Below, one piece after another: positions 1-53,979 of a DNA stretch of 53,979 bases (the stretch's first letter is position 1; every line of letters starts with the position of its first letter). This stretch comes from an uncultured Gammaproteobacteria bacterium (GTDB lineage Bacteria; Pseudomonadota; Gammaproteobacteria; Pseudomonadales; Porticoccaceae), in the NCBI GenBank assembly GCA_913060555.1, contig CAJXRS010000004.1:1-53979 (forward strand). Reading direction: 5' to 3'. Under the pieces are notes generated by a model. It saw only the letters and a program-made list of their open reading frames with translations. It was not told the origin of the DNA and did not search any database. Position numbers and translations under genes: made by a program.

Positions 1-154
1 CGCCGATCTCGGCGGCGACCGCCTGGCCTTCGTCGTCGAGCAGGTCACAGAGCATCACCTTGGCGCCACGTTGGGCAAACAGCCGCGCCTCGGCGGCCCC
101 CTGGCCGCGTGCGGCGCCGGTGATCAGGGCCACTTTACCGGTAAGATCGCTCAT
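1..154 (-). CDS. Short-chain dehydrogenase/reductase, N-terminal part only (cut by window edge)
   Basis: About 51 N-terminal residues of a classical NAD(P)-dependent SDR are visible; the rest lies beyond the left edge. The segment carries the Rossmann glycine motif TGAARGQG near residues 12-19 and an acidic residue after the second beta strand (CDLLDDEG) that usually favours NAD(H). The ATG is preceded on the minus strand by a strong AGGAGG ribosome site. The DNA is almost the same as the start of the next SDR at 271-1029, so the two are recent tandem duplicates. The substrate is unknown; alcohol or hydroxysteroid oxidation is the family norm. Confidence 0.85.
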   Translation of the reverse strand, partial: MSDLTGKVALITGAARGQGAAEARLFAQRGAKVMLCDLLDDEGQAVAAEIG

Positions 155-220
155 TGGGTGTTCCTCCTGTGTGTTGGGGTCTTGTGCGGTCCGGGTGAGC
201 CGGATCGAGAAGCATACAAA

Positions 221-250
221 CAATAAACCCGCCGAAGGGCGGGTTTATTG
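221..250 (-). terminator. Rho-independent terminator behind the SDR at 271-1029
   Basis: A perfect 13-bp stem (CAATAAACCCGCC paired with GGCGGGTTTATTG) closes a 4-base GAAG loop. On the minus strand the stem ends in a T-rich stretch. It lies just after the stop codon of the minus-strand SDR at 271-1029 and before the next SDR, so it probably separates the two duplicated genes into different transcripts. Confidence 0.85.
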
Positions 251-270
251 CAATTCGACTCCGCTTGGGT

Positions 271-1029
271 TCACCCCAAAGAAAAGCCTGCAGTCAGACC
301 GCCGTCGGCGATGAACTCAGATCCGGTCGAGTAGGAGGCGTCATCTGAGGCCAGATAGGCGGCCAGGGTGGCCATTTCCTCGGACTGGCCGATACGCCCC
401 AGCGGGATCTGCTTGAAGGCGTCAGCGGCTTGTTCCTCGCTGAGTCCGGTATCGTCGAGAATCTTGGTCTGTACACCGCCGGGATGCAGAGAGTTCACCC
501 GGATACCGTACTTGCCCAGCTCGAGGGCGGCGACCTTGGTCATGCCCCGGACCGCGAACTTGGTGGCGCAGTAGGCGGTGGCGCCATACATGCCGATCAG
601 GCCGTCGATCGAGGAGATATTGACGATCGAGCCGCCGCCGGCGGTTTTCATGGGCCCGACCACTTCGCGCATGCCCAGGAAGACGCCGACCTGGTTGACA
701 TTGATCACCTTCATGTAGTCGTCGAGGCTGGTGTCGCCAACTTCCTTGACCGTGGTGATGATGCCGGCATTGTTGATCAGCACATTGAGCTTGCCGAACT
801 TGTCCACCGTGGCCTGGACTACCTTTTTCCAGTCGCTTTCGCTGGTGACGTCGAGGCGCATGTAGGCGGCGTTGGCGCCGATCTCGGCGGCGACCGCCTG
901 GCCTTCGTCGTCGAGCAGGTCACAGAGCATGACCTTGGCGCCGCGTTGGGCGAACAGCCGCGCTTCCGCCGCGCCCTGGCCGCGTGCTGCACCCGTGATC
1001 AAGGCTACCTTTCCTTCCAAGCTGCTCAT
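271..1029 (-). CDS. Short-chain dehydrogenase/reductase (3-alpha/20-beta-hydroxysteroid dehydrogenase-like)
   Basis: This 252-residue protein is a full-length classical SDR catalysing NAD(P)-dependent oxidation or reduction of an alcohol/ketone. Visible motifs are TGAARGQG (about residues 12-19), NNAG (about 86-89), the catalytic serine in NISSIDG and the YCATK Tyr-Lys pair. The acidic CDLLDDEG stretch suggests NAD(H). The overall pattern, including the STGSEFIADGG end, resembles the FabG3/20-beta-hydroxysteroid dehydrogenase branch, but the substrate is not deducible. The start has a GGGGGA ribosome site upstream. It is a near-copy of the gene truncated at the left edge and is divergent from the SDR at 1370. 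Confidence 0.93.
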   Translation of the reverse strand: MSSLEGKVALITGAARGQGAAEARLFAQRGAKVMLCDLLDDEGQAVAAEIGANAAYMRLDVTSESDWKKVVQATVDKFGKLNVLINNAGIITTVKEVGDTSLDDYMKVINVNQVGVFLGMREVVGPMKTAGGGSIVNISSIDGLIGMYGATAYCATKFAVRGMTKVAALELGKYGIRVNSLHPGGVQTKILDDTGLSEEQAADAFKQIPLGRIGQSEEMATLAAYLASDDASYSTGSEFIADGGLTAGFSLG

Positions 1030-1061
1030 TGCTTTTCCCCCTGTCGATGATGATTAGTGGT

Positions 1062-1081
1062 TTGATGGTTGATGGTTGATG
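1062..1081. repeat. Heptanucleotide tandem repeat (TTGATGG, about three units)
   Basis: Three head-to-tail copies of TTGATGG, the last lacking its final G, lie about 35 bp upstream of the minus-strand SDR start, inside the divergent intergenic region 1030-1369. This 340-bp region separates two oppositely oriented SDR genes and must hold promoters for both. No convincing -35/-10 pair was found by eye. The repeat could be a slippage product or a binding site. Confidence 0.6.
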
Positions 1082-1317
1082 CGCCACCCGGACCCCTTTG
1101 GGGGTTGTCCGGAAATGCCGTCGAGGCGCGTCAATATAGAAGTTTTTGGGCCGAAAGGCGAACTCCCGGGTCGGGTTACCTGCCGGTAGAATGTGTACAA
1201 TCCAGGGTTATGCGAGGCACTGATTCCCATTACGTTGATGCAATATGGGATTGCCGAACGCGGATTGTTTGCCAACCATAGGGGCTGGATGTATTCGAAT
1301 TCGGCGGCGCATCCCGC

Positions 1318-1354
1318 CAATGCCAGCAACAATGCCAGTAACAAATGCCAGTAA
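1318..1354 (+). repeat. Three tandem 12-13 bp repeats (CAATGCCAGYAA) before an SDR gene
   Basis: Three consecutive units, CAATGCCAGCAA, CAATGCCAGTAA and CAAATGCCAGTAA, lie directly upstream of the AGAGGA ribosome site of the SDR that starts at 1370, so they would fall in or next to its 5' leader. They may be an operator, or a replication slippage array without function. Confidence 0.7.
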
Positions 1355-1369
1355 CAGAGGAGTGCAACC

Positions 1370-2149
1370 ATGGCGCGATTGAGCCAGCTCAGCCGCTCGG
1401 TGGCGGGCAAGGTGGTCCATGTCACCGGGGCCGCCAGTGGCATGGGACGGGCGACCGCGTACCTGTTCGGCGATGAGGGCGCCAAGGTCGCGGTCACCGA
1501 CCGCTTCGGTGAGGACGCCGAGCAGGTGGCCCAGGCGATTCGCGACGCCGGGGGTGAGGCCGAGGCCTGGGAGCTGGACGTCGCCGACCCCGACGCCATC
1601 GTCAATGTCACTCGCGCCATCGGTGACCGCTTCGGGGGTCTCGATATCCTGGTCAACAACGCCGGGGTCGGGGTGTTCTCCAAGATCGACGGCGACCGCT
1701 ACGAGGAAAAATGGAGCTGGGGCATGGATATTCTGCTCAATGGCCCCATGCGCCTGGTCCGCGCTTCCCTGCCCATGATTCGCGCATCCAGCCACGGGCG
1801 CATCATCAATATCGCCTCCACCGAGGGCCTCGGCGCCACCCAGGGGGCGAGTGCCTATACGGCGGCCAAGCACGGCGTGGTCGGTCTGACGCGCGCGCTC
1901 GCGGTGGAGCTGGGGCGCGAGGGCATCACCGTCAATTGCGTGTGCCCCGGACCCATCAACACCAAGCTCACCAGCTTTATCGACGACCAGGACAAGGCGA
2001 CCTTCGCCCGCCGCAGGGTCGCCCTGCAGCGCTACGGCGAACCCGAGGAGGTCGCCCACGCGACCCTGAATTTTGCCCTGCCCGCCGCATCTTTCATGAC
2101 CGGGACAACCTTGCAGGTCGACGGTGGCCTGTGGATCCGCAATGCCTGA
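1370..2149 (+). CDS. Short-chain dehydrogenase/reductase
   Basis: A 259-residue classical SDR. It carries TGAASGMG (about residues 19-26), NNAG (about 98-101), NIASTEG with the catalytic serine, YTAAK and a C-terminal MTGTTLQVDGG stretch. The AVTDRFGED segment after strand 2 begins with Asp, suggesting NAD(H). The ATG is preceded by AGAGGAG. It opens a plus-strand run of closely spaced genes (MBL hydrolase, zinc alcohol dehydrogenase, DUF2889 protein, second MBL protein, two dodecins) that is probably one operon. The substrate is unknown. A role in beta-oxidation-like or alicyclic alcohol steps is inferred from the neighbours only. Confidence 0.93.
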   Translation: MARLSQLSRSVAGKVVHVTGAASGMGRATAYLFGDEGAKVAVTDRFGEDAEQVAQAIRDAGGEAEAWELDVADPDAIVNVTRAIGDRFGGLDILVNNAGVGVFSKIDGDRYEEKWSWGMDILLNGPMRLVRASLPMIRASSHGRIINIASTEGLGATQGASAYTAAKHGVVGLTRALAVELGREGITVNCVCPGPINTKLTSFIDDQDKATFARRRVALQRYGEPEEVAHATLNFALPAASFMTGTTLQVDGGLWIRNA

Positions 2150-2162
2150 GGAGGAGTTTGCC

Positions 2163-3017
2163 ATGACCACCAGTTGGCAGATCGGCGATGTCCGGGTCAC
2201 CAAGATCGTCGAGGAGGATGCCCCGGTTCCCGGGCCCTTTGTCCTGCCGGACGCGCTGCCCGAAAGCCTGGGCGAAATTCCCTGGCTGGCGCCGAACTTC
2301 GTCACCGAGAAGGGTTGGCTCAAGATGTCGATCCACGCCCTGGTGATCGAGAGTCAGGGACTGCGCATCCTGGTGGATACCTGCGTCGGCAACGACAAGG
2401 AGCGCACCACCAAGGCCTGGTCGATGCGCTCGGGTCCGTTCCTGCGGGATCTCGCGGCGGCCGGGTTTGCCCGCGAAAGCATCGACTATGTAATCTGCAC
2501 GCACCTGCACGTGGATCATGTGGGCTGGAACACCATGCTGGTCGACGGCCACTGGGTGCCCACCTTCCCCAACGCCCGCTATCTGTTCGGCCGCACCGAA
2601 TGGGAGGCCTGGAACGCCGATCCCCAGGACGAGCACTTCGGTCCGGTGATGCAGGATTCGGTGACCCCGATCCTGGACGCCGGGCTCGCCGATCTGGTGG
2701 CGAGCGACCACCGTGTCAACGACCAAGTCTGGTTCGAGCCGACCCCTGGCCACACCAAGGGCCACATCAGCGTGAGGATTGCTTCGCGGGGTGCGGATGC
2801 CGTCATCACCGGCGACATGACCCACCATCCCTGCCAGTTCGCGCGCCCGGAGTGGCGCTGCTACGCCGACTACGACGCCGCGGCGGCGATCCAGACGCGG
2901 CGGGATTTCTACGCCCGCTATGCCGATACCGGGGTGCTGGTGATCGGCACGCATTTCTCGCCGCCCACCGCCGGCCATATCCTGCGCGACGGCGACAATT
3001 ACCGACTCGACTGCTGA
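2163..3017 (+). CDS. Metallo-beta-lactamase-fold hydrolase
   Basis: This 284-residue cytosolic protein has the dinuclear zinc signature THLHVDHVGW (HxHxDH), followed by PTPGHTKGH with a further metal His, ITGDMTHHP with the bridging Asp, and a late IGTHFSPP His. That is the full ligand set of the COG0491 group, which includes lactonases, thioesterases and other hydrolases. The start at 2163 is chosen because GGAGGAG lies just in front of it; a frame beginning at 2124 would overlap the upstream SDR. It lies between an SDR and a zinc alcohol dehydrogenase, so hydrolysis of a lactone or thioester intermediate is plausible but unproven. Confidence 0.88.
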   Translation: MTTSWQIGDVRVTKIVEEDAPVPGPFVLPDALPESLGEIPWLAPNFVTEKGWLKMSIHALVIESQGLRILVDTCVGNDKERTTKAWSMRSGPFLRDLAAAGFARESIDYVICTHLHVDHVGWNTMLVDGHWVPTFPNARYLFGRTEWEAWNADPQDEHFGPVMQDSVTPILDAGLADLVASDHRVNDQVWFEPTPGHTKGHISVRIASRGADAVITGDMTHHPCQFARPEWRCYADYDAAAAIQTRRDFYARYADTGVLVIGTHFSPPTAGHILRDGDNYRLDC

Positions 3018-3057
3018 AGATTTGCTTGGGATTTGCTTGGATAGGTGAGGACGGATC

Positions 3058-4074
3058 ATGAAGGCGACGCGTTTTATCGAAGTGGGGCAGCCCATCCAGT
3101 TGGTGGATCTCCCCGATCCTGAAGTCGGGCCCACCGAGGTGCTGGTGCGGATTTCCGGCGCCGGCGTCTGTCACTCCGATCTCCACGTCATCGACGGCGA
3201 AGTCGGTGTGCGTCAGAAGCCCATCACCCTGGGCCATGAAAACGCCGGCATCGTGGAGCGCGTCGGCAGCCTGGTCACCGAGGTCAAGCCCGGCGACGGC
3301 GTGGCGGTATTCGGCGCCTGGGGCTGCGGCGTCTGCGCGCTTTGCGAGCAGGGCGAGGAAAACCTCTGTCAGAAGCCGATTTATCCCGGCGTGATGGTCG
3401 ATGGCGGCTGGGCGGAAAAGTTGCTGGTGCCGCACCCGCGCAATCTGGTCAAGTTGAATGGCCTCGATCCGGTCATCGCCGCGCCCCTCACCGATGCCGC
3501 GCTGACGCCCTATCGCGCCGTGCGCAAGGCGCTGTCGCGGCTCGGTCCGGGCCGTACGCTCGCCATCATCGGGGTGGGCGGATTGGGCCACATGGCGTTG
3601 CAGATCGCGCGCGCCCTGACGCCCGCGACCCAGCTCATCGCGATCGATGTCAGCGACGCAAAGCTCGCCATGGCCAAAGAATTGGGCGCGGACCACTGCA
3701 TCAACGCACAAACGGAGGTCGGAGCGGCGGTGAAAGCGGCCACCGGCGGCGCGGGCGCCGATGCGGTGATCGACTTCGTCGGCAATGACGCCACCCTCGC
3801 CAACGCGGTCGCCAGCGTCGCCATCGCCGGCAAGCTGGTGGTGGTGGGCATAGCCGGCGGTACGCTGCCGTTTTCGTTCTGGAAAATTCCGCTCGAATGC
3901 GAGGTTACCACCAGCATCTGGGGCAACCGGCGGGAACTGAAGGATGTGCTGGAACTGGCCCGGCGCGGTCTCATCGCTCCGCACATCGAGCGTCAGCCGC
4001 TGTCGGCCATCAACGAGGTGATCGCCCGCCTCCACGCCGGCGACGTGCGCGGCCGCGTGGTGCTCACGCCGTGA
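3058..4074 (+). CDS. Zinc-dependent alcohol dehydrogenase (MDR family)
   Basis: A 338-residue medium-chain dehydrogenase. Catalytic zinc ligands are visible at Cys38 (GVCHSD) and His60-Glu61 (GHE). The four structural zinc cysteines are Cys90, Cys93, Cys96 and Cys104. The nucleotide-binding GVGGLG motif is near residue 175, and the IDVSD segment suggests NAD(H). The pattern resembles NAD-dependent secondary/(R)-alcohol dehydrogenases of actinobacteria. It probably oxidises an alcohol produced by a monooxygenase or reduces a ketone. It is co-directional and tightly spaced with its neighbours. The exact substrate cannot be told. Confidence 0.92.
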   Translation: MKATRFIEVGQPIQLVDLPDPEVGPTEVLVRISGAGVCHSDLHVIDGEVGVRQKPITLGHENAGIVERVGSLVTEVKPGDGVAVFGAWGCGVCALCEQGEENLCQKPIYPGVMVDGGWAEKLLVPHPRNLVKLNGLDPVIAAPLTDAALTPYRAVRKALSRLGPGRTLAIIGVGGLGHMALQIARALTPATQLIAIDVSDAKLAMAKELGADHCINAQTEVGAAVKAATGGAGADAVIDFVGNDATLANAVASVAIAGKLVVVGIAGGTLPFSFWKIPLECEVTTSIWGNRRELKDVLELARRGLIAPHIERQPLSAINEVIARLHAGDVRGRVVLTP

Positions 4075-4114
4075 CCGACTCCCGCCACCGCGCAGCAAGT
4101 GAGGAGGATTAGCC

Positions 4115-4729
4115 ATGCCATTGTCCGCGCCCAAGGCGCGCCGTCATCTGCACACCCGCACCATCCAGCTGGAAGGCTATTTTCGCGACGATGGCCTATT
4201 CGACATCGAGGCCCATATCGTCGATCGCAAGACCTACAGCTACGACAGCCGTTGGCGTGGGATCGTCGCCGCGGGTCATCCGGTGCACGACATGTGGCTG
4301 CGGCTGTCGGTGGACGGGGATCTGGTGGTCCGCGAGGTGGACGCCGCCATGGACGTCCAGCCCTACACCATGTGCTCGGACATTCTCGGTAATTTCCAGC
4401 GCCTGGTCGGGCTGCAGGTGGGTGCCGGCTGGAACCGCAAGGTGCGCGAGCGGGTCGGCGGCGTCGAGGGCTGCACCCACATTGCCGAGCTGCTGGGGCC
4501 GATTGCCACCGTGACCTTCCAGACCCTGGCCGGCGACTATCCGCGCGAGTTGATGGGCAAGCCGCCACGCGAGCGTGGACTGGATTCCGCAGCACAGGAC
4601 GACGGCGCCCTGTTCATGATCAATGGCTGCCACACCTGGCGCAGCGACGGCCCCGTGGTGCGCCAGGACTACCCCGGTCATTACACCGGCGAAGATCGCG
4701 TGAGAATCGTCGGCGAGACCGATTCCTGA
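4115..4729 (+). CDS. DUF2889 family protein
   Basis: This 204-residue protein shows the features I associate with DUF2889: RHLHTRTIQLEGYFRDDGLF near the N-terminus, then DIEAHIVDRKTYSY, HDMWLRL and a conserved central region with MCSDILGNFQRLVG. There is no signal peptide or membrane segment. The function is unknown. In my knowledge of the family such genes tend to lie in catabolic clusters for aromatic or alicyclic compounds, which fits this setting. The GAGGAG ribosome site and short spacing place it in the same run as the alcohol dehydrogenase before it and the MBL protein after it. Confidence 0.8.
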   Translation: MPLSAPKARRHLHTRTIQLEGYFRDDGLFDIEAHIVDRKTYSYDSRWRGIVAAGHPVHDMWLRLSVDGDLVVREVDAAMDVQPYTMCSDILGNFQRLVGLQVGAGWNRKVRERVGGVEGCTHIAELLGPIATVTFQTLAGDYPRELMGKPPRERGLDSAAQDDGALFMINGCHTWRSDGPVVRQDYPGHYTGEDRVRIVGETDS

Positions 4730-4748
4730 TGGGTGTCGGGGAGGCGTC

Positions 4749-5789
4749 ATGAGCGGCGAACTGGGCGTCAAGCAGTACGGCCGCGTGGTGCGCATTCCCT
4801 CGCCCACGGGGTTCAGCGTCGGCGACATCAACAGCTACGTCATCCTGCCGCCGGAGGGCTCCGAGCAACTGGTGCTGATCGATACCGGGGTCGGTAGCCA
4901 AACCGCCTGGGATGCCCTGCAAGCCGGGCTGGGCCAGTTCGGTTATCGCGTCGAGGATATCCGCCTGCTGTTGCTCACCCACGGCCATACCGATCATTTC
5001 GGTCAGGCGACGCGCATCCGCGAGGTCTCCGGCTGCGAAGTCTGGGGTCATGAGGCGATCGACATGACGGTGTCCCGTTACCTGCCTTCGGCCGAGGACG
5101 AGGCGCGCGAGCGCGTCTTTCTGCGCCGGCTCGGTCTCGACGATGCGCTGTACGACAAGGCCTATGCGTACCGCTCCTACATTGCCGATGTCTACACACC
5201 TTGCGAGCCCGATCGCCTGCTGGCGGACGGCGACCGTATTGCCGTCGAGGACTTCGAGCTGGAGACCATCCACACGCCGGGTCACTGCCCCGAAGAGGTG
5301 GTCTACTGGCAGCCCGACAGCCGTCAGATGTTCTCCGGCGATCACCTGCTGCCCGACATCACGCCGGTGTGCCTGTTGCACATTCCCGCGACGCCCGATG
5401 GCGTGCGCACCCATGCGCTCACCCAGTATTACCAGTCGGCGGACAAGATACTGCCGCTGGACGTGCGCACGGTTTACCCCAGCCACGGCGACGTGTTTCG
5501 CGATCATCGCGAGTTGATCGCGGGCTACAAGTTGTCCACCGACCGACGGCTGTTGAAAATCGCGCGCATATTGGAGCAGCACGGCGCGCTCACCCCGCTT
5601 GAAGTGGGGCAGTATCTGTTTCCCAAAGCCTGGGAAGCTCAGCTCTATGCGGTGATCTCCGAGGTGATGGGGCATCTCGACATGCTGCTCGATTACGCCA
5701 TGGTGGAGACCGAAGAGCGCGGCGAGTTGCTCCGCTATCGCCTGTTGCGGGTACCCGGGCCGGGCGAAATTTTCGGCGCGGCGGCCTAG
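4749..5789 (+). CDS. Metallo-beta-lactamase-fold hydrolase with C-terminal helical extension (LACTB2-like layout)
   Basis: A 346-residue protein with an MBL core (about residues 15-245) and a C-terminal extension of about 100 residues that looks winged-helix-like, as in LACTB2/GloB-related proteins. Metal ligands are THGHTDHFG (HxHxDH), TPGHCPEE, SGDHLLPDI and YPSHGD. It is not closely related to the other MBL protein at 2163. Possible roles are thioester or lactone hydrolysis. It follows the DUF2889 gene by about 20 bp and precedes the dodecin pair, so it is probably co-transcribed with them. Confidence 0.87.
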   Translation: MSGELGVKQYGRVVRIPSPTGFSVGDINSYVILPPEGSEQLVLIDTGVGSQTAWDALQAGLGQFGYRVEDIRLLLLTHGHTDHFGQATRIREVSGCEVWGHEAIDMTVSRYLPSAEDEARERVFLRRLGLDDALYDKAYAYRSYIADVYTPCEPDRLLADGDRIAVEDFELETIHTPGHCPEEVVYWQPDSRQMFSGDHLLPDITPVCLLHIPATPDGVRTHALTQYYQSADKILPLDVRTVYPSHGDVFRDHRELIAGYKLSTDRRLLKIARILEQHGALTPLEVGQYLFPKAWEAQLYAVISEVMGHLDMLLDYAMVETEERGELLRYRLLRVPGPGEIFGAAA

Positions 5790-5813
5790 GCCCGTCCATA
5801 TCAGGACATGACC

Positions 5814-6038
5814 ATGCTGAAACATACCAAATCCAACGAGCTCATCGGCACCTCGCCACGCGCGTTCGAGGATGCCTTGCAGGCGATTCTCACCCGCGCC
5901 AACCAAACGCTGCGCGGCGTGCGACGCCTCGATGTGATTGCCAAGGAAATCGAGGTGAATGCCGCTGGCGAACTGACCTACCGGGTGCGTGCCCGGTTGT
6001 GTTTCGACGTCACGCCACCCGACGAACTGCATCTATGA
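5814..6038 (+). CDS. Dodecin-family protein, first of a tandem pair
   Basis: This 74-residue protein matches the dodecin fold by length and pattern: IGTSPRAFEDALQAILTRANQTLRG followed by two beta strands (RLDVIAKEIEV and YRVRARLCFDV). Dodecins assemble into dodecamers that store flavin or CoA. The tryptophan that normally stacks on flavin just after the helix (LRxxxW type) is absent here; the stretch reads LRGVRRLDV. Start 5814 is preferred over the ATG at 5808 because the CAGGA ribosome site is then about 7 bp away. The second dodecin follows 22 bp downstream. Confidence 0.72.
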   Translation: MLKHTKSNELIGTSPRAFEDALQAILTRANQTLRGVRRLDVIAKEIEVNAAGELTYRVRARLCFDVTPPDELHL

Positions 6039-6060
6039 TTTCCGTGGGGAGAAGATCGCC

Positions 6061-6264
6061 ATGACTGTGTCCAGTATTTCGACCCTTACCGCCAGCTCGC
6101 CGGAGGGCTGGCAGGATGCCGTCACGCGCGGCATCGCGCGGGCCCGCAAGACCCTGCGCGGCATTCACAAGGTCGAGGTGATTGCCGAGCGCGCGCTGGT
6201 CGAGCGCGGCGAAATAAAAAGTTACGAAGTCGAGCTCAAGATTCTGTTCGCGCTCGATGACTGA
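6061..6264 (+). CDS. Dodecin-family protein, second of a tandem pair
   Basis: A 67-residue dodecin-like protein: LTASSPEGWQDAVTRGIARARKTLRG, then IHKVEVIAERALV and YEVELKILFALDD. It aligns with the preceding gene along its whole length but is clearly diverged. It also lacks the usual flavin-stacking tryptophan, with IHKVEV in its place. The start at 6061 has GGGGAGAAG upstream. Tandem dodecins suggest either a hetero-oligomer or subfunctionalised flavin/CoA buffers serving the flavoenzyme-rich region. That is inference; no function has been shown for Trp-less members here. Confidence 0.78.
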   Translation: MTVSSISTLTASSPEGWQDAVTRGIARARKTLRGIHKVEVIAERALVERGEIKSYEVELKILFALDD

Positions 6265-6280
6265 CGGTTTGTCGAGCGCA

Positions 6281-6307
6281 GGATGCGCGCCGTTGCGGCG
6301 CGCATCC
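6281..6307 (+). terminator. Hairpin at the end of the 1.4-6.3 kb gene run
   Basis: A perfect 11-bp stem, GGATGCGCGCC with GGCGCGCATCC, closes a 5-base loop about 16 bp after the second dodecin stop. The 3' flank (ATAAATTAG) is AT-rich but not a T tract, so it may be a weak intrinsic terminator or an mRNA-end stabilising hairpin. Confidence 0.6.
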
Positions 6308-6316
6308 ATAAATTAG

Positions 6317-6428
6317 CAGCTGGTTGAAAAACGGCGCGCAGCGACCGAGACATATCAAATAGATAGGCGAGGGAGCGAGCACCGCGCAACGAAGCAGATG
6401 GCTGCCGCAGCAGTTTTTCAACAAGCTG
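6317..6428. mobile_element. MITE-like element with about 16-bp terminal inverted repeats
   Basis: The ends CAGCTGGTTGAAAAAC (6317-6332) and GTTTTTCAACAAGCTG (6413-6428) are inverted repeats with one mismatch, enclosing about 80 bp without coding potential. Small elements with ends of the GTTTTTCAAC type are, as I recall, scattered through many proteobacterial genomes and probably moved by transposases in trans. No target duplication could be assigned by eye. It lies between the dodecin terminator and the amidohydrolase ribosome site. Confidence 0.65.
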
Positions 6429-6461
6429 TCAGAGGCCCGCAGGGCCCGGGGGGAGGAAGTC

Positions 6462-7829
6462 ATGGCGCAGGCCACCGTGTTTGCCAACGCGCGTCTGATC
6501 GACGGGCTGAGCGCCAGCGCGCGCACCGGCGTGTCGATCCTGGTCGAGGGCGAACGCATCCGCCAGGTGTCCGAAAAGCCCATCGCGGCAACGGGCGCAA
6601 AAGTGGTGGACCTCGCCGGCAAGACCGTGCTGCCGGGCCTGATCGACACCCACATTCACACCGTGATGATGGACGCCGAGTGCTTCCCGCTGTTTCTCGC
6701 CGCCGGTGTCACCACCGCGCGCGATGTGGGCGGGCGGCTCGATCTGGTATTGCAGAACCGCGCCGATCTGAATTCCGGGAAGAAGCTCGGACCGCGGTTG
6801 TTTGTCTGCGGGCCGCTGCTCGACGGCCCCGGCGCCAGCTTCGAAAATCCCGGTTTCACCATCATGCTCGACCGCGTGCAGTCGGTGGCTGCCGTGCCGG
6901 ACAAGATCGGCAGCCTGCTCGCCGCCGGTGTCGACGGCATCAAATGCTATTTCACCATGACCGCCGATATCGTCCGCGAGGTGATCCGCTTCGTCGACAA
7001 GCGTGTGCCGATCACCGGGCATCTGGGTTACTGCTCGTCCATGGACGCGATCGACGCCGGCATCGACGGCCTCGAACATGTGTGGATTTCGCCCTACAAC
7101 GACATCTGCGCGCTCGACATGCGTTTCGGCAATGACGCCTCGATGATGAAAAAGGAATTCTGGACCCGGACCCTGGCGGGCTGGGAGGCGGCCGATCTGA
7201 ACGGCGAACGGGCGCGCCAATGGATCGCCGCCATGGTCGAGCAACAGGTGCATATGGGCACCACCCTCGACCTGCTGTGGACCGCGAAAGCCGGCGCCGC
7301 CGCCTGCCTGCAGGATGCGGATCGCAAACTGATCCCGCCCGCCGCGCTCGCCCGTCAGGCGAAGATGAAAAAATTCCTCGGCGATCGCCCCGACTGGGAC
7401 ATCCATCCCGGCTTCTATGACGTCGGCGAAGGCGGCAAGGCGCTGGAGAAGCACCAGGAATTGGTGCGCCTGCTGCACAGCTCCGGCGGCCGCGTCGTCG
7501 GCGGCACCGACTGCGGAGCGCTCGCCTATCCGCCGCCGGGTTTTGCATTGCTGCGGGAAATCGAGCTGCTCGCGGAAGCCATCGGCAACATGGCGGCGCT
7601 GCAGGCGGTGACCAGTGTCGCCGCGAATTATCTGCGTGCCGGCCAGGACATCGGCGCCATCGCGCCCGGGCGCTATGCGGATTTCCTGGTCGTCGCCGGC
7701 GATCCGCTGCGCGATGTGCGCGAACTGCGCACTTTGGAAACCACTTATCGCGGCGGTGTCGCTCACGATCCGCAGGCGCTGATCCGCAACGCGCCGCAGC
7801 ATCAACCGGCCGGCCTGCATACCCACTGA
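6462..7829 (+). CDS. Amidohydrolase superfamily protein (imidazolonepropionase/prolidase-like subgroup)
   Basis: A 455-residue TIM-barrel metal hydrolase. It begins with a composite beta domain (VFANARLIDG), then GLIDTHIH (HxH metal ligands, about residues 63-66), the GIKCYF lysine that is normally carboxylated, GHLGY and LEHVW histidines, and GGTDCGA with the catalytic Asp. The C-terminal GAIAPGRYADFLVV is typical of this superfamily. It hydrolyses a cyclic amide, lactam or ester; the substrate is unknown. The ribosome site is GGGGGAGGAAG. The next gene, an SDR, follows by about 25 bp, suggesting co-transcription. Confidence 0.9.
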   Translation: MAQATVFANARLIDGLSASARTGVSILVEGERIRQVSEKPIAATGAKVVDLAGKTVLPGLIDTHIHTVMMDAECFPLFLAAGVTTARDVGGRLDLVLQNRADLNSGKKLGPRLFVCGPLLDGPGASFENPGFTIMLDRVQSVAAVPDKIGSLLAAGVDGIKCYFTMTADIVREVIRFVDKRVPITGHLGYCSSMDAIDAGIDGLEHVWISPYNDICALDMRFGNDASMMKKEFWTRTLAGWEAADLNGERARQWIAAMVEQQVHMGTTLDLLWTAKAGAAACLQDADRKLIPPAALARQAKMKKFLGDRPDWDIHPGFYDVGEGGKALEKHQELVRLLHSSGGRVVGGTDCGALAYPPPGFALLREIELLAEAIGNMAALQAVTSVAANYLRAGQDIGAIAPGRYADFLVVAGDPLRDVRELRTLETTYRGGVAHDPQALIRNAPQHQPAGLHTH

Positions 7830-7852
7830 CAACGCACGCATTGGAGAACGAC

Positions 7853-8605
7853 ATGAGCAAAGGCCATGCATTGATTACCGGCGCCATCGGCGGACTGGGC
7901 ACTGCCATGACCAAGCGTCTGGTCGCCAACGGCATCCCCGTCATCGGCTGCGACCGCAAGACGCCAGCGGAACTCGAAGCCTGGCGCCAAAAAGCGCTGA
8001 CCCCGGAAGAGGCCGCGCAGGTGACGCTGTTTCCGCTCGATGTGACCAAGGACGAACAGGTGGACGATCTCGCGGCGGAGCTCAAGAACCGCAATATGCA
8101 CGTCGCTTACCTGGTCAACAACGCCGGTATCCAGGGTTACGGCAAACCCTGGGAGCTGGACACCAAGACCCACGACCGTGTCATCAAGGTCAATATCAAC
8201 GGCACGTTTTTTTGCAGCCGCGCATTTTCGAAAGCCATGGTGGACGCGGGCTTCGGCCGCATCGTGAACTTAGCTTCATTGGCCGCCTATACGCCGCCGG
8301 CCGGTCAGGCCTGCTATGCAGCCGCCAAGGCCGGCGTGCTGGGCTACACCCATTCCATCGCACTCGATCTCGCGCAGTATGGTGTCACTGCGAACGCCAT
8401 CGCGCCGGGGCTGATCATGCACGAAGGGCTCAAGGGCGTGATGCCCGACCATGTGTATGAAGCCATGCTCAAGCAGGTGCCCATGCGCCGTGCCGGCAAG
8501 CCCCATGAGATCGCCGCCACCGTGGCTTTTCTGCTGTCCGACGACGCGTCCTATATCACCGGGCAGACGTTTCACGTCAATGGTGGGTTGTATATATCCG
8601 GGTGA
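7853..8605 (+). CDS. Short-chain dehydrogenase/reductase (acetoacetyl-CoA reductase-like)
   Basis: A 250-residue SDR with TGAIGGLG (about residues 9-16), NNAG, the catalytic serine in VNLASLAAY, YAAAK, and a C-terminal ITGQTFHVNGGLYISG tail typical of FabG/PhaB-like enzymes. The IGCDRKTPAE segment has Asp followed by Arg-Lys, which could accept NADP(H). The start at 7853 is chosen because GGAG is 6 bp upstream; the in-frame TTG at 7841 lies within that ribosome site. It is downstream of an amidohydrolase and upstream of a luciferase-like monooxygenase. The substrate is unknown. Confidence 0.92.
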   Translation: MSKGHALITGAIGGLGTAMTKRLVANGIPVIGCDRKTPAELEAWRQKALTPEEAAQVTLFPLDVTKDEQVDDLAAELKNRNMHVAYLVNNAGIQGYGKPWELDTKTHDRVIKVNINGTFFCSRAFSKAMVDAGFGRIVNLASLAAYTPPAGQACYAAAKAGVLGYTHSIALDLAQYGVTANAIAPGLIMHEGLKGVMPDHVYEAMLKQVPMRRAGKPHEIAATVAFLLSDDASYITGQTFHVNGGLYISG

Positions 8606-8668
8606 GGGTGTTCCCGGGTAACAGCATTGCCGGCCAAGGATTCCCGCTGACCGTCGCGAGGTAACGTC

Positions 8669-9580
8669 ATGAACAAACTGCAATTCGGTACCGGCCTGCG
8701 CAGCGTCGCCGACACCGCCCAGTTCGCGCGCCGCGCCGAGGCACTCGGTTACGATGTGCTGGGCTGTGGCGAACACGTCATGTTCCACGGCCCCATCGGC
8801 AACACCTTCGTGCAGCTCGCGGTGGCTGCCGGTGCCACCGAGCGCATCCGCCTGATGAGCACCATCGCCCTGCTGCCCCTGTATCCGGCCACCCTGGCCG
8901 CGAAGATGGGCTCGGTACTCGATATCACCTCGGGCGGTCGCTATCTGTGCGGCATCGGCGTCGGCGGCGAGTTTCCCAAGGAGTTCGAAGCCTGCGGCGT
9001 GCCGGTCACCGAGCGCGGCGCGCGCGCCACCGAAGCCATGCAGGTGATGCGCAGGCTCTGGACCGAGCGCGACGTGACCTTCCACGGCCGCTTCAATACG
9101 CTCAACCAGATCACGCTTGATCCGCCGCCGGTGCAACAGCCGCCGCCGATCTGGGTTGCCGGCCGCAAGGACGCCGCCATGCGCCGCGCGGCGCTGTTCG
9201 GCGATGGCTGGATGCCCTATATGTACACCCCCGAACAGCTTGCCGAAAGCATGCGGACGATCGCGCGGTTGCGCGCCGACAATCCGGTGGCGGCGGCGGA
9301 TTTCCAGCACGGCATCTTCATTTTCTCGGCGGTCCACGCCGATGGCGACACCGCGCGCAAGATGGCCGCGGAACGGTTGGGACGGCAATACGCGCAGAAC
9401 TTCGAAAACCTGGTGGGCAAGTACGCGCTGATCGGCACCCCGGCCGAATGCCGCAAGCGACTGCGCGAATATGTCGATACCGGCGCCAGGCTGTTCATGC
9501 TCACCTCCGCCTGCCCGGACGAATATATCGAGGAGAACATTCGCCTGCTCGCCGAGGAAGTGATTCCCGAATTTCGCTGA
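8669..9580 (+). CDS. Luciferase-like (LLM class) flavin/F420-dependent oxidoreductase
   Basis: A 303-residue single-domain bacterial-luciferase-fold protein. Typical features are the early YDVLGCGEH segment, TERIRLMSTIALLPLYPA, SGGRYLCGIGVGGEFPKEFEACG, and PPPIWVAGRKDAAMRRAALFGDGWMP. The Mycobacterium-type F420 group has this layout, so the cofactor may be F420 or reduced FMN; the sequence does not decide. Likely reactions are alpha-hydroxylation, Baeyer-Villiger-like oxidation or dehydrogenation of a hydrophobic compound. The ribosome site is CGAGGTAAC. It stands between two SDRs. Confidence 0.88.
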   Translation: MNKLQFGTGLRSVADTAQFARRAEALGYDVLGCGEHVMFHGPIGNTFVQLAVAAGATERIRLMSTIALLPLYPATLAAKMGSVLDITSGGRYLCGIGVGGEFPKEFEACGVPVTERGARATEAMQVMRRLWTERDVTFHGRFNTLNQITLDPPPVQQPPPIWVAGRKDAAMRRAALFGDGWMPYMYTPEQLAESMRTIARLRADNPVAAADFQHGIFIFSAVHADGDTARKMAAERLGRQYAQNFENLVGKYALIGTPAECRKRLREYVDTGARLFMLTSACPDEYIEENIRLLAEEVIPEFR

Positions 9581-9621
9581 ATTTGTAGGGTTGTTTTCGT
9601 CACAGCTGAAAGGAGAAAAAC

Positions 9622-10371
9622 ATGGGTAATCGACTGCAAGGCAAGGTCGCCATCATCACCGGCGGCGCGCGCGGTATCGGTGAGGCGCATGTGCGGCTGT
9701 TCGCCGCCGAGGGTGCCAAGGTGGTGGTCACCGACATCCTCGACAAGGAAGGTGAGGCGACCGTGGCCGATGTCAAGGCCGCCGGCGGTGATGCCGTGTT
9801 CATGCATCACGATGTCACCAAAGAGGCAGACTGGGCGCGGGTGGCCGCTGATACCGTCAAGCAATACGGTGGATTGACCACCGTGGTCAACAATGCCGGC
9901 TTTGCCAACCTCAAGGGCGTCGAGGAAGAAACCCTGGAGGGCTTCAACGCCATCGTCGCCGTCTGTCAGACCGGAGTCTGGCTGGGCATGAAAGCCGCGA
10001 TGCCGGCGCTGAAAAAATCCGGTAATGGCGCCATCGTCAACATCTCGTCGCTGTACGGCATCATCGGCACGCCCAGCATGATCTCCTACCATGGTGCCAA
10101 GGGTGCGGTGCGGCTGATGACCAAGTCCGCGGCGCTGGAATACGCGCGTCAGGGCGTGCGGGTGAATTCTGTGCATCCTGGCATCATCGAGACGCCGCTG
10201 GCCAAGACCCTGCCCGCCGAATATCTCGAAACCATTTCGGAGACCACACCCATGGGGCGTATGGGCAAGCCCATCGACATCGCCACCATGTCGCTGTTTC
10301 TGTGTTCCGACGAGGCCGGTTTCATCACCGGTTCGGAATTCGTCGTCGACGGCGGCTGGGGCGCCCAGTAA
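9622..10371 (+). CDS. Short-chain dehydrogenase/reductase
   Basis: A 249-residue SDR with TGGARGIG (about residues 14-21), the NAD-type VVTDILDKEGE segment, NNAG, the catalytic serine in NISSLYG, YHGAK and the end TGSEFVVDGGWGAQ. It belongs to the same hydroxysteroid-dehydrogenase-like branch as the SDR at 271. The ribosome site AAAGGAGAA lies about 7 bp in front of the ATG. A strong terminator follows at 10417, so it ends a transcript. The specific alcohol or ketone is unknown. Confidence 0.93.
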   Translation: MGNRLQGKVAIITGGARGIGEAHVRLFAAEGAKVVVTDILDKEGEATVADVKAAGGDAVFMHHDVTKEADWARVAADTVKQYGGLTTVVNNAGFANLKGVEEETLEGFNAIVAVCQTGVWLGMKAAMPALKKSGNGAIVNISSLYGIIGTPSMISYHGAKGAVRLMTKSAALEYARQGVRVNSVHPGIIETPLAKTLPAEYLETISETTPMGRMGKPIDIATMSLFLCSDEAGFITGSEFVVDGGWGAQ

Positions 10372-10416
10372 GCTCGCCGGTGCAGGTTTGCCGGCCCGCA
10401 GGCCGGGTCTGAGATA

Positions 10417-10448
10417 CCGCGCCGGTGGTTCAGCCGGCGCGGCCTTTT
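10417..10448 (+). terminator. Rho-independent terminator after the SDR at 9622
   Basis: A perfect 9-bp GC stem, CCGCGCCGG with CCGGCGCGG, closes an 8-base loop and is followed by CCTTTTCC. It lies about 45 bp past the SDR stop and just before the MFS gene, so the MFS gene probably has its own promoter or depends on read-through. Confidence 0.75.
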
Positions 10449-10468
10449 CCGTGGCTTGACGGGAGTCC

Positions 10469-11710
10469 GTGTTGGGAGAGTCCGCACCATTTCGATCCGG
10501 GGCGATCGTGGTCGCCGTCCTGTTCTGTTGCCTGGGGCTGCTGTACGGAATCTGGTATTCCTATTCGGTGTTTCTGGTCGCGCTGGTCGAGCATTTCGGT
10601 TGGTCGCGATCGGTCACGGCCGGTGCCATGTCGGTCTTCATTCTGGTGCACGGCAGCTTCGGTCCCCTTGCGGGGCGGCTGGTGGAACGCTTCGGCCCAC
10701 GGCGGCTGATGCTCGGCGGCAGCCTGGTCATGGCCTCCGGGCTTGCGCTGACCGCGCAGATCAGTCAGTGGTGGCAGCTTTATCTCAGCTTTGGCGTGGT
10801 CACCGCCGCCGGGCTCGGCGCCTGTGGCTGGGTGCCCTCGGTCATCCTGGCGGAAAAATGGTTTCCCACCCGGGTGGGCACCGCGCTGGGGATCGTCACC
10901 GCGGGCATTGGCGTGGGCATCTTCGGGGTGATTCCGCTCACCAACTGGTTGATCGAGCAGTTCGATTGGCGTCTGGCCTATCAGATCCTGGCCATCCTGG
11001 TGGTCGTCGCCGTGGCGCCCGCGGCGCTGTGGATTTTGCGCGAGCCCCGGGTCGTGCCGCAGCCGACGGGCGCGGACGGCAGCCCCCTGCAGCCGCCGGC
11101 ACACCACTGGACGGTGCGCAGCGCCCTGCGCTCGCGGGCGTTTCGCTTCGCCGTGCTGGCGTTCTTCACCGGCGGCAGTCTGTCGCAGATGCTGCTCATG
11201 CACCAGTTCGCTTTCCTGGTCGACCACGGCGTCGCCAAGACGGCGGGTTCGCTGATCGCGGGCGTGATCGGGATCACCAGCATCCCGGGCAAGATTCTCT
11301 GGGGCACGCTGTCCGACCGCATCGGCCGAGAGCTGACCTACAGCCTGGGCCTGGGCTGCATCCTGCTCGGGGTGGGCTGTCTGGCGGCCGTGGGCCGCGC
11401 CCCCGGCCTGGCCCTGCCGCTGGCCTTTGCGGTGCTGCTCGGCGTGGGCTATGCGGCCAACGCACCCATCATCCCGGCCGCCGCACGCGATCTGTTCGCC
11501 GGGCCGAAATTCCCGAGCATCTTCGGCACCCTGTCGATGTTTGCCGCCCTCGGCGGGGCGACCGGTTCCTGGCTGGGTGGCGCCCTCTATGACCTGGCCG
11601 GGAATCACCGGCCCATGCTCGCCGTTGCCGCCACCCTGGCGATCTGTGCGCCCGTGTTCCTGTGGATCGCGGCGCCGCGCCGGCCGCAGCCACCGCCGGC
11701 TGCAGCTTGA
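10469..11710 (+). CDS. MFS transporter (oxalate/formate antiporter or monocarboxylate-type)
   Basis: A 413-residue inner-membrane carrier with twelve predicted helices in two halves and a soluble central loop (about residues 190-215). Family features are GIWYSYSVFLVALVEHFGWSRS in the first helix-loop, GPLAGRLVERFGPRRLM and SDRIGRELTYSLGL (the RxGRR-like loops between helices 2-3 and 8-9). It resembles OFA/MCT-like carriers of organic acids. The start is GTG at 10469 or TTG at 10472; GGGAG precedes both. A clear paralogue lies at 32016. It probably imports or exports a carboxylated substrate of the neighbouring catabolic genes. Confidence 0.85.
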   Translation: MLGESAPFRSGAIVVAVLFCCLGLLYGIWYSYSVFLVALVEHFGWSRSVTAGAMSVFILVHGSFGPLAGRLVERFGPRRLMLGGSLVMASGLALTAQISQWWQLYLSFGVVTAAGLGACGWVPSVILAEKWFPTRVGTALGIVTAGIGVGIFGVIPLTNWLIEQFDWRLAYQILAILVVVAVAPAALWILREPRVVPQPTGADGSPLQPPAHHWTVRSALRSRAFRFAVLAFFTGGSLSQMLLMHQFAFLVDHGVAKTAGSLIAGVIGITSIPGKILWGTLSDRIGRELTYSLGLGCILLGVGCLAAVGRAPGLALPLAFAVLLGVGYAANAPIIPAAARDLFAGPKFPSIFGTLSMFAALGGATGSWLGGALYDLAGNHRPMLAVAATLAICAPVFLWIAAPRRPQPPPAAA

Positions 11711-11857
11711 ATCCAGCGCCAATGGCGCGATCGTTGACTCCCCGGTCGCAGTTCGGTAGCTTTCGTTAAGGACTGCCTGATCGGGAAAGCGCCTTTGGCA
11801 GCCGAGGCCGACACCAAGCAGCGCATAACATCATAAAAAATGCACAAGGAGGCCCAC

Positions 11858-13261
11858 ATGTCCGCCGATACAGCAACTGCCGGTGATGGCGCCCGGCTCG
11901 GGCGACATGCCGTGGTCATCGGCGCCAGCATGGCCGGGCTGCTCGCCGCCCGCGTGCTGGCCGATCACTTTGCCCACGTGACCATTTTCGAGGCCGACAC
12001 CCCGCCGGAGCAGGCCGTACCTCGCGCCGGCGTGCCCCAGGGCAACCACGTCCACGCTCTGCTGGCCGGTGGCGCCAAGGTGCTCAACCGCTATTTCCCG
12101 GCGCTGCACGAGGACCTGGTCGCCGCCGGAGCGGAATACGGCGACTCGATGATCTTTCCCCGGATGTATATCGGCGGCCGCTGGAATCTGCCCCTCGAGA
12201 GCGGCGACTTCGGCTACGTGATGTCGCGCCCGCTATTGGAAGCACTGGTGCGCAAGCACACCCTGGCGCTGGCCAATGTGGCACTGCGTACCGCGACGTC
12301 GGTGAGTGGCTATTTGACCACTGACGATAGGAGCGCGGTCACCGGGGTGACGCTCGCCGATGGCGAAGCGGTGAATGCCGATTTCGTCACCGACGTGCGC
12401 GGCCGCGCCTCGACCGCAGCGGAGTGGCTCAAGAATCTCGGTTACGAAGCGCCGGAGCGCACCCTGGTCGGAGTAGACGTGGGCTATGTGAGTTTCCAGG
12501 TGCCGGCGCGGCCCAAAGCGGAGCGCGACTGGGGCCTGATTTTTGTCACCCAGCAACAGATTCCGCGGGATACCCGCGCCGGTGGCCTGTTCTGCATCGA
12601 AGGCGGCCGCTATCTGGTGACCGCGGGTGGCTTTCACCAGGACTATCCGCCGACCGACTGGCCGGGATTTCTGGCGTTTTTCAAAAGCCTCCCGCAACCG
12701 GACATCTATGAGGAGATCAAGGGGCTGGAGCCGCTCGGGCCCGCGACCCAATACCGCTACGCTCACTACCTGCGCCGCCATTACGAGCGCTTGCAACGGT
12801 TTCCGACCGGCCTGGTGCTGCTCGGCGATGCCCTGTGCAGCTTCAATCCGGTCTACGGCCAGGGCATGACGGTGGCAGCTCGCGAAGCCGAGTTGCTCGA
12901 CCGCTGTCTGCAGCGCTGCGCCAGCGGTGCCGAACGGCTCGAAAATGTGGCACCCGGCTTTTTTCGCGGCGCCGCGCGCATCATCGATACCGCCTGGAAC
13001 GGTGTCACCGTCGAGGATTTCAAGTATCCGCAGACGCGCGGTCAGCGCCCCCGGGGCTATGCGCTGGCGCGCTGGATGAACGACAGGTTCTTCGCGCTGT
13101 CCGGGATCGACCCGGAATTTGCCATGGCCTTCAACCGGGTGCTGCACCTGGCGGCCGAGCCGGAATCGCTGTTGAAACCCAAGTGGCTGCTGAGGGCGGC
13201 GCTGAACAGCAAGCGACAGGCCGCGGACTTCAACCCGCGGCCGCTGCCCGCAAGCTCCTGA
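11858..13261 (+). CDS. FAD-dependent oxidoreductase/hydroxylase (PHBH-type fold)
   Basis: A 467-residue FAD protein. The dinucleotide-binding motif VIGASMAGLLAARVL (about residues 21-35) and the late GD motif LLGDALCSFNPVYGQGMTVAAREA are those of para-hydroxybenzoate-hydroxylase-fold monooxygenases and geranylgeranyl-reductase-like enzymes. The middle DG-type motif is unusual (VTDVRGRAS, where DATGR is common). The start at 11858 is set by AAGGAGG about 6 bp upstream; an in-frame extension from 11840 has no ribosome site. It is convergent with the epoxide hydrolase. It likely hydroxylates or reduces a hydrophobic substrate with NAD(P)H and oxygen; this is inferred from fold only. Confidence 0.85.
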   Translation: MSADTATAGDGARLGRHAVVIGASMAGLLAARVLADHFAHVTIFEADTPPEQAVPRAGVPQGNHVHALLAGGAKVLNRYFPALHEDLVAAGAEYGDSMIFPRMYIGGRWNLPLESGDFGYVMSRPLLEALVRKHTLALANVALRTATSVSGYLTTDDRSAVTGVTLADGEAVNADFVTDVRGRASTAAEWLKNLGYEAPERTLVGVDVGYVSFQVPARPKAERDWGLIFVTQQQIPRDTRAGGLFCIEGGRYLVTAGGFHQDYPPTDWPGFLAFFKSLPQPDIYEEIKGLEPLGPATQYRYAHYLRRHYERLQRFPTGLVLLGDALCSFNPVYGQGMTVAAREAELLDRCLQRCASGAERLENVAPGFFRGAARIIDTAWNGVTVEDFKYPQTRGQRPRGYALARWMNDRFFALSGIDPEFAMAFNRVLHLAAEPESLLKPKWLLRAALNSKRQAADFNPRPLPASS

Positions 13262-13281
13262 GCATCAGCGCTGCCACCGGC

Positions 13282-14253
13282 TCAGGCGCCGGTGTCGCCG
13301 AGAAAGCGCAGGATGGCGGCGGTCGTCTCTGCGGGTTTTTCCAGCATCAGCCAGTGGCCGGCGCCCGGGATCAAATGGATGCGCCGCAGGTCTTCGAAAT
13401 TGCCTGGCATGATTTCGCGCCAGTTGGGCACATAACCGAGCACATCATCCTCCGCGCCGGCGATGAAATGCGCCGGCTGCCGGATCCGGGCACCGGCGAG
13501 CTGCGGGGTGAGATGCCAGTTGCGCGCGATGTTGCGATACCAGTTAAGACCGCCGCGCAAGCCGTTGTTCCGGAATTGGGCGACGTGGTAGTCGAGATCG
13601 TCGCGGTTCAGCCAGCTCGGCAGCTCCGCAGGGACCTGAAATATCCGATTCATCGGTGTGGCGCTCGGAAACTCGGTCTGCGACAGCCAGGTGCCCGGTG
13701 GGCTGTCGGCCGAGAGGGTGTAGTACGCCATCCGCAGCGTCGCCTCGATATCCGCTTCCAGCGCCGCTTCGGGGACGCCCGGTGGCTGAAAATAGCGGAT
13801 GTACCAGAATTTTCCGTCCAGACCGGGCGGGTCGACCAGGGTGTCGGGGCACTCGGCCCGTCCCCAGTAGGGCACCGACAGACCCATCACCGCGCGCACC
13901 CGATCGGGATACAGCAGCGCGGTGTGCCAGGCGATGATGCAGCCCCAGTCCTGACCGATGACGGTGAAATCGTCCTCGCCCAGCGCATCGGCGATGCCCG
14001 CGACATCGGCGGCGAGATGGAGGATGTCGTAGGCCTCGACCGCGGCCGGCGCCTCGCTGCCGGCATAGCCGCGCTGATCCGGCACGGCAACCCGGTAACC
14101 GGCGGCGACGATGGGGTCGATCTGGTGGCGCCACAGGTGCCAGAACTCCGGAAAGCCATGCAGCAGAATCACCAGCGGTCCTTCACCCTTCACCAGGGTG
14201 CGCAGGGTGACGCCGTTGGTTTGCAGATACCGGAAAGCGGGTTCGGCGATCAT
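13282..14253 (-). CDS. Alpha/beta-fold epoxide hydrolase
   Basis: A 323-residue alpha/beta hydrolase with soluble epoxide-hydrolase hallmarks: oxyanion motif HGFPE (His32-Glu36), nucleophile Asp102 in GQDWG, PDQRGYAGS, an acidic residue in AGAEDDVLG and the catalytic His in GAGHWL. Asp rather than Ser as nucleophile supports epoxide hydrolase over esterase; haloalkane dehalogenase is less likely given the HGFPEFWHLWR pattern. It would convert an epoxide to a diol in the cytosol. Its stop is 20 bp from the convergent FAD hydroxylase. It is divergent from the SDR at 14414. Confidence 0.9.
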   Translation of the reverse strand: MIAEPAFRYLQTNGVTLRTLVKGEGPLVILLHGFPEFWHLWRHQIDPIVAAGYRVAVPDQRGYAGSEAPAAVEAYDILHLAADVAGIADALGEDDFTVIGQDWGCIIAWHTALLYPDRVRAVMGLSVPYWGRAECPDTLVDPPGLDGKFWYIRYFQPPGVPEAALEADIEATLRMAYYTLSADSPPGTWLSQTEFPSATPMNRIFQVPAELPSWLNRDDLDYHVAQFRNNGLRGGLNWYRNIARNWHLTPQLAGARIRQPAHFIAGAEDDVLGYVPNWREIMPGNFEDLRRIHLIPGAGHWLMLEKPAETTAAILRFLGDTGA

Positions 14254-14413
14254 TGGCGTTTTCCCTTTGGTGATCCGGCGCTGGTCCGATGCGGGGGTTG
14301 GTGGCTCGCATGGCTGGGTTGTCGCCCCGCAGTATTGACCATATGGGGCGCCGCCGCGCGGGCGCGATGAATTTCAGGCTATATCAGTAATCGACATAAT
14401 CACAGGGGATCTC

Positions 14414-15271
14414 ATGAGGAAAGACATAGCAGGCAAAGTCGCCTTTATCACCGGTGCCGCGAGCGGCATGGGTCTGGGTATGGCCAGGGCGTTTTCCGCC
14501 GCCGGCATGAAGGTGATGCTAGCGGATATCGAGAAGACCGCGCTCGATCAGGCGGTGGCCGAACTCAGGGCCCAGGGCTGCGAGGTGGCCGGCGTGGTCA
14601 CCGATGTCACCAGGCGCGATTCGGTGTTTGCCGCCGCGCAGCAGACCATCGACACCTTCGGCAAGGTGCATGTGCTGGTCAACAATGCCGGTGTCGGCGC
14701 CAGTGGCCGCGCCGAGACCACCAGCGAGAAGAACTGGCGCTGGACTATCGACGTCAACCTGTGGGGCGTGGTCTGGGGTCTGCAGGCGTTCCTGCCGCTG
14801 ATCGAGTCCCACGGCGAGGGCGGCCACGTGGTCAACACCGCATCCATGGCCGGCATGTATGCCTGGGGCGAGCTGTCCGCTTATAACGCGTCTAAATACG
14901 CGGTGGTGGCGATGTCGGAGACCGCCATGGCCGAGCATCTCGACGACAACATCGGCGTCTCGGTGCTGTGTCCCGGCGTGGTCAACACCAATCTCGGCAC
15001 CTCGGCGCGCAACCGCCCGGCGCAATACGGCGGCGCCACGGATTCGCGCTCCGAACAGATGGTGGAGATGCTCAAGAAGGGCCTGAGCCCCGATGTGGTC
15101 GGCGAGCAGGTGCTGGAGGCGATCCGTGAAGACCAGCCCTACATCTTCACCGACCCCGGGCTGCGCAAATACGTCCAGGCCCGTTTCGACCGCATCATGC
15201 GGGGCTACGACTGGGCGGATCGGTGTCAGGCGCTGAAAAAGGCCGATCAGCAAACCGACATCGATCTCTAG
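14414..15271 (+). CDS. Short-chain dehydrogenase/reductase, extended C-terminus
   Basis: A 285-residue SDR with TGAASGMG (about residues 14-21), LADIEKTAL (NAD-type Asp), NNAG, NTASMAG and YNASK. It has a C-terminal region about 30 residues longer than the FabG-like SDRs nearby, ending in a charged tail (KKADQQTDIDL). That layout is common among carveol/retinol-type SDRs. It is read from a divergent 160-bp region shared with the epoxide hydrolase, with an AGGGGA ribosome site. It could act on alcohols derived from terpenoid or alicyclic compounds, but this is only inferred from the context. Confidence 0.9.
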   Translation: MRKDIAGKVAFITGAASGMGLGMARAFSAAGMKVMLADIEKTALDQAVAELRAQGCEVAGVVTDVTRRDSVFAAAQQTIDTFGKVHVLVNNAGVGASGRAETTSEKNWRWTIDVNLWGVVWGLQAFLPLIESHGEGGHVVNTASMAGMYAWGELSAYNASKYAVVAMSETAMAEHLDDNIGVSVLCPGVVNTNLGTSARNRPAQYGGATDSRSEQMVEMLKKGLSPDVVGEQVLEAIREDQPYIFTDPGLRKYVQARFDRIMRGYDWADRCQALKKADQQTDIDL

Positions 15272-15408
15272 CTCCACCCGAACCAGGCTGTGCCGGGGCC
15301 GCGTTGACCGCAGGTGCAGCCCCGTTCGCGTTTGGCGGCCGCCGGGAGCCTGTGCTGCCGGCTTCAGGCCGTAGAATCGGAACAACCTGAAGCTTGGGGA
15401 GTACCATC

Positions 15409-16386
15409 ATGGAATACCGGATTCTGGGCAACAGCGGCTGCGAGGTATCGTCGATCGGGCTCGGCTGCATGGGCATGTCGGACTTCTACGGGCCGGCGGA
15501 CGAGGACGAATCCATCGCCACCCTGCACCATGCGCTCGATATCGGCCTGAATTTTCTCGACACCGCAGACGTCTACGGCAGTGGCCATAACGAAACCCTG
15601 ATCGGCAGGGCGCTCGCGGGGCGGCGAGACCGGGCGTTCATCGCCACCAAATTCGGGATTGCCGGCGCCAAGCGCCGCCCGGAAGGCGGCCTGGAGCTGC
15701 AGGTCAACGGCCGGCCGGAGTACGTGAAAAGCGCCTGCGAGGCCAGCCTGCAGCGGCTCGGCGTCGACTGCATCGACCTCTATTACCAGCATCGGGTCGA
15801 TTCGCAGGTGCCGATCGAGGACACCGTGGGCGCCATGGCGGAGTTGGTGCGTGCCGGCAAGGTACGTTTTCTCGGTTTGTCCGAGGCCTCCGCCGATCCG
15901 GCGCTGATCCGCCGCGCCCATGCCGTGCACCCGATTGCGGCGCTGCAGACCGAATACTCGCTGTGGACCCGCGATCCGGAGTCCGAAGTGTTGCCCCTGT
16001 GCCGCGAGTTGAACATCGCCCTGGTGCCTTACAGCCCCCTCGGTCGCGGCTTTCTCACCGGCACCATCACCAGCACCGCGGAGATGGGTGACAAGGATTT
16101 CCGCAAGAGCAACCCGCGCTTCCAGCCGGGCAATCTGGAGCGCAACCTGGAGCTTACCGAGAAGGTGCGACAGCTCGCCGCCGCCCGTGGCTGCACCGCT
16201 GCCCAGTTCGCCCTCGCCTGGCTGCTGGCACAGTGGGAGGGCATCGTGCCGATTCCCGGCACCCGCAGGATCGCCAATCTCGACAGCAATGCCGCGGCCG
16301 CCGGGTTGGCCCTCACCGAGGAAGAGTTGCGCGCCATCGAAGCGGTGTTTCCGCCGGGCGCCGCCGCCGGCGCCCGCTACGCCTGA
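15409..16386 (+). CDS. Aldo/keto reductase
   Basis: A 325-residue AKR-fold oxidoreductase (TIM barrel) using NADPH. Visible are [24 protein letters not shown] with the catalytic Asp and Tyr (about residues 52-57), ATKFGI with the catalytic Lys, YYQHRVD with the catalytic His, and the [13 protein letters not shown] cofactor-binding segment. It resembles the AKR13-like group (YajO/IolS-type). The ATG at 15409 has GGGGAG 7 bp upstream; an in-frame start at 15394 overlaps that site. It is followed closely by the DUF7064-like gene. Confidence 0.93.
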
Positions 16387-16407
16387 AGCCCCGCCCCGGA
16401 GCCCGCC

Positions 16408-17436
16408 ATGGAACTGCCCGCCGACGTCCATTTGAAGCTGGAGCCCCGGGACGAATACATGCACCCACCGAGCACGGCGGAGAACTACAACGAGAGCATG
16501 TACTTCAACCTCTACGACGCCGCCCAGCGCGTCGGCGGCTGGTTCCGGCTCGGCAACCGGGTCAACGAAGGCTACGCCGAGATGACCAACTGCCTGTATC
16601 TGCCGGACGGGTCGGTGGCCTTCATGTACCAGCGCCCGGAGGTCGCCCACAACGAGGCGTTCGATGCGGGCGGCATGCGTTTCACCGTGGCCGAGCCCTT
16701 CCAGCGGCTGTCGGTGCACTACCAGGGTGAGGTGCTGCTGCTGAAACACCCGGGCGAGATGATCGATCCGGGCCGCGCCTTCAAGAACAATCCCAGGCTG
16801 CCCTGCACGGTGGACATCGACTACCGCGGCGTCTCGCCCCTGTACGGCGGCGAGCCGGTACACGCCGATGGCAGCCCCTGGCGGGAGAACCCCAACGCCG
16901 GCCTCTACCTGGGCCACTACGAGCAGCATATCGCCGGCAGAGGCAGCATCCGTGTCGGCGACCGCGAGTGGCGAGTCGACGGCCTCGGCCTGCGCGATCA
17001 CAGCTGGGGGCCGCGCTACTGGCAGAACGTGCCCTGGTACCGCTGGCTGCCGATGAGCTTCAGCGAGGATTTCGCCATCATGGTGCTCGACAAGATGCTC
17101 GGCGACGGCACCCGCATCGTCGGCGGCATGGTGCTCACCGAGGGGCGCTACGATCTGGTGCGCGAGGCCCGGGTCGAGTCCGAGTGGGATGATCGTTTTT
17201 ACCAGATCCGGCTGCGCGCCTGGGCGAGGACGGATCGCGCCGAATACCAGATCGAGGGTCGGGTGCTGTCATTGATCCCGTTGCGCAACCGCCGCACCCT
17301 CCCCGACGGCACCGAGCTCATGACCCGCATCACCGAGGGCCTCACCGAGTATCGCTGCGACGGCAGGGTCGGCTACGGGCTCTCGGAATACCTCGATCAG
17401 ATCGTCGACGGCCGGCCGGTGGGGGTGGACGCATGA
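16408..17436 (+). CDS. DUF7064/7065-like lipocalin-type protein
   Basis: A 342-residue protein without signal peptide or membrane segment. It is rich in predicted beta strands with many aromatic residues and a conserved LGLRDHSWGPRYWQNV stretch. This resembles the two-domain beta-barrel proteins (CrtC/tocopherol-cyclase-like lipocalin folds) that I associate with DUF7064/DUF7065; the assignment is from memory of family patterns. The function is unknown. Its last four bases overlap the start of a phosphotransferase (ATGA), and a DUF6285-like gene follows, so the three are translationally coupled. It may bind or isomerise a hydrophobic ligand. Confidence 0.7.
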   Translation: MELPADVHLKLEPRDEYMHPPSTAENYNESMYFNLYDAAQRVGGWFRLGNRVNEGYAEMTNCLYLPDGSVAFMYQRPEVAHNEAFDAGGMRFTVAEPFQRLSVHYQGEVLLLKHPGEMIDPGRAFKNNPRLPCTVDIDYRGVSPLYGGEPVHADGSPWRENPNAGLYLGHYEQHIAGRGSIRVGDREWRVDGLGLRDHSWGPRYWQNVPWYRWLPMSFSEDFAIMVLDKMLGDGTRIVGGMVLTEGRYDLVREARVESEWDDRFYQIRLRAWARTDRAEYQIEGRVLSLIPLRNRRTLPDGTELMTRITEGLTEYRCDGRVGYGLSEYLDQIVDGRPVGVDA

Positions 17437-18509
17437 ACCAGGTGGTGGACCTGCCGCCGGCGCGGGTCGGCGAACTGCTCGGCGCCGAGGTCGAACGCCA
17501 TTTCGGGCAGGCCCGGCTGCGTGGTCTGCAGCGCCTCTCCGGCGGCGCATCGCGGGAGACCTGGTCGTTCGATGTCGAGACCGCCGCCGGGGCCCACCAC
17601 CGACTCATCCTGCGCCGCGACCCCGGGGCCACCGGCGGCGCCGGACCCGAGGGCTGGCGCGGCGGCAAGACCGCCTATGCGCTCGACCGCGAGACCGAGG
17701 CCGAACTCCAGCAGGTGGTATTCGCGGCCGGTGGACCGGTGGCGAAGGTGCACTTCCGGGTGCCGGCCGATCATGCGCTCGGTGCCTGCTACGTGATGGA
17801 TCGCATCGACGGAGAGGTGCTGGCCCCGCGCATCCTGCGCGAAGATGCCTACGCCGACGCCCGCGCCATCATGGCGCGCCAGTGCGGGGAGATCCTCGCC
17901 GGCCTGCACGCCATCGACCCGGCCAAGCTGCCCGCCGGGCTCAGTCGCATGCCGGCGCGGGCGCTGCTGGCCTACTACCGCGACCTGCTCGACGGCATCA
18001 GCGCCTTCTACCGCGACGAGACCCCGGTGGGCCGCCCCCAGTACCATCCCGCGTTCGAGCTCGCCTTCCGCTGGCTGGAGGAGCGCTGTCCCGGCGACGC
18101 ACCGAACGGCCTGGTGCACGGCGATTTTCGCAACGGCAATTTCGTGGTCGGTCCCGAGGGCATCCGCGCCGTGCTCGACTGGGAACTGGGCCATGTGGGC
18201 GACGGCATGGAGGATCTCGGCTGGCTGTGCGTGCGCGCCTGGCGCTTCGGCCAACATCGCAACCCGGTGGGCGGCTTCGGTACGCGTGAGGATCTGTTCG
18301 CCGGCTACGAGAACGCCGGCGGCCGCGCGGTCGACCCCGGGGCCGTGCACTTCTGGGAGGTGTTCGGCACCCTCAAGTGGGGCATCGTCTGCCAGTTCCA
18401 GGCTTATAAACACCTCTCCGGGTTGATCGATTCTTTCGAGCACATGGCCATCGGCCGCCGCGCCTGCGAGAACGAACTCGACCTGCTGCAACTCATCGAG
18501 GAGCCCTGA
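17433..18509 (+). CDS. Phosphotransferase family protein (APH/ACAD10-type kinase fold)
   Basis: A 358-residue kinase-fold protein of the aminoglycoside-phosphotransferase superfamily. It shows the N-terminal GGASRETWSFDV glycine-rich loop, the catalytic HGDFRNGNFVV (HxDxxxxN) and the metal-binding LDWELGHVGDGMEDLGWL. This is the group related to the kinase domain of ACAD10, thought to phosphorylate hydroxyacyl-CoA or a hydroxylated lipid. Resistance is an unlikely role here. It overlaps the preceding gene by 4 bp and is one base from the DUF6285-like gene. In this context it probably activates a hydroxyl group on a catabolic intermediate. Confidence 0.87.
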   Translation: MNQVVDLPPARVGELLGAEVERHFGQARLRGLQRLSGGASRETWSFDVETAAGAHHRLILRRDPGATGGAGPEGWRGGKTAYALDRETEAELQQVVFAAGGPVAKVHFRVPADHALGACYVMDRIDGEVLAPRILREDAYADARAIMARQCGEILAGLHAIDPAKLPAGLSRMPARALLAYYRDLLDGISAFYRDETPVGRPQYHPAFELAFRWLEERCPGDAPNGLVHGDFRNGNFVVGPEGIRAVLDWELGHVGDGMEDLGWLCVRAWRFGQHRNPVGGFGTREDLFAGYENAGGRAVDPGAVHFWEVFGTLKWGIVCQFQAYKHLSGLIDSFEHMAIGRRACENELDLLQLIEEP

Positions 18510-18510
18510 T

Positions 18511-18897
18511 ATGCCCCAGGACCGGGCCACCGCCGCGGAACTGCTGGCCGGCGTGCGTGCCTTTCTCCGCCAGGAGGCGCTGCCTCAGCTACAGGGGGCG
18601 AGCGCCTACCGGTGTCGGGTGGCGGCCAATATTCTCGCCATCGTCGGTCGCGAGCTGGACCAGGGCGCCGCCGCCGACCGTGCCGAACGCGACGGCCTCG
18701 AACATCTTCTGGGCAAGCGCGCTGCACCTGAGCTGAGCCCAGAGGCCGCGCTCGACGCCCTCAACGCCGAGCTGTGCGCGGGCATTCGCTCCGGCGCCCT
18801 CGATGGGCGCCGCGCCGCCGTGCTGGCCCATGTGCGCGAAACCGTACGCGCCAAGCTCGCGATAGCGAATCCTGCCTACCCCGCCTTGAAGGACTGA
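18511..18897 (+). CDS. DUF6285-like small protein
   Basis: A 128-residue acidic, mainly helical protein with no signal peptide. Its layout (ATAAELLAGVRAFLR at the start, YRCRVAANILAIVGRELD, LNAELCAGIRSG, LAHVRETVRAKLAIANPAY) matches the small proteins I associate with DUF6285, which regularly follow an APH-type phosphotransferase. It starts one base after the kinase stop, so the two are probably translated together and may form a complex. The function is unknown. Confidence 0.75.
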   Translation: MPQDRATAAELLAGVRAFLRQEALPQLQGASAYRCRVAANILAIVGRELDQGAAADRAERDGLEHLLGKRAAPELSPEAALDALNAELCAGIRSGALDGRRAAVLAHVRETVRAKLAIANPAYPALKD

Positions 18898-18922
18898 GGC
18901 CGGGCGACCCGTTCTGTTGCAG

Positions 18923-18960
18923 TTGCAGGGTGGATCAGCCGAAGGCACATCCACCACAGG
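18923..18960. repeat. REP-like palindromic repeat, copy 1
   Basis: TTGCAGGGTGGATCAGCC followed by GAAGGCACATCCACCACAGG forms an imperfect palindrome (GGTGGAT...ATCCACC) with a GAA centre. A second copy in the same orientation lies at 19057. Such GGTGGATAAGCCGAAGGCGCATCCACC-type units are familiar dispersed intergenic repeats. The copies fill the 197-bp gap between the DUF6285-like gene and the convergent thioesterase. Confidence 0.75.
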
Positions 18961-19056
18961 GCGCACCCCCTACAAGGTGCCGCGCGGTTTGCCGGCCTGC
19001 GGCTGGGGTGCTGCTGGCCGGGCTTGCCTGGAGCCCATGGCGGAGTGCCGGCCGGT

Positions 19057-19094
19057 TGTAGGGTGGATAAGCCGAAGGCGCATCCACCACAGGG
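19057..19094. repeat. REP-like palindromic repeat, copy 2
   Basis: TTGTAGGGTGGATAAGCC followed by GAAGGCGCATCCACCACAGG repeats copy 1 at 18923 with only a few substitutions. It ends directly at the thioesterase stop codon. Between two convergent genes such palindromes can act as mRNA-end hairpins. Confidence 0.78.
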
Positions 19095-19982
19095 CTAGAA
19101 CCGGCGTATCAGCGGCGCGGCCAACTGTCGCAGGTCGTCGGGGATGGGCACCGAGCGGCGCGATGTAAAGTCGAACAGGGTGCCGGCGGTCTCCACGGTG
19201 GCCACGGTCTCGCGGCTGGCGGCGTCCATGAACCAGTGGAAGAAGCGCTGGATCTTGCCCTGCATCTCGCGCAGGCCGCTGCGGGCGATGATGGCGTCGC
19301 CGGCGCGCAGGGGCCGGTGGAACTCGATCTGGTATTCGAGCGCGGCGCTGCCCAGTCCGCGCGCCTTGCGGTAATTCGGGGTAAGACCATAGCCATGCTG
19401 GAGATGAGTGACGGCATCCGAGCAGCGCGCCATGAAAAAGCGCGGGTGGAGTTCGCCCCGGGCGTCGCATTCCCAGGGTTCGATGGTGCCGCGCGCGGTG
19501 TCCGGCAGACCCAGGTCGTCGGCGGTCGCCCAGTCCCGTGCCGCCGGCTGGTGCAGCTCCGCGGGTGGGCGCAGGTCGTCTGGCGGGGCGATGCGCAGCC
19601 GTTCGGCGGCGGCCAGGCAATGATCCGGCAGCGGCAGGGGTGCGCCGGCGCTGTCGATCAGGCCGAGTTCGATGACAAAGCGCGCGGCGATGGCGTCGCT
19701 GTCGATGTTGCGCATCTCGTTGAAGGTGGTCAGCCCGTCTTGATCGAGCGCGAGGATGCCGGTGGTGATCTCGAAGCTGGCGCCGTTGCGCAGCTCGCGC
19801 AGGAACAGCACGCGCTCGCGCCGGTGGCGCAGCACGTTACCCGCGGGCAGCCCCAGCAGAACCCGGAGCTGGCCCAGGGTTTCGGCGGAGCGGGCCAGGT
19901 AGTGCTGGACGTTCATGTGCTCCATGACGTCACACTCCCAGGCCTTGACATTGCCCCGCACCGTAGCGGTCATCTCTCCCAT
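19095..19982 (-). CDS. Double hotdog-fold acyl thioesterase
   Basis: A 295-residue cytosolic protein with two hotdog domains. The first (about residues 5-135) holds the acyl-thioesterase motif WECDVMEHMNVQHYLAR; the second (about 165-295) has WECDARGELHPRFFMARCSDA and ALEYQIEFHRPLRAGD. The arrangement resembles acyl-ACP thioesterases and 4-hydroxybenzoyl-CoA-thioesterase-like fusions. It would release free acids from acyl-CoA or acyl-ACP. It is the last gene of a minus-strand trio with a small periplasmic protein and an enoyl-CoA hydratase, 16 bp from the former. Two in-frame ATGs (residues 1 and 4) are equally possible starts. Confidence 0.82.
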   Translation of the reverse strand: MGEMTATVRGNVKAWECDVMEHMNVQHYLARSAETLGQLRVLLGLPAGNVLRHRRERVLFLRELRNGASFEITTGILALDQDGLTTFNEMRNIDSDAIAARFVIELGLIDSAGAPLPLPDHCLAAAERLRIAPPDDLRPPAELHQPAARDWATADDLGLPDTARGTIEPWECDARGELHPRFFMARCSDAVTHLQHGYGLTPNYRKARGLGSAALEYQIEFHRPLRAGDAIIARSGLREMQGKIQRFFHWFMDAASRETVATVETAGTLFDFTSRRSVPIPDDLRQLAAPLIRRF

Positions 19983-19998
19983 GGTCGGATCCCGTGGA

Positions 19999-20361
19999 TC
20001 AGTCCGTCGCCGCGCAGTCGAGGTCGATGGTCATACGGTTTACGGAGCGTTTGACCCGGTGATGGATCTGCACTCGCTCGCCGGCGGCGACGTCGCGCTG
20101 GTAAGTCTTCGGGGGCAGCACCCGGATGTCGAAGGTCGCCTCGCAATGGGCGCTGCGCTGATCGAGGTTGGTGAGTGAGAGCACCATGATATCGCCGGCG
20201 GCATCCGTGGCCCGCGCCTGGGCGATGATCTTGAGGCCGCCCAGGTCCTGGTTGATGTGCACCGGGAAGGTCTGCGCCGCGGCTGGTGCCGCCGCGGCCA
20301 GTGCGGCCAGACCGCACAGTAGCCTGGCGCGCCGGCGGAGCCCGTAGTTGGCGCCTGCCAT
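19999..20361 (-). CDS. Small secreted/periplasmic protein
   Basis: The chosen 120-residue frame starts one base after the enoyl-CoA hydratase stop. It begins with a basic N-terminus and a signal peptide ending in APAAAQ, leaving a mature domain of about 90 residues (TFPVHINQDLGGLKIIAQARAT...). The mature part contains two cysteines (HCEATF and LDCAATD) that may form a disulfide. The pattern is like small secreted proteins of Pseudomonas that are sometimes mislabelled as a kinase; I do not assign a function. A longer frame back to 20424 would overlap the hydratase and bury the signal peptide. Confidence 0.7.
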   Translation of the reverse strand: MAGANYGLRRRARLLCGLAALAAAAPAAAQTFPVHINQDLGGLKIIAQARATDAAGDIMVLSLTNLDQRSAHCEATFDIRVLPPKTYQRDVAAGERVQIHHRVKRSVNRMTIDLDCAATD

Positions 20362-20362
20362 C

Positions 20363-21160
20363 TCAGCGGCCCTGGTAGACGGGTTCGCGCTTTTCGGCAA
20401 AGGCCTTGGGCCCTTCCTTGGCATCCTCGGTCTTGAAGATGCGCTCGGCGATCAGCGCCTCGGTGCGGAAGCCTTCCTCCCAGGATTGATTGTAGGCGCT
20501 GATGGCTGCCTCCTTGGCAGCCTGGACGGCGAGAGGGCCGTTGCTGCAGATGAGTTTGGCGTAGCGCTCGGCTTCGGTCATGACCTCTGCGGCGGGTACT
20601 ACCTTGTTGATCAGGCCGAAGGCCAGGGCTTCCTGCGCGGTCAGCTGACGCCCGGTGAGAATGATGTCCATGGCGTGGCAGTAGGGGATCTGGCGCGGCA
20701 GACGCACATGGGAGCCGCCGCCGGGGATGATGCCCCAGTGTACCTCGGGCAGACCGAAGCGGGCGTGCTCGGCGGCGATGCGGATATCCATGCCCTGGAT
20801 GATCTCGGTGCCGCCGGCCAGGCAGAAGCCGTTGATGGCGGCGATGATGGGCTTGAAGCAGGTGCTGAAGAAGCGCTGCTCCGGTTTCGCCATGAAACGG
20901 CCGCCGGAGGCCGCTTCGGCGGTCAGCCTGGTGATGGTCTTCTTGAGGTCCGCGCCGGCACAGAAGGATTTGTCGCCCGCGCCGGTGACGATCAGTACCA
21001 GCAGGTCGTTGTCGTTCTTGAAGTCCTCGGTGACGACCTCTAGATCATCCAGCATCTCCGGGGTAATGGAGTTCATTTCGCTGGGGCGGTTGAAGGTCAG
21101 GTAGGCGAGTTGGCCCTTTTTCTCATAGATCAGGTCGTCGGTGATGGCGAGGGTCTTCAC
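20363..21160 (-). CDS. Enoyl-CoA hydratase/isomerase family protein
   Basis: A 265-residue crotonase-fold enzyme. The oxyanion-hole segment is FCAGADLKKT (about residues 68-77) and the second is NGFCLAGGTEIIQGMDIRIA. The two catalytic glutamates are probably the Glu in GGTEII and in LPEVHWGIIPGGG, so hydratase activity is likely. It would add water to an enoyl-CoA in a beta-oxidation-type route. It is the first gene of the minus-strand trio and is divergent from the SDR at 21341. Confidence 0.92.
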   Translation of the reverse strand: MKTLAITDDLIYEKKGQLAYLTFNRPSEMNSITPEMLDDLEVVTEDFKNDNDLLVLIVTGAGDKSFCAGADLKKTITRLTAEAASGGRFMAKPEQRFFSTCFKPIIAAINGFCLAGGTEIIQGMDIRIAAEHARFGLPEVHWGIIPGGGSHVRLPRQIPYCHAMDIILTGRQLTAQEALAFGLINKVVPAAEVMTEAERYAKLICSNGPLAVQAAKEAAISAYNQSWEEGFRTEALIAERIFKTEDAKEGPKAFAEKREPVYQGR

Positions 21161-21255
21161 GGATTCCTCCTGCAGGGATCGGGTGGCGACGCCGGGATAT
21201 CTGCGTCAAGAAGTTGCCATGATACGACAATGATTGCCTGGGTCGAGCGATTCGG

Positions 21256-21283
21256 TTGACAGCCGGGGGGCAGGCGCTAAGCT
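21256..21283 (+). promoter_or_regulatory. Candidate sigma-70 promoter for the SDR at 21341
   Basis: A consensus -35 box TTGACA (21256-21261) is followed after 16 bp by TAAGCT (21278-21283). It lies in the 180-bp divergent region between the enoyl-CoA hydratase and the SDR and would give a leader of about 50 bases. The -10 box is weak, so the call is tentative. Confidence 0.42.
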
Positions 21284-21340
21284 CGGGAAAGTCAACTTGC
21301 AGGGCGCGCCGGCCGGCGCGTGGGGCGATTCGGAGGGGGT

Positions 21341-22108
21341 ATGGCGGGAGACCTGGAAGGCAAGGTGGGGCTGATCACGGGCGGCGGATCCGGCATTGGC
21401 CGCGAGACGGCGCTGTTGTTCGCCCGCGAGGGTGCGCGCCTGGTGGTGTCCGATGTGAACCCGGAATCCGGTGGGGAAACGGTCGAACTGGTGCAGCGCG
21501 CCGGCGGCGAGGCGGTGTTCATCCGCTGTGATGTCGCCAAGGGGAGCGAGGTGGAAGCGCTGGTGGCCGCGACGGTCGAAGCCTACGGCCGTCTCGATTG
21601 CGCCTTCAACAATGCCGGGATCGAGGGCGATACCCGCGCCACCACGATTACCTGCACCGAGGAGAATTTCGATCTCAATATCGAGGTCAACCTCAAGGGC
21701 GTGTGGCGCTGCATGAAATACGAGATCGAACAGTTCCTGCGCCAGGGCTCCCCGGGGGCCATCGTCAATACTTCTTCGCTGGCGGGTCTGGTGGGCGTGC
21801 CCCGGGGCAACGCCTATGTGGCCGCCAAGCACGGGGTGATCGGGCTGACCAAGACGGCAGCCCTGGAATTCGCCAAGCAGGACATCCGGGTCAACGCGGT
21901 ATGCCCGGGAGCGATCGAGACGCCGATGCTGAACCGCATCGTCGGCGGTTCGGAGAAAGGTTACGAAATGATGCGCAAGATGGAGCCAGTCGGTCGGCTG
22001 GGCAAGCCTTCGGAGATTGGTGAAGCGGTGGTCTGGCTGTGTTCGGACCGGGCTTCCTTTGTCACCGGGCTGGCCATGTCCGTGGATGGAGGATCCTACG
22101 CTCAGTAG
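21341..22108 (+). CDS. Short-chain dehydrogenase/reductase
   Basis: A 255-residue SDR with TGGGSGIG (about residues 13-20), VSDVNPESG (NAD-type Asp), a divergent FNNAGIEG, NTSSLAG with the catalytic serine, YVAAK and VTGLAMSVDGGSYAQ. It is closely similar over its whole length to the SDR at 23443 (for example CTEENFD and GSPGAIV in both), so the two flanking the CoA-transferase are paralogues. The start at 21341 has GGAGGGGG just upstream; an in-frame extension to 21320 lacks support. Confidence 0.92.
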   Translation: MAGDLEGKVGLITGGGSGIGRETALLFAREGARLVVSDVNPESGGETVELVQRAGGEAVFIRCDVAKGSEVEALVAATVEAYGRLDCAFNNAGIEGDTRATTITCTEENFDLNIEVNLKGVWRCMKYEIEQFLRQGSPGAIVNTSSLAGLVGVPRGNAYVAAKHGVIGLTKTAALEFAKQDIRVNAVCPGAIETPMLNRIVGGSEKGYEMMRKMEPVGRLGKPSEIGEAVVWLCSDRASFVTGLAMSVDGGSYAQ

Positions 22109-22160
22109 CGCCGGCTGCGCCGACTTTGCCCAATCAGGATAACAACAGGAGGCAAGTTGC

Positions 22161-23393
22161 ATGAAACACGTACTCGATGGCTATCGGGTTCTCGACCTGA
22201 CCCAGTTTCTGGCCGGACCCGCGGCGACCCGGATTCTGGTCGAGGCGGGCGCGGAAGTGATCAAGGTCGAGTGGCCTGGTGGTGATCCCAGCCGCAAGTT
22301 CCCCTTTCTCGGCGAGGATGGCCGCAGCGCGTATTACGTACAGCAGAATCGCGGCAAGCGCAGCATCGGGGTGGACCTCAGGAGCCCCGAGGGCGTTGCC
22401 CTCGTCAAGGAGCTGGCGCGCGGTTGCGACGTGCTGATCGAGAACTTCGCCCCGGGCGTCATGGCGCGGCTCGGTCTGGGCTACGATGCCATCAAGACGA
22501 TCAATCCCGAGATCGTCATGTGCTCGATTTCCGCATTCGGCCAGAGCGGACCACTCGCGCACCTGCCCGGCTTCGACAACATCGGCCAGGCCTATTCCGG
22601 CATTACCAGCATGATCGGCGATCCCGGCAAACCACCGGCGTTTCCGATGGCCGCGATCGGCGATGTCAGTACCGGCGTCCACGCCGCCTGCGCCATCGGT
22701 TTCGCGCTGCTTTACCGAGAGAGGACCGGCAAGGGCCAGTATCTCGATATCTCGCTGCTCGACAGCTACTTCCACTACCACGAAGTGAATGTGCAGGCCT
22801 GGTCGTGCAGCAAGGGCGAAATCCAGCCCACCAGGTCCGGTTCGCACCACTATGCCGTGGCGCCCGGCGGTATTTTCAAAAGCAAGGATTCCTATCTGTT
22901 CTTGCTGCCGATCCTGCACCTGTGGCCAAAGTTGTGCGAGATCCTGGGCCGCCCGGAGCTGGCCGAGGATCCGCGCTATGTCGACAACGCTTCGCGTACC
23001 CGGAACCAGAAGGAATTGATCGCCATCATCGAGGAGTGGTTGCAGGCCCAGGACAGCGACGAGGCGGCGATCCGGATTCTGGAAGAAGGACATGTTCCGG
23101 TGGCGCCCATCCTTACGGTCGAGCAGGCCTGCCGGCACCCGCACCTGATCGAGCGGGAAACCGTGCGCACCATCTACGATCGTTCACTGGGCAGTTTTCA
23201 GGCGCCGGGCAACCCGCTGCGCTTTTCCGAATTTCCGGCGCACCTGGATCTGGAGGCGCCCTATCTGGGCGAACACAATGCCGAAGTGCTCGGCGATTGT
23301 CTGGGTTACAGCGGTGCGCACATCGCTGACCTGGTCAAACGGGGTGTGCTGCACAATGAGCCGATTCCGGCGCAGGCGGCGGCGCGCGCTTAG
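22161..23393 (+). CDS. Class III CoA-transferase (CaiB/BaiF family)
   Basis: A 410-residue formyl-CoA-transferase-fold enzyme. It begins with LDGYRVLDLTQFLAGPAATRIL, then the family segment VEWPGGDPSRKFPF, NRGKRSIGVDL, LIENFAPGVMARLGLGYD, and FPMAAIGDVSTGVHAA with the Asp that forms the covalent CoA intermediate. It moves CoA between acyl donors and a free acid and thus activates a substrate without ATP. The ribosome site is CAGGAGG. It is sandwiched between two paralogous SDRs and is probably co-transcribed with both. Confidence 0.93.
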   Translation: MKHVLDGYRVLDLTQFLAGPAATRILVEAGAEVIKVEWPGGDPSRKFPFLGEDGRSAYYVQQNRGKRSIGVDLRSPEGVALVKELARGCDVLIENFAPGVMARLGLGYDAIKTINPEIVMCSISAFGQSGPLAHLPGFDNIGQAYSGITSMIGDPGKPPAFPMAAIGDVSTGVHAACAIGFALLYRERTGKGQYLDISLLDSYFHYHEVNVQAWSCSKGEIQPTRSGSHHYAVAPGGIFKSKDSYLFLLPILHLWPKLCEILGRPELAEDPRYVDNASRTRNQKELIAIIEEWLQAQDSDEAAIRILEEGHVPVAPILTVEQACRHPHLIERETVRTIYDRSLGSFQAPGNPLRFSEFPAHLDLEAPYLGEHNAEVLGDCLGYSGAHIADLVKRGVLHNEPIPAQAAARA

Positions 23394-23442
23394 CCCCGCA
23401 TTGGCAACAGGATTCTTTCTTGATCAACCACGGAGCTAAATC

Positions 23443-24207
23443 ATGGCAGGCACAGTACAAGGCAAGGTGGCGCTGGTGACCGGCGCCGCCGGCGGCATCG
23501 GCCGCGCCGCGGCGCAGATCTTCGCGCGCGAAGGGGCCAAGGTGGTGGTTGCGGACCTTCAGGAGGCGGCCGGTGCCGAGACGGTGAGGCTCATTGAGGA
23601 AGCCGGTGGCGAGGCCGTCTTCGTGCGTTGTGATGTGTCGAAAGGCGCCGATGTTGAAAACCTGGTGAAAGCGGCGGTAAGTCATTATGGGCGGCTCGAT
23701 TGCGCCTACAACAACGCTGGTGTGGAGGGGACCTGGACTCGCATCCACGACTGCACCGAGGAAAACTTCGACTTCAACTACAACGTCAATCTCAAGGGCG
23801 TGTTTCTCTGCATCAAGTACCAGGTCAAACAGTTTCTGGAGCAGGGCAGTCCCGGAGCCATCGTCAGCACCGCCTCCATCGCGGGCCTGGTGGGCTCCAA
23901 GAATGCTGGCGCCTATGTAGCCGCCAAGCACGGCGTGGTCGGGCTGACCAAGACTGCGGCACTGGAATACGCTGCCAAGGGCATTCGCGTCAACACGGTT
24001 TGCCCCGGAGTCATCCGCACGCCCATGCTGGAGCGAATCTTTGCGACCAATCCCAAGATGGAGCAGGCCATGGTCGGCTTCGAACCGATTGGCCGCTTCG
24101 GTGCGCCATCTGAAATCGGCGAGGCCGCGGTGTGGCTGTGCTCGGACCAGGCCTCGTTCGTCACCGGGCACGCGATGGTGGTGGATGGCGGCGCCACAGC
24201 CTGCTGA
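23443..24207 (+). CDS. Short-chain dehydrogenase/reductase
   Basis: A 254-residue SDR with TGAAGGIG (about residues 13-20), VADLQEAAG, the variant YNNAGVEG, STASIAG, YVAAK and VTGHAMVVDGGATAC. It is a paralogue of the SDR at 21341 and keeps the same CTEENFDFNYNVNLKGVF central region. The CoA-transferase lies between them. Possibly the two enzymes act on different stereoisomers or successive hydroxyl groups of a CoA-activated substrate; this is inference from the arrangement. Confidence 0.92.
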   Translation: MAGTVQGKVALVTGAAGGIGRAAAQIFAREGAKVVVADLQEAAGAETVRLIEEAGGEAVFVRCDVSKGADVENLVKAAVSHYGRLDCAYNNAGVEGTWTRIHDCTEENFDFNYNVNLKGVFLCIKYQVKQFLEQGSPGAIVSTASIAGLVGSKNAGAYVAAKHGVVGLTKTAALEYAAKGIRVNTVCPGVIRTPMLERIFATNPKMEQAMVGFEPIGRFGAPSEIGEAAVWLCSDQASFVTGHAMVVDGGATAC

Positions 24208-24344
24208 GTGCTGCGGCACGCGCACGCGCCACGCCGGGCGCGGACCCAGCGGGCTTCCGGGTGAAAGTTTTCCGATAACGATGTTCAACCTTCAGTAACA
24301 GAAACGCACACCATCTGGATGTGCGGCGACAGGGGAGAGAAACC

Positions 24345-25559
24345 ATGGAAGTAGGCATATTTTCGATGCCGACCATCGGCCCGCGGGCCGAGATCGAGAA
24401 GGGCATGGCCGGAGTGCGTACCGAGCTGTACCAGACCATGCTCAAGAATCTGGTGGAGCAGGCGCGCTATCTGGATGAGACCGGCTATTACGGCTTCGGT
24501 TTCACCGAGCATCACTTTCACATCGAGGGCGAGGAAGTTTCCACCAATCCGATCATGCTCGACCTCTATCTGGGCCTGCATACCAAGCGGCTCCGGGTCG
24601 GGCAGTTGGGCAATGTGCTGCCCGCCCAGCACCCGATCCGGGTGGCGGAAGACATTGCGATGCTCGATCAGATGACCCAGGGGCGCGCCTTTGCGGGTTT
24701 TGCCCGCGGTTATCAGTCGCGCTGGGTGAATGTGCTTGGGCAGAGGTTCGAGGCGCTGCGCCGCAATGATGGCGATCACGCCCAACTCTACGAGGACACC
24801 AAGCGCGAACTGTACGAGGAGCACTTCGACATCCTCATGAAGGCGTGGAGCAACGACACTTTCTCGCACCAGGGCAAGCACTGGCAGATTCCGCCGGCGG
24901 ATATCTACTGGCCGGCCCATGAAGTGAGCGCCGAGTTCGGCCAGGGTGTCGACGCCAATGGCATAGTGCGCGAAATCGGCATCGTGCCCAAGACCTACAA
25001 CAAGCGCATTCCCGATCTGTTCCAGCCCTTCAGCTTCTCGGAGAAAACCATCCGCTGGGCGATGCGCCACAATGTGTCGCCGATCTCCATCATCGCAGGC
25101 GACCTGGAAGCCGCCAAGAGCCAGTTCCGTGCTGCCCAGGAGGAGCTGGAGAAAACCACCGGCAAAGCCCAGAAGTTCGGTGCCAGAATGGGCATCACGC
25201 GGGAAATCGTCTGCGCCGACACCGACGCGGAAGCCAAGGCGCTGGCACTGGATGCGGGCACCTTCCTGTGGTGCAAGTTCTTCCAGCCCTTCGGCTTCAA
25301 CGCGGCGATCACCCTGCCCGGCGAAGATCCGATGACGGTGAAGAACGATTTCGATTCCCTCGTCGAGCGCGGTCTGGTCATCTACGGCAGCCCGGACACC
25401 GTCAAGCGCAAGCTGGAAGCCCTGCTCAAGGCGCTGCCCGTCGATTACTTCTGGATGATGAATTACAACGAGTTATTGCCGCAAAAGGCGATGATGCGTC
25501 ACATGGAGCTGATGACGAAGCAGGTGTGGCCGCACTTCACCGACAAGGTCCGGGGCTGA
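24345..25559 (+). CDS. Luciferase-like flavin-dependent monooxygenase
   Basis: A 404-residue bacterial-luciferase-fold enzyme, longer than the LLM protein at 8669. It has EVGIFSMPTIGPRAE at the start, GYYGFGFTEHHFHIEG (the EHH motif of FMNH2-dependent monooxygenases), LRVGQLGNVLPAQHPIRVAEDIAMLDQMTQGRAFAGFARGY, and a C-terminal VIYGSPDTVKRKLEALL. It likely needs a separate flavin reductase, which is not seen nearby. The start at 24345 is preceded by GGGGAGAGAAA. It follows an SDR and precedes two amidohydrolases. The substrate is unknown. Confidence 0.9.
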   Translation: MEVGIFSMPTIGPRAEIEKGMAGVRTELYQTMLKNLVEQARYLDETGYYGFGFTEHHFHIEGEEVSTNPIMLDLYLGLHTKRLRVGQLGNVLPAQHPIRVAEDIAMLDQMTQGRAFAGFARGYQSRWVNVLGQRFEALRRNDGDHAQLYEDTKRELYEEHFDILMKAWSNDTFSHQGKHWQIPPADIYWPAHEVSAEFGQGVDANGIVREIGIVPKTYNKRIPDLFQPFSFSEKTIRWAMRHNVSPISIIAGDLEAAKSQFRAAQEELEKTTGKAQKFGARMGITREIVCADTDAEAKALALDAGTFLWCKFFQPFGFNAAITLPGEDPMTVKNDFDSLVERGLVIYGSPDTVKRKLEALLKALPVDYFWMMNYNELLPQKAMMRHMELMTKQVWPHFTDKVRG

Positions 25560-25643
25560 TGCCCAGCTACGGTGGCGCGCGCCAACATTGCCAGACTCGC
25601 CGCAGGCGCGGGTTCTACGGTCGCGGGTTGTGGCTGGAGGGGC

Positions 25644-25672
25644 TTGATTTGTGTCAACCAATTGCTTAGATT
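25644..25672 (+). promoter_or_regulatory. Candidate sigma-70 promoter for the amidohydrolase at 25795
   Basis: TTGATT (25644-25649), a 17-bp spacer and TAGATT (25667-25672) form a reasonable promoter in the 235-bp gap after the luciferase-like gene. The -35 is embedded in a short palindrome, TTGATTTGTGTCAA, which could be a repressor site. Otherwise I see nothing in this gap. Confidence 0.42.
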
Positions 25673-25794
25673 CACCAGTCTGTGAATGCGCGGTAACCAG
25701 GGTTGCCGCTCGGTAGAAACAGAAGTTCCATCCGGGGTCGCAGGCGCGACCGAGCGGCCCCCACCAGTCACCTTGCAATACGGAGCGCATCATC

Positions 25795-26940
25795 ATGAGC
25801 AGCCTGGGTTTTGGTCTGATTTCCGCCGACTCGCACATTGTCGAGCCGGGCAACTGTTACATCGATTACATCGATCCCAAATTCCGCGATCGCGCGCCCA
25901 GCATCGAGCGTGATAAGGCGGGTAACGACACCTATGTCATTCCTGGCATGGACACCGCCATTCCCCTGGGGCTGGTCGCGGCTGCCGGGCTCAGCGCCGA
26001 GGAGCTGGGCGAGCGCACCAAGGGCTGCACCTTCGACCAACTGCACCTCAGTGGTCACCAGGCAAAATATCGGGCCGCCGATCAGGACCGGGACGGCGTG
26101 GTCGCCGAAATTCTCTATCCTTCGGTGGGCATGGCGCTGTGCAACCACCCCGATTTCGCCTACAAGACCGCCTGCATGCACGCCTACAACGAATGGCTGG
26201 CGAACTACATGACCGACGCACCGGAAGGCCGGCTGTTCGGTCTGGGGCAGACCTCCGGCGAATCCGTGGATCAGATGATCAAGGATTTCCAGGACTGCAA
26301 GAAGAAGGGCTTCGTGGGCATGATGATGCCCGGCGACCCGGCCCAGGAGGACTATGACCACCCGATGTACGACGCGCTCTGGGAGTGCGCGGTGGATCTC
26401 GGCATGCCGTTGTCGTTCCATATCCTCACTTCTCGCGGCGGCGGTGTCGGCGACATCAACCGGGTGCGCGGCAACAAGGTCAACGGTTTCATGAGCATCA
26501 TCCGTTCGGTACAGGACGTGATGGGCGTATTCGTGCTGAGCGGTGTGTTCGAGCGTCATCCCAAGCTCAAATTCATTGCCGCCGAGGCCGATGCCGGCTG
26601 GCTGCCGCACTACTCCTATCGCATGGACCACGCCTACGAGCGTCATGGCGTCTGGCTGGGCGGTGGCAAGAACCTGGCCAAGATGCCCAGTGAATACATC
26701 GACAGCAACATCTGGCTGACTTTCCAGGACGACTGGGTCGCATTCAAGGTCGCCAACCTGATGAACCCGAAGCGGCTGGTCTGGGCCAACGACTTCCCGC
26801 ACAGCGACGCCACCTGGCCCTGGTCCCAGGAGATGCTGGAAAAGCACACGGGCGGTCTGACCAACGAACAGTTGCGCTGGATCATGCGCGACAACATCAT
26901 CGAGTGTTACAACCTGCCGGTCGACAAGATCCCGGCATAA
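25795..26940 (+). CDS. Amidohydrolase family 2 (ACMSD/LigY-like) protein
   Basis: A 381-residue TIM-barrel protein of the amidohydrolase-2 group. It starts with LISADSHIVEP (metal-binding SxH in place of HxH) and contains ADQDRDGVVAEILYP, MPLSFHILTS with a metal His, KLKFIAAEADAGWLPHYSYRMDHAYE, and VWANDFPHSDATWPWS with the catalytic Asp and His. Members act as decarboxylases or C-C and amide hydrolases. It is similar to the next gene at 27122 (DADAHVLEP, WGSDFPHIDA). A terminator at 26954 separates them. Confidence 0.9.
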   Translation: MSSLGFGLISADSHIVEPGNCYIDYIDPKFRDRAPSIERDKAGNDTYVIPGMDTAIPLGLVAAAGLSAEELGERTKGCTFDQLHLSGHQAKYRAADQDRDGVVAEILYPSVGMALCNHPDFAYKTACMHAYNEWLANYMTDAPEGRLFGLGQTSGESVDQMIKDFQDCKKKGFVGMMMPGDPAQEDYDHPMYDALWECAVDLGMPLSFHILTSRGGGVGDINRVRGNKVNGFMSIIRSVQDVMGVFVLSGVFERHPKLKFIAAEADAGWLPHYSYRMDHAYERHGVWLGGGKNLAKMPSEYIDSNIWLTFQDDWVAFKVANLMNPKRLVWANDFPHSDATWPWSQEMLEKHTGGLTNEQLRWIMRDNIIECYNLPVDKIPA

Positions 26941-26953
26941 CCATCGAAGGCAT

Positions 26954-26982
26954 CCGGGGGCTCAGGCCCCCGGTTTGCTTTT
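26954..26982 (+). terminator. Rho-independent terminator after the amidohydrolase at 25795
   Basis: An 8-bp GC stem, CCGGGGGC with GCCCCCGG, closes a 4-base TCAG loop and is followed by TTTGCTTTT. It lies 14 bp beyond the stop codon. Confidence 0.82.
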
Positions 26983-27121
26983 GGCCCGGGGAGCTGGGCA
27001 GAGCGAAGACAACCATAACCAGCGCTCCCACAGGGTGGGGCTCTGACTATTCGTGACCGCTGCGCGATCTGTCGCGGCGTCGATCGTTTCGCTGTCTGCA
27101 CTCCGGAAGCCACGAGGCGCC

Positions 27122-28261
27122 ATGGAAACCGCCGTGCAGCCTTTTCTGTTCGATGCCGACGCCCATGTCCTGGAGCCGTCGGACCTGTGGGACACCTACC
27201 TGGAGCCGCGGTTTCGCAACCGCAGCATTTGCTTTCGCCGCACCCCTGATGGGGTAGATCAGCTGTTCGTCGACAACCAACTGATCCTGCCCAATTGTGC
27301 TGCTGCGCTGGGCGGCGCGGAACTCGATCGCAATCTCGCCATGAATCCCGATTCCGGCCTCGGTTATCTGGATGGCGCGCCGCCATCGAGCATGTTCGGG
27401 CCGGAGCGGATCGCGCTGTTCGACCGCTGGGGGCTGAACGCCGGCCTGGTGCTGCCCACCATCGGCATCTTCTGGGACACGCCGGACAATACGCTCGCGA
27501 ATGCCTATTGCCGCGCCTACAACGACTGGGTGCATGACTTTCAGGCCGCCGATCGCGACCGGCTGGTGATCGCCGCGCATCTCAATTTACGGGATATTCC
27601 CGGTGCGGTGAAGGAACTGGAATTGCGCCTCGAACAGGGTTTCAAAGGCGTGTTTCTCGCTCCCGAACGAGTGGGCGGCAAGGGCTTTGCCGATCCCCAT
27701 TTCGACCCGCTCTGGGCGCGCATTGAAGAGGCGGGAGTGCCGCTGCTGGTCCACGTCATAGTGCGCACCCGGCGTCTGGTCACGGGTTTCGTGGGCGATT
27801 GGTACGACACCCCGGCCAATCGCACTTTCACCTTCGCGCTGGGCGCGGCATCCCAGGTGATGCCGGCCTGCATGGCGATGGTGATGGATGGTCTGTTCGA
27901 CAAGTTTCCGCGGCTGAAGGTGGTGGCGATCGAGGCGGGCTGCGGCTGGGCCCCCTACGCCATGGACCGACTCGACGAGAAGTACCGCCACTTCCGCGGT
28001 TTCGACGCCGAGCTGGCGCTGGGCCGGCCCAGCGAGTACTTTCGCCGCAACCTCTGGTTCGTCGCCGAACCCGAGGAGCGCACCATCGGCAGCTGCCTGG
28101 AACTGGTCGGCCGCGACCGAATTCTCTGGGGTTCGGATTTTCCGCACATCGACGCCAACCTGGACGCGCCGGAATTGATTCGTGCCAGTGTGGCCCGGCT
28201 TTCCGACGCGGACCAGCGCGCAGTGCTGGGGGAGAGCGCACGCCGGCTGTTTGCCCTTTGA
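27122..28261 (+). CDS. Amidohydrolase family 2 protein
   Basis: A 379-residue relative of the preceding amidohydrolase. It carries FDADAHVLEPSDLW (metal-binding DAH), LVLPTIGIFWD, VPLLVHVIVRT with the metal His, LKVVAIEAGCGWAPYAMDRLDEKY, and ILWGSDFPHIDANL. The start at 27122 is the first ATG that aligns with the paralogue; an open extension to 27053 lacks a ribosome site. No convincing promoter was found in the 140 bp between the upstream terminator and this gene. The role is probably hydrolysis or decarboxylation of a ring-cleavage-type intermediate, which is inference. Confidence 0.88.
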   Translation: METAVQPFLFDADAHVLEPSDLWDTYLEPRFRNRSICFRRTPDGVDQLFVDNQLILPNCAAALGGAELDRNLAMNPDSGLGYLDGAPPSSMFGPERIALFDRWGLNAGLVLPTIGIFWDTPDNTLANAYCRAYNDWVHDFQAADRDRLVIAAHLNLRDIPGAVKELELRLEQGFKGVFLAPERVGGKGFADPHFDPLWARIEEAGVPLLVHVIVRTRRLVTGFVGDWYDTPANRTFTFALGAASQVMPACMAMVMDGLFDKFPRLKVVAIEAGCGWAPYAMDRLDEKYRHFRGFDAELALGRPSEYFRRNLWFVAEPEERTIGSCLELVGRDRILWGSDFPHIDANLDAPELIRASVARLSDADQRAVLGESARRLFAL

Positions 28262-28378
28262 TTCGAGTGGTTCCGCGCACGGCCTGGGGGGGGGGGCTTA
28301 GCGCCCATGGGGTCTCCCTGCGCCGGCCCGCGGCGCTGGCTGCGTGACAGTCATTCGATGTTTCAGGAGTGAGAAGAG

Positions 28379-29533
28379 ATGAACACAGCATGTCCGGTCG
28401 AGGTGGCCAAATCCCTGTACCCACTGATCAGCGAAAAACGGCGCGAAGGCGAGCTGCGCGCGCGGCTGGTTCCCGAGGTCGTGGAAGCTGCGGGCAGTGC
28501 GGGCATGTTCCGCCTGTTTGCACCTCGCGAGGTCGGTGGTCTGGAGGTGACGCCCAGGCAGGCTTTTCTCGCCACCGCCGAGATCGCCGCCGCGGATCCA
28601 GCGGTGAGCTGGTACATGGTCAACTCGATCCCCGCCTGTATGGCTGCAGCGGTGGTGCCGGACGCCGAGCGCGGCGCGTTGTTCGCCGAGCCCGATCGCA
28701 ACTTCGGCTTTTCGGCGGTGGCACTGGCTACCGCCAAGGCAGCGCCTGGCGGCTATCGCCTGAGCGGCTCCTGGCCGGTGGTCACCGGCTGCGAGGACTC
28801 CCGCTGGTGCGCGCTGATGGCGCGCGTGGTGGATGAGGACGGCCCCCGGCTGGTCAACGGCCGGCCCGAGGTGCGGCTGTTCCTGGTGCCCACGGAGCGG
28901 GTCGAGATCGCCCAGACCTGGCAGCACGCCGCGGCCATGCGCGGCACCGGCAGCAACCAGGTGGATGTGACGGATCTGTTCGTGGCCGAGGCGTTGGCCA
29001 CTATCCCCGGCAGTCCGCCGCGGATCGACCGGCCGCTGTTTCGCAATCCGGCGACGGTGCTCACGCTGCCGATCTTTGCCGCCGTGGCGGTGGGCGTACT
29101 GCAGGGCGCCATTGCCGCTGCCAGCCAGGAAATCACCACCAAGATCTCCTCGATTACCGGCCGCGCGCTCAAGGACCAGGCTGAGATCCAGATCATCATC
29201 GCCGACGCCACCGCGGCGCTGCGCGCGATCCGCGCCGGTTGCACGGAGACCTATGAGGCGGTGTGGGAACTGGTTAACCGGGGCGAACCCCTGAGCGGCG
29301 TGGCAAAGGCCGAGTTGTATGCCTCCAGTTTTTACGCCGGCGACGTCGCCCGCGACATGGTCGGCCGACTGTACGTCAAGGGTTCGCGGGCCGCCTTCAT
29401 GCAGGGCCACCCCCTGGAAAGGTGCCTCTCGAACGTGCACGCCATCATTGCGGCGATCGAGGCGCGGCGCGGTTTTCAGCAATCCGCCGGTGCGGTGTTG
29501 CTCGGCGCCGAGCCGGTAGAGCCCGGGTTCTGA
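28379..29533 (+). CDS. Acyl-CoA dehydrogenase-fold flavin monooxygenase (HsaA/DszC-like, group D)
   Basis: A 384-residue acyl-CoA-dehydrogenase-fold protein. Features such as ADPAVSWYMVNSIP, YRLSGSWPVVTGCEDSRWCALMA, TWQHAAAMRGTGSNQVDVTDLFV and the late RCLSNVHAIIAA match the HsaA/HpaH/DszC type, which use reduced flavin and oxygen, rather than true beta-oxidation dehydrogenases; the usual catalytic Glu region is not recognisable. A hydroxylation role is likely, with reduced flavin supplied from elsewhere. A run of eleven G lies about 80 bp upstream. It is followed by another ACAD-fold gene after 52 bp. Confidence 0.83.
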   Translation: MNTACPVEVAKSLYPLISEKRREGELRARLVPEVVEAAGSAGMFRLFAPREVGGLEVTPRQAFLATAEIAAADPAVSWYMVNSIPACMAAAVVPDAERGALFAEPDRNFGFSAVALATAKAAPGGYRLSGSWPVVTGCEDSRWCALMARVVDEDGPRLVNGRPEVRLFLVPTERVEIAQTWQHAAAMRGTGSNQVDVTDLFVAEALATIPGSPPRIDRPLFRNPATVLTLPIFAAVAVGVLQGAIAAASQEITTKISSITGRALKDQAEIQIIIADATAALRAIRAGCTETYEAVWELVNRGEPLSGVAKAELYASSFYAGDVARDMVGRLYVKGSRAAFMQGHPLERCLSNVHAIIAAIEARRGFQQSAGAVLLGAEPVEPGF

Positions 29534-29585
29534 GTCACTCCCGGTTCGGACCGGTCACCTTCAGAGCAGTAAATCGGAGCAGTAA

Positions 29586-30800
29586 ATGAGCATCAGTGAC
29601 TCTCGCCAGGCGCTCGATCGGATCGCGCAGCTGGCTCAGGAATTCGCGACCACCTATCCCCAGCGCGACCGCGACAACCAATACCCCCGCGAGGAGATGG
29701 AGCGGCTGAAATCCAGCGGCCTGCTGCGGTTCTCCATTCCCGCCGCCCATGGTGGGCTGGGCGCGTCCTGCGCAGAGATCACCGAGGCCATTACCCTGTT
29801 CGCCGAAGGTAACCCGGCGATCGCGCAGATGTTTCTGGTGCACTGTCTGCTCGGGGCGGCCTTTCTGGATGAACTGGCGCCGGAGGCGCTCAAGCGGAAG
29901 GTCTATGGCGATATCCTCGCCAAGCAGCGCTTTCTCGGCAACGCCGCCTCGGAGAAGACCAACGATCCGCGCAAGGGCTATGACCTGCAATTCGTTGCCG
30001 TGGCGGGCGGGGTGGAAATCAGCGGCCGCAAGTTCTTTTCCACGGGTTCGCTGGCGGCCGATCTGATCGCGGTGATCGGCACCATGGACGGCAACCTGGC
30101 GCTCGCCATCCTGCCGGTGGACGCGCCCGGGCTGCGCATCGTCGACGACTGGGACGCCATGGGACAGCGCGGCACCGGCAGCGGCACCACGCTGTTCGAC
30201 AAGGTGTTCGCGCCGGAGGCCATGGTGATCCCGAACCTGCTGGGGCCGGATCGGCAGATGGCGCAGACCAACCTGCTGGGGCCCATCACCCAGATTGGCT
30301 TCACCGCGATCTTCGTCGGCGCGGCGCGCGGCGCGCTGCGCGAAGCGGTCGGCTATGTGCGCACCACCACGCGCGCCTATCCCTGGCCCGGGTTGACCTT
30401 CGAGCGCGCCGTGGACGACCCCTACATCCTGGAGAACATCGGCAAGTTGGCCGCCGAGCTCGCGGCAGCCGAGGCGCTGACCCGGGAAGCGGCGCACAAG
30501 GTGGACGTCGCGCTGGCGGCGCGTGCCACCGCGGCGCCCGAGGCGATGAGCCGGTTGCGCGCCGAGGCTTCGGTGGTGGTGTCCCAGGCCAAGATCGTCG
30601 CCACCGAAACCGGCTTGCGGGTCTGTCAGGAGGTGTTTACGGCCTGCGGCGCCCGCGCTGCGCTGCGCGAACAGAACCTGGATCGCTTCTGGCGCGACGT
30701 GCGCACGCTGACGCTGCACGATCCGATCAGCTTTCGCATCCGCAGCGTCGGCGAGTACTTGTTGCAGGACAAGGCCCCGGCGCCGGCGTTGCGCTATTGA
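29586..30800 (+). CDS. Acyl-CoA dehydrogenase family protein (SfnB/DszC-like)
   Basis: A 404-residue flavoprotein of the acyl-CoA-dehydrogenase superfamily. It shows the N-terminal helical domain (REEMERLKSSGLLRFSIPAAHGGLGASC), the middle beta domain (LQFVAVAGGVEISGRKFFSTGSLAADLI), WDAMGQRGTGSGTT, and a C-terminal domain with ACGARAALREQNLDRFWRDVRTLTLHDP. The last motif is typical of the dibenzothiophene/sulfone-monooxygenase-like subgroup, so oxygenation rather than acyl-CoA oxidation is probable. It pairs with the similar-fold gene just upstream and precedes a methyltransferase. Confidence 0.83.
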   Translation: MSISDSRQALDRIAQLAQEFATTYPQRDRDNQYPREEMERLKSSGLLRFSIPAAHGGLGASCAEITEAITLFAEGNPAIAQMFLVHCLLGAAFLDELAPEALKRKVYGDILAKQRFLGNAASEKTNDPRKGYDLQFVAVAGGVEISGRKFFSTGSLAADLIAVIGTMDGNLALAILPVDAPGLRIVDDWDAMGQRGTGSGTTLFDKVFAPEAMVIPNLLGPDRQMAQTNLLGPITQIGFTAIFVGAARGALREAVGYVRTTTRAYPWPGLTFERAVDDPYILENIGKLAAELAAAEALTREAAHKVDVALAARATAAPEAMSRLRAEASVVVSQAKIVATETGLRVCQEVFTACGARAALREQNLDRFWRDVRTLTLHDPISFRIRSVGEYLLQDKAPAPALRY

Positions 30801-30820
30801 TCCGGTAATCGCGCGGTCGT

Positions 30821-30829
30821 TGCTATAGT
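30821..30829 (+). promoter_or_regulatory. Candidate extended -10 promoter for the methyltransferase
   Basis: TGCTATAGT contains an extended -10 element (TG, one base, TATAGT). It lies 55 bp upstream of the methyltransferase start and just after the preceding stop codon. No good -35 is visible, as is usual for extended -10 promoters. A repeated CCAACACCTA follows in the leader. Confidence 0.4.
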
Positions 30830-30882
30830 GCCGACCAACACCTAACCGGCCAACACCTACTAAAAGTTACGGGGGAGTATTC

Positions 30883-31944
30883 ATGACCGCACCAAATCAG
30901 GACCCCATGGCCTTTGTCGGCCAGATCATCGGCCACGCCACCGGTATGATGGCGATCCGCCTGTGCGCCATTGGCGATCACCTCGATCTGTTCAAGACCA
31001 TCGCTGAAAAAGGCCCGCTCACCAGCGCGGAACTGGCGGCGCACACCGGGCTCAACGAGCGCTATCTGCGCGAGTGGATCTACGGCATCTCGCTCGCCGG
31101 CTATCTGGATTTCGACAAGGCGACCCGCAAGGTATCGGTGCCGGAAGCGCACCAGCCGGCACTGGTCGATGTGGGCGGACCACTCTATCAGGGCGGGCTG
31201 TTTCGCATGTTCAACGCCATTCTCGATCCCTATCAGGATCTGCTGCGCGCGTTCCGCGAGGGCGGCGGCATCGACTATTCGCGCTACAACGCGGACTTCT
31301 GGGAGGGGCTCGAACACAACACCTGCGTGCGCTACAAGAACAATCTGGTGAGTCAGTGGCTGCCGGAGATGCCCGAGGTGGTCGCCAAGCTGGACGCCGG
31401 CGGCAGTTTCGCCGACTTCGGTTGCGGCGCCGGGCGCTCGACCATAGAGCTGGCGCAGCGTTTCCCCGGTGCGAGCTTCCATGGTTTCGATATCTTCCCC
31501 GACAATATCGACAAGGCGCGCGCCAACGCCCGGGAAGCCGGCGTCGCGGATCGCACCCGCTTCGAGATTGCGGATTTCGCCAAAGGCGTCGACGGCCAGT
31601 TCGATGTGGTGGCGACCTTCGATGTGATTCACGACATGGCCGATCCCCGTGGCGGCATTCGCGCCCTGCGCCGGGCGGTGAAGGACGACGGCATCTATGT
31701 ACTGATGGATATCGACTGCACCGACGATCCCGCCGACAACAGCGGGCCGCTGGCGGTATTCAAACTGGGCGCGAGCCTGCATTTCTGCATGACCACCTCG
31801 CTTGCCCAGGGCGGGGACGGCCTGGGTACGGTGGGGCTGCCGGAATCCCGAGTGCGGGAATTCTGCGCCGCCGCGGGCTTCGCCTCGGTGCGTCGGTTGG
31901 CGATCGAGCATCCGCTCAACGCACTGTACGAGATCCGGCCCTAA
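30883..31944 (+). CDS. SAM-dependent methyltransferase with N-terminal winged helix
   Basis: A 353-residue protein. An N-terminal winged-helix dimerisation region (LCAIGDHLDLFKTIAEKGPLTSAELAAHTGLNERYLREWIYGI) is followed by a class I SAM domain: FADFGCGAGRSTIELAQRFPGA (about residues 178-199), GFDIFPDNIDKARANA, and VVATFDVIHDMADP. This is the layout of O-methyltransferase-like or Rv2258c-type methyltransferases. The substrate is unknown. It has its own candidate promoter and precedes an MFS carrier. Confidence 0.88.
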   Translation: MTAPNQDPMAFVGQIIGHATGMMAIRLCAIGDHLDLFKTIAEKGPLTSAELAAHTGLNERYLREWIYGISLAGYLDFDKATRKVSVPEAHQPALVDVGGPLYQGGLFRMFNAILDPYQDLLRAFREGGGIDYSRYNADFWEGLEHNTCVRYKNNLVSQWLPEMPEVVAKLDAGGSFADFGCGAGRSTIELAQRFPGASFHGFDIFPDNIDKARANAREAGVADRTRFEIADFAKGVDGQFDVVATFDVIHDMADPRGGIRALRRAVKDDGIYVLMDIDCTDDPADNSGPLAVFKLGASLHFCMTTSLAQGGDGLGTVGLPESRVREFCAAAGFASVRRLAIEHPLNALYEIRP

Positions 31945-32015
31945 TCGATTGACGGGAGGCGTCCCCGCTCCCGTGCGGGACGGCCGCCATCCGGAACTCT
32001 GCGCCAAGGAAAATC

Positions 32016-33296
32016 ATGCCCCATCGCAATCCCCATGGCCCCACCGTGGTGGCGGTCGCCTTCGCCACCCTCGGGGTGGTCTATGGCGTCTGGTTCGCCT
32101 ACGCGGTGTTTCTGGTCGCCCTGGTCGAGGACATGGAGTGGTCGCGCTCGCTCACTGCCGGTGCCATCTCGGTGCTGAGTCTGGTGCACGGACTCTCCGG
32201 GCCCATCATCGGCAGTCTTATCGAGCGCATCGGCGCGCGATGGGTGATCTTCCTGGGTGGCGCGATCTTCACGGTGGGGATGCTGCTCACTTCCCAGATT
32301 CAGACCTGGTGGCAGCTCTACCTGACCTTTGGTCTGGTTTCCGGCTTTGGCATCGCGATGTCGGGCTGGGTGCCCTTTATCGTCACCGTGGAACGCTGTT
32401 ACCCCGAGCGTCTGGGTACGGCACTGGGTTTTGCGCTCGCCGGTGTCGGTTTCGGCATCCTGGTCGCGGTGCCGGCCATCAATCTGCTGGTGGAACATTT
32501 CGGCTGGCGCGGCGCTTTCCTGGCGCTGGCGCTGCTCGGCCCGCTCTGGGTCTGCCCCTCGGCTTGGTGGCTGTTGCGCGGCGCCGATGCCGGCGCCCAA
32601 GCCGCAGCGACCGGGGCGAAGTCCGCGGACGGCATTTCGGCGCCCCATCACTGGGTGCTGGCCAGCGCCTTGCGCTCGCCGCGCTTCTGGCTGGCCGGCT
32701 TCGCGTTCTTTACCGGAGCCGGCCTGGGGCAGATCCTGCTCATTCACCAGTTCGCGTTTCTGGTCGATCACGGCATCCCCAAGACCGGGAGTTCACTGAT
32801 TTCCGGAACCATCGGTCTCGCTTCCATCGCCGGTCAGTTGTTCTGGGGCCGGCTGTCCGACCGCATTGGCCGAGAACTCGCGTACAGTCTGGCAGCGGTG
32901 GCCAACGTGCTTGCTGTCGCGGCGCTGGCCGCGCTGGGCTGGTGGCACGCCGCACTTTGGCTGGCGGTCGGCTTCGCCGTCTGCGTCGGTTTTGGCTATG
33001 GCGCCAACGCGCCCCTGTATCCGGCGACCGCCCGCGACCTGTTCGCGGGCCCGGCATTTCCCTCGATTTTCGGTACCCTGTCGGTGTCCGGTTCGCTGGG
33101 CGCCGCGCTTGGCGCCTGGCTCGGGGGCTGGCTATACGACGTCACCGGCACCTATAACGCCATGTTGATCGCCAGCCTGGTGCTCGCGCTGATCTCGCCA
33201 CTGGCCCTGTGGTGGGCGGCGCCACGCAAGCCCAATCCGGCCGCGGTTGCAGTCCGGTCGCCAAATCTGTGCAGTGAAGATGGAGCCGTGCCATGA
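32016..33296 (+). CDS. MFS transporter (OFA/monocarboxylate-type), paralogue of the 10.5 kb carrier
   Basis: A 426-residue inner-membrane carrier with twelve predicted helices. It shares landmark stretches with the gene at 10469: GVWFAYAVFLVALVEDMEWSRSLTAGAIS near the start, IHQFAFLVDHG, and SDRIGRELAYSLAA. The central cytosolic loop lies near residues 195-215. It should move an organic acid or similar anionic metabolite. Its stop overlaps the start of an acyl-CoA dehydrogenase (ATGA), so the two are translationally coupled and the carrier probably imports that enzyme's acid substrate or a precursor. Confidence 0.87.
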   Translation: MPHRNPHGPTVVAVAFATLGVVYGVWFAYAVFLVALVEDMEWSRSLTAGAISVLSLVHGLSGPIIGSLIERIGARWVIFLGGAIFTVGMLLTSQIQTWWQLYLTFGLVSGFGIAMSGWVPFIVTVERCYPERLGTALGFALAGVGFGILVAVPAINLLVEHFGWRGAFLALALLGPLWVCPSAWWLLRGADAGAQAAATGAKSADGISAPHHWVLASALRSPRFWLAGFAFFTGAGLGQILLIHQFAFLVDHGIPKTGSSLISGTIGLASIAGQLFWGRLSDRIGRELAYSLAAVANVLAVAALAALGWWHAALWLAVGFAVCVGFGYGANAPLYPATARDLFAGPAFPSIFGTLSVSGSLGAALGAWLGGWLYDVTGTYNAMLIASLVLALISPLALWWAAPRKPNPAAVAVRSPNLCSEDGAVP

Positions 33297-34459
33297 GTTA
33301 TCTGCCTCTCAGTGATCGACAACAGTCCCTGCGCGATTTGGCCCGCGAGGTGGCCACCCGGGAGGTCGGCCCGCGCGCCGCCGCTACCGACCGCGACCGC
33401 GCCTTCCCCCGCGAATCCCTGGCCGCCCTGCGCGAAGCCGGGCTCTGGGGTCTGCGTGTGGATACCGCCGACGGCGGCCTGGGTGCGGATCTGCTGAGCA
33501 CCTGCCTGGTGGTCGAGGAGGTGGCCCGGAAGTGCCCCTCGACCGGCATGTGCTACAAGATGCACATCGAGGCATCCGAACTCGTCAGCCGGATGCCCAG
33601 TGCCGCACAGCGTCAGGGGATCGTCCGCGAGATCGCGGCTGGCCAAGCCTTTCTCACGGTCGCCGGCGGTGAGACCGCTGGTAGCGGCGACGACTGGGTG
33701 CCGGGCATGCAGCTGTCGGCGGTGACCAGGACCGCAGAGGGTTACCGGCTCGACGGTATCCGCAAATCCTATGTCACCTCTGCCGGTGAGGCCACGCACT
33801 ACTTCATGCTCTGCCGGGTCGGCGAAGACGCCAAGCCCAACCAACTCACGGCGTTGCTGGTGCCCGCGGACCAGGTGCAGTGGGAGACCCTGGAGTCCTG
33901 GAACGGACTCGGCATGCGCGGCAACAACAGCATGCCGATGCGCTTCGCTGGCGCCGTGCCGGAGGCCAATCGGATCGGCGATGAGCACGCTGCCGCCAAG
34001 TATCTGGGCGCGGTGATGATGCCGGTGGTGGCGCTGACCTATGGTGCCGCCTATCTGGGCGTCGCCGCCGGCGCCTACGAGCTGGCCTGTGTGGAAGGCG
34101 CGAAGCGCTATCCGAGCGGCGCGCGGCGCATCGACAGCCCTATCAACCAGCGCCGCATGGCCGAGATGAGCGCTCGCATCGAGGCTGCGCGCGCCCTGCT
34201 GCACGCGGCGGCCAGTGCCGGCGATGCCGGCCAGGTACAGGCGCCGCTGCCCTATCTGCAGGCCAAGGTGGTATGTTCGGAGGCTGCGGTCTGGGTGACC
34301 CAGGAATTGATGACCATGTTCGGCGGCACCGCATTTGCGGCACGGCTGCCCTTCGAGCGCTATTTCCGTGACGCCCGCGCCGGCATGATCATGGGCCTCG
34401 CCAACGACGAGGCCTATCAGAGCATCTTCGCGATGCTGTTCCCGGAACCCAGGAAATGA
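33293..34459 (+). CDS. Acyl-CoA dehydrogenase
   Basis: A 388-residue flavoenzyme of the acyl-CoA dehydrogenase family. It has LSDRQQSLRDLAREVATREV at the start, AGLWGLRVDTADGGLGAD, FLTVAGGETAGSGD, YRLDGIRKSYVTSAGEATHYFMLCR, WNGLGMRGNNSMPM and the C-terminal LMTMFGGTAFAARLPFERYFRDARAGMIMGLANDEAYQSI. It looks closer to true acyl-CoA dehydrogenases than the two ACAD-fold genes at 28.4-30.8 kb. It would introduce a double bond into an acyl-CoA and pass electrons to ETF. It overlaps the MFS gene by 4 bp and is followed by two tandem SDRs. Confidence 0.88.
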   Translation: MSYLPLSDRQQSLRDLAREVATREVGPRAAATDRDRAFPRESLAALREAGLWGLRVDTADGGLGADLLSTCLVVEEVARKCPSTGMCYKMHIEASELVSRMPSAAQRQGIVREIAAGQAFLTVAGGETAGSGDDWVPGMQLSAVTRTAEGYRLDGIRKSYVTSAGEATHYFMLCRVGEDAKPNQLTALLVPADQVQWETLESWNGLGMRGNNSMPMRFAGAVPEANRIGDEHAAAKYLGAVMMPVVALTYGAAYLGVAAGAYELACVEGAKRYPSGARRIDSPINQRRMAEMSARIEAARALLHAAASAGDAGQVQAPLPYLQAKVVCSEAAVWVTQELMTMFGGTAFAARLPFERYFRDARAGMIMGLANDEAYQSIFAMLFPEPRK

Positions 34460-34526
34460 ATTGGCCGGGGTTCCGGGTTGCGCCCGGATCGGCCAGGGGG
34501 ACCATCACTTTGGGAGAGCGGAATCA

Positions 34527-35297
34527 GTGGATATCAGAGGATTGACGGCGTTGATCACCGGCGGGGCCTCTGGCCTGGGCGCCGGTGCCGCGCGGGTGTT
34601 GAGCGAGGCCGGCGCGCGTTGTGCACTGCTGGATCGCAATGTCGATCTGGCGCGCGAGGTGGCGGCGGAAATCGACGGCTTGGCGCTGGCCTGCGACGTG
34701 GTGGATACGGCCTCGATCGAAACCGCGCTGGCGGCGGCGAGTGCCGAACTGGGCGTGCCCAGAATCGTCCTCAACGCGGCGGGTATCGACGTCGCCATCC
34801 GCACCGCAGGGCCCAAGGGCCCGCACTCGCTGGCCGAATTCGAGCGGGTGCTGAGGGTCAATCTCACGGGTACCTTCAATGTCGCCCGACTGGCGGCCCA
34901 GGCAATGACCGCAGAACCGCCCCTGAATGAGGATGGCGAGCGCGGGGTGATCGTCAATATCGCCTCCGTGGTGGCCGAGGACGGCCCCATCGGCCAGGTC
35001 GCCTATGCCGCGTCCAAGGCGGGGGTGCAGGGCATGACGCTGCCCATGGCGCGTGATCTGGCGCCCTTCGGGATCCGGGTGGTGACCGTTGCGCCGGGGA
35101 TGTTCGAGACGCCGCTGGCCAGTGGTATCCCGCAGAGCTGGATCGATGCCATCATCCCTACGGTGCCCTTTCCCAGGCGTTGGGGGAATCCGCTCGAGTT
35201 CGGGGCGCTGGTGCGACAGATCTGTGAAAACCCCATGTTGAATGGGGAGATGATCCGCATCGATGGCGCCATCCGCATGGGCATCGAGCACAGCTGA
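34527..35297 (+). CDS. SDR, 3-hydroxyacyl-CoA dehydrogenase type 2-like, first of a tandem pair
   Basis: A 256-residue SDR starting at GTG 34527 with GGGAGAG upstream; the longer frame from 34461 has no ribosome site. It contains ITGGASGLGAG, LDRNVD, the variant LNAAGIDVAI in place of NNAG, GPHSLAEFERVLRVNLTGTFNVARLAA, NIASVVAEDGPIGQVAYAASKAGVQGMTLPMARDLA and ENPMLNGEMIRIDGAIRM. The last segments are hallmarks of the HSD17B10/type-2 3-hydroxyacyl-CoA dehydrogenase branch. It would oxidise a 3-hydroxyacyl-CoA with NAD. It forms a tandem pair with 35315. Confidence 0.9.
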   Translation: MDIRGLTALITGGASGLGAGAARVLSEAGARCALLDRNVDLAREVAAEIDGLALACDVVDTASIETALAAASAELGVPRIVLNAAGIDVAIRTAGPKGPHSLAEFERVLRVNLTGTFNVARLAAQAMTAEPPLNEDGERGVIVNIASVVAEDGPIGQVAYAASKAGVQGMTLPMARDLAPFGIRVVTVAPGMFETPLASGIPQSWIDAIIPTVPFPRRWGNPLEFGALVRQICENPMLNGEMIRIDGAIRMGIEHS

Positions 35298-35314
35298 ATT
35301 GTCGAGGAGAGAGC

Positions 35315-36085
35315 ATGGAAATTCGTGATCAGATCGCGATCGTCACCGGTGGCGCCTCCGGTCTGGGTGCCGCCACCGCGCGCCACCTGGCGGCGCAGGG
35401 CGCCCGGATCGCCGTGTTGGATATCAATGAAAACCTGGCACGTCAGATTGCCGACGAAGTGGATGGGATCGCGATCCCGGTGGATGTGGCCAACGATACC
35501 AGCGTGGCGGCGGCGCTGGCGACGGTGCGCTCCCGGCTCGGCGTCGCCCGCATCGTGGTCAATGCCGCGGGGACCGGGATCGGCCGCAAGATCGCCAGCA
35601 GCAAGGGGCCGCATCCGCTGGAGAGCTTTCGGCGGGTGGTCGATATCAACCTCACCGGCACCTTCGACGTCTGCCGGCTGGCCGCCAACGAGATGCTTGC
35701 CCTGGAGCCGGTGACCGCAGATGGCGAGCGCGGCGTGTTCGTCAATGTCGCCTCCATCTTCGGCTTCGACGGCCCGGTGGGCAACACCGCCTACGCGGCA
35801 TCCAAGGCCGGGGTGATCGGCATGACCCTGCCCATGGCTCGGGACCTGGCGCCCTATGGTATCCGTGTGGTGACCATCTGTCCGGGCGTGTTCGATACCC
35901 CGCTGGCCCGTGCCGAGACGGGGGATGCGGGTTTTCAGCGCATCCTCGATCTGGTGCCCTTTCCGCGCCGCGCCGGCAAGCCTGCCGAGTTCGCCCAGCT
36001 GGCTTGCCATATCGTGGAGAACAGTATGCTCAATGGCGAGGTCATCCGCCTCGACGCCGCGATGCGCATGGGGCTGATGATCTGA
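35315..36085 (+). CDS. SDR, 3-hydroxyacyl-CoA dehydrogenase type 2-like, second of a tandem pair
   Basis: A 256-residue paralogue of the gene just upstream. It has VTGGASGLGAATARHLAAQG, LDINEN (NAD-type), VNAAGTGIG, GPHPLESFRRVVDINLTGTFDVCRLAA, NVASIFGFDGPVGNTAYAASKAGVIGMTLPMARDLA and ENSMLNGEVIRLDAAMRMG. It belongs to the HSD17B10-type branch. It begins 17 bp after its neighbour with a GGAGAG site, so both come from one message with the acyl-CoA dehydrogenase and carrier upstream. It ends close to the convergent ptsP. Confidence 0.9.
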   Translation: MEIRDQIAIVTGGASGLGAATARHLAAQGARIAVLDINENLARQIADEVDGIAIPVDVANDTSVAAALATVRSRLGVARIVVNAAGTGIGRKIASSKGPHPLESFRRVVDINLTGTFDVCRLAANEMLALEPVTADGERGVFVNVASIFGFDGPVGNTAYAASKAGVIGMTLPMARDLAPYGIRVVTICPGVFDTPLARAETGDAGFQRILDLVPFPRRAGKPAEFAQLACHIVENSMLNGEVIRLDAAMRMGLMI

Positions 36086-36101
36086 CCTGGCTCCGGGGCG
36101 C

Positions 36102-38396
36102 TCAGGCGGTGGACCGCGGGCGCTCGTGGACGTGCAGCAGGCGCTCCAGTTCCGGGCGCTGCAGGGCGCGCTGGAGTTCGAGTTTCACGCTGGTGGGGTC
36201 GGCGAACTCGCTGACGCGGTCGGCGATCTCGACCATTTCCGCGATGCTGAGCTGGCGGAGTACGGCTTTCACCCGCAGCAGATTGGAGGCACTCATCGAC
36301 AAGGTGCGGTAACCCAGGCCGACCAGCAGCACTGCGCCCAGGGGGTCTCCGGCCAGTTCGCCGCATACGCTGACCTCGCGCTGCATGGCGCGGGCTTCCG
36401 CTGCGATATGGCGCAGGGCCTTGAGTAGTGCGGGGTGGTAAGCGTGGTAAAGCGCAGCCACCCGGGGATTGTTGCGGTCCACCGCGAGCAGGTACTGGGT
36501 CAGGTCATTGGTGCCTACGGAGAGAAAATCCACCCGCTGGGCGAGTTCGCGGGTCTGGTAGACGGCGGCGGGCACCTCGATCATGACCCCGACCCTGGGC
36601 ATCTCGATGCGGTAACCTTCCTCGACAGTCAGCTCGGTGTATACCCGGGCGATCAACGCCAGGGCGCTGTCGACCTCCAGGGTGCTGGAGATCATCGGCA
36701 ACAGGATGCGCAGATTGTCGATGCCCTCGCTGGCGCGCATCATGGCGCGGATCTGGGCGAGAAAGATCTCCGGGTGGTCCAGGGTGATGCGGATCCCCCG
36801 CCAGCCGAGGAAGGGATTTTCCTCACTGATGGGAAAGTAGGGCAGGGCCTTGTCGCCGCCGATGTCCAGGGTGCGCATGGTGACTGGGCGCGGGGCGTAG
36901 ATCAGCAGCTGATCGCGGTAGATCTGCCGCTGTTCTTCCTCCGATGGAAAGCGCTCCTGCAGGAAGAAGGGAATCTCGGTCCGGTACAGGCCGACGCCGG
37001 CGGCACCCATCTCCAGGGACAGCTTGGCGTCGACCCGTAGCCCGGTGTTGACCCACAGGGACACCTTCTCGCCGCAGCTGGTGACGCTGGGCTCGTCACG
37101 GGTGTCGAGCAGGTCGGCGGCGAGCATCTGTTCCTTGCGGAATACCTCCTGAAAGGCGTGCTCCACCTCCCAGGAGGGGTCCACCAGGATCTGCCCGATG
37201 TGGCCGTCGACGATGACCTGCTGTCCTTCGAGCTCACTCCAGGGCAGGTCGATCGCGCCCATCACTGTGGGGATGCCCATGGCGCGACCGATGATCGCCA
37301 TGTGGGAGTTGTGGGAGCCGCGCACCGAGACGATGCCGCGGATCTTTTCGAAGGGCACCTCGGCGAGGTGCGGCGCGGCGAGGTCCTCGCCGATCAGGAT
37401 GGTGTCCTCGGGATACACGCGCTCCGCCGGCCGCGAGGTCTGCTGCAGGTATTCCAGCACCCGCCGGCCGAGGTCGCGTACATCGGAGGCGCGCTCGCGC
37501 AGGTATTCACTCTCCATGCGGCTGAAGGTACGGATATGCTCGATGATCACCTGGCTCCAGGCGCTCTGCGCGGTAAAGCCCTGGTTGATCAGCGCCACCA
37601 CCTCCCCGCCCAGGGAATGGTCTTCCAGCATGCGCAGGTAGACGTCGAACATTTCCAGTTCTTCGGTGCTGAGGATGCCCCGAAGATCGTTCTTGGTATC
37701 CCGGACGTCCTTTTGAGTTTCCTCCAGCGCCTGGCGGAATTGTTCCAGTTCGCCGGGAATGTCGCCCGTGCGCCGCTTGGGGACCGCGTACAGGTCGGCG
37801 GGGGAGGAAACCACCACGGCACGGCCGATCCCGATACCCGGCGCGCTGGCGATGCCGGGGTAGATGGCTGCGGGTTCGCTCTCGGCCTCGGGCGCGGTAA
37901 TGCGCACCAGTTCGCCGGTGGCCTCGGCATGGGCGATGACGCCGGCCAGCTGCGCCGATACCGTGATCAGGAAGGCCTCTTCACTTTCATCGAAGCGCCG
38001 CCGCTGCTGCTGCTGGACGACCAGCACGCCCAGCACCTCGCGCTGGTGAATGATGGGCGCCCCCAGGAAGGAGCTGAACCTTTCCTCGCCGGTTTCGGGG
38101 AAGTAGGCGAACCTGGGATGGGTCTCGGCGTGTTCCAGGTTGACCGGTTCGGCGCGGCTCGCCACCAGGCCCACCAGGCCCTCGTCGGCGGTCATGACCA
38201 CCTTGCCCACGGATTCCGGAAGCAGGCCGCGGGTGGCGGAGAGCACATAGCACTTGCTCATTGGGTCGAGCAGGTAGATCGAGCACATGCCGGTGTTCAT
38301 CGCCGCCTTGACGCGCTCCACGATGATGTCCAGCACGGTGCCGAAGTCGGGTGCGGTATTGACCTCCTGGACGATGCGGCGCAGTGGCTCAAGCAT
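36102..38396 (-). CDS. ptsP: Phosphoenolpyruvate-protein phosphotransferase PtsP (enzyme I-Ntr)
   Basis: A 764-residue protein of the nitrogen PTS. An N-terminal GAF domain (about residues 1-165; [24 protein letters not shown]) is followed by the enzyme-I core: the phosphohistidine loop [23 protein letters not shown] (about 345-370) and the PEP-binding barrel with [29 protein letters not shown] and [19 protein letters not shown]. It transfers phosphate from PEP to NPr. The start at 38396 ([13 protein letters not shown]) matches known family starts. It overlaps the end of rppH by 8 bp, the usual gammaproteobacterial arrangement. Confidence 0.96.
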
Positions 38397-38907
38397 GCCG
38401 GCGGTTCCCCGCGGATCGGCCCGTATCACCGGCGGGCAGCGCCCGGACCAGCTCCTTGAGCGCCATGCGGTAGACGTCCCGCTTGAACTCGATCACCTGC
38501 CCGATCGGATACCAGTAGCTCACCCAGCGCCAGTCGTCGAATTCGGGTTTGGGGCCGCGGTCGAAGCGGATGTGATATTCCTCGCCGGTCAGGCGCAGCA
38601 GGAACCATTTCTGTTTCTGGCCGATGCAGGGGTTGTCCTGGGAGCGGCGGACATAGCGGCGCGGCAGGCGATATTTGAGCCAGCCCTGGGTCTGGGCGAG
38701 AATTTCGACATGGTGGGGTTCCAGACCGACTTCCTCGTGCAGTTCGCGGAACAGGGTGTCCTGCGGCGACTCGCCCCGGTGGATGCCGCCCTGGGGAAAC
38801 TGCCAGGCATCGTGACCCACCCGCTTGCCCCAGAATACGCGGCCGGCGGGGTCGCAGATCACGATACCGACATTGGGTCGATAACCGCTGGCGTCGATAA
38901 TGTCCAA
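38389..38907 (-). CDS. rppH: RNA pyrophosphohydrolase RppH
   Basis: A Nudix hydrolase of about 172 residues that removes pyrophosphate from the 5' end of mRNA to begin decay. It has [29 protein letters not shown], the Nudix box [36 protein letters not shown] and [22 protein letters not shown], all as in E. coli RppH. No ATG fits the family's usual start; a TTG at 38907, two codons before the expected initiator position, is my choice, and an ATT start is possible. Open sequence further upstream overlaps rimO and is not coding. It is followed by ptsP. Confidence 0.93.
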
Positions 38908-39060
38908 GGCGATTTGCGGCCATTCCGTGCGGGAGAACCGTTGGGTATTGTTCCACAGTTGCCGGAAGTCCACCAATGGATTGGCGCCTGTCCCTCGGGG
39001 CCGCGATAATGGTCGCCAGCGGGTGGTTCGTCGCCCGCTGCTGATTTTTTTGGAGTGCAG

Positions 39061-40398
39061 ATGACCAGAGAACAGGGTGGCAAGGTCGGTTTCGTGAGCC
39101 TGGGTTGCCCCAAGGCGCTGGTGGATTCCGAGCGCATCCTCACCCAGCTGCGGCTGGAGGGCTATCAGGTATCGCCGACCTATCAGGGCGCGGACGTGGT
39201 GGTGGTCAACACCTGTGGTTTCCTCGACAGCGCCAAACAGGAATCCCTGGAGGCGATCGGCGAGGCGCTGGCCGAGAACGGCAGGGTCATCGTCACAGGT
39301 TGCATGGGTGGTGACGAGGCCGCGATCCGCGCCGTACACCCGGAGGTGCTGGCGGTTACCGGGCCGCATCAGTACGAGCAGGTGGTCGCCGCCGTGCGTG
39401 AATGGGCGCCGTCACCGGATGCCCACGATCCCTTCACCGATCTGGTGCCGCCCCAGGGTGTCAAGTTGACGCCGCGGCACTATGCCTATCTGAAGATTTC
39501 CGAAGGCTGCAACCACCAATGCAGCTTCTGCATCATTCCAGATTTGCGCGGCCGCCTGACGAGTCGGCCGGTCGGGGACGTGCTGGATGAAGCGGAGCGG
39601 CTGGTTGCCGCCGGCGTCCGGGAGCTGCTGGTGATTTCCCAGGACACCAGCGCCTATGGCGTCGACATCCGGTACCGCACCGGGTTCTGGCAGGGGCGTC
39701 CAGTCAAGAGCAACCTGCTGGAGCTGTGCCGGGCACTGGGCGAGCTGGGGGTGTGGATTCGGCTCCATTACGTCTATCCCTACCCCCATGTGGACGCCCT
39801 GATTCCGCTCATGGTCGAGGGGCGGATCCTTCCCTACCTGGATATCCCCTTTCAACACGCCAGCCCGGAGATCCTGCGCGCGATGCGCCGCCCCGCGCAT
39901 GGGGAGCGGGTGCTGGAGCGCATTCGAGCCTGGCGTGCGCAATGTCCGCAACTGGTGTTGCGCAGCACCTTCATCGTCGGTTTTCCCGGTGAGACCGAAA
40001 CTGACTTCGAGGAATTGCTCGATTGGCTCCAGCAAGCCGAGCTGGACCGGGTGGGCTGCTTCCGCTATGAGGCGGTCGCCGGGGCCCGCGCCAACGCCTT
40101 GCCCGGCGCGGTGCCCGAGGAGGTCAAGGAGCAGCGCTGGCACCGGCTGATGGCGGTTCAGCAGGAGATCAGTGCCGCGCGCCTGCGGCGCCGCGTGGGC
40201 CAGGTGCTGGAGGTCTTGATCGACGAGGTCGGCGAAGACGGTGCGGTGGGGCGTACCGCGGGCGATGCCCCGGAGATCGACGGCCTGGTGCACATCGAGA
40301 TGTCTGGAGCGGTGCCCCCGGCACCCGGCGCCCGGGTTGCTGTAGCCATCGAGGGCGCCGACGATTACGATTTGTTCGGTCGCTTGCAGCCTGCTTGA
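39061..40398 (+). CDS. rimO: Ribosomal protein S12 methylthiotransferase RimO
   Basis: A 445-residue radical-SAM methylthiotransferase that modifies Asp88 of ribosomal protein S12. The N-terminal UPF0004 domain provides cluster cysteines in [27 protein letters not shown] and VTGCMG. The radical-SAM motif is [13 protein letters not shown] (about residues 147-159). A C-terminal TRAM domain follows ([15 protein letters not shown] to DDYDLFGRL). The ATG at 39061 has GGAG 5 bp upstream. It is divergent from rppH; the two start regions are about 150 bp apart. Confidence 0.97.
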
Positions 40399-40514
40399 AT
40401 GTCGGCAATACCGATTGCGGCGCGCCGCGAACGCCGCCCAGGGGCGCCTGATAGGGCGGACCAACCGATAACAAAGGCGTGGCCACAGCATCACGCGCCT
40501 GTAGAGTCGTTGTT

Positions 40515-42077
40515 ATGATTCATACCAGCCAGACCGCCCAGTTCATGATGCGTAACGCGCTGCACCGCCACGCCGAGAAGCGCGCGCTGGTGGTCGCGGG
40601 CAGGAACTACAGCTACCGGGAACTCGACCGCCTGTCCGCCACGCTGGCGGCCGCGCTCGCCGATCGGGGCCTGGATCGCGGCGACCGGGTGGCGATCATG
40701 CTGCGCAACTGCGCCGAGTACGCGATCGTCGACCTGGCCATACTCAAGCTGGGCGCGGTCAAGGTGGCGCTCAACGAGATGCTCAGCCGCAGTGACGTCG
40801 GCTACATGATCGCCCATTCCGGCGCCCGGGCTCTGGTGATGCACAGCTCGCTGGCCGACAAGCTCGATGCGGAGGCGCTGGCCGAGACCGACCTGCGTCA
40901 GCAGATCGAGGTGGAGGACCTGGGCGGCGGCGCCGGCGCCGGGCGGGAGCCCTGGCAGGCGCTGTTCGCGGACGGCGAGCGCAGCTTCGAGTGGCGTGAG
41001 GTGTTGCCGGAAGATCCGGCCTTCATCATGTATACCGGCGGTACCACCGGCCGCTCCAAGGGCGTGCTGCACTGCCACCGCGGCATGATGATCAACGGCC
41101 TCGCTCACGTCATCAACGGCGAGATCGGCGAGACCGAGCGTCTGTTGCTGACCAGTCCGCTGCCGCACTCGGCCGGTTTCTTCCTCCAGGCCTGTCTGCT
41201 GCAGGGGGCCTGTGCGTACGTGGAGGACAAATTCGATCCGGCGCAGGTGCTGGAACTCATCGGTCGTGAGCGGATCAGCTGGACCTTCATGGTGCCGACC
41301 ATGATCTACCGGGTGCTGGATGCCTATGATCCGGCGCGCCACGATCTGGAGTCGCTGCGCACCCTGGTCTATGGCGCCGCGCCCATCACCCGGGTGCGCT
41401 TGCAGGAGGTGCTCGACAGGTTCGGCCCGGTGCTGCTGCAACTGTTCGGCCAGACCGAGGTGCCGAATTTCGCCACCAAGCTGTCCAAGGCCGATCACCT
41501 GGACGAGCGCTTCCTGGGCTCCTGCGGGCAGCCGGTGATCACCGCCGACGTGCGCATCGGCGATGCCGCCGGGCGACCGCTGGCCACCGGCGAGGTCGGC
41601 GAGATCATGGTGCGCTCGCCATACACCCTGGAAGGTTACTACCGGGATGCCCAGAAGACCGCCGAGGTTTATGAAGGCGAGTGGATCAAGACCGGCGATG
41701 TCGGTTATCAGCTCGATACCGGCCACGTCTTCATCGTCGATCGATCCAAGGACATGATCATTTCCGGGGGCATGAACGTGTACTCCTCGGAGGTCGAGAA
41801 TGCGATCCAGGAATACGCCGGCGTGCGCCAGGTGATGGTGATCGGCATCCCTCACGAGGACTGGGGCGAGGCGGTGTGCGCGGCGGTGATCCCGGTCGAT
41901 CCAGAGGTCTTCGATTCCCGGGATCTGGTCGCCTTCTGCAAGCAGCGCCTGGCCGCCTACAAGGTGCCCAAGGTGATCGAGGTGGTGGACGATATCCCGC
42001 TCACCGCCTATGGCAAGCCGGACAAGAAGACGCTGCGCGCCAAGTACTGGGGTAGCCAGGAGCGGCAGATTCACTGA
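40515..42077 (+). CDS. AMP-binding acyl-CoA synthetase
   Basis: A 520-residue ANL-superfamily ligase. It has the P-loop MYTGGTTGRSKGVLH (about residues 172-186), the acyl-pocket segment LTSPLPHSAGFFLQ, LVYGAAPIT, LFGQTEVPNF, the WIKTGDVGY hinge, SGGMNVYSSEVENAI and the C-terminal catalytic lysine in AYGKPDKKTLR. It activates a carboxylic acid to its CoA thioester with ATP. The start at 40515 begins directly at the family-typical N-terminus; its ribosome site is weak. An SDR follows by about 40 bp. Confidence 0.92.
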   Translation: MIHTSQTAQFMMRNALHRHAEKRALVVAGRNYSYRELDRLSATLAAALADRGLDRGDRVAIMLRNCAEYAIVDLAILKLGAVKVALNEMLSRSDVGYMIAHSGARALVMHSSLADKLDAEALAETDLRQQIEVEDLGGGAGAGREPWQALFADGERSFEWREVLPEDPAFIMYTGGTTGRSKGVLHCHRGMMINGLAHVINGEIGETERLLLTSPLPHSAGFFLQACLLQGACAYVEDKFDPAQVLELIGRERISWTFMVPTMIYRVLDAYDPARHDLESLRTLVYGAAPITRVRLQEVLDRFGPVLLQLFGQTEVPNFATKLSKADHLDERFLGSCGQPVITADVRIGDAAGRPLATGEVGEIMVRSPYTLEGYYRDAQKTAEVYEGEWIKTGDVGYQLDTGHVFIVDRSKDMIISGGMNVYSSEVENAIQEYAGVRQVMVIGIPHEDWGEAVCAAVIPVDPEVFDSRDLVAFCKQRLAAYKVPKVIEVVDDIPLTAYGKPDKKTLRAKYWGSQERQIH

Positions 42078-42119
42078 AGCCGCATTGCGAGCATTCCAAC
42101 AACCGTCGAGGAGAAAGTC

Positions 42120-42884
42120 ATGGGTAGAGTGCAGGACAAGGTCTGTCTGATCACCGGGGGTACCGCCGGCATCGGCTTCGCCAGCGCCGAGCTGTTCGGC
42201 AGGGAAGGCGGGAAGGTGGTGATCACCGACATCCGCCCGGTGGAGGGCGAGGCCGCTGCGGGCAAGCTGCGTGAACAGGGCTACGATGCCCGCTTCATCG
42301 AGCAGGACGTGACTGCGGAGGCGCGCTGGCCGGCGGTGATTGCCGAGGTAGTGGATCACTACGGCCGTCTGGACGTACTGGTCAACAACGCCGGCGTGGG
42401 CGTCCAGACCGATCTGGAGAACAGCGATCTCGCCCACTGGCGGCTCGTCAACGGCGTCAACATGGAAGCGGTGTTTCTGGGCACCCAGCACGCCATCCGC
42501 CAGATGAAGCAAAACGGCGGCGGCAGCATCATCAACATTTCCTCGATCGAGGGTCTGGTGGGGGATCCAAAATTCGCCGCCTACAACGCCAGCAAGGGCG
42601 GTGTGCGCCTGTTCACCAAGTCGGCGGCGCTCTATTGCGCGGAAAAGAAGTACAACATCCGGGTCAACTCGGTGCATCCCGGGTTTACCAAGACGCCCAT
42701 GGTGGACGGCGCCATTGACCTGTTCTCGCCCCAGGATGCCGAGCGCATCAATCGCGAGATCGTGGTCGGGTACATGGCCGAGCCGATTGATCAAGCCTAC
42801 GGCATCCTGTTTCTCGCTTCCGACGAGTCCCGCTACATGACCGGCGCGGAACTGGTCATCGACGGCGGTTTTACCGCGCACTGA
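42120..42884 (+). CDS. Short-chain dehydrogenase/reductase
   Basis: A 254-residue SDR with TGGTAGIG (about residues 13-20), ITDIRPVEGE, NNAG, NISSIEG with the catalytic serine, YNASK and MTGAELVIDGGFTAH. It has a short insertion after the active site (ALYCAEKKYNIRVNSVHPGF) and belongs to the hydroxysteroid-dehydrogenase-like branch together with those at 271 and 9622. The ribosome site GAGGAGAAAG is strong. It is probably co-transcribed with the CoA ligase and could oxidise a hydroxyacyl-CoA or a cyclic alcohol. Confidence 0.92.
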   Translation: MGRVQDKVCLITGGTAGIGFASAELFGREGGKVVITDIRPVEGEAAAGKLREQGYDARFIEQDVTAEARWPAVIAEVVDHYGRLDVLVNNAGVGVQTDLENSDLAHWRLVNGVNMEAVFLGTQHAIRQMKQNGGGSIINISSIEGLVGDPKFAAYNASKGGVRLFTKSAALYCAEKKYNIRVNSVHPGFTKTPMVDGAIDLFSPQDAERINREIVVGYMAEPIDQAYGILFLASDESRYMTGAELVIDGGFTAH

Positions 42885-43056
42885 GGGCGCCGAGCCGCGC
42901 CGTGCCGGCACAGCCCGTCCGGCCCGGCGCGTCGGCTTTGGGGTATCCTCGGGCGGTACCCGACGAGGTCAGCGACGGCTCCGGCGCGGAGTCGGCGGCG
43001 TTGCCCGCCGTGAAACCGACGGCCGGGGCCGGCCGCAGTATCACAAGGAGGCAGCG

Positions 43057-43728
43057 ATGCGCAGTGTGCTCATCCTCAACGCCAAGGGTGGGTGTGGAAA
43101 GTCCACCCTGGCGACCAATCTTGCCGGTTATTACGCCAGCAAGGGCCGGCGGGTGGTGCTGGCCGACTTCGACCCCCAGGAGTCGGCGCTGGATTGGCTC
43201 GCCGCACGGCCGGCCGAACGCCCGGCGATAACCGGCATCGCCGCCTGGCGCGACGGCTTCCGGGTTCCCAGGGACGCAGATTGGGTGATCATCGACAGCC
43301 CGGCGGCCATCAAGGGCCGCGAACTCTCCGACCTGGTGAGGCGCGCCGACAGCATCCTGATGCCCTTGCTGCCTTCCGCCATGGATGTGCGTGCCGCCAA
43401 TCACTTCATCGGCGACCTCAATGCGGTGCGCAAGGTGGTCAACCGCGAGGTGCGGGTGGCGACCGTGGCCAACCGGGTGCGCGAGCATACCCTGGCCGCC
43501 GCAGAGCTGGAGGGCTACCTGGCCCGCTTCAGCCTGCCCAACGGCAAGCCTTTCCCCTTCCTGGCGGCACTGCGCGCCACCCAGAACTATGTGTGGGCAG
43601 CGGAGCGCGGCCTGTCCATCTTCGAGTTCGCACCGGTCAAGACGTTGCCTGACCGCGAGCAGTGGGTGCGCATCCTGCGCTGGCTGAGCCGTTCGGGCAA
43701 ATCCCGCAGGGCGCGCAAACCCGGTTGA
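43057..43728 (+). CDS. ParA-family ATPase, orphan
   Basis: A 223-residue deviant-Walker ATPase. It has LNAKGGCGKSTLATNLAGYYA (Walker A, residues 7-27), VLADFDPQESALDWL (Walker A-prime), WVIIDSPA (Walker B) and a C-terminal helical region. It lacks a DNA-binding N-terminal domain, and no ParB partner or recognisable centromere-like repeat is nearby, so a plasmid-partition role is unlikely. Orphan ParA-like proteins often position protein clusters or act in uncharacterised pathways. The ribosome site is AAGGAGG. Its neighbours are metabolic SDRs. Confidence 0.88.
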   Translation: MRSVLILNAKGGCGKSTLATNLAGYYASKGRRVVLADFDPQESALDWLAARPAERPAITGIAAWRDGFRVPRDADWVIIDSPAAIKGRELSDLVRRADSILMPLLPSAMDVRAANHFIGDLNAVRKVVNREVRVATVANRVREHTLAAAELEGYLARFSLPNGKPFPFLAALRATQNYVWAAERGLSIFEFAPVKTLPDREQWVRILRWLSRSGKSRRARKPG

Positions 43729-43748
43729 GCGCCGCCGCGCCAGTGCGT

Positions 43749-44567
43749 TCAGCTCGCGGTACTGCCGCCATCCACCACCAGTTCCGCGCCCGTCACCCAG
43801 GGGGATTGGTCGCTCGCCAGGAAGAGGGCTGCCTTGGCGATATCCGCCGGGGTGCCCTTCATGCCCAGCGGGGTCCCCCGCTCGAAAGCCTGCTGTACCG
43901 AGGCTTCATCCTTGCCGAGTCCGGCGGCGACGAAACCCTTGAGTACCGCGCTGCCCATGTCGGTGGGGATCAGTCCCGGGTGGATCGAGTTGACGCGGAT
44001 GCCGTAGCCAAGTTGACCGAATTCCACGGCGGCGGCCTTGGTCAATAGTTTGACGGCACCCTTGCTGCCGCAGTAGGCGCTGAGGCCGGAGTAGCCGCGC
44101 AGCCCGGCGACCGAGGAGAGATTGATCACGCTGCCGCCGCCGCCCGCCGCACCGCCCGGCTTCATCGCCTTGGCCGCGGCGCGAAGGCCGAGAAATACGC
44201 CGGTCACATTGATGTCGAGGATGCGTTGAAAATCTTTCAGCGTGGTGTTCTCGAGCAGCGCACAGACCTCGATGCCGGCGTTGTTGACCAGGATGTCGAA
44301 TCCGCCGAGCTCGCGAATCGTGGCCGCCACGGTCGCCTCCCAGTCGGTCTCGTTGGTAACGTCCTGGCGGACGAAAGCGGCTTTGCCTCCGGCTGCACGA
44401 ATGGCCTCGGCCGTTTGTCGCCCCTGATCCTCGAGGATGTCGGCGATCATTACCGCGGCGCCGGCGCGCGCCAGGATGGCTGCGATTTCTGCGCCCAGGC
44501 CGCGCGCGGAGCCGGTGATCAGAGCGGCCTTGCCGGCCAGGGAAACTTCGTTGGATGCGTCGGTCAT
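43749..44567 (-). CDS. Short-chain dehydrogenase/reductase
   Basis: A 272-residue SDR with TGSARGLG (about residues 18-25), IADILEDQGRQ, NNAG, NLSSVAG with the catalytic serine, YCGSK and VTGAELVVDGG. A glycine-rich stretch (GGAAGGGGS) precedes the catalytic serine strand. It lies on the minus strand, converges on the ParA gene and is 48 bp downstream of the AraC-type regulator, so it may share that regulator's transcript. It might oxidise an alcohol made by the monooxygenase encoded divergently; this is a positional guess. Confidence 0.92.
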   Translation of the reverse strand: MTDASNEVSLAGKAALITGSARGLGAEIAAILARAGAAVMIADILEDQGRQTAEAIRAAGGKAAFVRQDVTNETDWEATVAATIRELGGFDILVNNAGIEVCALLENTTLKDFQRILDINVTGVFLGLRAAAKAMKPGGAAGGGGSVINLSSVAGLRGYSGLSAYCGSKGAVKLLTKAAAVEFGQLGYGIRVNSIHPGLIPTDMGSAVLKGFVAAGLGKDEASVQQAFERGTPLGMKGTPADIAKAALFLASDQSPWVTGAELVVDGGSTAS

Positions 44568-44615
44568 GGGTGTCCTCCGGGATCTTGGGTGGTAGGGGCG
44601 GGCGGTATACCGCCT

Positions 44616-45686
44616 TCAGGTGTCGCGTTCGCGTTCGCGGTATTCGGAAGCCGAACAGCCGCACCAGCGCTTGAAGGCGCGGCGGAAGCTGGCGGTATCC
44701 TGGTAGCCGAGCTCCATGGCGATGGCGTCGATGGACTGGTCGGTATGGCGCAGGGCGTCCATCGCCATCTGCTTGTGCACGTTCTCGCGGAGATCCCGGT
44801 AGGTGGCGCCCTCGGCCTGCAGGTGGCGAATCAGGGTGCGGGCGGAGACGTTGAAGGTCTGCGCCATTTCCTTGAGGGTCGGCATGGCGGCCGGGTCGCG
44901 GCGCAGTTCGCTGAGAATGCGTTGGTGGACCGGAGTCCCGGCGCGCAGCTCCTGCATCTGGTGCTGGAGTTGCTCCTCGGCGAGGCGGTGGATGCGAGCA
45001 TCGGCGGAGACACAGCGCAGGTTCTGGATCGAGGCGGGCAGGATCATCAGGTGGCGTTCGCCATCGAATTCCGTGTTGCCGGAAAAATAGAGGTCATACT
45101 GGTCGACGTAGGGCGGCGGCGGATAACCGAACACCACCCGGCTGTCGGCCAGCGTCTGGCCGCCGACGAACTCCAGGGCGTTCTGCAGGGTGAGCATCAA
45201 GGCTTCCACCACGATCACCCGGAGCTCGGGGCTGGTGAAGGATTCGCGCAGCTCAATGACCAGCTGGTCATCCTGGTAGAACAGATCCATGTCACAGAAG
45301 GTGATCGTGGTCTGGTAGTACTTGGCGATGTCTCTGATCGCCTGGCCCAGGGTGTCGGCGGAAATCACCGCCATGCCGATGGTGCCGTGCTTGGATACGT
45401 GCAATCTGGAGCCCAGCGATAGCCCGGCGTCGGGCATGTCGAGCGCTTCCATCACGGCGAATACGCAGTCCGCCAGCCGTTCGAAGGGGACGGGCGCCGC
45501 GGCGTCGGTCAGTGCTTCCGGCGCCAGGCCATGTTCCCGAAAAATGGCCGCGATCTCCGGCCCGCCACCGAGCGTGTGGAACACCATGTTCGCATAGCTC
45601 GCGTTGACGAACCTGCTGTCGGTCGTGGGTGCCTGTTTGGCCACCGCTTGTTTGTCACAGGCGGGGGTAGCTGGTCGCTGGCTCAT
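44616..45686 (-). CDS. AraC-family transcriptional regulator (Arabinose_bd-type, OruR-like)
   Basis: A 356-residue regulator. The N-terminal two-thirds (about residues 30-225) matches the Arabinose_bd-type effector domain found in OruR-like proteins (SLGSRLHVSKHGTIGMAVISADTLGQAI, then TLQNALEFVGG). The C-terminal HTH region (about 265-350) holds LKEMAQTFNVSARTLIRHLQAEG and a second helix-turn-helix SIDAIAMELGYQDTASFRRAFKRWCG. It is transcribed divergently from pmoC across a 319-bp region containing a 21-bp-spaced direct repeat. It therefore probably activates the monooxygenase operon in response to substrate or product. Confidence 0.92.
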   Translation of the reverse strand: MSQRPATPACDKQAVAKQAPTTDSRFVNASYANMVFHTLGGGPEIAAIFREHGLAPEALTDAAAPVPFERLADCVFAVMEALDMPDAGLSLGSRLHVSKHGTIGMAVISADTLGQAIRDIAKYYQTTITFCDMDLFYQDDQLVIELRESFTSPELRVIVVEALMLTLQNALEFVGGQTLADSRVVFGYPPPPYVDQYDLYFSGNTEFDGERHLMILPASIQNLRCVSADARIHRLAEEQLQHQMQELRAGTPVHQRILSELRRDPAAMPTLKEMAQTFNVSARTLIRHLQAEGATYRDLRENVHKQMAMDALRHTDQSIDAIAMELGYQDTASFRRAFKRWCGCSASEYRERERDT

Positions 45687-45849
45687 GGCGGCTCTGGAAT
45701 CCGGGTCTCGAAGGCGCTACTCCCGGTCCATCCGGGAATAGCCGGTTAGAATTGGTCTAATGGCCCGGTACATTGGATTCTCGCATGAGCGGGGCAGTGC
45801 CGCAAAGCCGCGCTGGCGGTCGCCGGGGGACTTGTTCGGCGGTTACCCA

Positions 45850-45883
45850 TGTCACTTTCTGCAATGTCCCTGTCACTTCCAGC
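45850..45883 (+). promoter_or_regulatory. Candidate AraC-type operator: two direct repeats spaced 21 bp
   Basis: TGTCACTTTCTGC (45850-45862) and TGTCACTTCCAGC (45871-45883) match at 11 of 13 positions and start exactly 21 bp apart, two helical turns. That is the arrangement AraC-family activators use. The proximal repeat ends a few bases upstream of a possible -35 for pmoC. Confidence 0.55.
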
Positions 45884-45887
45884 GCTG

Positions 45888-45916
45888 GCCCTGCACCTGG
45901 GGGCTTGCCTTATAGT
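45888..45916 (+). promoter_or_regulatory. Candidate activator-dependent promoter of pmoCAB
   Basis: TATAGT (45911-45916) is a good -10 box. The matching -35 position (about 45888-45893, GCCCTG) is poor, as expected for a promoter needing an activator bound next to it. A transcript from here would have a leader of about 80 bases. An alternative pair in the same stretch is TTGCCT (45905-45910) with AATAAT (45929-45934). Confidence 0.4.
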
Positions 45917-46005
45917 GCTCCCACGATGAATAATTCCTGTGCATCAGTAAAAGAATCGCAGGTTATGGGTTCCAGGGTTTAATAACCGAAGGTGGGGTGA
46001 TTGCC

Positions 46006-46827
46006 ATGTCCGAAGTGAAAGCGGCCCAATATGGGTATGAGGTTCCAACCGACTATATGGAAGAAACCGCTGCCGGTGGCGGGCTTGCGGGTCATCTGCG
46101 CCGCAACCGTCTCGCCTATATAGGCGGTGCGCTCTTGCTGGCGGTGGGCATCGGCATCCGTATCTACCAACAGATGATGTCCTTCAGCGTCGGCATGGAC
46201 TTTTACGAGCCGGAATTCCAGACCTACTGGATGCCGTTGCTCTACGGGGAAGTCATCGTGCTCGGCAGCATCATGGTGCTGGGCTCGATCTACATGTGGA
46301 TGACGCGCGAAAAGGACGCCGCTTCGATTACACCCGAAGTGGAGTTGAAGCGCTATTTCACGCTGCTCGGGGTGTTTACCGTGCTGGGCGTCTGGGCAGC
46401 CCTGATCGGTGCCCTGGCGGTGGAGTCCGATGCGGCCTGGCACCAGGTGGCAATTCGCGATACCGACTTCACGCCAACCCACATCGTGATCTTTTATTTC
46501 TCGCTACCGCTGCTGACGGCGATCCTGATTCCCACCTTTATCTGGGCCCATACCCGTATTCCGGCGTTCATGAACCGCATTTCGGTGCCTTTTCTGGGTG
46601 TGGTTGCGGGGATCTTCATGATCATGCCCAACTATGGGTTCAACGAATGGGGTCATACCTTCTTCTACGCTGAAGAGCTGTTCGCGGCACCGATTCACTG
46701 GGGCTTTGTAGTGCTGGGCTGGTCGCTGTTCTTCCTCGGGCCGCTCGCCGTACAGCTGATTCAACGCATGGCGCAGCTGATTTCGGTGGTCACCACTGGT
46801 CGTGATTGCATGATCGCTGATCGCTGA
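46006..46827 (+). CDS. pmoC: Copper membrane monooxygenase subunit C (PmoC/AmoC family)
   Basis: A 273-residue integral membrane subunit. Landmarks are IRIYQQMMSFSVGMDFYEPEFQTYW, AWHQVAIRDTDFTPTHIVIFY and FNEWGHTFFYAEELFAAPIHW. The CuC ligands Asp142, His146 and His159 and the CuD ligands Asn213, His217 and His231 sit at a constant offset of 14 from the Methylococcus residues 156/160/173 and 227/231/245, so both copper sites should be intact. The first landmark is also AmoC-like. The ATG at 46006 is chosen over GTG 45997; AAGGTGGGG precedes both. It is the first gene of the C-A-B operon. Confidence 0.93.
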   Translation: MSEVKAAQYGYEVPTDYMEETAAGGGLAGHLRRNRLAYIGGALLLAVGIGIRIYQQMMSFSVGMDFYEPEFQTYWMPLLYGEVIVLGSIMVLGSIYMWMTREKDAASITPEVELKRYFTLLGVFTVLGVWAALIGALAVESDAAWHQVAIRDTDFTPTHIVIFYFSLPLLTAILIPTFIWAHTRIPAFMNRISVPFLGVVAGIFMIMPNYGFNEWGHTFFYAEELFAAPIHWGFVVLGWSLFFLGPLAVQLIQRMAQLISVVTTGRDCMIADR

Positions 46828-46839
46828 TCGCCGCCGCGG

Positions 46840-46876
46840 AGCCCCGCCCCTCGTTCCACGTGCCACGGGCGGGGCT
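46840..46876 (+). terminator. Strong hairpin between pmoC and pmoA
   Basis: AGCCCCGCCC (46840-46849) pairs perfectly with GGGCGGGGCT (46867-46876) around a 17-base loop, 13 bp after the pmoC stop. There is no T tract, so it is more likely a processing or partial-termination site that sets subunit message ratios than a full terminator. The 144-bp pmoC-pmoA gap is long compared with the 20-bp pmoA-pmoB gap. Confidence 0.65.
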
Positions 46877-46971
46877 TCGCAGGCAGTCCCCTCAAAGTTC
46901 TCCGGCTTGGTGCATCGCGGTCGGCAGCTTGTCCGCCCGTCGATGTGCCCCCATGTCCCAAGGTGCGTTTC

Positions 46972-47766
46972 ATGGCCAATATCGCGCTTCCCGCGCCCAG
47001 GATCACCGACGCATCCGGGCACTATGATCTCTCCATTCTGGACAATCCCCGTGCCCGCAGTTACTACCGGCGCTTCGATGGCATCCTGATCATTGTGCTG
47101 TTCAGCTTCCTCGCGCTGGGCATTTCCATTCACTATGCCCTGACCGCAGGGGACTGGGACTACTGGATCGACTGGCGGGATCGCCGCTGGTGGCCACTGG
47201 TCACCCCCCTGTCGTTGATGATGTTCATCGGCGGCTTCGTGTATCCGATCTGGAAAGCCTTTCGCCTGCCGGTCATCGCGACGGCGGTCACCACTTTGCT
47301 CTGTCTGGTGTCCTGGGTGAGTCGCTATTTCAATTTCGGCCAGTTCACCGACTTTCCGCTGTCGTTCACCTTTCCCTCGACCTACATCGGCTTGGGGGTG
47401 ATTTTCGACTCCGTGCTGATCATGACCCGCAGCCTGCTGATCTCCGCCATTGTCGGCCCCTTTCTGTTCGGCGCCCTGATCTGGCCCCTCAACTGGCCCT
47501 TGTTTGCCGCCTCCAAGGTGCCCGTCGAATACAGCGGGACTTTGGTGTCGGTGGCCGATCTCATGGGCTACCAGTACATTCGCACCACGACGCCCGAATA
47601 TTTGCGGATCATAGAGGAGTCCACATTGCGCACCTTCGGGGGTTCGGTGACCCCGCTGACCGCAGTATTTTCGGCCTTTGTCGCGGTGATCGGCTATTCA
47701 CTGTTTCTGCTGTTGGGTGCGGCTCTGTACAACTTCGCCGGCCGCTACGCCCGGCGCATCATCTGA
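46972..47766 (+). CDS. pmoA: Copper membrane monooxygenase subunit A (PmoA/AmoA family)
   Basis: A 264-residue membrane subunit with about seven helices. Family hallmarks are the GDWDYWIDWRDRRWWPLVTPL stretch after the first helix, FPSTYIGLGVIFDSVLIMTRS, FGALIWPLNWPLFAASKVPVEYSG, and the C-terminal YIRTTTPEYLRIIEESTLRTFGGSVTPLTAVFSAF. The start at 46972 has AAGGTG 6 bp upstream; a frame from GTG 46945 adds nine residues of no family character. The sequence shares the conserved helix anchors of PmoA/AmoA, but I cannot place its clade by eye. Confidence 0.94.
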   Translation: MANIALPAPRITDASGHYDLSILDNPRARSYYRRFDGILIIVLFSFLALGISIHYALTAGDWDYWIDWRDRRWWPLVTPLSLMMFIGGFVYPIWKAFRLPVIATAVTTLLCLVSWVSRYFNFGQFTDFPLSFTFPSTYIGLGVIFDSVLIMTRSLLISAIVGPFLFGALIWPLNWPLFAASKVPVEYSGTLVSVADLMGYQYIRTTTPEYLRIIEESTLRTFGGSVTPLTAVFSAFVAVIGYSLFLLLGAALYNFAGRYARRII

Positions 47767-47786
47767 TGTGGATCAGGAGGCCTGCC

Positions 47787-49049
47787 ATGAACACTGCCAA
47801 ATCCCGATCCCCTGCGCGTTATCTCGGCAATGCCTTAGTGCTCGGCGTACTGGTCCTGCTGGCGCTGCCGATGGAGGCCGTCGCCCATGGCGAGCGCGCG
47901 CAGCTCGCCAGCATGCGGATGCGCACGCTGCACTGGTTCGATATAGAGGTGTCGCCCGTTCGGGTCAATGTCGGAGACACCATCGTGATCACCGGCAAGT
48001 TCATCCCCTCGGAGTTCTGGCCAGAACAGTTGCCTTCGGTTACAGATACCGCTTTCCTGAACGTGGGCGCTCCGGGGCCGAAGTTCATCCGCGTGCATTC
48101 GGAAGTCAATGGCGTGCCCATGATCCGCTCGACCGCGTTCGAACCGGGCAAGCTCTACGAGTTCAAGAGTGTGGTTCGCGCCCGGGTTCCGGGGCGCTAC
48201 CACATCCACCCGCTGCTCAACGTCAAGGACGCCGGCACCCTGGTCGGCAAGGGCTCCTGGGTGGAGGTCGAGCCTTCGCCAACGGGTGAACCCTTCACCA
48301 ATGAGATCACCACGTTGACCGGAGAGACCGTCGATCTCGAGAATGTGGGTCTGAAGAGCGTGATCGGCTGGCATCTGGTGTGGATCCTGGTCGGTGTGGC
48401 CTTCCTGGCCTACTGGCTGGCCAAGCCGGAGCTCTTTATCCCCCGTTACATGCGGGTTCGCAACCTGGGGCCGGAGCAGGCCAATACCATGATCACCCGC
48501 CGGGATTTCCTGGCTGGCGGGATATTTTTCACCATCTCGATGGTGCTGATCCTGGCGGGTTATCTGTGGGCCGAGCACAAGTACCCGGTCACCATTCCAC
48601 TGCAGACCGGTAAGGTCGGCGTGCCTGGCCGGCCGGTGCCCAGTGGTCCCCTGGTGGTCGAGGTGGAAAACGCGAATTACGAGCTGGCCGGTCGCAGTCT
48701 GACCATGCGGATGAAGCTCGCCAACGAGGGCGACAGCCCGATCGAGATCCGCGAATTCGTTACCGCCAACATTCGCTTCATCAATGGTCCGGCCGCAGCG
48801 GCGGGCGTCGTGGAAAACGAAGAGCTGGTGGCGGGCGACAGCCTGCACTCATCAGTGTCGACCATAGCGCCCGGACAGCACGTCGACGTCGTGCTCCGCG
48901 CAGAGGATTCACTCTGGGAAACCCAGCGGATGACGGGATTGATCCATGACCCCGACAGCCGCTTTGCGGGTCTGCTCGTCTACCGGGACGCGGAAGGCAA
49001 GCGCTATTATCAGGAGGTCGGCGGATCCATTCTGCCGAAGTTCTTCTGA
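47787..49049 (+). CDS. pmoB: Copper membrane monooxygenase subunit B (PmoB/AmoB family)
   Basis: A 420-residue subunit with a signal peptide cut after Ala33, so that mature residue 1 is His34. Two cupredoxin domains are separated by two membrane helices (about 190-212 and 238-262). The CuB site is complete: His34 (AHGER), His139 and His141 (YHIHPLL), matching Methylococcus His33/137/139. His49 (RTLHW) matches His48 of the bis-His site, but its partner (His72 in Methylococcus) appears to be Ile73 here. CAGGAGG precedes the ATG; the open frame continuing upstream inside pmoA is not coding. Confidence 0.94.
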   Translation: MNTAKSRSPARYLGNALVLGVLVLLALPMEAVAHGERAQLASMRMRTLHWFDIEVSPVRVNVGDTIVITGKFIPSEFWPEQLPSVTDTAFLNVGAPGPKFIRVHSEVNGVPMIRSTAFEPGKLYEFKSVVRARVPGRYHIHPLLNVKDAGTLVGKGSWVEVEPSPTGEPFTNEITTLTGETVDLENVGLKSVIGWHLVWILVGVAFLAYWLAKPELFIPRYMRVRNLGPEQANTMITRRDFLAGGIFFTISMVLILAGYLWAEHKYPVTIPLQTGKVGVPGRPVPSGPLVVEVENANYELAGRSLTMRMKLANEGDSPIEIREFVTANIRFINGPAAAAGVVENEELVAGDSLHSSVSTIAPGQHVDVVLRAEDSLWETQRMTGLIHDPDSRFAGLLVYRDAEGKRYYQEVGGSILPKFF

Positions 49050-49054
49050 CGGCA

Positions 49055-49672
49055 ATGGCGAGCGGGTGCGCCCGGGTTATCGGGAAGCGGTATTGGGGAT
49101 TCGCCCTGGCGTCGCTGCTGCTCATCGCGGCGGCGCCGTCGGTGTGTTTCGCCCATGGCGGCGTCTCCATGGAAGATGACGTCTGCATCATCCAGATTGG
49201 CCGCTACAAAGCCCATTTCACCGGGTATCTACCTGCAAGTCGGGCTACCCAGGAATTTTGCGAGGATATTCCGTCGATCGGCAATGCGGTGTTCGTCATC
49301 GATTTCATCAGCGACGAACTGCGGGAAATGGAGCTCGATTTTCGCATCGTCCGCGATGTCAATCGCGCCGGCTTGGGCGCCACCTATGAAGAACTGGGCG
49401 GTGAAAAGGCGATAGAGGATGCGACTATTTTCCATGCGCCCATGCGGCGCTACCCCAGAGGAGTAATCAGTCTGGAGTACCCCTTTGTCGCCAAGGGGAC
49501 CTATATCGGCATTCTCAATGCCCGGCATCTGGCCACGGGGCTGGCCTACAGATCCATCTTCCCGTTCCGGGTGGGGCGGGTCTCCTACCTGAGGTATGTG
49601 TTGTATTTCGGCGCCGTATTGGTCGGCTGCGGATTGTTTGTCTGGATGGCTGGGCGCCGCACGTACTTCTGA
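49055..49672 (+). CDS. Membrane-anchored periplasmic protein with predicted N-terminal histidine, linked to pmoCAB
   Basis: A 205-residue protein starting 5 bp after pmoB. A signal peptide (residues 1-33, ending VCFA) would leave His34-Gly-Gly as the mature N-terminus, the same position as in PmoB. The mature part has Met39, Cys44, His54 and Cys69 in a beta-rich domain (VCIIQIGRYKAHFTGYLP, QEFCEDIP, VFVIDFISDELREMELDFRIVRD), and a single C-terminal helix (about 176-198). By position it takes the place of PmoD, though I do not recognise the CuA-type Cys-Met motif. A copper-handling or assembly role is inferred. Confidence 0.78.
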   Translation: MASGCARVIGKRYWGFALASLLLIAAAPSVCFAHGGVSMEDDVCIIQIGRYKAHFTGYLPASRATQEFCEDIPSIGNAVFVIDFISDELREMELDFRIVRDVNRAGLGATYEELGGEKAIEDATIFHAPMRRYPRGVISLEYPFVAKGTYIGILNARHLATGLAYRSIFPFRVGRVSYLRYVLYFGAVLVGCGLFVWMAGRRTYF

Positions 49673-49864
49673 TCACCGAGTTGCGGGTTCGTGGTTTCGA
49701 CTGTTCGGAGTGTCGCGCCGACTCTGTGGTCGGGCGCCTGCCCCCGAGGTCATTCCGGTTACCATTTGGCAACAACCTGTATTTACAGATTTTTTACTCC
49801 CCCACAGGGTGTGTCAGGTATGGATGGTCACAATAGTCCATGATAGAGTCCGCCCTGCTTCATG

Positions 49865-49902
49865 AACGTAAAGCGACCTGAATAACGTAAAGCGACCTGA
49901 AT
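49865..49902 (+). repeat. Perfect tandem duplication of a 19-bp unit upstream of the RND transporter
   Basis: AACGTAAAGCGACCTGAAT occurs twice head to tail. It lies in the 309-bp gap between the N-terminal-His protein and the transporter, 80 bp before the TTG start. That gap also holds a weak stem CTGTATTTACAG followed by six T, a possible terminator of the pmo transcript; nothing else was recognised. The repeat may be an operator with sites two turns apart or a simple duplication. Confidence 0.85.
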
Positions 49903-49981
49903 AAGGGATTACGCCGGCGAGGCGATAATACGAAGTAACAAAAAGACCCTGGCTTTTCACGACTGGGGGACGGGGGGGATC

Positions 49982-52411
49982 TTGAAAACCTTGCGTTATA
50001 GAGTTTCTGAGTTCGTCATGCACAATGTCTGGCTGTCCCTGCTGCTGTTGCTGGCAGTCACAGCTTTTTTTGCCTGGGGGCTCCGGCACGTCGAGCTGAA
50101 AACGGTATTTTCCGACCTGCTGCCCAAGACTCACCCCTTTGTGCAGGTCTACAAGGACCATCCCAACTTTGGCAATCCCTTGACCGTGACCGTGATGGTG
50201 AAGCGCACCGACGGCCAGACCATCTACAACCCCGAGACCTTGCAGAAGGTCTGGGACATGACCCGAAATATCGACCTGACTCCGGGTGTCGACCACGATC
50301 AGGTGCTTTCCATCACTACCGAGAAAGCCCGATACGCGGAAGCGACGCCCTTCGGCATCGATTCCCAACCGCTGATGGGGGATCACGCACCGACAACCCC
50401 CGAGGAGGTCGCAGAGTTCCGGGAGCGAGTCAAGAAGTCCCCGGCCAGCCAGGCGTTCCTGATTTCCGATGATGAAACCGCAACCCTGATCCAGGCGACC
50501 TTTATCGAACGGCTGCTGGATTACCAGACGGTGTTCAACTTCATCCAGGAGAAGCTGGTCGAGGCCGAAGCGGATGAAGTCCACGAAATTCATGTCGCCG
50601 GACAACCCATGCTCACCGGTTGGGTGTTTTACCACCAGCACCAGATGATCTTCATCTTCATGGTGACCGCTGGTGCGCTGCTGCTCTCGCTGGTGCTCTA
50701 TATGCGCAATGTCGCCGGTGTGGTGGTGCCGGTGGTCTGTGCCGCGGTGGCCGCGGTCTGGGGGTTCGGCTTCGTGGGCTGGCTGCAGGATCCCATCGAG
50801 CCCCTGATCATGGTGGTGCCCTTGCTGCTGGTGGCCCGCTCCTTCAGTCACAGCGTGCAGGTGATCGAGCGTTACTATGAGGTCTACTACCACGTCCGTG
50901 ACAAAAAAAAGGCGGCGGAAATCTCCCTCGGCGTGATGATGGCTCCCGGCACTCTGGGCATAATTACCGACGCGGCCGGCCTGTTTCTCATCGGTGTGGC
51001 GCCAATTCCAACCATGGAACGCTTTGCACTGTTCTGTGGCTTCTGGGCACTCTCCATGGTTCCCGCCAACGTCTTTCTGGCGCCCATGCTGCTGTCCCTC
51101 CTTCCCGAGCCCAGGAATATTCGCAAGCTGATCGGGACCGAAGAAGACGAAGGCTTCAACATTCACCGCAGCATCAAGCACGGCCTGCAGCGTTTCTCCA
51201 GGCTGAGTTTTGGGCCGGCGGCGCGGGTAACAACGGTGGTCGCCGTGGTGCTGGTCGGGTTCAGTGTCTACAAGATGCTGCAGATCAAGATCGGCAATCC
51301 GGTGGAAGGCAGCAATCTGCTCTGGGAGGACTCCGACTACAATGTCGCGGTCAGCAAGATCAACAGCCACTTCCCCGGGCTGAACACCCTGGAAATCATC
51401 TTCGAGGTCAAGGAAGAGGAGCAGTCGCGGCTGTTACGCCAGGCCAATACCATCTTCACCATGACTGAACTACAGCGTGCGATCGAACTTTCGGAAGACC
51501 CGCCAGAGGCGACCCTGTCTTTCGCCGACTACCTGCCGGAAGCCAACCGGTTGTTCAGCGGCGGCAATCCCAAGTGGGCGCCGCTCGACCCCAATCAACA
51601 GGCGGTGGAAGCCGCCGCCGGAGCGGTGCTGTTCGGCAGTAGTCCCAAGGCGTTTTCCCATGTCTCGGATTTCGTTCAGCAAAACGGCACGGTATCGCTC
51701 TGGTACAAGGACAACAAGCAAGAGACCGTGGACGTTGCGCTCAAGCAGGTGCGCGAGGCGCTCGACGAAATCGGTATCGACCAAGAGAAATTCCTGATCC
51801 GGCTGGGTTCGGGCACCATCGCCCTGCAACAGTCGATCAACGACACCGTCGATAACTATCAGTATGTGATCCTTGCGCTGTTGAATGTTGCCATCCTGAT
51901 TGCGGCAGCAATCGCTTACCGATCCCTGGTGGCTGGGGTCGTGCTGCTGCTACCTGTGAACATCTCCAACGCTTTCCTCGCGACGGTAATGGTTTATATG
52001 GGTATCGGCCTGGACGTGAATACATTACCGATTGCGGCGATCGGCATCGGGGTGGGCATCGACTACGGCATCTATCTACTGAGCCGGATCTGCGAGGAAT
52101 ATCAGGGTCACAAGGATTACGGCATGGCTATCTATGCTTCGGTAGCGACAACCGGTAAGGCTATCTTTTTTACCGCGACCATCGTGCTGCTGGCGATCCT
52201 GCCGTGGTATTTCCTGTCCGAATTGAAGTTCCTGGCCGATATGGGCCTGCTGTTGGTGATGGTGATGTTGATCAACATGATCGTGGCCCTGGTGCTGGTG
52301 CCCCTGCTGGTGTGGTTGATCAAGCCGAAATTCGTGGCTTCGGACAAGCTGCTGGTTGGCGAAGGTATCAATCTGGAAGACTACGTCTCGGGGGACGAAG
52401 CTTATTCGTGA
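49982..52411 (+). CDS. RND/MMPL-family transporter
   Basis: An 809-residue inner-membrane protein with the two-fold RND layout: helix 1 (about residues 14-32), a periplasmic loop (33-215), a helix bundle (about 215-385, sterol-sensing-like: VVPVVCAAVAAVWGFGF), a seventh helix (about 415-432), a second loop and a final bundle (about 620-790) ending in VALVLVPLLVWLIKPKF. It starts at TTG with GGGGACGGGGGGG upstream; the first ATG is at codon 13. It is of the hydrophobe-exporter type associated with YCF48 and DUF1329/DUF1302 genes. A YCF48 gene follows, so it probably moves lipids or hydrophobic substrates across the envelope. Confidence 0.9.
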   Translation: MKTLRYRVSEFVMHNVWLSLLLLLAVTAFFAWGLRHVELKTVFSDLLPKTHPFVQVYKDHPNFGNPLTVTVMVKRTDGQTIYNPETLQKVWDMTRNIDLTPGVDHDQVLSITTEKARYAEATPFGIDSQPLMGDHAPTTPEEVAEFRERVKKSPASQAFLISDDETATLIQATFIERLLDYQTVFNFIQEKLVEAEADEVHEIHVAGQPMLTGWVFYHQHQMIFIFMVTAGALLLSLVLYMRNVAGVVVPVVCAAVAAVWGFGFVGWLQDPIEPLIMVVPLLLVARSFSHSVQVIERYYEVYYHVRDKKKAAEISLGVMMAPGTLGIITDAAGLFLIGVAPIPTMERFALFCGFWALSMVPANVFLAPMLLSLLPEPRNIRKLIGTEEDEGFNIHRSIKHGLQRFSRLSFGPAARVTTVVAVVLVGFSVYKMLQIKIGNPVEGSNLLWEDSDYNVAVSKINSHFPGLNTLEIIFEVKEEEQSRLLRQANTIFTMTELQRAIELSEDPPEATLSFADYLPEANRLFSGGNPKWAPLDPNQQAVEAAAGAVLFGSSPKAFSHVSDFVQQNGTVSLWYKDNKQETVDVALKQVREALDEIGIDQEKFLIRLGSGTIALQQSINDTVDNYQYVILALLNVAILIAAAIAYRSLVAGVVLLLPVNISNAFLATVMVYMGIGLDVNTLPIAAIGIGVGIDYGIYLLSRICEEYQGHKDYGMAIYASVATTGKAIFFTATIVLLAILPWYFLSELKFLADMGLLLVMVMLINMIVALVLVPLLVWLIKPKFVASDKLLVGEGINLEDYVSGDEAYS

Positions 52412-52458
52412 TTGCGGCGGGCAGACAGCAGAACGGGGTTAACAGGGGGCAAGTGAAG

Positions 52459-52671
52459 ATGTATATCAAGAACTACGATTTTGACTACAGTCGGCGATTT
52501 TTTCTGGAGAACACGGCACAGGGCGCGACGGATGCGGGTGTGCCGACCTCACTGTGGCCGTTGATCGGCAAAACGGGAGAGATTGGCAGGGCGCACCCGG
52601 AAGAGCTGCAGTCGCTGGACGCCTATGACAAGTATCTCACCATCCAGGCCATCCGCAGACTGGGTAGCTGA
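52459..52671 (+). CDS. Short protein with twin-arginine leader, probable truncated duplicate
   Basis: A 70-residue frame starting MYIKNYDFDYSRRFFLEN. SRRFFL is a good Tat motif, followed by a hydrophobic stretch (GVPTSLWPLIG). The same leader, differing at about one base in ten, begins the gene at 53835. After PEELQSLDAYDKY the frame soon ends, so this is either a small secreted peptide or the 5' remnant of a duplicated gene. The similarity continues upstream through the AACAGG ribosome region. It is three bases before the YCF48 gene. Confidence 0.6.
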   Translation: MYIKNYDFDYSRRFFLENTAQGATDAGVPTSLWPLIGKTGEIGRAHPEELQSLDAYDKYLTIQAIRRLGS

Positions 52672-52673
52672 TC

Positions 52674-53618
52674 ATGATGCAGAGATCAAAGCGCTCTCTT
52701 CGAGCCTTGTGCCTCGCCGCTGGTCTTCTCGCAGGTGCTGCTGTTACGGCGGAAGAGAACTTTTCCGTGCGTTACCAGGGCATCGCGCACGATGCTCTCT
52801 ACGATATCTGTTTCAGCGGCACCACGGGCTTTGCGGCCGGTATTGCGGGAACCATCTTCACCAGCGACGACCAGGGCGAAAACTGGCAGCCCCAGGGATC
52901 GCTGGGGCCAGAGGCGATTCTGGGCCTGTACTGTGGCGCAGATACGGTGCTGGCGGTCGGGCAGGGTGGTGCAATCCATCGCAAGAGTGACGGTGAGTGG
53001 CAGCAAGTGGATTCGGGCAGCGATGCCAGGCTGCTGGACGTCAGCGCCAACCGCAGTGGTCTGGCCGTGGTCGTGGGCGGTTTCGGCACAGTACTGAGGT
53101 CCAGCGATGGCGGCCGCTCCTGGGAGCCGCTGTCGTTCGACTGGGAGACCCTGCTCAACGATTTCCTGGAACCTCATCTCTATGACGTGGCGGTCTCCGA
53201 AGCGGGGGTGATCACCATCGTCGGCGAGTTTGCCATGGTGTTGCGTTCGGTCGACGGTGGCGAAACCTGGGAGATGGTACACCGTGGCGATGCCTCGCTG
53301 TTTGCCCTCGACCTGGACGGTGACGTCGGTTATGCCGTTGGCCAGAACGGTGTCATCTTGAAGACTGGTGACGGCGGACAGACCTGGAGCCGGCAGGACG
53401 CAGGCTCTGAGGCAAACCTGCTCGATGTGCTGGTTGACCGGGATGGCGTGGTACATGTCACTGGCATTCGCACGCTGTTGCAAAGCAGCGACAGCGGCAA
53501 TACCTGGGCTGCCAACCAAGCTGGCGATATCAGTTACCGTTGGTACCAATCCCTGGGTCTCTCCGAATCGGGGGTTTTCATGGTTGGCCACTCCGGCCTC
53601 ATCGTTCGTATCAAATAA
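52674..53618 (+). CDS. YCF48/Asp-box beta-propeller protein, periplasmic
   Basis: A 314-residue secreted protein with an N-terminal signal (LRALCLAAGLLAGAAVTAEE). The mature part is a repeated propeller with five Asp-box turns: SDDQGENW, SSDGGRSW, SVDGGETW, TGDGGQTW and SSDSGNTW. It is of the HCF136/YCF48 type, which acts in complex assembly; bacterial members accompany RND/MMPL transporters. Two adjacent ATGs (52674, 52677) can serve as start. It follows the transporter with only the short Tat peptide between. Confidence 0.9.
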   Translation: MMQRSKRSLRALCLAAGLLAGAAVTAEENFSVRYQGIAHDALYDICFSGTTGFAAGIAGTIFTSDDQGENWQPQGSLGPEAILGLYCGADTVLAVGQGGAIHRKSDGEWQQVDSGSDARLLDVSANRSGLAVVVGGFGTVLRSSDGGRSWEPLSFDWETLLNDFLEPHLYDVAVSEAGVITIVGEFAMVLRSVDGGETWEMVHRGDASLFALDLDGDVGYAVGQNGVILKTGDGGQTWSRQDAGSEANLLDVLVDRDGVVHVTGIRTLLQSSDSGNTWAANQAGDISYRWYQSLGLSESGVFMVGHSGLIVRIK

Positions 53619-53834
53619 TTAAGAGAAGGTTCGACTCCGCGTATCGATTGCCCGGTTTGCAATTGGGTACGGTACTTTGCGCATGGCGACTATCGAGACA
53701 GCGTGAAGCCATCGCTGTAGCGACCGTTGTAACAACTGATGGCTGCGGAAAACTCCGGTTTATCCTGCCGTCACCAGGAGGTTAGAGAACCGGGCCGATG
53801 ACTGCCGTATAGACACAACAGGAGGTAACCTAAG

Positions 53835-53979
53835 ATGTATATCAAGAAATACGATTTTGACTACAGCCGGCGATTTTTTCTGGAGAAGACGGCGCAGGGA
53901 GCGATGGGTGCGGGTGTGCTGACCTCGCTGTGGCCGTTGATCGGCAATACGGGAGAGATTGGCAAGGCGTACCCGGAGG
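53835..53979 (+). CDS. Twin-arginine-leader protein, N-terminal part (cut by window edge; possibly DUF1329 family)
   Basis: About 48 residues are visible. MYIKKYDFDYSRRFFLEK contains a textbook Tat motif (SRRFFLEK), then GAGVLTSLWPLIG as hydrophobic core. A strong AGGAGGT lies 8 bp upstream. By synteny with RND-YCF48 clusters, the full gene could be the DUF1329 outer-membrane-associated component, but only the leader is seen, so this is inference. It duplicates the frame at 52459. The 216-bp gap before it holds nothing recognisable apart from the ribosome site. Confidence 0.7.
   Translation, partial: MYIKKYDFDYSRRFFLEKTAQGAMGAGVLTSLWPLIGNTGEIGKAYPE

Follow-up and report, generated by a model that had tools for sequence, protein, structure and literature searches.

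Copper membrane monooxygenases (CuMMOs) with an unassigned substrate recur in genomes, where they are often labelled as methane or ammonia oxidation. One closest known system for the locus described here is the hydrocarbon-type CuMMOs (pHMO/pBMO), including the group-X forms of Cycloclasticus. According to passages of PMC6440738, expression of the pHMO of strain NBB4 leads to a decrease of ethane, propane, and butane. HmoCAB of Mycolicibacterium chubuense NBB4 and the present locus have in common the C-A-B gene order, the copper-ligand stretches, and a heterotrophic host. However, the PmoA proteins are far apart in sequence (37% over 67% of PmoA) and belong to different clades, and the genes after CAB differ, with two small hypothetical proteins and an AMP-binding gene in NBB4 and PmoD plus an Ame-type cassette here.

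Like our locus, the pmo genes of Ca. Reddybacter and of MAG-28 come from Porticoccaceae. The Ca. Reddybacter study (Arrington et al. 2023) reportedly tied a novel pmo clade to methylcyclohexane and methylcyclopentane. The occurrence of pmo in Porticoccaceae is already published, and passages of PMC11296632 give pmoABC in MAG-28. The uncultured group has also been met in oiled seawater samples, as stated in part of PMC8478444. Literature passages on Porticoccaceae pmo held no Ame linkage, operator, or P450-shared site. Titles and abstract openings among the matches listed likewise gave no pmo-Ame or pmo-CYP153 link; Arrington et al. 2023 may report some.

The downstream half of the locus is comparable to AmeABCD of Castellaniella defragrans. 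Passages of PMC6394551 describe AmeABCD as an HAE3 tetrapartite exporter composed of DUF1302, DUF1329, YCF48/COG4447, and RND proteins, whose deletion lowered the tolerance to non-functionalised monoterpenes. The best explanation of the locus is probably a pmoCABD operon for a hydrocarbon-oxidising CuMMO, followed by an exporter cassette of the Ame type. The initial annotation had proposed an undescribed system in which a hydrocarbon monooxygenase works with a transporter. A CuMMO outside the methanotroph clade, a heterotrophic host, and conserved transporter synteny all stood, but the novelty found no support as stated, because each half is of a described kind (pmoCABD, and an AmeABCD-type cassette in passages of PMC6394551) and pmoABC of a Porticoccaceae MAG had appeared in PMC11296632.

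The pmoCABD operon and its copper proteins

The window, which is the whole 53,979-nucleotide stretch of DNA analysed, carries a complete pmoCABD operon at 46006-49672 on the plus strand. It consists of pmoC (46006..46827, Pfam AmoC 4.2e-68, alternative GTG start at 45997), pmoA (46972..47766, Pfam AMO 3.4e-71), pmoB (47787..49049, Pfam Monooxygenase_B 2.3e-119), and pmoD (49055..49672). The C, A, and B subunits in a single operon, each matching its own family, place the enzyme in the pMMO/AMO superfamily. Every gene in 46006-53979 is co-directional, with intergenic gaps of 2-309 bp. The arrangement of pmoC-pmoA-pmoB, an RND/MMPL transporter, and a YCF48 protein within 8 kb, as first described, is borne out by Pfam and the coordinates. 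In the alignment with the NBB4, Rhodococcus, and Methylomagnum forms, the mature N-terminal His-Gly-Glu and HxH of PmoB and the RDT.FTP.H and NEWGH...H stretches of PmoC were intact. We take these to be the copper-ligand stretches.

The protein after PmoB had been annotated as a membrane protein with an N-terminal His. That protein is real, and it is PmoD, as judged by a profile match (2.2e-19) and a fold match (E 4.9e-13) to 6CPD; the same match ruled out a new protein. The 205 residues comprise an N-terminal hydrophobic leader, a cupredoxin-type domain, and a C-terminal helix, with HGG at the likely mature N-terminus and a Cx9H...C motif. His34, Cys44, His54, and Cys69 were invariant in 27 sequences, that is, the window protein and 26 others from 31 candidates (L045 with a masked start, L058 without an ATG in range, L039, L055, and L056 were left out). 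PmoD/AmoD of Methylocystis (6CPD) has in common the cupredoxin-type domain, two invariant Cys, the C-terminal helix, and the place after pmoB. The window PmoD differs from it in belonging to the Cx9HxnC class and not to the CuA-forming Cx7MxHxnC class, both classes being described in passages of PMC6189053, and in the HGG that begins the probable mature protein and is invariant.

A 309-bp gap (49673..49981, plus strand), in which a tandem duplication of 19 bp spans 49865-49902, separates pmoD from the RND gene. In other family members, this gap is filled by two copper-oxidase-like genes (MCO and CuOx2). The window's genome has its MCO and CuOx2 copies on contig C173, where the contig start truncates MCO. 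PmoD and these two copper-oxidase-like proteins, encoded elsewhere in the genome, may aid PmoABC.

Enzyme type and candidate substrates

PmoA formed a separate clade (support 100/99 and 100/100) in two trees and did not fall among the solved pMMOs. Both trees had identical rows merged and covered neither Haliea, SAR324, and Cycloclasticus nor named ammonia oxidisers, and the second was built without L036, L042, L051, and L055-L057. A placement among true methanotrophs, which would have counted against the first proposal, was not found. That proposal also held that methanol-oxidation genes are missing from the window, and one search of the whole genome, which is 97.96% complete, gave no PQQ methanol dehydrogenase (mxaF/xoxF type) over the TIGR03075 cut-off; 14 control genomes likewise had none over it. 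HAO (PF13447) had no match in the same genome, with the control also silent.

The trees and the missing methanol dehydrogenase weaken the reading as a methane or ammonia monooxygenase in a cryptic methanotroph or nitrifier, and so does the operator-like site that also precedes P450 genes in relatives, the one tested being CYP153-type. What speaks for that reading is the naming of such genes after methane or ammonia in records and papers (passages of PMC11296632 among them), which extends to the hydrocarbon form of NBB4, and the score of PmoB, which exceeded the NCBIfam AmoB cut-off (457 vs 336). For a bacterial AMO, all three subunits should lie above the NCBIfam cut-offs; only the B subunit did, and PmoA and PmoC fell below those of AmoA and AmoC. 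We regard methane or ammonia oxidation as very improbable.

If the enzyme is a hydrocarbon hydroxylase, PmoABC would hydroxylate its substrate inside the membrane. The likeliest candidate substrates would be C2-C8 or cyclic alkanes. Liquid C5-C8 or cyclic alkanes may fit at least as well as the short alkane or alkene first suggested, considering the CYP153-type partner and the study that reportedly tied this family to methylcycloalkanes. The resulting alcohol would enter central metabolism via SDR dehydrogenases and an acyl-CoA synthetase. Upstream of the operon lie an SDR gene at 43749..44567 on the minus strand (Pfam adh_short), next to the araC gene and found in the same position in L027, L029, L032, and L059, and a plus-strand block at 40479..43728 (acyl-CoA synthetase of the AMP-binding type, SDR, and ParA-like NTPase, by Pfam). 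L027, L059, and L029, the last of which has two SDRs, keep this block with the operon in unchanged order.

The rest of the window had been described as organic-compound catabolism. This is largely right for the 30 other open reading frames inspected by Pfam, which encode SDRs, acyl-CoA dehydrogenases, an acyl-CoA synthetase, luciferase-like monooxygenases, a CoA-transferase, and amidohydrolases, but they also include MFS transporters, a methyltransferase, a radical-SAM protein, and a ParA-like protein. Three of the 30 had no Pfam family. Separately, a search of the genome for FMO-like proteins hit 12 places and was too broad for demonstrating a Baeyer-Villiger enzyme.

The downstream cassette and its linkage to pmo

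The cassette begins with an AmeD-like RND/MMPL transporter gene (49982..52411, plus strand, Pfam MMPL, TTG start). The best NCBIfam match of its product was HAE3 TIGR00921, with 159.5 bits against a higher cut-off of 351.9. It is followed on the same strand by an AmeB-like DUF1329 relic of 70 aa (52459..52671), an AmeC-like YCF48/COG4447-like beta-propeller gene (52674..53618, Pfam PSII_BNR 8e-23), and the start of a second AmeB-like DUF1329 gene (53835..53979) with a putative twin-arginine leader, which is homologous to the DUF1329 gene on contig C76 of the same genome and ends after 48 codons at the contig end, which is also the window end. In the relic, the N-terminus is fused to the C-terminus and the middle is gone; its DNA matches the next copy at 89% identity across 161 bp, and both ends of the C76 copy at 86-87%. 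The "Tat-leader proteins" of the initial annotation are this relic and the DUF1329 gene cut by the contig end; the twin-arginine motif was recognised by eye. DUF1302 is absent from the window's contig, and a DUF1329-DUF1302 pair lies on C76.

Compared by composition and description, AmeABCD has the same four components as the cassettes of the relatives. The gene order differs, being D-B-C-A or D-C-B-A here and A-B-C upstream of D in Castellaniella. Also unlike AmeABCD, the cassette is joined to a CuMMO operon, and in the window one DUF1329 is broken and DUF1302 is on another contig. By analogy, the cassette (RND, DUF1329, and YCF48, with DUF1302 in relatives) would export hydrophobic compounds, clearing substrate or product from the membrane and conferring tolerance to the compound being consumed. 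A reverse direction of transport, by which the cassette takes up a hydrophobic substrate, or a remodelling of lipids in the style of HpnN and hopanoids to house the membrane enzyme, seems unlikely to us. The HAE3 group does include hopanoid transporters (weak HpnN match; passages of PMC6394551), and in L034 the DUF1329 protein has a LolA_like match as well. On the other hand, the same paper reports the studied cassette of like composition as an exporter, based on Nile Red and monoterpene tolerance, and the SDR and P450 genes that follow the cassette of the pmo-less genome G063 fit catabolism better than lipid make-up.

The linkage of pmo with the RND-YCF48 genes was kept among the relatives. 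In 13 of the 16 pmo genomes of the family (Porticoccaceae, going by record titles), our own included, pmo and RND are co-directional on one contig; in two more (G018 and G039) the CuOx2 operon tail adjoins RND, and G034 is split by contig ends. G007, G040, and G045 have RND, DUF1329, YCF48, and DUF1302 in a row, as does G018 from CuOx2 onward. G002 has the four genes with two other ORFs inserted, and in G044 YCF48 is followed by neither an intact DUF1329 nor an intact DUF1302.

The two halves may adjoin by descent only, the pmo operon having come to lie next to a general solvent-tolerance cassette in the family ancestor with no functional tie. Conservation within the family may reflect one event, since 12 of the 13 family RNDs cluster (94/90), with the window's own branch placed beside them without resolution. 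The tree was built without the incomplete RNDs of G001, G028, and G049, and G034 was labelled pmo-linked in spite of its split. The same RND lineage also exists without pmo (G003, G023, G063, G090, and G161), and five genomes assigned to other families have it too, among them G403 with pmo on another contig. The gap before RND is long, 244-497 bp in 11 of the 12 loci measured (the value of 1244 at L031 comes from an RND frame broken by N and was not counted), and the candidate operator described below sits before pmoC only and is not repeated ahead of RND, so the cassette may be expressed separately. However, the gene order is held over three genera although G000 and G001 no longer have the two copper genes between pmoD and RND and the order inside the cassette varies, and a close RND homologue occurs in all 16 family pmo genomes.

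A second arrangement also argues against a single inherited neighbourhood. L058 is not part of the fetched family set. Its cassette lies upstream of a related pmo operon in divergent orientation, and the RND of this cassette does not join the family RNDs but clusters with an unlinked protein; early linkage with later losses could give the same picture. L058 was the only one of 29 flanked pmo loci outside the family, some on short contigs, with a close RND nearby; L050 gave a weak match of 59 bits. An ORF at 3652-6096 of L092, considered as an RND gene, was rejected after Pfam gave TPR only. On this evidence, adjacency by descent alone is rather doubtful, and we favour a functional tie in which pmoCABD and the cassette may be co-expressed.

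A candidate operator shared with P450 genes

Upstream of pmoC lies a direct repeat with a 21-bp period, TGTCACTTTCTGC-N8-TGTCA (45850..45875, plus strand), the best conserved stretch among the pmoC upstream regions. All 14 family genomes in which this region is present, our own included, have the operator-like repeat ahead of pmoC, with a 9-bp spacer in G002. At two mismatches or fewer, the window's genome has one such site. An inferred -10-like hexamer, TATAGT (45911..45916, plus strand), follows 35 bp 3' of the operator, and by eye similar hexamers stand at about the same distance in several relatives and at several P450-linked sites. A general promoter scan of 45600-53979 was uninformative (three sites vs 3.3 expected; 10 terminator-like vs 6.3).

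A candidate activator is encoded divergently from pmoC by an AraC-family gene (44616..45686, minus strand, Pfam Arabinose_bd and HTH_18). It adjoins pmo in L027, L029, L032, L033, and L059, and was not found beside pmo in eight other family loci (L028, L031, and L034-L039). These eight loci bear the operator, which makes its pairing with the AraC-family regulator conjectural. Once a hydrocarbon is sensed, the AraC-family protein would bind the repeat at 45850-45875 and turn on pmoCABD.

The pattern built from the pmoC regions gave 25 sites in 20 genomes: 13 before pmoC, by construction, eight before P450 genes, and four elsewhere. The backward control of the pattern gave one site. The eight P450-linked sites are on the right strand, 51-153 bp ahead of the first possible P450 start, and all eight linked frames are P450 by Pfam. 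Seven of the family's 16 pmo genomes and the pmo-less G003 account for them; at two mismatches or fewer, the other nine pmo genomes, our own among them, had none. The P450 of L206, the only one tested, matched the alkane hydroxylase CYP153A7 at 2e-167, and its top match, 7ANT, is named just cytochrome P450. CYP153 alkane hydroxylases are enzymes unrelated to CuMMO, and the window encodes none; the likeness lies in the operator-like site that precedes the P450 gene in eight relatives, the tested one being CYP153-type.

Our best reading is a hydrocarbon hydroxylase, probably under AraC control, that adjoins a solvent-tolerance exporter. More tentatively, one AraC-type activator and a shared direct-repeat operator could drive both the copper hydroxylase and CYP153 in this family. 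The CuMMO, a tetrapartite exporter, and dedicated copper-oxidase helpers would then make up a single unit, a complete envelope machinery that handles toxic liquid (cyclo)alkanes and arose from pmo and Ame parts on two or more independent occasions; this wider scheme is possible, though we would not expect it to hold in full. If it is true, a site shared with an alkane P450, together with a fixed exporter neighbour, would be a sequence-based hint of a hydrocarbon-acting CuMMO. The candidate operator makes regulator and substrate directly testable in an uncultured group.

The looser pattern (three mismatches or fewer, loci only) also gave chance-like matches in L020/L033, L129, and L172. As for the four matches located elsewhere, three are within reading frames, and the one in L211 is some 80 bp ahead of an ABC-transporter gene.

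Copper monooxygenase operon and PmoD

The genome carrying the window is 97.96% complete, with 2.95 Mb spread over 199 contigs, and the window spans contig C4 entirely. From 46006 to the contig end, every gene lies on the + strand in the order pmoC, pmoA, pmoB, pmoD, RND/MMPL transporter, 70-aa relic, YCF48, and a cut DUF1329 gene. The Pfam families of pmoA, pmoB, and pmoC were all matched far above the cut-off, and the initial annotation was right in describing pmoC-pmoA-pmoB, RND, and YCF48 as one co-directional stretch. Copper-ligand stretches are retained in the PmoA/B/C set aligned with the NBB4 (Mycolicibacterium chubuense), Rhodococcus, and Methylomagnum forms.

Searched against Pfam and NCBIfam, the 205-aa protein encoded 3' of pmoB fell into no family. 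A 27-sequence profile matched the solved Methylocystis PmoD (6CPD) at 2.2e-19, and the predicted structure (mean pLDDT 85.5) matched 6CPD with an E-value of 4.9e-13 and a TM-score by target of 0.87. Profile and model together identify the predicted protein as PmoD. The 27-sequence alignment contains an invariant HGG at the likely mature N-terminus and invariant C44, H54, and C69, which give the motif of the Cx9HxnC class. The tested member of this class binds copper without CuA features, according to PMC6189053.

Two PmoA trees, of 45 and 54 rows, unite the proteins of the family Porticoccaceae and that of one extra-family locus (L058) in a clade supported at 100/99 and 100/100. Its neighbours are Nevskiaceae, Comamonadaceae, and other gammaproteobacterial forms, with long branches leaving the deeper order unsure and Haliea, SAR324, and Cycloclasticus forms left out. 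Family PmoA falls outside the solved-pMMO clade in both trees, a placement that does not refute the initial hydrocarbon reading. A 2023 study of Porticoccaceae and methylated cycloalkanes reportedly claimed a new pmo clade. PMC11296632 notes pmo genes in a Porticoccaceae MAG, and PMC13390413 cites a 2023 paper on Porticoccaceae and methylated cycloalkanes.

Linkage of the operon to the transporter

A search of 193 genomes found PF02461 in 21, the own genome among them; 16 of the 21 belong to Porticoccaceae. In 13 of these 16 (the own genome G000 plus G001, G002, G007, G009, G020, G027, G028, G035, G040, G044, G045, and G049), pmo and RND are co-directional on the same contig. Two more (G018 and G039) carry Cu-oxidase_2 next to RND on a second contig, and the G034 locus is interrupted by contig ends. 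This conserved synteny gives the proposed pmo-transporter coupling stronger support than the sequence alone had allowed. A close RND lies near pmo only at L058 among 29 extra-family pmo loci with flanks, a count that includes some short contigs and leaves aside 12 further pmo matches.

In the RND tree (36 proteins), 12 of 13 proteins from family pmo genomes form one group (94/90), and the window's own branch stands beside it in a position that is not settled. The L058 protein pairs with an unlinked protein from another family (96/92), and the pmo-link label must have changed two or more times given the well-supported branches. At L058, the cassette is on the opposite side of the pmo operon in reverse direction. 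Because both this layout and the RND placement differ from the family, the pmo and Ame parts may have been joined twice; a single ancient linkage followed by losses is a possible alternative to two joinings.

The window and G001 lack two genes that sit between pmoD and RND in the others where the contig covers the place, one for a 564-aa multicopper-oxidase-like protein and one for a His-rich Cu-oxidase_2 protein. The own genome keeps both on contig C173, the former cut. A 19-bp tandem duplication in the pmoD-RND gap (49865-49902) is possibly a scar from their loss. The 564-aa gene follows pmoD at L034 (12701-15050) and, mostly with the His-rich gene, at 11 of the 29 extra-family loci (L041-L044, L046, L049, L050, L058, L065, L067, and L186; the L042 and L049 contigs end there). 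No description of its role was found in the parts of the literature surveyed.

Ame-type cassette and its gene order

According to PMC6394551, AmeABCD is a tetrapartite exporter giving Castellaniella tolerance to monoterpenes used as food, and its composition (RND, DUF1329, YCF48, DUF1302) recurs in relatives. The CuMMO operon and the Ame-type cassette are each of an already known kind, and the undescribed system proposed initially was not borne out as stated; a fixed pmo-Ame unit was not found described in the portions of literature surveyed.

Behind the copper genes, G007, G040, and G045 have all four cassette genes in line; G018 has them from Cu-oxidase_2 onward, and in G002 two other ORFs are interposed. 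In G044, an intact DUF1329 and a DUF1302 are both absent after YCF48. The window cassette consists of RND, a DUF1329 relic (52459-52671, +, 70 aa, middle missing), YCF48, and the first 48 codons of DUF1329 (53835-53979, +) cut by the contig end. The relic and the next copy share 89% DNA identity over 161 bp, and contig C76 of the own genome bears a DUF1329-DUF1302 pair. Relatives have either RND-DUF1329-YCF48 or RND-YCF48-DUF1329. Since DUF1329 copies flank YCF48 and both orders occur, the window resembles an intermediate stage in a reordering by duplication and loss. The L037, L038, and L039 contigs stop directly after RND, at or before the DUF1329 start, and the window breaks inside DUF1329; repeated copies may cause these assembly stops.

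In the pmo-less G063, the four-part cassette is followed by SDR and P450 genes (L143, 10542-19880); different hydroxylases may accompany this cassette. In another family (L177-L179; G403, G282, and G503), the same RND lineage adjoins an acetone carboxylase-like set by eye.

Candidate operator and substrate

Alignment of the region before pmoC revealed one well conserved stretch (45850-45875), TGTCACTTTCTGC-N8-TGTCA, a direct repeat with a 21-bp period, presumably of the kind bound by AraC-type proteins. All 14 family genomes that have the region (own included) carry it, with a 9-bp spacer in G002, and in the window a TATAGT hexamer lies 35 bp beyond it. The upstream order acyl-CoA synthetase, SDR, ParA-like, SDR, AraC is kept in L027, L029, and L059; araC is absent beside pmo in eight family loci (L028, L031, and L034-L039). 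No operator copy was found before RND in the loci examined, and 11 of the 12 measured loci (L031 left out for its broken frame) have 244-497 bp between RND and the preceding gene, so a separate promoter may drive the cassette.

Searching 20 genomes with up to two mismatches gave 25 sites, versus one with the backward pattern as control. Thirteen are at pmoC, as expected from the construction of the pattern; eight stand in the correct orientation ahead of a P450 frame, with 51-153 bp to its first possible start, and four lie elsewhere. All eight frames match P450, and they occur in seven of the 16 pmo genomes and the pmo-less G003; at this threshold the own genome has the pmoC site alone. The one operator-linked P450 tested was nearest to CYP153-type enzymes, including the CYP153A7 alkane hydroxylase (2e-167). 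An operator-like site common to pmo and a CYP153-type hydroxylase was not found in the parts of the literature surveyed. No PQQ methanol dehydrogenase scored above the cut-off in the own genome in a search without positive control. A search for hydroxylamine oxidoreductase (HAO, PF13447) drew no match in the own genome, and none in the control set either. Taken with the SDR and acyl-CoA genes, the transporter, and the P450 link, these results make a hydrocarbon the best candidate for the CuMMO substrate.
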